From: Phycisphaerae bacterium
GTDB lineage: Bacteria; Planctomycetota; Phycisphaerae; UBA1845; UTPLA1
DNA: 12,591 bases
Direction: 5' to 3'
NCBI GenBank assembly: GCA_016935885.1
Contig: JAFGQA010000281.1
Coordinates: forward strand, 1 to 12,591
Shown: positions 1 to 12,591 of the stretch, piece after piece
How positions within the stretch are numbered: the first letter of the stretch is position 1
How the letters are laid out: each line of letters opens with the position of its first letter
The notes under the pieces: generated by a model
Databases searched by the model: none
Told to the model about the DNA's origin: nothing
The model's input: only the letters and a program-made list of their open reading frames with translations
Program-made: the position numbers and the translations under genes

Positions 1-165
1 ATCGCCCCTGGCATAGCCAAAAACGCGGTTTTTCCTTCTGTTTCGCCCCCAGCGGTTTTCGCCACTTTTTCTTTTGCGTGCTAGCAGTGCCATGCCACGA
101 AGCCGACCTGCGGCGAGCCGCCTCTCGTTCCACAAGCCCACTGGGCAGCACTGCGTGACCAGTGA
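1..165. other. Unassigned left edge, pyrimidine-rich
   Basis: I recognise no gene here. The first ~85 bases are T-rich compared with the rest of the window. They hold a 6-bp inverted repeat (AAAAAC at 19-24 and GTTTTT at 28-33, loop GCG) and two copies of GCGGTTTT at 25-32 and 52-59. The stretch ends at an in-frame TGA (163-165) that closes the recombinase frame upstream. The stem is A/T-rich and is not a convincing terminator. The 5' half of the recombinase is not visible in any frame, so it was probably deleted or heavily scrambled. Confidence 0.4.
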
Positions 166-690
166 CGGGAAGCGGGCGTATTCGACGCCCCCGACAAGAC
201 GGTGGCAATGTTCCGAGCTGATCTTGCGGACGCCGGGATCGAGGACGAGGGCGGACGGGTTGTGGACTTTCACAGCTTGCGACACACGTTCATAACCAAC
301 CTGGCGGCGGCGGGCGTCTTCCCGAAACCAGCGAGGGAGCTTGGCAGGCATTCAAGTGTCGTGTTGACGATGGACTTCTACACGCACACCGCCCGCGGCG
401 AACCGGCGATGCCGGCGGCGAACCGGCGATGGCGGTGGAGTCATTGCCGGACCTTTCATGGTCCAACCCCCAACGACGGCGGGCGACGGGCACAGAGGAC
501 ACCGAAGCACGTATACACCACAAAGAGCACCAGCTATACCCCCAAGCAGTTGGGGCGCGAAACCGTGCGAGAGGGTGCGACGCGGTGCGAGATGACGGCC
601 GCTGTAAACAGCGAGGATGGCGGCGGTAAGCTCCTTGCTGGTGCCAATGTCATCGACAGCACGCGACAGGATGTTGCCGGAAGCGAGAAC
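166..690 (+). pseudogene. Tyrosine recombinase (integrase) C-terminal remnant, frameshifted
   Basis: This is the C-terminal catalytic part of a phage/integron-type tyrosine recombinase, the enzyme that integrates and excises mobile DNA at att sites. The frame opens after a TGA at 163-165 with no proper start. It runs through FRADLADAGIE, the arginine motif HSLRHTF (~271-291), the ELGRHSS histidine motif and the DFYTHT segment holding the catalytic tyrosine (~373-390). A 20-bp tandem duplication (396-415 repeated from 416) shifts the frame just after the residues ARGEPAM. The continuation MAVESLPDLS follows in frame 3 from 429. The family-like tail (VYTTKSTSYTPKQ onward) is back in the original frame, so a second indel near 495-515 is likely. 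The N-terminal half is missing. The remnant abuts a tRNA-Arg fragment, as expected for an integrase beside its att site. The identity of the domain is firm; inactivity is inferred from the truncation and frameshifts. Confidence 0.85.
396..435 (+). repeat. 20-bp tandem duplication inside the integrase
   Basis: The 16-base string CGGCGAACCGGCGATG occurs at 396-411 and again at 416-431, a 20-bp unit copied in tandem. Because 20 is not a multiple of three it shifts the reading frame. Removing one copy joins the residues ARGEPAM directly to AVESLPDLS, restoring a continuous recombinase-like reading. This is direct evidence of a slippage-type inactivating mutation. Confidence 0.88.
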
Positions 691-739
691 GCGCCCGGAG
701 GGAGTCGAACCCCCAACCGTCGGATCCGAAGTCCGATGC
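691..739 (-). tRNA. Partial tRNA-Arg(TCG) 3' half; probable att core
   Basis: Read on the minus strand, the segment has a perfect anticodon arm: TCGGA, loop CTTCGGA, TCCGA, with anticodon TCG at complement 727-729. A 5-nt variable region follows, then a T arm with stem GGGGG/CCCTC and loop TTCGACT, and the acceptor 3' strand CGGGCGC ending at 691. A 5' acceptor strand should read GCGCCCG, but neither it nor a D arm is present upstream. Similarity to a tRNA stops at GCA before the anticodon stem. No CCA is encoded. It is therefore not a functional tRNA. A 3' tRNA fragment next to an integrase is the classic form of an attachment-site identity segment. Both the integrase frame (GGSRTPNRR) and the small downstream ORF read through it. 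Confidence 0.85.
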
Positions 740-742
740 CAT

Positions 743-937
743 GCCGACGTAACCCACGAGAAGACAAGCGGTTGCGAATCTTGCGATTCCGTCTTGCCGG
801 ATAGCTTGCCGGATTGGCTGCAAAACGCCCCGGATTTGTCGGCCGTCGTGACCGCGTGGCCGACGCCGCCCAAAGCTATCCGAACGGGCATCGTGGCGAT
901 GGTCAGGATCGTCGGCAGTGGCCAGGAAGCGACATGA
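743..937 (+). CDS. Small ORF between att core and HNH gene
   Basis: An open frame encodes a short hydrophilic segment and then a compact helical-looking module, with the residues LQNAPDLSAVVTAWPTPPKA followed by IRTGIVAMVRIVGSG. I associate this AWP-x-LPEAI-RAGI-type module with small ORFs near planctomycete integrases, but that is from memory and unverified. Its TGA (935-937) overlaps the ATG of the HNH gene (934-936) as ATGA, which suggests translational coupling. No ATG exists in frame after the tRNA fragment. The only candidate starts are an in-frame TTG (794) or a start further upstream, with the reading passing through the tRNA remnant. It could be the displaced end of a longer gene cut by recombination at the att core. 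Function unknown. Confidence 0.4.
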   Translation, partial: ADVTHEKTSGCESCDSVLPDSLPDWLQNAPDLSAVVTAWPTPPKAIRTGIVAMVRIVGSGQEAT

Positions 938-1308
938 CGCCAGACATGCCACGACATCCTTGTAACTGGCCGGACTATGATGACGTCACCGCCGAGCGAT
1001 TTCGTTCGGTCCAGCGGCAACTGGACACGGAACGGGAGGACGTGGACTGGCCGACGGCCACCCAACGTGGTTACGACAAGCGGTAGTGGGCGATCCGCCG
1101 TCGCGTCCTGGCTGAAGAGCCCTGGTGCCGGCTGTGGGTGGCCCCGGCTACCGAGGTGAACCATGTCACACCACTGAGACGCGGTGGGACCAACGCTCGC
1201 GACAACCTCCAGCCATTGTGCAAGGTCCGCCACTCACGGAAGACGGCTCGCAGGGACGGTGGATTCGGGAACATGATTCCGGATCGCGAGGGGAGGGGGG
1301 TGGGTTGA
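934..1308 (+). pseudogene. Phage-type HNH endonuclease with in-frame stop
   Basis: The frame from ATG 934 encodes an N-terminal tail, then TQRGYDKR, then an in-frame TAG at 1084-1086. It continues in the same frame with WAIRRRVLAEEPWCRLW, the HNH core TEVNHVTPLRRGGTNARDN, and LQPLCKVRHSRKT, closing at TGA 1306-1308. Phage HNH endonucleases of this kind are DNA nucleases often encoded next to packaging genes. The core keeps the first His (NH), the Asn (DNL) and the final His (RHS). The zinc-knuckle cysteines are eroded: only one of each expected CxxC pair remains (CRLW instead of CRxC, LCKVRH instead of LCxxCH). The TAG plus the missing cysteines argue for a dead gene rather than a sequencing error alone. 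The start is supported by the 4-base overlap with the upstream ORF. Confidence 0.8.
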
Positions 1309-1426
1309 ATTTCTGGATGTCTCCACTGGAAACCGTGCCGCCCCCCACGCAAGGCGTTTCGCACGTTTCGGGTAGGGGGGGGTATCGAGGATTGGGTGTC
1401 ATCAGCCAACCGTGGGGAGTGGTCGA

Positions 1427-1753
1427 ATGAGAATCGAAACAATATCGATCGGGAAGCTGGCCGCGGACCCGGCAAGTGTCCGCCAGCACTCCCCAAGGAA
1501 CCTCGACGTCATTAAGGCCAGCCTCCAGAAGTTCGGCCAGCAGAAGCCGATCGTCGTCGGTGAAAAGGGGTGTGTCGTGGCCGGCAGCGGCACATCGGAG
1601 GCGGCCAAGGCCCTTGGTTGGAAGAAGATCGACATCGTCCGAACCGGGCTGAAGGGAATAGAAGCCACGGCCCACGCGATTGCGGACAACCGATCGGCCG
1701 AGCTGGCCGAATGGGATGATGCGGCCCTGGCGACGATGTTAGCCTGTCGGTAG
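1427..1753 (+). CDS. ParB-like nuclease-fold domain protein, truncated
   Basis: A 108-residue protein. It starts at ATG 1427 with GGGGAG (1413-1418) about 8 bases upstream. It matches the ParB N-terminal fold found in phage-associated proteins: MRIETISIGKLAADP, a VRQHSPRN segment, SLQKFGQQKPIVV (residues ~31-43), the VVAGSGTSEAAKALGW box, and IADNRSAELAEWDDAAL near residues 88-104. In phages this domain commonly stands upstream of or fused to a DNA methyltransferase, or near terminase genes. Here the reading ends abruptly (ATMLACR then TAG) just after the domain, and no C-terminal partner follows. The protein is therefore likely the stump of a longer gene cut at the right end of the element. 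It follows the HNH remnant by about 120 bp of poly-G/poly-C-rich spacer. Confidence 0.78.
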   Translation: MRIETISIGKLAADPASVRQHSPRNLDVIKASLQKFGQQKPIVVGEKGCVVAGSGTSEAAKALGWKKIDIVRTGLKGIEATAHAIADNRSAELAEWDDAALATMLACR

Positions 1754-2173
1754 CCGTTCATCTGCTCGCCGCCGAAGCCGTTTTGTCCGCCGATCTACTG
1801 AGCGACGTCCTCAGCCTTCGCAGAAACGCCCGACACCAAGTTGGTCGTGCCTGGATCGACCAGCCCGGCAAGATCGAAGCCGCGAGTGCACCCGCCCACA
1901 GCGACGGACGTAAGGCCCACGGGTGTCAACGTGACGTTTCGCAAATGTGTGTACCCTCTCCTTCGAATCGTGATTGAGGGGACGGAATAAGCACCCTCGG
2001 TTTGATGCGCTGGGGGCGGAGGATCTTCCCGGTTCCGAGAGAATCCAGCGATTGACCGTGATGTTGCCACTGCTGTCGATACCCTTCGCGCAGTGACCCG
2101 ATGAACGGCGCCCGCAAGCACCATTGCACTCAAACCTGCGTAAGTACGGCCGGATGAACGGATTAGGTGCCTG

Positions 2174-2189
2174 ACGCCGGTGCCGGCGT
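2174..2189. promoter_or_regulatory. Perfect 7-bp dyad
   Basis: ACGCCGG (2174-2180), TG, CCGGCGT (2183-2189) is a perfect inverted repeat about 190 bases upstream of the first metal-cluster gene. It could be an operator or a hairpin. There is no T-run after it, so it is not an obvious terminator. Confidence 0.3.
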
Positions 2190-2253
2190 GGCGCCCGGCA
2201 ACGCGACAATCTGGCTGAAATCTGCCCCGCTTGGGAACATGTTGTTGTCCGTT

Positions 2254-2268
2254 CGCATCCAAGATGCG
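2254..2268. promoter_or_regulatory. Perfect 6-bp dyad upstream of the YHS gene
   Basis: CGCATC (2254-2259), CAA, GATGCG (2263-2268) is a perfect inverted repeat 108 bases before the ATG at 2377. Its position suits an operator or a leader hairpin for the metal cluster. No metal-regulator gene in the window points to a particular binding protein. Confidence 0.3.
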
Positions 2269-2376
2269 TGTGCGCGAGGGCATCGCCGCTGGGGTGAGCC
2301 GGACTGGCCCAGTTTTGCGATGTCGCTCGGTGCTTGGAATTGGAACATCTGTGAACCTGAGAAACTGGAGAACGCA

Positions 2377-3105
2377 ATGATGAGAACGCAAAACACCGCA
2401 GGCGTTTTCGCTTTGGCCATGCTGTGGGCTGGTACGAGCGCGGCGATGGCGCAGCACGAACTTGGCGAGCGCGGCGAACAGTCCCAGCACGCCAAGCAGG
2501 AGCTGGAGGGAGTCCAGTTGCCCCTGTGCCCCGTGACGGGTGAGCCGATCGACTTCAACGTCAAGACGATGACGGACGAGGGCCCCGTCTACTTCTGCTG
2601 CGAAGGCTGCATTAAGGAATACGAGAAGGACCCGGCAAAGTACGCCAAGAAGACCGAGACGCAGCGCGCGGCGTTGAAGAAGATGGAACGCGTGCAGGTA
2701 ACCTGCCCTGTGACCGGGAACCCGATCGACGGCAAGACGTTCGCGATGATCGACGGCCGGGGCGTGTCATTCTGCTGCGAAGACTGCGTCGGGAAGTACC
2801 AGCAGGATCCGGCGAAGTATCGCGCCAAGCTGGAGGCCAGCTACACGTATCAGGTGCGATGCCCCGTCATGGGTGGGAAGATCGACCCGAAGTCATACAC
2901 GGACCTGCCGACTGGTGAGCGCGTCTATCTCTGCTGCCCGGGATGTGAGAGCAAGCTGCTGACGGACCCGGAGAAGTACGCCCCCAGTCTCGCCAAGCAG
3001 GGCGTGAACATTGACGTGAAGAAGCTGAAGGAGGCCCTGGCGAAGAAGGACAAAGGTGACCAGACGAGCGGTGGGCATGATCCTGCGGGCCACGATCATC
3101 CGTGA
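2377..3105 (+). CDS. Exported protein with three YHS/TRASH-like metal domains
   Basis: A 242-residue protein. The start is ATG 2377, with GGAG (2367-2370) six bases upstream; the open frame extends further 5' but lacks a signal there. Residues 1-25 form a signal peptide (hydrophobic AGVFALAMLWAG, then AMAQ), placing the protein in the periplasm. Three copies of a C-P-V-[TM]-G ... C-C-x-x-C module follow: Cys 51, 74, 75, 78; Cys 110, 133, 134, 137; and Cys 162, 186, 187, 190. Each ends in a D-P-[AE]-K-Y signature. This is the YHS/TRASH-type fold associated with metal binding in copper and heavy-metal resistance. The C-terminus has a Lys-rich helix and a His-containing tail (GGHDPAGHDHP). The twelve cysteines suggest a metal scavenger or chaperone. 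It heads the cluster and is followed by another YHS protein. Ligand identity (Cu, Ag, Zn) is inferred only from context. Confidence 0.9.
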   Translation: MMRTQNTAGVFALAMLWAGTSAAMAQHELGERGEQSQHAKQELEGVQLPLCPVTGEPIDFNVKTMTDEGPVYFCCEGCIKEYEKDPAKYAKKTETQRAALKKMERVQVTCPVTGNPIDGKTFAMIDGRGVSFCCEDCVGKYQQDPAKYRAKLEASYTYQVRCPVMGGKIDPKSYTDLPTGERVYLCCPGCESKLLTDPEKYAPSLAKQGVNIDVKKLKEALAKKDKGDQTSGGHDPAGHDHP

Positions 3106-3148
3106 ATCGATGGAATGCTCGAGGCGGTCTCGTGGCTCCCGTGCCGGA

Positions 3149-3997
3149 ATGATGGGCGACACTCGTTACTTGCGGCCACGCGACCTCCGAATGCCAGTGC
3201 TTGCACTTGTGTTCGCGTTGGGATTCTCGGGGCCGCTCAGCGCGCAGGATGCGCCATCTCAACCGGCACTCAACAGATATTGCCCGGTGATGACCGAGGA
3301 AGAGGCCGACCCGAACATCACCACGGTCTACAAGGGTCGGACGATCGCGTTCTGCTGCGACAACTGCCTCGCCAAGTTCAAGGCCAACCGCGAACAGTAT
3401 TCTGATCGTCTGGCATCATTGGGAACCAGCGGTGAGCAGCCACCGGCCGGGGGAACGCTGGAAGAGCATGCCGCGGACACACACGATGGTTACGAACACG
3501 GGGCGGATGAGACTTCCACGAGCGTCGACGACGGCGACGGACAGGATCATGAGACTGGCGAAAACCGCCCGCCATTGCTCGCGCGAGTACATCCGGTCCT
3601 GGTACATTTTCCCGTGGCGGGGATTCCGTTGGCCTTGCTCGGCCTGGTGGTAGCCATCCTGAGCCGCAAGCCGGCCTTCGCGGCGGCGGACATGCCGCCG
3701 CTGTTGCTGGCCGCCTTGGCCTCCATCGCCGCCGTGATCACCGGAAACATCGCCCACGACACGCTGCGGTTTTCTTCGTCTCTGCACGACTACGTTCAGT
3801 GGCACCAGTACGCCGGAACAACGGTCATGATTCTCGTGCTCCTACTCAGCGTGTTGCGTGTCTGGCGCTGGAACCGGCTCACGGGTCGTTGGCTCTGGGG
3901 CTACGGAAGCGGTCTGCTGCTGGCATCGGTCATGGTCGGCTTGACTGGCTATCTCGGTGGCAGCCTCGTCTTCGGTCCGGATCACCTGGCGTGGTAA
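3149..3997 (+). CDS. Exported YHS-domain / DUF2231-like membrane fusion protein
   Basis: A protein of about 282 residues joining a metal-binding domain to a membrane domain. An Arg-containing N-terminus precedes a hydrophobic segment (PVLALVFALGFSGPLSAQ, residues 16-33), a signal peptide or anchor. One YHS-like module follows, RYCPVM to FCCDNC (Cys 45, 69, 70, 73). Residues 100-140 are rich in Asp, Glu and His. The C-terminal domain starts with VHPVLVHFPVAG (147-158), has about four hydrophobic helices and ends in TGYLGGSLVFG, the pattern of the DUF2231 family, whose function is not settled. Conserved His residues in such domains could bind haem or metal. Starts at 3110, 3149/3152 and 3191 are all in frame and none has a clear ribosome binding site. 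I chose 3149 because it leaves a plausible signal peptide. It lies 43 bp after the triple-YHS gene and probably shares its transcript. Confidence 0.85.
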   Translation: MMGDTRYLRPRDLRMPVLALVFALGFSGPLSAQDAPSQPALNRYCPVMTEEEADPNITTVYKGRTIAFCCDNCLAKFKANREQYSDRLASLGTSGEQPPAGGTLEEHAADTHDGYEHGADETSTSVDDGDGQDHETGENRPPLLARVHPVLVHFPVAGIPLALLGLVVAILSRKPAFAAADMPPLLLAALASIAAVITGNIAHDTLRFSSSLHDYVQWHQYAGTTVMILVLLLSVLRVWRWNRLTGRWLWGYGSGLLLASVMVGLTGYLGGSLVFGPDHLAW

Positions 3998-4036
3998 CAG
4001 GAGCTCACCTACCGCCTTTGGGGGTATGGGCGCCAC

Positions 4037-4073
4037 GCGAATCGCCCGATTTGCCGCGAAAGTGCGAATCGCC
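4037..4073. promoter_or_regulatory. Candidate operator: imperfect dyad plus direct repeat
   Basis: In the 243-bp gap before the outer-membrane gene, GCGAATCG (4037-4044) and CGATTTGC (4047-4054) form a dyad matching at 7 of 8 positions around a 2-bp centre. The 10-mer GCGAATCGCC is then repeated exactly at 4037-4046 and 4064-4073, a 27-bp spacing. Three related half-sites suggest a regulator-binding region for a separate transcript starting before the efflux genes. Which regulator would bind is unknown. Confidence 0.35.
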
Positions 4074-4158
4074 GCGGAAAGAAACCCACTCCGCTGAGCA
4101 TCCAATGCCCGACTCATGAGCACGTGGGGTTGACTGTCGCCCACGGCAGAGGAGCAAT

Positions 4159-4254
4159 ATGATGCCGTTCGGTGTTCGACGATTCTCAGGCTGGCCGGCC
4201 GGCCGGCGCGCTTGGTATGGTCGCGTGCGCGGAGACAGACATGTCACGAGCTAG
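4159..4254 (+). CDS. Putative 31-residue leader ORF overlapping the outer-membrane gene
   Basis: A strong ribosome binding site (AGAGGAG at 4148-4154) precedes a double ATG (4159 and 4162) that opens a 31-codon frame rich in Arg and Trp, ending at TAG 4252-4254. The frame differs from the outer-membrane gene (ATG 4241) and overlaps its first 14 bases. The leader contains a GC-only self-complementary run (4193-4207) made of GGCC units, able to form a hairpin that translating ribosomes would open. The arrangement fits translational coupling or leader-based control. The peptide itself has no recognisable domain. The alternative is that the binding site once served the main gene and a frameshift separated them. 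Confidence 0.4.
   Translation: MMPFGVRRFSGWPAGRRAWYGRVRGDRHVTS
4193..4207. repeat. GGCC-repeat self-complementary run in the leader
   Basis: Fifteen bases of alternating GGCC units form a strongly self-complementary GC-only stretch 34 bases before the ATG at 4241. It could fold into a stable hairpin in the mRNA and hinder access to the downstream start unless the leader is translated. Confidence 0.45.
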
Positions 4255-5758
4255 GCGAACAAGAACATCGATCGGGCGGGCATTCCGGCCGCTCCGCCGT
4301 TGGCCCTTGGGTTTGGCTACGGTCAGCATTGGCCTGAGCGGCTGTGCACTTAACCAGACGGCCCAACGAGATGTGGTGACCGCGCTGAAGCACTACGAGC
4401 AGCAGCGCACCCAGGAAGCCGGCGCGTATGCTCGGATTGGCCGAGGCGTGCCGACAACCGGGCCATCCTTGGAGACGCCGGCCAGCCCGCCGGTGGCCAG
4501 CGCTCCGAAGCCGCCTCAGACGCTGCGCGATTACATTGTCGTCGCCCTCGAACAGAACCCCGACATCAAGGCCGCGGAGGAAATCGCGCGCGCCAAAGCC
4601 GCCCGCGTGCCACAGGTGACCGCGCTACCTGATCCGATGCTGGCAACAAAGACACTGCCGGAGCCGGTCCGCACGGCGGAGGGCGACAATTACTTCGTTC
4701 TCGGCGTACAACAGAGATTCCCAGTGCCCGAGAAGCTCGACCGCGCCGGCCGCGTGGCGCTCCAGGAAGCCCGGATGGCCTTGGAAGAGCTGCAACAGAC
4801 GCGCTTGCGGGTAATCGCCGACGTGAAGCGGTCGTACTTCCGCGTGTACGTCATCGACATGACAGTCGAGATCGACGTGGCCAATCAGGACCTGTTGCGC
4901 GGGCTGATCGACGCTGTACGGGCGCAGGTGGCCGCGGGACGCCGTTCACAGGGTGATGTGCTGCGGGCCGAGGTCGAACTGTCGACGCTGGAAAGCAAGC
5001 TCATCGAGCTGCGCCAGCAGCGCAGAACGGCGGTGGCGATGCTCAACCGCGTGTTGAACCGCTCGACTACGACACCCGTTCCGAAGCCGGTCCCGTTTGA
5101 CCTCCGTGATGTAGACGTGAGGCTGGAAGAGCTGTTCGAGTCGGCGGTGGACCACAACCCCGACCTGCAACGCCTGAGAGAACAGCTTGAACGCGATCGG
5201 CAGGCCGTCAAGCTGGCGCGATTGGCGTACTGGCCGGACTTCACCCTGGGCTTCGAGTGGATGCAGATGTCTCCCCGCGACGCTTTTCAGCCGCCGCCGA
5301 ACCCGCAGACCGGCATGCCTGCGCCTGTGAATCGCATGAGCGAGAATGGCAGTGACAACTGGGCGATCACCTTCGGGTTCAACATCCCGATCTGGTTCGA
5401 GAAGATCGAAGGTGGTATTCGGGAGGCGCGCAGCCGCCTGCTCGCATCGCAGCACCAATACGTCTCGACGCAGAACCGTGTTCAGTTCCAGGTCGAAGAT
5501 GCCTTCGCCCGGGTTCGTGCGCAGCAGGAGTTGGCCGAGCTCTTCGAGAGCACCATCATCCCGCAGGCGCAGCAGACCTACGAGGTTTCCCGCGCCGCCT
5601 ACACGAGCGGGACGACGGACTTTCTTTTCGTCATCGACAACTGGCAGAAGTGGTTGACGTTCACCATTCAATACCATCGCGCGCTGGGGGAGCTGGAGCG
5701 CAGCGTGGCCGACCTCGAAGAGGTGCTCGGCCTGAGCCTTAACGAGGCGGGAGGTTGA
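4241..5758 (+). CDS. Outer-membrane efflux lipoprotein, TolC/CusC (OEP) family
   Basis: A 505-residue outer-membrane factor, the exit duct of a tripartite efflux pump. The start is ATG 4241, with GGAG (4231-4234) six bases before it. An upstream in-frame GTG (4172) has no binding site and would put the signal peptide too far inside. The Arg-rich N-region and hydrophobic core lead to a lipobox LSGC with Cys35, so the mature protein is probably lipidated. After a Pro/Ala-rich stretch, two OEP repeats of long amphipathic helices follow (~95-290 and ~305-500). They include LRDYIVVALEQNPDIK, the QGDVLRAEVELSTLESKLIE helix and a matching late helix with TSGTTDFLFVIDNW. A Met/Pro-rich loop lies between the strands of repeat two. 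The stop lies 5 bp before the adaptor gene start, so the two are tightly coupled. Substrate specificity comes from the partner pump. Confidence 0.92.
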   Translation: MSRARRTRTSIGRAFRPLRRWPLGLATVSIGLSGCALNQTAQRDVVTALKHYEQQRTQEAGAYARIGRGVPTTGPSLETPASPPVASAPKPPQTLRDYIVVALEQNPDIKAAEEIARAKAARVPQVTALPDPMLATKTLPEPVRTAEGDNYFVLGVQQRFPVPEKLDRAGRVALQEARMALEELQQTRLRVIADVKRSYFRVYVIDMTVEIDVANQDLLRGLIDAVRAQVAAGRRSQGDVLRAEVELSTLESKLIELRQQRRTAVAMLNRVLNRSTTTPVPKPVPFDLRDVDVRLEELFESAVDHNPDLQRLREQLERDRQAVKLARLAYWPDFTLGFEWMQMSPRDAFQPPPNPQTGMPAPVNRMSENGSDNWAITFGFNIPIWFEKIEGGIREARSRLLASQHQYVSTQNRVQFQVEDAFARVRAQQELAELFESTIIPQAQQTYEVSRAAYTSGTTDFLFVIDNWQKWLTFTIQYHRALGELERSVADLEEVLGLSLNEAGG

Positions 5759-5763
5759 TCGAT

Positions 5764-7305
5764 ATGAAAGCCGAACAAACCCAGCGATCCGCCCAATACC
5801 TGCGGCCGGGGCGGGCTTGGATCTGGCCGGTCTTAATCACCGTCGCGTTTCTCGCAGGTGGCGGCGGCGGCTTCTGGGCGGCGCTACGTTGGGCCGGCGC
5901 TGCTCCCGCCGGCGGGACACAAGCGGCGAGTGCCGATGACACGGAGCGGTTATACACCTGCGGAATGCACCCTAACGTCATCCAGAAAGGACCGGGTGAA
6001 TGCCCCATCTGCCACATGAAGTTGACGCCGCTCAAGCAGAGTGACGAGGAAGGTGGCACCGCGGAGGGTGGCCCGCAAGAGCGCAAGGTCCTTTACTGGC
6101 GGGCCCCGATGGATCCGAGCTACATCTCGGAGAAGCCGGGCAAGAGCCCGATGGGGATGGATCTGGTGCCGGTGTACGCTGATGAGACCCAATCCGCCAC
6201 CGGAAAGACAATCAAGATCGATCCGGTGACGATCCAGAACATGGGTATCCGGACGACGACGGTCCAGCGCGGCCCCCTCGTCAAGACCATCCGGACCGTG
6301 GGACGCGTCGATTATAACGAACAGACCGTCACGTTCATCGACACCAAGTTCGAAGGCTGGATCGAGAAGTTGCACGTCGACGAGACCGGCATCCAGGTCG
6401 ATAAGGGTGACCCCCTCTTCAAAGTGTACTCGCCCAGGCTTTACGCCGCCCAGGAGGAGTACCTGGCCGCGCTGCGCGGCGTGGAGCGTCTCGCCGGCAG
6501 CACGGTGGCCGAAATACATGAACAGGCGCAACAATTGGTGAAGGCAGCCGAGGTGCAATTGAAGTACTTCGATGTTTCCGATGAGCAAATCGACGAGCTG
6601 CGCCGTGCGAAGGAGATTACGAAGACCTTGACGATCCACTCGCCCGCCCGCGGCATCGTCACCGAGAAGATGGCACTGGAAGGCATATACGTGAAGCCCG
6701 GCATGCGGCTGTTCACGATCGCCGACCTGTCACGCGTGTGGGTTTACGTGGACATCTATGAGTATCAGTTGCCCTGGGTCCGCGTGGGCCAGGAAGCACG
6801 GATGACGCTGCCGTACGTTCCCGACCGTGAGTTCGTCGGCCACGTCGTCTACGTTTACCCCTATCTCGAAAAACAGACGCGCGTCGTGAAGGTTCGACTC
6901 GAGTTCGAGAACCCGACGCTCGAACTCAAGCCTGAGATGTACGCCAACGTGATGTTGTACGCCGACCTGGACCGCAACGCACTGCTGATCCCGCGCGAGG
7001 CGTACATAGACTCGGGAACGCGCAAGGTCGCGTTTGTCACGCGTGGCGATGGCAAGTACCAACCGCGCGACATCGAAGTCGGCGTCGAGGCCGAGGACGG
7101 GATGGTCGAGGTTCGCTACGGGCTCGACGAGGGCGACCAAGTCGTTACCAGTGGGCAGTTCATGCTCGACGCGGAGAGCAAGCTGAAGGAAGCCATTGCG
7201 AAGATGCTCAAATCCCAGAAGTCTCCAGCACCGGTATCCGAGCCGATCGGCCACGGCATGCCTGAGAAAGCCAGCAAGCCGATGCCGGCCGGACATAGTC
7301 ACTGA
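5764..7305 (+). CDS. cusB: CusB-type RND periplasmic adaptor with heavy-metal-binding domain
   Basis: A 513-residue membrane-fusion protein linking the RND pump to the outer-membrane duct. The start is ATG 5764 with GGAGG (5750-5754) nine bases upstream; the TTG at 5755 directly touches that site and is less likely. Residues 19-41 are a membrane anchor or uncleaved signal. Residues 64-90 form a heavy-metal-binding domain (YTCGMHP ... GECPICHMKL; Cys 66, 80, 83, Met 68, His 69). Residues 111-138 are the CusB-typical APMDPSY ... SPMGMDLVPVY segment, rich in Met and without cysteines. The lipoyl/barrel-sandwich half-motifs, a helical hairpin (~210-290) and the beta-barrel (KPGMRLFTIADLSRVWVYVD) follow. 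The C-terminus is Met/His-containing (GHGMPEKASKPMPAGHSH). Such proteins take Cu(I)/Ag(I) from carriers and trigger the pump. It sits between its duct and pump partners. Confidence 0.95.
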   Translation: MKAEQTQRSAQYLRPGRAWIWPVLITVAFLAGGGGGFWAALRWAGAAPAGGTQAASADDTERLYTCGMHPNVIQKGPGECPICHMKLTPLKQSDEEGGTAEGGPQERKVLYWRAPMDPSYISEKPGKSPMGMDLVPVYADETQSATGKTIKIDPVTIQNMGIRTTTVQRGPLVKTIRTVGRVDYNEQTVTFIDTKFEGWIEKLHVDETGIQVDKGDPLFKVYSPRLYAAQEEYLAALRGVERLAGSTVAEIHEQAQQLVKAAEVQLKYFDVSDEQIDELRRAKEITKTLTIHSPARGIVTEKMALEGIYVKPGMRLFTIADLSRVWVYVDIYEYQLPWVRVGQEARMTLPYVPDREFVGHVVYVYPYLEKQTRVVKVRLEFENPTLELKPEMYANVMLYADLDRNALLIPREAYIDSGTRKVAFVTRGDGKYQPRDIEVGVEAEDGMVEVRYGLDEGDQVVTSGQFMLDAESKLKEAIAKMLKSQKSPAPVSEPIGHGMPEKASKPMPAGHSH

Positions 7306-7325
7306 CTCGAACAGAGGCCTTTGCC

Positions 7326-8708
7326 ATGCGCTACGTAATTCTGAGTTTCGTGCCAGCTCTCGTCGGCGTTTCGCTGCTCGTGGGCGCAGACCGCGGTCAG
7401 ACGACGCCGTCATCCCAACCGAGCGCCTCGGGAATACCCGCCGGCGCCCACTATGCATGCCCGATGGAAGCGCATCCGGACGAGGATGATCCGGCGCGCC
7501 GGGGCGCGTATTTCTCGAGAGAAGCGGGGAAATGCCCATCGTGCGGCATGACCCTCAAGCCGCTCGATGAGTTGGCGTGGGCGCAGGCGCGTCGCGCGGC
7601 TGCCGGCGCCGAGATAGCGTACACCTGCCCGGATCACCAGCACGTGTATTCCAAGACGGAGGGCGATTGCCCGCGCTGTGGCCGAAAGCTCGAATCGTTC
7701 AAGGTGATGTACACGTGCCCCGACCCCCAACACGCCGGTCAGATCAGCACGCAGCCAGGAACGTGCCCCGAGTGCAAGCGCAAGTTAACGCCGTACCGCG
7801 GCGTCTGGTTGGCGCCGGAAATGGCTGAAGACAATGTGCCTCCGAACCCGGAAGTAGCAGAGAGTGCTGCGTACCGCTGCCCGGTGCATCCGCTGGCGCA
7901 CAGCGCCCGGGCGGGCAAGTGCCCGATTTGCGCCCACAAGCTCGAATCAGCGGGTGGCGTTTCGGAAGCCGAGCAGGACCACTCGAAGTTCATTCCGCCA
8001 GGCGCAAAACTCGTCTGTCCCATGGAGGAGTGCTGGCACTTTTCTTCAGAGCCTGGCGAGTGCCCAAAGTGCGGCATGAAGCTGAAGCCGATCGATGCCG
8101 TGGACTGGGCGAAGGCGAAACTCACACAGGCGCGCTCTGCCGATGCCGGTGCCGCGTTCGTCTGCCCAATGCACCCTGACCAGACTTCCGCGACGCGCGG
8201 GACCTGTCCCACTTGTGGCATGCAGCTTGTTGCCCGCGAGGCCGTGCCGAAACCCACCAGCGCGCCCGCCGTCATCACTGTGCAGATGGACTATCTGATG
8301 GAGCACTACCTGGAGCTCCAGAAGCGCTTTGCGTCAGATCGCACCAAGGATGTCGCGCTGCATGCGCTCGGATTGGTGTGTGCGGTCGACGAGATCCTCA
8401 AGCACGTGGACGATCCAGAAGCCAAGTTGCCGCCGGAGTTCGCAGCCGCCGCGCGGACGCTACGTGCGGCGGCCATCAAGACGAACGGCAAGGACCTCGA
8501 CGCCGACCGCGTGACCTTTGTCGAGCTCGGCGCGGCGATGCGCACGCTCGTCGAGCACGTCCGACCCGACAAAGAGCGCTTCCCCAGGATCTACGTCTTC
8601 CACTGCCCGATGACCAAGGGAGACTGGCTCCAGTCATCGGACGAGATGGCCAACCCGTTCTACGGCTTCAAGATGCTCAAGTGTGGCGAACTGCAGGCGA
8701 CGAAGTAG
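7326..8708 (+). CDS. Exported protein with six heavy-metal-binding repeats and a DUF3347-like domain
   Basis: A 460-residue protein starting at ATG 7326 with AGAGG eight bases upstream. Residues 1-21 form a signal peptide. Six HMBD-type units [YFL]-x-C-P ... C-P-x-C-x-x-x-L follow near residues 43-80, 99-125, 129-157, 183-209, 229-255 and 278-303. Units 1, 5 and 6 keep the canonical CPM and CGM methionines; units 2, 3 and 4 have CPD or CPV with CGR, CKR or CAH. From ~315 a helical domain begins with VITVQMDYLMEHYLELQKRF. It ends with FHCPMTKGDWLQ and NPFYGFKMLKCGEL (Cys 427, 453), the pattern of DUF3347 domains seen in copper-efflux proteins. It probably binds several metal ions and hands them to the CusB/CusA pump encoded on either side. 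One or two such units are usual in adaptors; six in a stand-alone protein is uncommon in my knowledge. Confidence 0.9.
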   Translation: MRYVILSFVPALVGVSLLVGADRGQTTPSSQPSASGIPAGAHYACPMEAHPDEDDPARRGAYFSREAGKCPSCGMTLKPLDELAWAQARRAAAGAEIAYTCPDHQHVYSKTEGDCPRCGRKLESFKVMYTCPDPQHAGQISTQPGTCPECKRKLTPYRGVWLAPEMAEDNVPPNPEVAESAAYRCPVHPLAHSARAGKCPICAHKLESAGGVSEAEQDHSKFIPPGAKLVCPMEECWHFSSEPGECPKCGMKLKPIDAVDWAKAKLTQARSADAGAAFVCPMHPDQTSATRGTCPTCGMQLVAREAVPKPTSAPAVITVQMDYLMEHYLELQKRFASDRTKDVALHALGLVCAVDEILKHVDDPEAKLPPEFAAAARTLRAAAIKTNGKDLDADRVTFVELGAAMRTLVEHVRPDKERFPRIYVFHCPMTKGDWLQSSDEMANPFYGFKMLKCGELQATK

Positions 8709-8739
8709 ACGTTACGGGCCGACAGAAGGATAGTGAGGC

Positions 8740-11700
8740 ATGATTGCCAAGATCATCGAAATCTGCGGTCGCAATCGGCTGCTCGTGCTGCTGCTGACCG
8801 GCTTTGTCGTTGCGGGCGGCATCTGGGCAATCTACAACATCCGGCTCGACGCGATACCCGACCTGTCCGACGTGCAGGTGATCATCTTCACCGAGTATCC
8901 GGGGCAGGCCCCGCAGGTCGTCGAGGATCAGGTCACCTACCCGCTTACGACTTCGATGCTGGCCGTGCCCTACGCAAAGGTCGTTCGGGGCTACTCCTTC
9001 TTCGGACTCTCATTCGTATACATCATCTTTGAAGACGGCACAGATATCTATTGGGCTCGTTCGCGCGTCCTGGAGTATCTCAACTATGTCTCGAACCGCC
9101 TTCCGTCGGGCGTGACGCCGCAGTTGGGACCGGACGCAACGGGTGTGGGCTGGGTCTACGAATACTCCCTTCGCAACGGGTACTACTGCCCCGAACATCC
9201 CAACGGGATGTATCACGATCCGGAAGATTCCAACGCCTGGTACGCCGCGATTGAGGACGCCCCCGAGGATGTCCGTGACCGCCTCGAGCGTGTTCGCATG
9301 TTCGAACACGGTGGCATTTGCCCCTGGGATGGCGAGACGGAGCTGAAGCTCGCCGAGTACGACCTCTCCGAGCTGCGCAGCCTTCAGGACTGGTACCTGC
9401 GCTTCGAGTTGACGGCCGTCAACGGCGTCGCCGAGGTCGCGCCGGTCGGCGGCTTCGTGCGTCAGTATCAAGTCGTCGTCGATCCGGATCGGCTGCTGGC
9501 TTACAACCTCCCGCTCAGCCAGGTCAAAATGGCCATCAAGATGTCGAACAGCGACGTTGGTGGCCGCGTGCTGGAGATGTCCGAGACCGAATACATGGTG
9601 CGCGGTCGGGGCTACCTCGCACAGCTTTCACCGGGGCAAGTTCGGGAAGCGCGGGCCGACGGCATCCCGCTGTCACGCGTTCGCGCCGCGCAGGGCATCG
9701 ACGACCTGAAGAAGATCGTCATCCGCGCGAATCCCGACGGAACTCCCGTCTACCTCCGTGACGTGGCGGATGTCCAACTCGGTCCGGAGCTGCGACGCGG
9801 CCTCGCTGAGGCCGACGGCGAAGGCGAAGTGGTTGGCGGCATCGTTGTCATGCGCTTCGGTGAAAACGCGCTCAAGGTCATCCACGACGCCAAGAAGAAG
9901 CTCGACGCGCTGCGGCCGGGTCTGCCCCCGGGCGTCGACATCATAACGGAGTACGACCGCTCCGCGCTGATTGAGCGTTCGGTGGACACCCTGAAAGAGA
10001 AGCTCATCGAGGAAATGATCGTTGTGGCGATTGTCTGCGCGATCTTCCTGCTGCACCTGCGCAGCAGCCTCGTGGCGATCTTCGTGATCCCCACCGCCGT
10101 GCTGGCCAGCCTCATCATCATGCACGCGATGGGCCTCAACGCGAACATCATGAGCCTCGGCGGAATCGCGATCGCAATCGGCGCCATGGTCGACAGCTCG
10201 ATCGTCATGGTCGAGAATGCGCACAAGCACTACGAGCGCGACAAGGGAAAGAAGCCGCACGCCGATATCATCATCGACGCCGCGAAGGAAGTCGGCCCGA
10301 CGCTCTTCTTCTCGCTGGCGATCATCACCGTCAGCTTTCTGCCGATCTTCGTGCTCGGCGAACAGAGCGGTCGGCTGTTCAAGCCGTTGGCTTTCACCAA
10401 GACTTTTGCCATGGGCGCATCGGCGCTCTTGGCCATCACGGTCGTTCCGGTTCTCATGATCTACTTCATCCGCGGCCGCATCCCCAACGAGCAGACCAAC
10501 CCGATCAGCCGCATCTTGCAGCGCATCTACGAACCGTTCTTCTGGGCGGCGATGAAGGGCAAATACGTCACACTGCTCCTTGCAGCCCTGCTGGTCGCAA
10601 GTGCGATTCTGCCGTTGCAGGAGTACATCTTCGGTCGGCAGGTGGTCGGGGAGAAACTACCCTTCCTCAAGCTCAGCAGCCAGGTCGGCAGCGAGTTCAT
10701 GCCGCCGTTGGACGAGGGCGACCTACTGTACATGCCGACCACCGACCCTGGCATCAGCATCACCAAGGCCCGCGAGTTGCTACAGCAGACGGACGCGTTG
10801 ATCGCCACGTTTCCGGAGGTCCACCACGTCTTTGGCAAGATCGGTCGAGCCGAGACGGCGACCGATCCTGCACCGCTGAGCATGATCGAAACGACCATCA
10901 TGCTGGAGCCGGATCACGAAGAATGGCGCAAGCGGCATTTCAGCCGCTGGTTCGACTTTCTACCCGGCTGGTTGAAGACGTACTCCGGCCTGACGTACTT
11001 CTGGCCCGAGGAGCGCCCGATCACGATCGACGAGCTCAGTTATGGCTGGGAAGAACCCGACGGCACGCGCGTGGACGGACTCGACGACGTCGTGGCGTTC
11101 CCCGGCCTGACCAACGCGTGGACGATGCCGATCAAGACGCGGATTGACATGTTGAGCACAGGTATCAAGACACCCGTGGGTATCAAGATTATGGGCGACG
11201 GCCTCTCGGTGTTGGGGGATCTGGCGGAGCGGATTGCCGCCGAGGTCCGCACGCTGCCGGGCACGCTGAGCGCATACCCGGAGAAAACTGTCGGCGGAAA
11301 CTATGTCGATTTCAACATCAACCGCGACGAGATTGCCCGCTATGGCCTGCGCGTGGCCGACGTGCAAGATGTCATTCTGACCGCGATGGGCGGCATGAAC
11401 ATCACGTCGACCGTTGAGGGGCTCGAACGCTACCCTGTCAACCTGCGCTACAAACGCGAACTGCGCGACAACATCCCGGCGCTCAGGCGGACGTTGGTCT
11501 CGACACCGTCCGGCGCCCAGGTACCGCTAGCGCAGCTTGCGGACATCGAAATTCACAAAGGTCCGCCGGGCATCAAGAGCGAGAGCGCCCGCAAGAACGC
11601 CTGGATCTACGTCGATCTCACCACGAGCGACGTGGGCGGCTGGGTTGCACGGGCCAAGAGCCACGTCGCACAGAGAGTGCAGATTCCCGCTGGATACAGC

Positions 11701-12297
11701 CTCGTCTGGTCCGGCCAGTACGAATATATCCAAGCCGCCAATCAGCGTCTGGCCATCGCCATCCCGGCCGTCTTCGTCCTGATCGTCTTGCTGCTGTATC
11801 TGTCACACGGGAGCTGGTTCGACACGTGTGTGGTGTTGCTGGCCGTGCCCTTCAGCCTGATCGGCGCGATCTGGTTCATGTACTTTGCCGACTACAACAT
11901 GTCGCTGGCGGTCTGGGTGGGGCTCATTGCGCTGGCCGGCCTCGACGCCGAGACCGGCATGGTGATGCTGCTCTACCTGCACAACAGTTACGATCGCCGC
12001 AAGGCCGAGGGCCGGATGAACTCGCTGGCGGACCTCAAGACGGCCATCCACGAGGGCGCGGTGCTACGCATTCGGCCCAAGACGATGACGGTCATGACGA
12101 CCATGCTCGGTCTACTCCCGATCATAATCGGGGCGGGCACCGGCTCGGACGTCATGAAGCGCATGGCCGCGCCGATGTTCGGCGGCCTGCTGACGAGCTT
12201 CGCTATGGAGTTGTTGATCTACCCCGTGATCTTCCTGGTCGCCAAGCAGTTCCAGGTCTGGCGACTGAAAGTTGCGGCACAGGCTTCCAGCCTGTGA
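8740..12297 (+). CDS. cusA: CusA-type heavy-metal efflux RND pump with family-atypical insertions
   Basis: A 1185-residue inner-membrane proton/metal antiporter; E. coli CusA is about 1047. AGAAGGA (8724-8730) lies 9 bases before ATG 8740. It shows the first helix (~14-33), IPDLSDVQV, the TM4 motif GAMVDSSIVMVENAHK (Asp485), LAGLDAETGMVML (Glu1071) and RIRPKTMT (Lys1114), matching the proton-relay positions of CusA. The metal-site methionines also align: FMPPL (Met654), PLSMIETTI (Met715) and RIDMLSTGIK (Met804). That favours Cu(I)/Ag(I) over divalent ions. Extra segments relative to CusA lie at ~145-207 (with C150, H153, H159, H190, C194), ~297-319, ~625-645 and ~731-780. The 3' end is formed by a REP-like palindrome whose AGCCTGTG arm supplies the TGA. 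It is the last large gene of the cluster. Confidence 0.96.
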   Translation: MIAKIIEICGRNRLLVLLLTGFVVAGGIWAIYNIRLDAIPDLSDVQVIIFTEYPGQAPQVVEDQVTYPLTTSMLAVPYAKVVRGYSFFGLSFVYIIFEDGTDIYWARSRVLEYLNYVSNRLPSGVTPQLGPDATGVGWVYEYSLRNGYYCPEHPNGMYHDPEDSNAWYAAIEDAPEDVRDRLERVRMFEHGGICPWDGETELKLAEYDLSELRSLQDWYLRFELTAVNGVAEVAPVGGFVRQYQVVVDPDRLLAYNLPLSQVKMAIKMSNSDVGGRVLEMSETEYMVRGRGYLAQLSPGQVREARADGIPLSRVRAAQGIDDLKKIVIRANPDGTPVYLRDVADVQLGPELRRGLAEADGEGEVVGGIVVMRFGENALKVIHDAKKKLDALRPGLPPGVDIITEYDRSALIERSVDTLKEKLIEEMIVVAIVCAIFLLHLRSSLVAIFVIPTAVLASLIIMHAMGLNANIMSLGGIAIAIGAMVDSSIVMVENAHKHYERDKGKKPHADIIIDAAKEVGPTLFFSLAIITVSFLPIFVLGEQSGRLFKPLAFTKTFAMGASALLAITVVPVLMIYFIRGRIPNEQTNPISRILQRIYEPFFWAAMKGKYVTLLLAALLVASAILPLQEYIFGRQVVGEKLPFLKLSSQVGSEFMPPLDEGDLLYMPTTDPGISITKARELLQQTDALIATFPEVHHVFGKIGRAETATDPAPLSMIETTIMLEPDHEEWRKRHFSRWFDFLPGWLKTYSGLTYFWPEERPITIDELSYGWEEPDGTRVDGLDDVVAFPGLTNAWTMPIKTRIDMLSTGIKTPVGIKIMGDGLSVLGDLAERIAAEVRTLPGTLSAYPEKTVGGNYVDFNINRDEIARYGLRVADVQDVILTAMGGMNITSTVEGLERYPVNLRYKRELRDNIPALRRTLVSTPSGAQVPLAQLADIEIHKGPPGIKSESARKNAWIYVDLTTSDVGGWVARAKSHVAQRVQIPAGYSLVWSGQYEYIQAANQRLAIAIPAVFVLIVLLLYLSHGSWFDTCVVLLAVPFSLIGAIWFMYFADYNMSLAVWVGLIALAGLDAETGMVMLLYLHNSYDRRKAEGRMNSLADLKTAIHEGAVLRIRPKTMTVMTTMLGLLPIIIGAGTGSDVMKRMAAPMFGGLLTSFAMELLIYPVIFLVAKQFQVWRLKVAAQASSL
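12278..12296. repeat. REP-like palindrome overlapping the cusA stop codon
   Basis: CACAGGCT (12278-12285), TCC, AGCCTGTG (12289-12296) is a perfect 8-bp inverted repeat with a 3-base loop. The TGA of the pump gene (12295-12297) begins in its last bases, so the C-terminal residues QASSL are encoded by the repeat. Another frame of the same bases reads GTGFQPV, a string I recall as recurring in planctomycete annotations, consistent with an interspersed repeat. It lies 32 bases before the small ORF and would form a hairpin in the transcript. Confidence 0.75.
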
Positions 12298-12328
12298 AAC
12301 CTACGCTCACTCTGACCGGAGGAACGCA

Positions 12329-12415
12329 ATGATCCTGTCTAACCTGCTGTACATCTTCCTGGCTCAGTTGTTAACGTTCGTCTTTGATCTCATCCGTTCC
12401 GTGATCGGAGTCTGA
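12329..12415 (+). CDS. Candidate 28-residue hydrophobic membrane peptide
   Basis: A small ORF starts at ATG 12329, five bases after a strong GGAGGA binding site (12318-12323), and ends at TGA 12413-12415. The peptide begins MILSNLLYIFLAQLLTFVF and ends DLIRSVIGV: a single hydrophobic helix of about 19 residues followed by one Asp and one Arg. It lies 31 bp downstream of the RND pump in the same direction. Single-helix peptides associated with transport proteins are known (AcrZ with the RND pump AcrB, KdpF with KdpABC), so an accessory subunit of this pump is a reasonable guess. The sequence shows only a well-placed binding site, a clean ORF and a membrane-like composition. I recognise no family. 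Confidence 0.6.
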   Translation: MILSNLLYIFLAQLLTFVFDLIRSVIGV

Positions 12416-12591
12416 AGGAGGCACACTGGTCCGGGGGGATCCGCTGTGCAGGATCTTCAGGTCAGGGGAGGTCCACCATCTAGAGCAGTCTAAGCTTGAG
12501 ATTTCCTATGCCGCCGACGCCGATCCGAACCGCGACCGTGAGGGAGCGGTCAGCCTTCACCCTTGAAGAACGTCGGCAGACTGGTCATCCC
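12416..12591. other. Right edge, no convincing gene
   Basis: AAGGAGG (12415-12421) directly after the small ORF is a strong binding-site-like sequence, but no ATG, GTG or TTG follows at a usable distance; the nearest possibility is CTG at 12426. An ATG at 12508 opens a frame to the window end, but most of its visible codons come from the hairpin repeat at 12529-12550. No T-run terminator is visible after the cluster. Confidence 0.4.
12529..12550 (+). repeat. REP-like hairpin with tandem G-A mismatches and a GNRA-type loop
   Basis: The 22 bases fold as ACCGC paired with GCGGT (5 bp), then a GA/GA internal pair able to form tandem sheared G-A pairs, then CC/GG, closed by GTGA (GUGA in RNA, a GNRA tetraloop). 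The core GACCGTGAGGGAGCGG resembles an interspersed sequence I recall from planctomycete genomes, though I cannot verify this here. It could be a dispersed repeat, a transcript-end structure or a structured RNA element. Confidence 0.5.

Follow-up and report, generated by a model that had tools for sequence, protein, structure and literature searches.

Among described systems, the closest to the locus reported here is the Escherichia coli CusCFBA system for Cu(I)/Ag(I) efflux. The two share an outer channel, a CusB-like adaptor, a CusA pump, the CusA Met triad, and the CusB Met motif. Unlike CusCFBA, our locus has no CusF, and it adds a protein with six HMBD stretches (HMBD6), two YHS proteins, a Cys/His insertion in CusA, and a micropeptide. 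For several of these additions, analogous components exist elsewhere. Specifically, excerpts of two reports describe small membrane proteins linked to RND pumps: AcrZ, linked to AcrB (PMC7267776), and WatS of WatABO, about 50 aa in length (PMC10355033). The micropeptide here differs in being 28 aa long, in lying in or beside the operon of a metal pump, and in matching no Pfam family. Similarly, HMBD6 shares its HMBD fold with the LpCopA domain (8ovl). According to the excerpted report (PMC11970713), LpCopA, a P-type ATPase, carries one cytosolic terminal HMBD that binds Ag+ via sulfur ligands and is suggested to bind Cu+ likewise; in HMBD6 there are six in series, presumed periplasmic. In the excerpt of PMC9433437, by contrast, the term HMBD denotes a CopZ-like domain and has no bearing on the domain considered here. 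Finally, part of an adaptor-annotated gene on the Pontibacter plasmid NZ_CP021236.1 resembles residues 287-457 of HMBD6; the neighbors of this gene are genes for TolC and an RND pump and one bearing the name DUF3347. Identity to HMBD6 is 27.4% over 37% of the query, and the six-HMBD array is unmatched.

We analyzed a 12,591-nucleotide stretch of DNA from a Phycisphaerae bacterium (the window). Every part of the gene cluster claimed in a preliminary description was found there, all on the + strand. Our reading, to which we assign a probability of roughly two in three, is that the locus represents an expanded operon for Cu(I)/Ag(I) export in which HMBD6 takes the place of CusF, CusA carries an insertion, YHS proteins act as binders, and a peptide binds CusA. 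Judging by the closest relatives of the locus, the host group would be planctomycetes related to Phycisphaerae. We infer a metal relay between the parts. Metal specificity and binding capacity are predicted by homology, from the retained Met ligands and the likeness of the HMBD to the LpCopA domain.

The core of the locus would form the usual tripartite pump. The TolC/CusC-type outer membrane channel lies at about 4241..5758 (start uncertain; the longer frame, 4172-5758, scores 164.6 bits for OEP) and is followed by the adaptor at 5764..7305. The adaptor scores 138.8 bits against the generic RND_mfp family TIGR01730 (cut-off 94.9) and 220.9 against NCBIfam NF007303 CusB (cut-off 390), and is therefore filed only as CusB-like. 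Pfam marks two HMBD stretches in it. The best, at residues 64-89, contains Cys; the second presumably coincides with the Met motif at about residues 110-140, whose sites align with E. coli CusB. The preliminary description had counted this adaptor among the unusual ligand carriers. An HMBD is indeed present, but 27 of the 69 full-length CusBs examined have the Cys-type motif, which is therefore common and not special. The pump, CusA (8740..12297), reaches 1077.9 bits against TIGR00914 (CusA/CzcA; cut-off 701.45). Residues M665, M715, and M804 align with the E. coli CusA Met ligands, which we take to be M573, M623, and M672, and are Met in 97, 96, and 96 of 97 aligned rows, the remainder being gaps. 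With these three periplasmic Met ligands, CusA belongs to the Cu/Ag subgroup, and by alignment the pump keeps the E. coli Cu/Ag ligands.

Between the adaptor and pump genes lies the gene for HMBD6 (7326..8708), which scores 131.5 bits against HMBD (PF19335; curated cut-off 23.6) over six stretches. Across 48 relatives, most of the motif Cys and His residues show little or no variation, and the repeat number varies. The C-terminal part is a DUF3347-like four-helix region: DUF3347 (PF11827) is not listed for the window protein at E<=0.01, and 15 of the 48 aligned relatives match it at that level. Judged by title, a literature search on DUF3347 turned up nothing related. In the structure model (pLDDT 87.1, pTM 0.47), Foldseek pairs HMBD6 with the LpCopA domain with an rmsd of 1.0 and 45% identity across 29 columns; the probability is 1.00 but E is 0.34, the domain being so short. 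CusF, reported missing in the preliminary description, had no match among the window proteins, and a search with PF11604, positive in the E. coli and Caulobacter controls, found it in none of 19 related genomes (the 18 HMBD6 genomes and G753). The locus is thus not assigned to CusCFBA. HMBD6 is a candidate CusF replacement. At 9 of 19 related sites, HMBD6 and CusB share one open frame. The notion is that HMBD6 would replace the periplasmic chaperone, collect Cu(I)/Ag(I), and pass the metal to the adaptor.

A possible docking point exists on the pump itself. The periplasmic part of CusA contains a Cys/His insertion (9172..9354; C150, H153, H190, and C194), and both Cys are present in 20 of 20 HMBD-linked CusAs versus 6 of 76 others; in 67 of these 76, a loop of <=32 aa is all that stands at that place. 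Thus, the insertion, already singled out in the preliminary description, tracks HMBD6. In a related CusA clade (L157, L205, L208) the insertion Cys are replaced, so pumps with the insertion can do without them. With a mean pLDDT of 66.7, the structure model of CusA is too poor to place the insertion relative to the Met triad. Given the co-occurrence, this Cys/His mini-domain may take metal from HMBD6.

Upstream of the channel gene lie the two YHS proteins. The triple-YHS/TRASH-type protein, YHS3 (2377..3105), shows three YHS motifs by pattern search (YHS 43.8 bits, TRASH 33 bits), a signal-peptide-like start, and a His-rich tail. It has 466 relatives, 120 of them among the matches listed. The YHS-DUF2231 membrane protein (about 3149..3997, start uncertain) scores 57.7 bits for DUF2231 and 28.2 for YHS, the latter just below the Pfam cut-off of 30.3. 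Judging from their linkage to the pump, both could act upstream as extra periplasmic or membrane-anchored metal binders.

The preliminary description had set its own refuting test beforehand, namely, a neighborhood survey in which the accessory genes fail to recur with cusCBA. In our survey they recur. Specifically, among 397 genomes from the class of a related genome, 18 contain HMBD6, at 19 sites. CusA adjoins it at all 19, CusB at 18 of 18 assessable sites, and TolC at 16 of 18; YHS3 lies nearby at 11 of the 16 sites that could be assessed for it (11 of all 19), and a YHS-DUF2231 homolog is near 6 of 16. The recurrent order is YHS3-(YHS-DUF2231)-TolC-CusB-HMBD6-CusA. YHS3 is present in 15 of the 18 HMBD6 genomes versus 58 of the 397 class genomes overall (E<=1e-25), and in genomes without HMBD6 a cus-type pump stands beside it at 13 of 20 examined sites. 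Chance association with the pump was rejected for HMBD6 on its 19/19 sites and for YHS3 on its 13/20. For YHS3 the binomial P value is 1e-15 with an assumed background of 3% and 4e-9 with one of 10%; these backgrounds were chosen after a search giving 1-18 matches per genome, with many genes matching twice, and because the genomes are related, the P values are a rough guide only. For the same reason, the recurrence counts are not independent. That much of the set turns up again in related genomes points to a genuine, expanded form of the pump. A plasmid origin was also considered and rejected: 12 plasmid records matched HMBD6, all at <60% identity, and none covers 80% of it.

The micropeptide, 28 aa and a predicted hydrophobic single helix, is encoded at 12329..12415, behind a Shine-Dalgarno-like GGAGG at 12318..12322. 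At this length, it would probably be overlooked by the usual gene callers. In the class sample it occurs in 13 of 397 genomes, each with a single significant copy that sits at a cus locus. Seven copies that were not part of the profile used to find them (six from the class, one from the family) are likewise all at cus loci. One of the 13 loci is decayed. Position-3 substitutions lead in all seven pairs compared, frame 0 is conserved, and SD-like sequences precede the ORFs. The further component that the preliminary description thought possible is, by this conservation, a real gene. It was not found in 8 of the 18 HMBD6 genomes, had no match in 20 YHS3-only loci, and among 80 CusA loci, scanned where the CusA frame scored >700 bits, lies downstream of CusA only at L001. 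In a phylum sample of 392 genomes it appeared only in G001, plus one weak match (E 0.005) inside a 932-aa frame; profile matches at E 0.03-0.1 in seven genomes (13-18 bits versus at least 25 for those kept) were dropped as noise. In three genomes it lies divergently upstream of tolC, and it is therefore not strictly tied to cusA transcription. We propose, by analogy, that the peptide is an AcrZ-like partner of CusA. It would be a transmembrane helix that packs on CusA and tunes or stabilizes it, as AcrZ does for AcrB; its conservation and exclusive linkage to cus loci are consistent with this role. AcrZ is 49 aa long, and Pfam contains an AcrZ model; the micropeptide, which matches no Pfam family, is not filed as AcrZ. 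Among the literature matches listed, no title or abstract opening concerned a heavy-metal RND micropeptide.

No local regulator lies in the window, which extends beyond the cluster by 2.4 kb on the upstream side and by 0.2 kb on the downstream side. The preliminary description's statement to that effect holds for the window but not generally: of the related sites, 7 of 19 and 10 of 20 have an ECF sigma factor close to the module, in a search limited to homologs of the ECF sigma and anti-sigma factors of L120. The closest relative, L215, is cut upstream inside CusB and thus uninformative on this point. Of the layered capture and export system first envisaged, the co-occurrence, the insertion, the absence of CusF, and the micropeptide stand, but the lack of a regulator is no general trait. 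A literature search on ECF sigma factors with planctomycete heavy-metal efflux found nothing. Mobile-element remnants do adjoin the cluster, as described earlier (an integrase fragment scoring 27.9 bits at 202-804, plus a sub-cut-off ParB_N stretch at 1412-1753), but they were not seen within the recurrent module at related sites and appear incidental. Rfam (gathering threshold) and tRNA searches of the window gave no match, and promoter and terminator scans gave counts no higher than in shuffled sequences.

Could the YHS and HMBD proteins instead be a periplasmic sink, that is, an independent Cu/Zn store co-regulated with the pump and not feeding it? The wider occurrence of YHS3 than of HMBD6 (58 genomes versus 18) and the 7 of 20 YHS3-only sites with no pump nearby favor this idea. 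(At one of the seven, L201, the contig ends just behind a DUF2231 match.) However, the CusB-HMBD6 open frames and the Pontibacter adaptor gene tie HMBD6 to the adaptor, and the CusA insertion tracks HMBD6, and we consider a separate store unlikely. Less probable again is that the 28-aa ORF plays no part in the pump, being either a small hydrophobic toxin or a chance reading frame. The peptide is highly hydrophobic, with a Kyte-Doolittle mean of 2.02 in its best 19-residue stretch, and none of the 13 members matches a Pfam family at E<=1, yet single copies confined to cus loci, coding-type substitutions, and SD-like sequences all argue against this reading.

The least probable alternative, if by a small step, concerns the metal: the accessory Cys/His sites would be zinc-type, and the pump would export divalent metals (Zn/Cd/Co). 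HMBD and YHS/TRASH folds do resemble zinc ribbons or Zn sites, and weak matches to Pfam zinc-ribbon families exist. TIGR00914 covers both pump types and thus does not decide between them, but in alignment the three Met ligands of CusA and those of CusB correspond to the Cu/Ag pump. Within the enlarged Cu(I)/Ag(I) operon that we favor, we entertain, at somewhat short of even odds, a more specific arrangement: a micropeptide subunit of CusA, a Cu(I)/Ag(I) carrier with six sites that is bound to the adaptor and replaces CusF, and a matching docking mini-domain on CusA may together make a periplasmic copper relay peculiar to one planctomycete lineage.

If the enlarged-operon reading is correct, a Cus pump can dispense with CusF when the metal-collecting function is built onto or into the adaptor. 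Likewise, a micropeptide partner of the kind seen with drug RND pumps could also serve metal RND pumps. Because the set recurs, both ideas can be tested in related genomes.

The genes for the triple-YHS protein (2377-3105), the YHS-DUF2231 protein (approximately 3149-3997), TolC (approximately 4241-5758), CusB (5764-7305), the six-HMBD protein (7326-8708), and CusA (8740-12297), along with a 28-codon open reading frame (12329-12415), all lie on the same (plus) strand of the window, and the cluster coordinates in the preliminary description are correct. The left end of the window contains a fragment of an integrase and a weakly scoring ParB_N stretch. The palindrome CACAGGCTTCCAGCCTGTG (12278-12296), which we take to resemble a dispersed repeat, spans the last CusA codons and is also present, with one mismatch, in L215, the locus from the closest relative.

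The proposal that the accessory genes recur with the cus pump holds outside the window. Specifically, we surveyed 397 genomes from the class that includes the related genome G001, whose record reads Phycisphaerae bacterium; the genomes named here are mostly MAGs, many akin to each other, with contig ends near several loci, and we chose the score thresholds and motif patterns. The HMBD protein is encoded in 18 genomes, at 19 sites. CusA accompanies it at all 19, CusB at 18 of the 18 sites where the contig extends far enough, TolC at 16 of 18 (missing in loci L127 and L129), the triple-YHS protein at 11 of 16 assessable sites, and the YHS-DUF2231 protein at 6 of 16. The latter adjoins the triple-YHS gene at three sites (L113, L119, and L120) and lies farther upstream, with weaker scores, at three (L123-L125). 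At 9/19 sites, CusB and the HMBD protein are encoded together in one open frame that is 919-1054 codons long; L114, an apparent tenth fusion with a split CusB frame, is left out of this count.

The triple-YHS protein is more widespread, occurring in 58/397 genomes, including 15 of the 18 with the HMBD protein. Among 20 examined triple-YHS sites from genomes lacking the HMBD protein, 13 adjoin a cus-type pump, from a more distant CusA clade, and seven do not; of those seven, a contig end truncates L201 immediately after a DUF2231 match, and L193 and L194 are each bounded on one flank by a contig end. Thus, the triple-YHS protein and the pump look like the broader module, with the HMBD protein having been added in a single clade, an order deduced from spread rather than from a tree. 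Proteins ending in a YHS domain, which would be an additional YHS component, lie near the same operons (L001 4731-5447, L123 1732-2421, L124 18930-19598, L125 1943-2611; Pfam run on the L001 and L125 copies), and an HMA-MauE membrane protein, assigned by Pfam on the L125 copy, lies behind or near cusA (L123 14549-15325, L125 14436-15242, also L205, L208, and L211).

The window CusA is a member of the CusA/CzcA family (TIGR00914). Its M665, M715, and M804 align with three periplasmic Met residues of E. coli CusA, the metal ligands of that pump, and the Met residues at the N-terminus of E. coli CusB likewise have aligned counterparts in the window CusB. By homology, these alignments point to Cu(I)/Ag(I) as the putative pump metal. 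One CusA stretch spans 82 residues in the window versus 24-26 in most CusAs of the sample, and this insertion contains C150, H153, H190, and C194. The two Cys occur together in 20/20 HMBD-linked CusAs. Among the 76 other CusAs aligned, the loop is ≤32 residues in 67 and long in nine, six of which carry both Cys; a related clade (L157, L205, and L208) has a long insertion that lacks the Cys. Residues 141-200 are predicted at pLDDT ~83 within a poor whole-CusA model (66.7).

The HMBD protein has 178 relatives at E≤0.001; among the 120 listed, 13 give an organism in the name, 10 of them planctomycete-type. Across 48 aligned relatives, complete or near-complete conservation is seen for most HMBD Cys/His residues and for a C-terminal HCPM...NPxYG...CGE motif, whereas the number of HMBD units differs. 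The predicted model (pLDDT 87.1) pairs with the LpCopA HMBD structure (rmsd 1.0, E 0.34). The study of that structure describes Ag+ binding by the LpCopA HMBD through sulfur ligands, and its authors suggest Cu+ binding of the same kind (PMC11970713). CusF was found in 0/19 genomes (the 18 HMBD genomes plus G753, the closest relative) by a search that was positive in 2/14 named control genomes, including E. coli. The earlier view of a system without CusF is therefore upheld, and given these features and this absence, we read the HMBD protein as a CusF replacement.

A scan downstream of cusA revealed clear homologues of the 28-residue micropeptide in seven HMBD loci. A profile built from these and the window copy matched 13/397 genomes at E<1e-3, in single copy each (next match E 0.03); 10 of the 13 belong to the 18 HMBD genomes, and there is no profile match in 8/18. 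All 13 copies reside at a cus locus: immediately behind cusA in seven genomes (G001, G121, G133, G269, G308, G337, and G394), behind cusA and the HMA-MauE gene in G058 and G195, divergent and upstream of tolC in G051, G184, and G260, and within a decayed cusA remnant in G388. The G269 pump lacks the HMBD protein. Seven copies had not been used to build the profile that detected them (G051, G184, G260, G269, G337, G388, and, in a separate search, G753), and all seven are likewise at cus loci. G753 shares 92% DNA identity with the window over 6351-12298, and its micropeptide differs by five amino-acid and seven silent codon changes. Substitutions are led by codon position 3 in 7/7 pairs compared, and frame 0 scores 3.01, with the other two frames at 0.77 and 0.32 (15 pairs, six sequences). 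This placement and these coding-type changes bear out the suggestion that the micropeptide is a further component of the system. It matches no Pfam family, reads as a putative single hydrophobic helix, and has an Ala-Gln pair invariant in 13/13 aligned copies.

A small lipoprotein-like frame lies behind cusA, in the place the micropeptide holds elsewhere, at L113 (14642-14866) and L119 (4799-5590). In G388 (L158 3800-5000), the cusA remnant around the peptide is followed by integrase-like sequence; as in the window, a cus locus touches a recombinase. In G051, a type I phosphodiesterase gene (L121 14057-15538) separates tolC from the divergent micropeptide.

The preliminary description also held that the system has no local regulator. 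No regulator was recognised at the left end of the window, and 12/19 HMBD sites have no ECF sigma factor of the type at L120. Homologues of that factor (>100 bits) do, however, lie near the module at 7/19 HMBD sites (L115, L116, L118, L119, L120, L126, and L129; downstream of cusA in L118) and at 10/20 triple-YHS sites from genomes lacking the HMBD protein (L195, L196, L198, L199, L202, L206, L207, L209, L210, and L211). An anti-sigma homologue of the zf-HC2 type is present at 15 of these 17 loci, namely all seven of the former and eight of the ten latter. The pair is a possible metal-responsive regulator, a candidate not seen in the window. The claim thus stands for the window's left end; the missing local regulator is common to some relatives and does not characterise the system as a whole.

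In the working scheme that we consider most likely, the parts, their linkage, and the CusB-HMBD fusion are observed, and metal transfer, metal identity, and peptide binding are inferred. The notion is that periplasmic metal would be captured by the YHS proteins and the six HMBD sites and handed on both to the Met site of CusB and to CusA, the latter possibly via its insertion, and would then be expelled through TolC. The micropeptide may modulate CusA within the membrane, in the manner of AcrZ, which modulates AcrB (PMC7267776), and of WatS, a proposed modulator of WatABO (PMC10355033).
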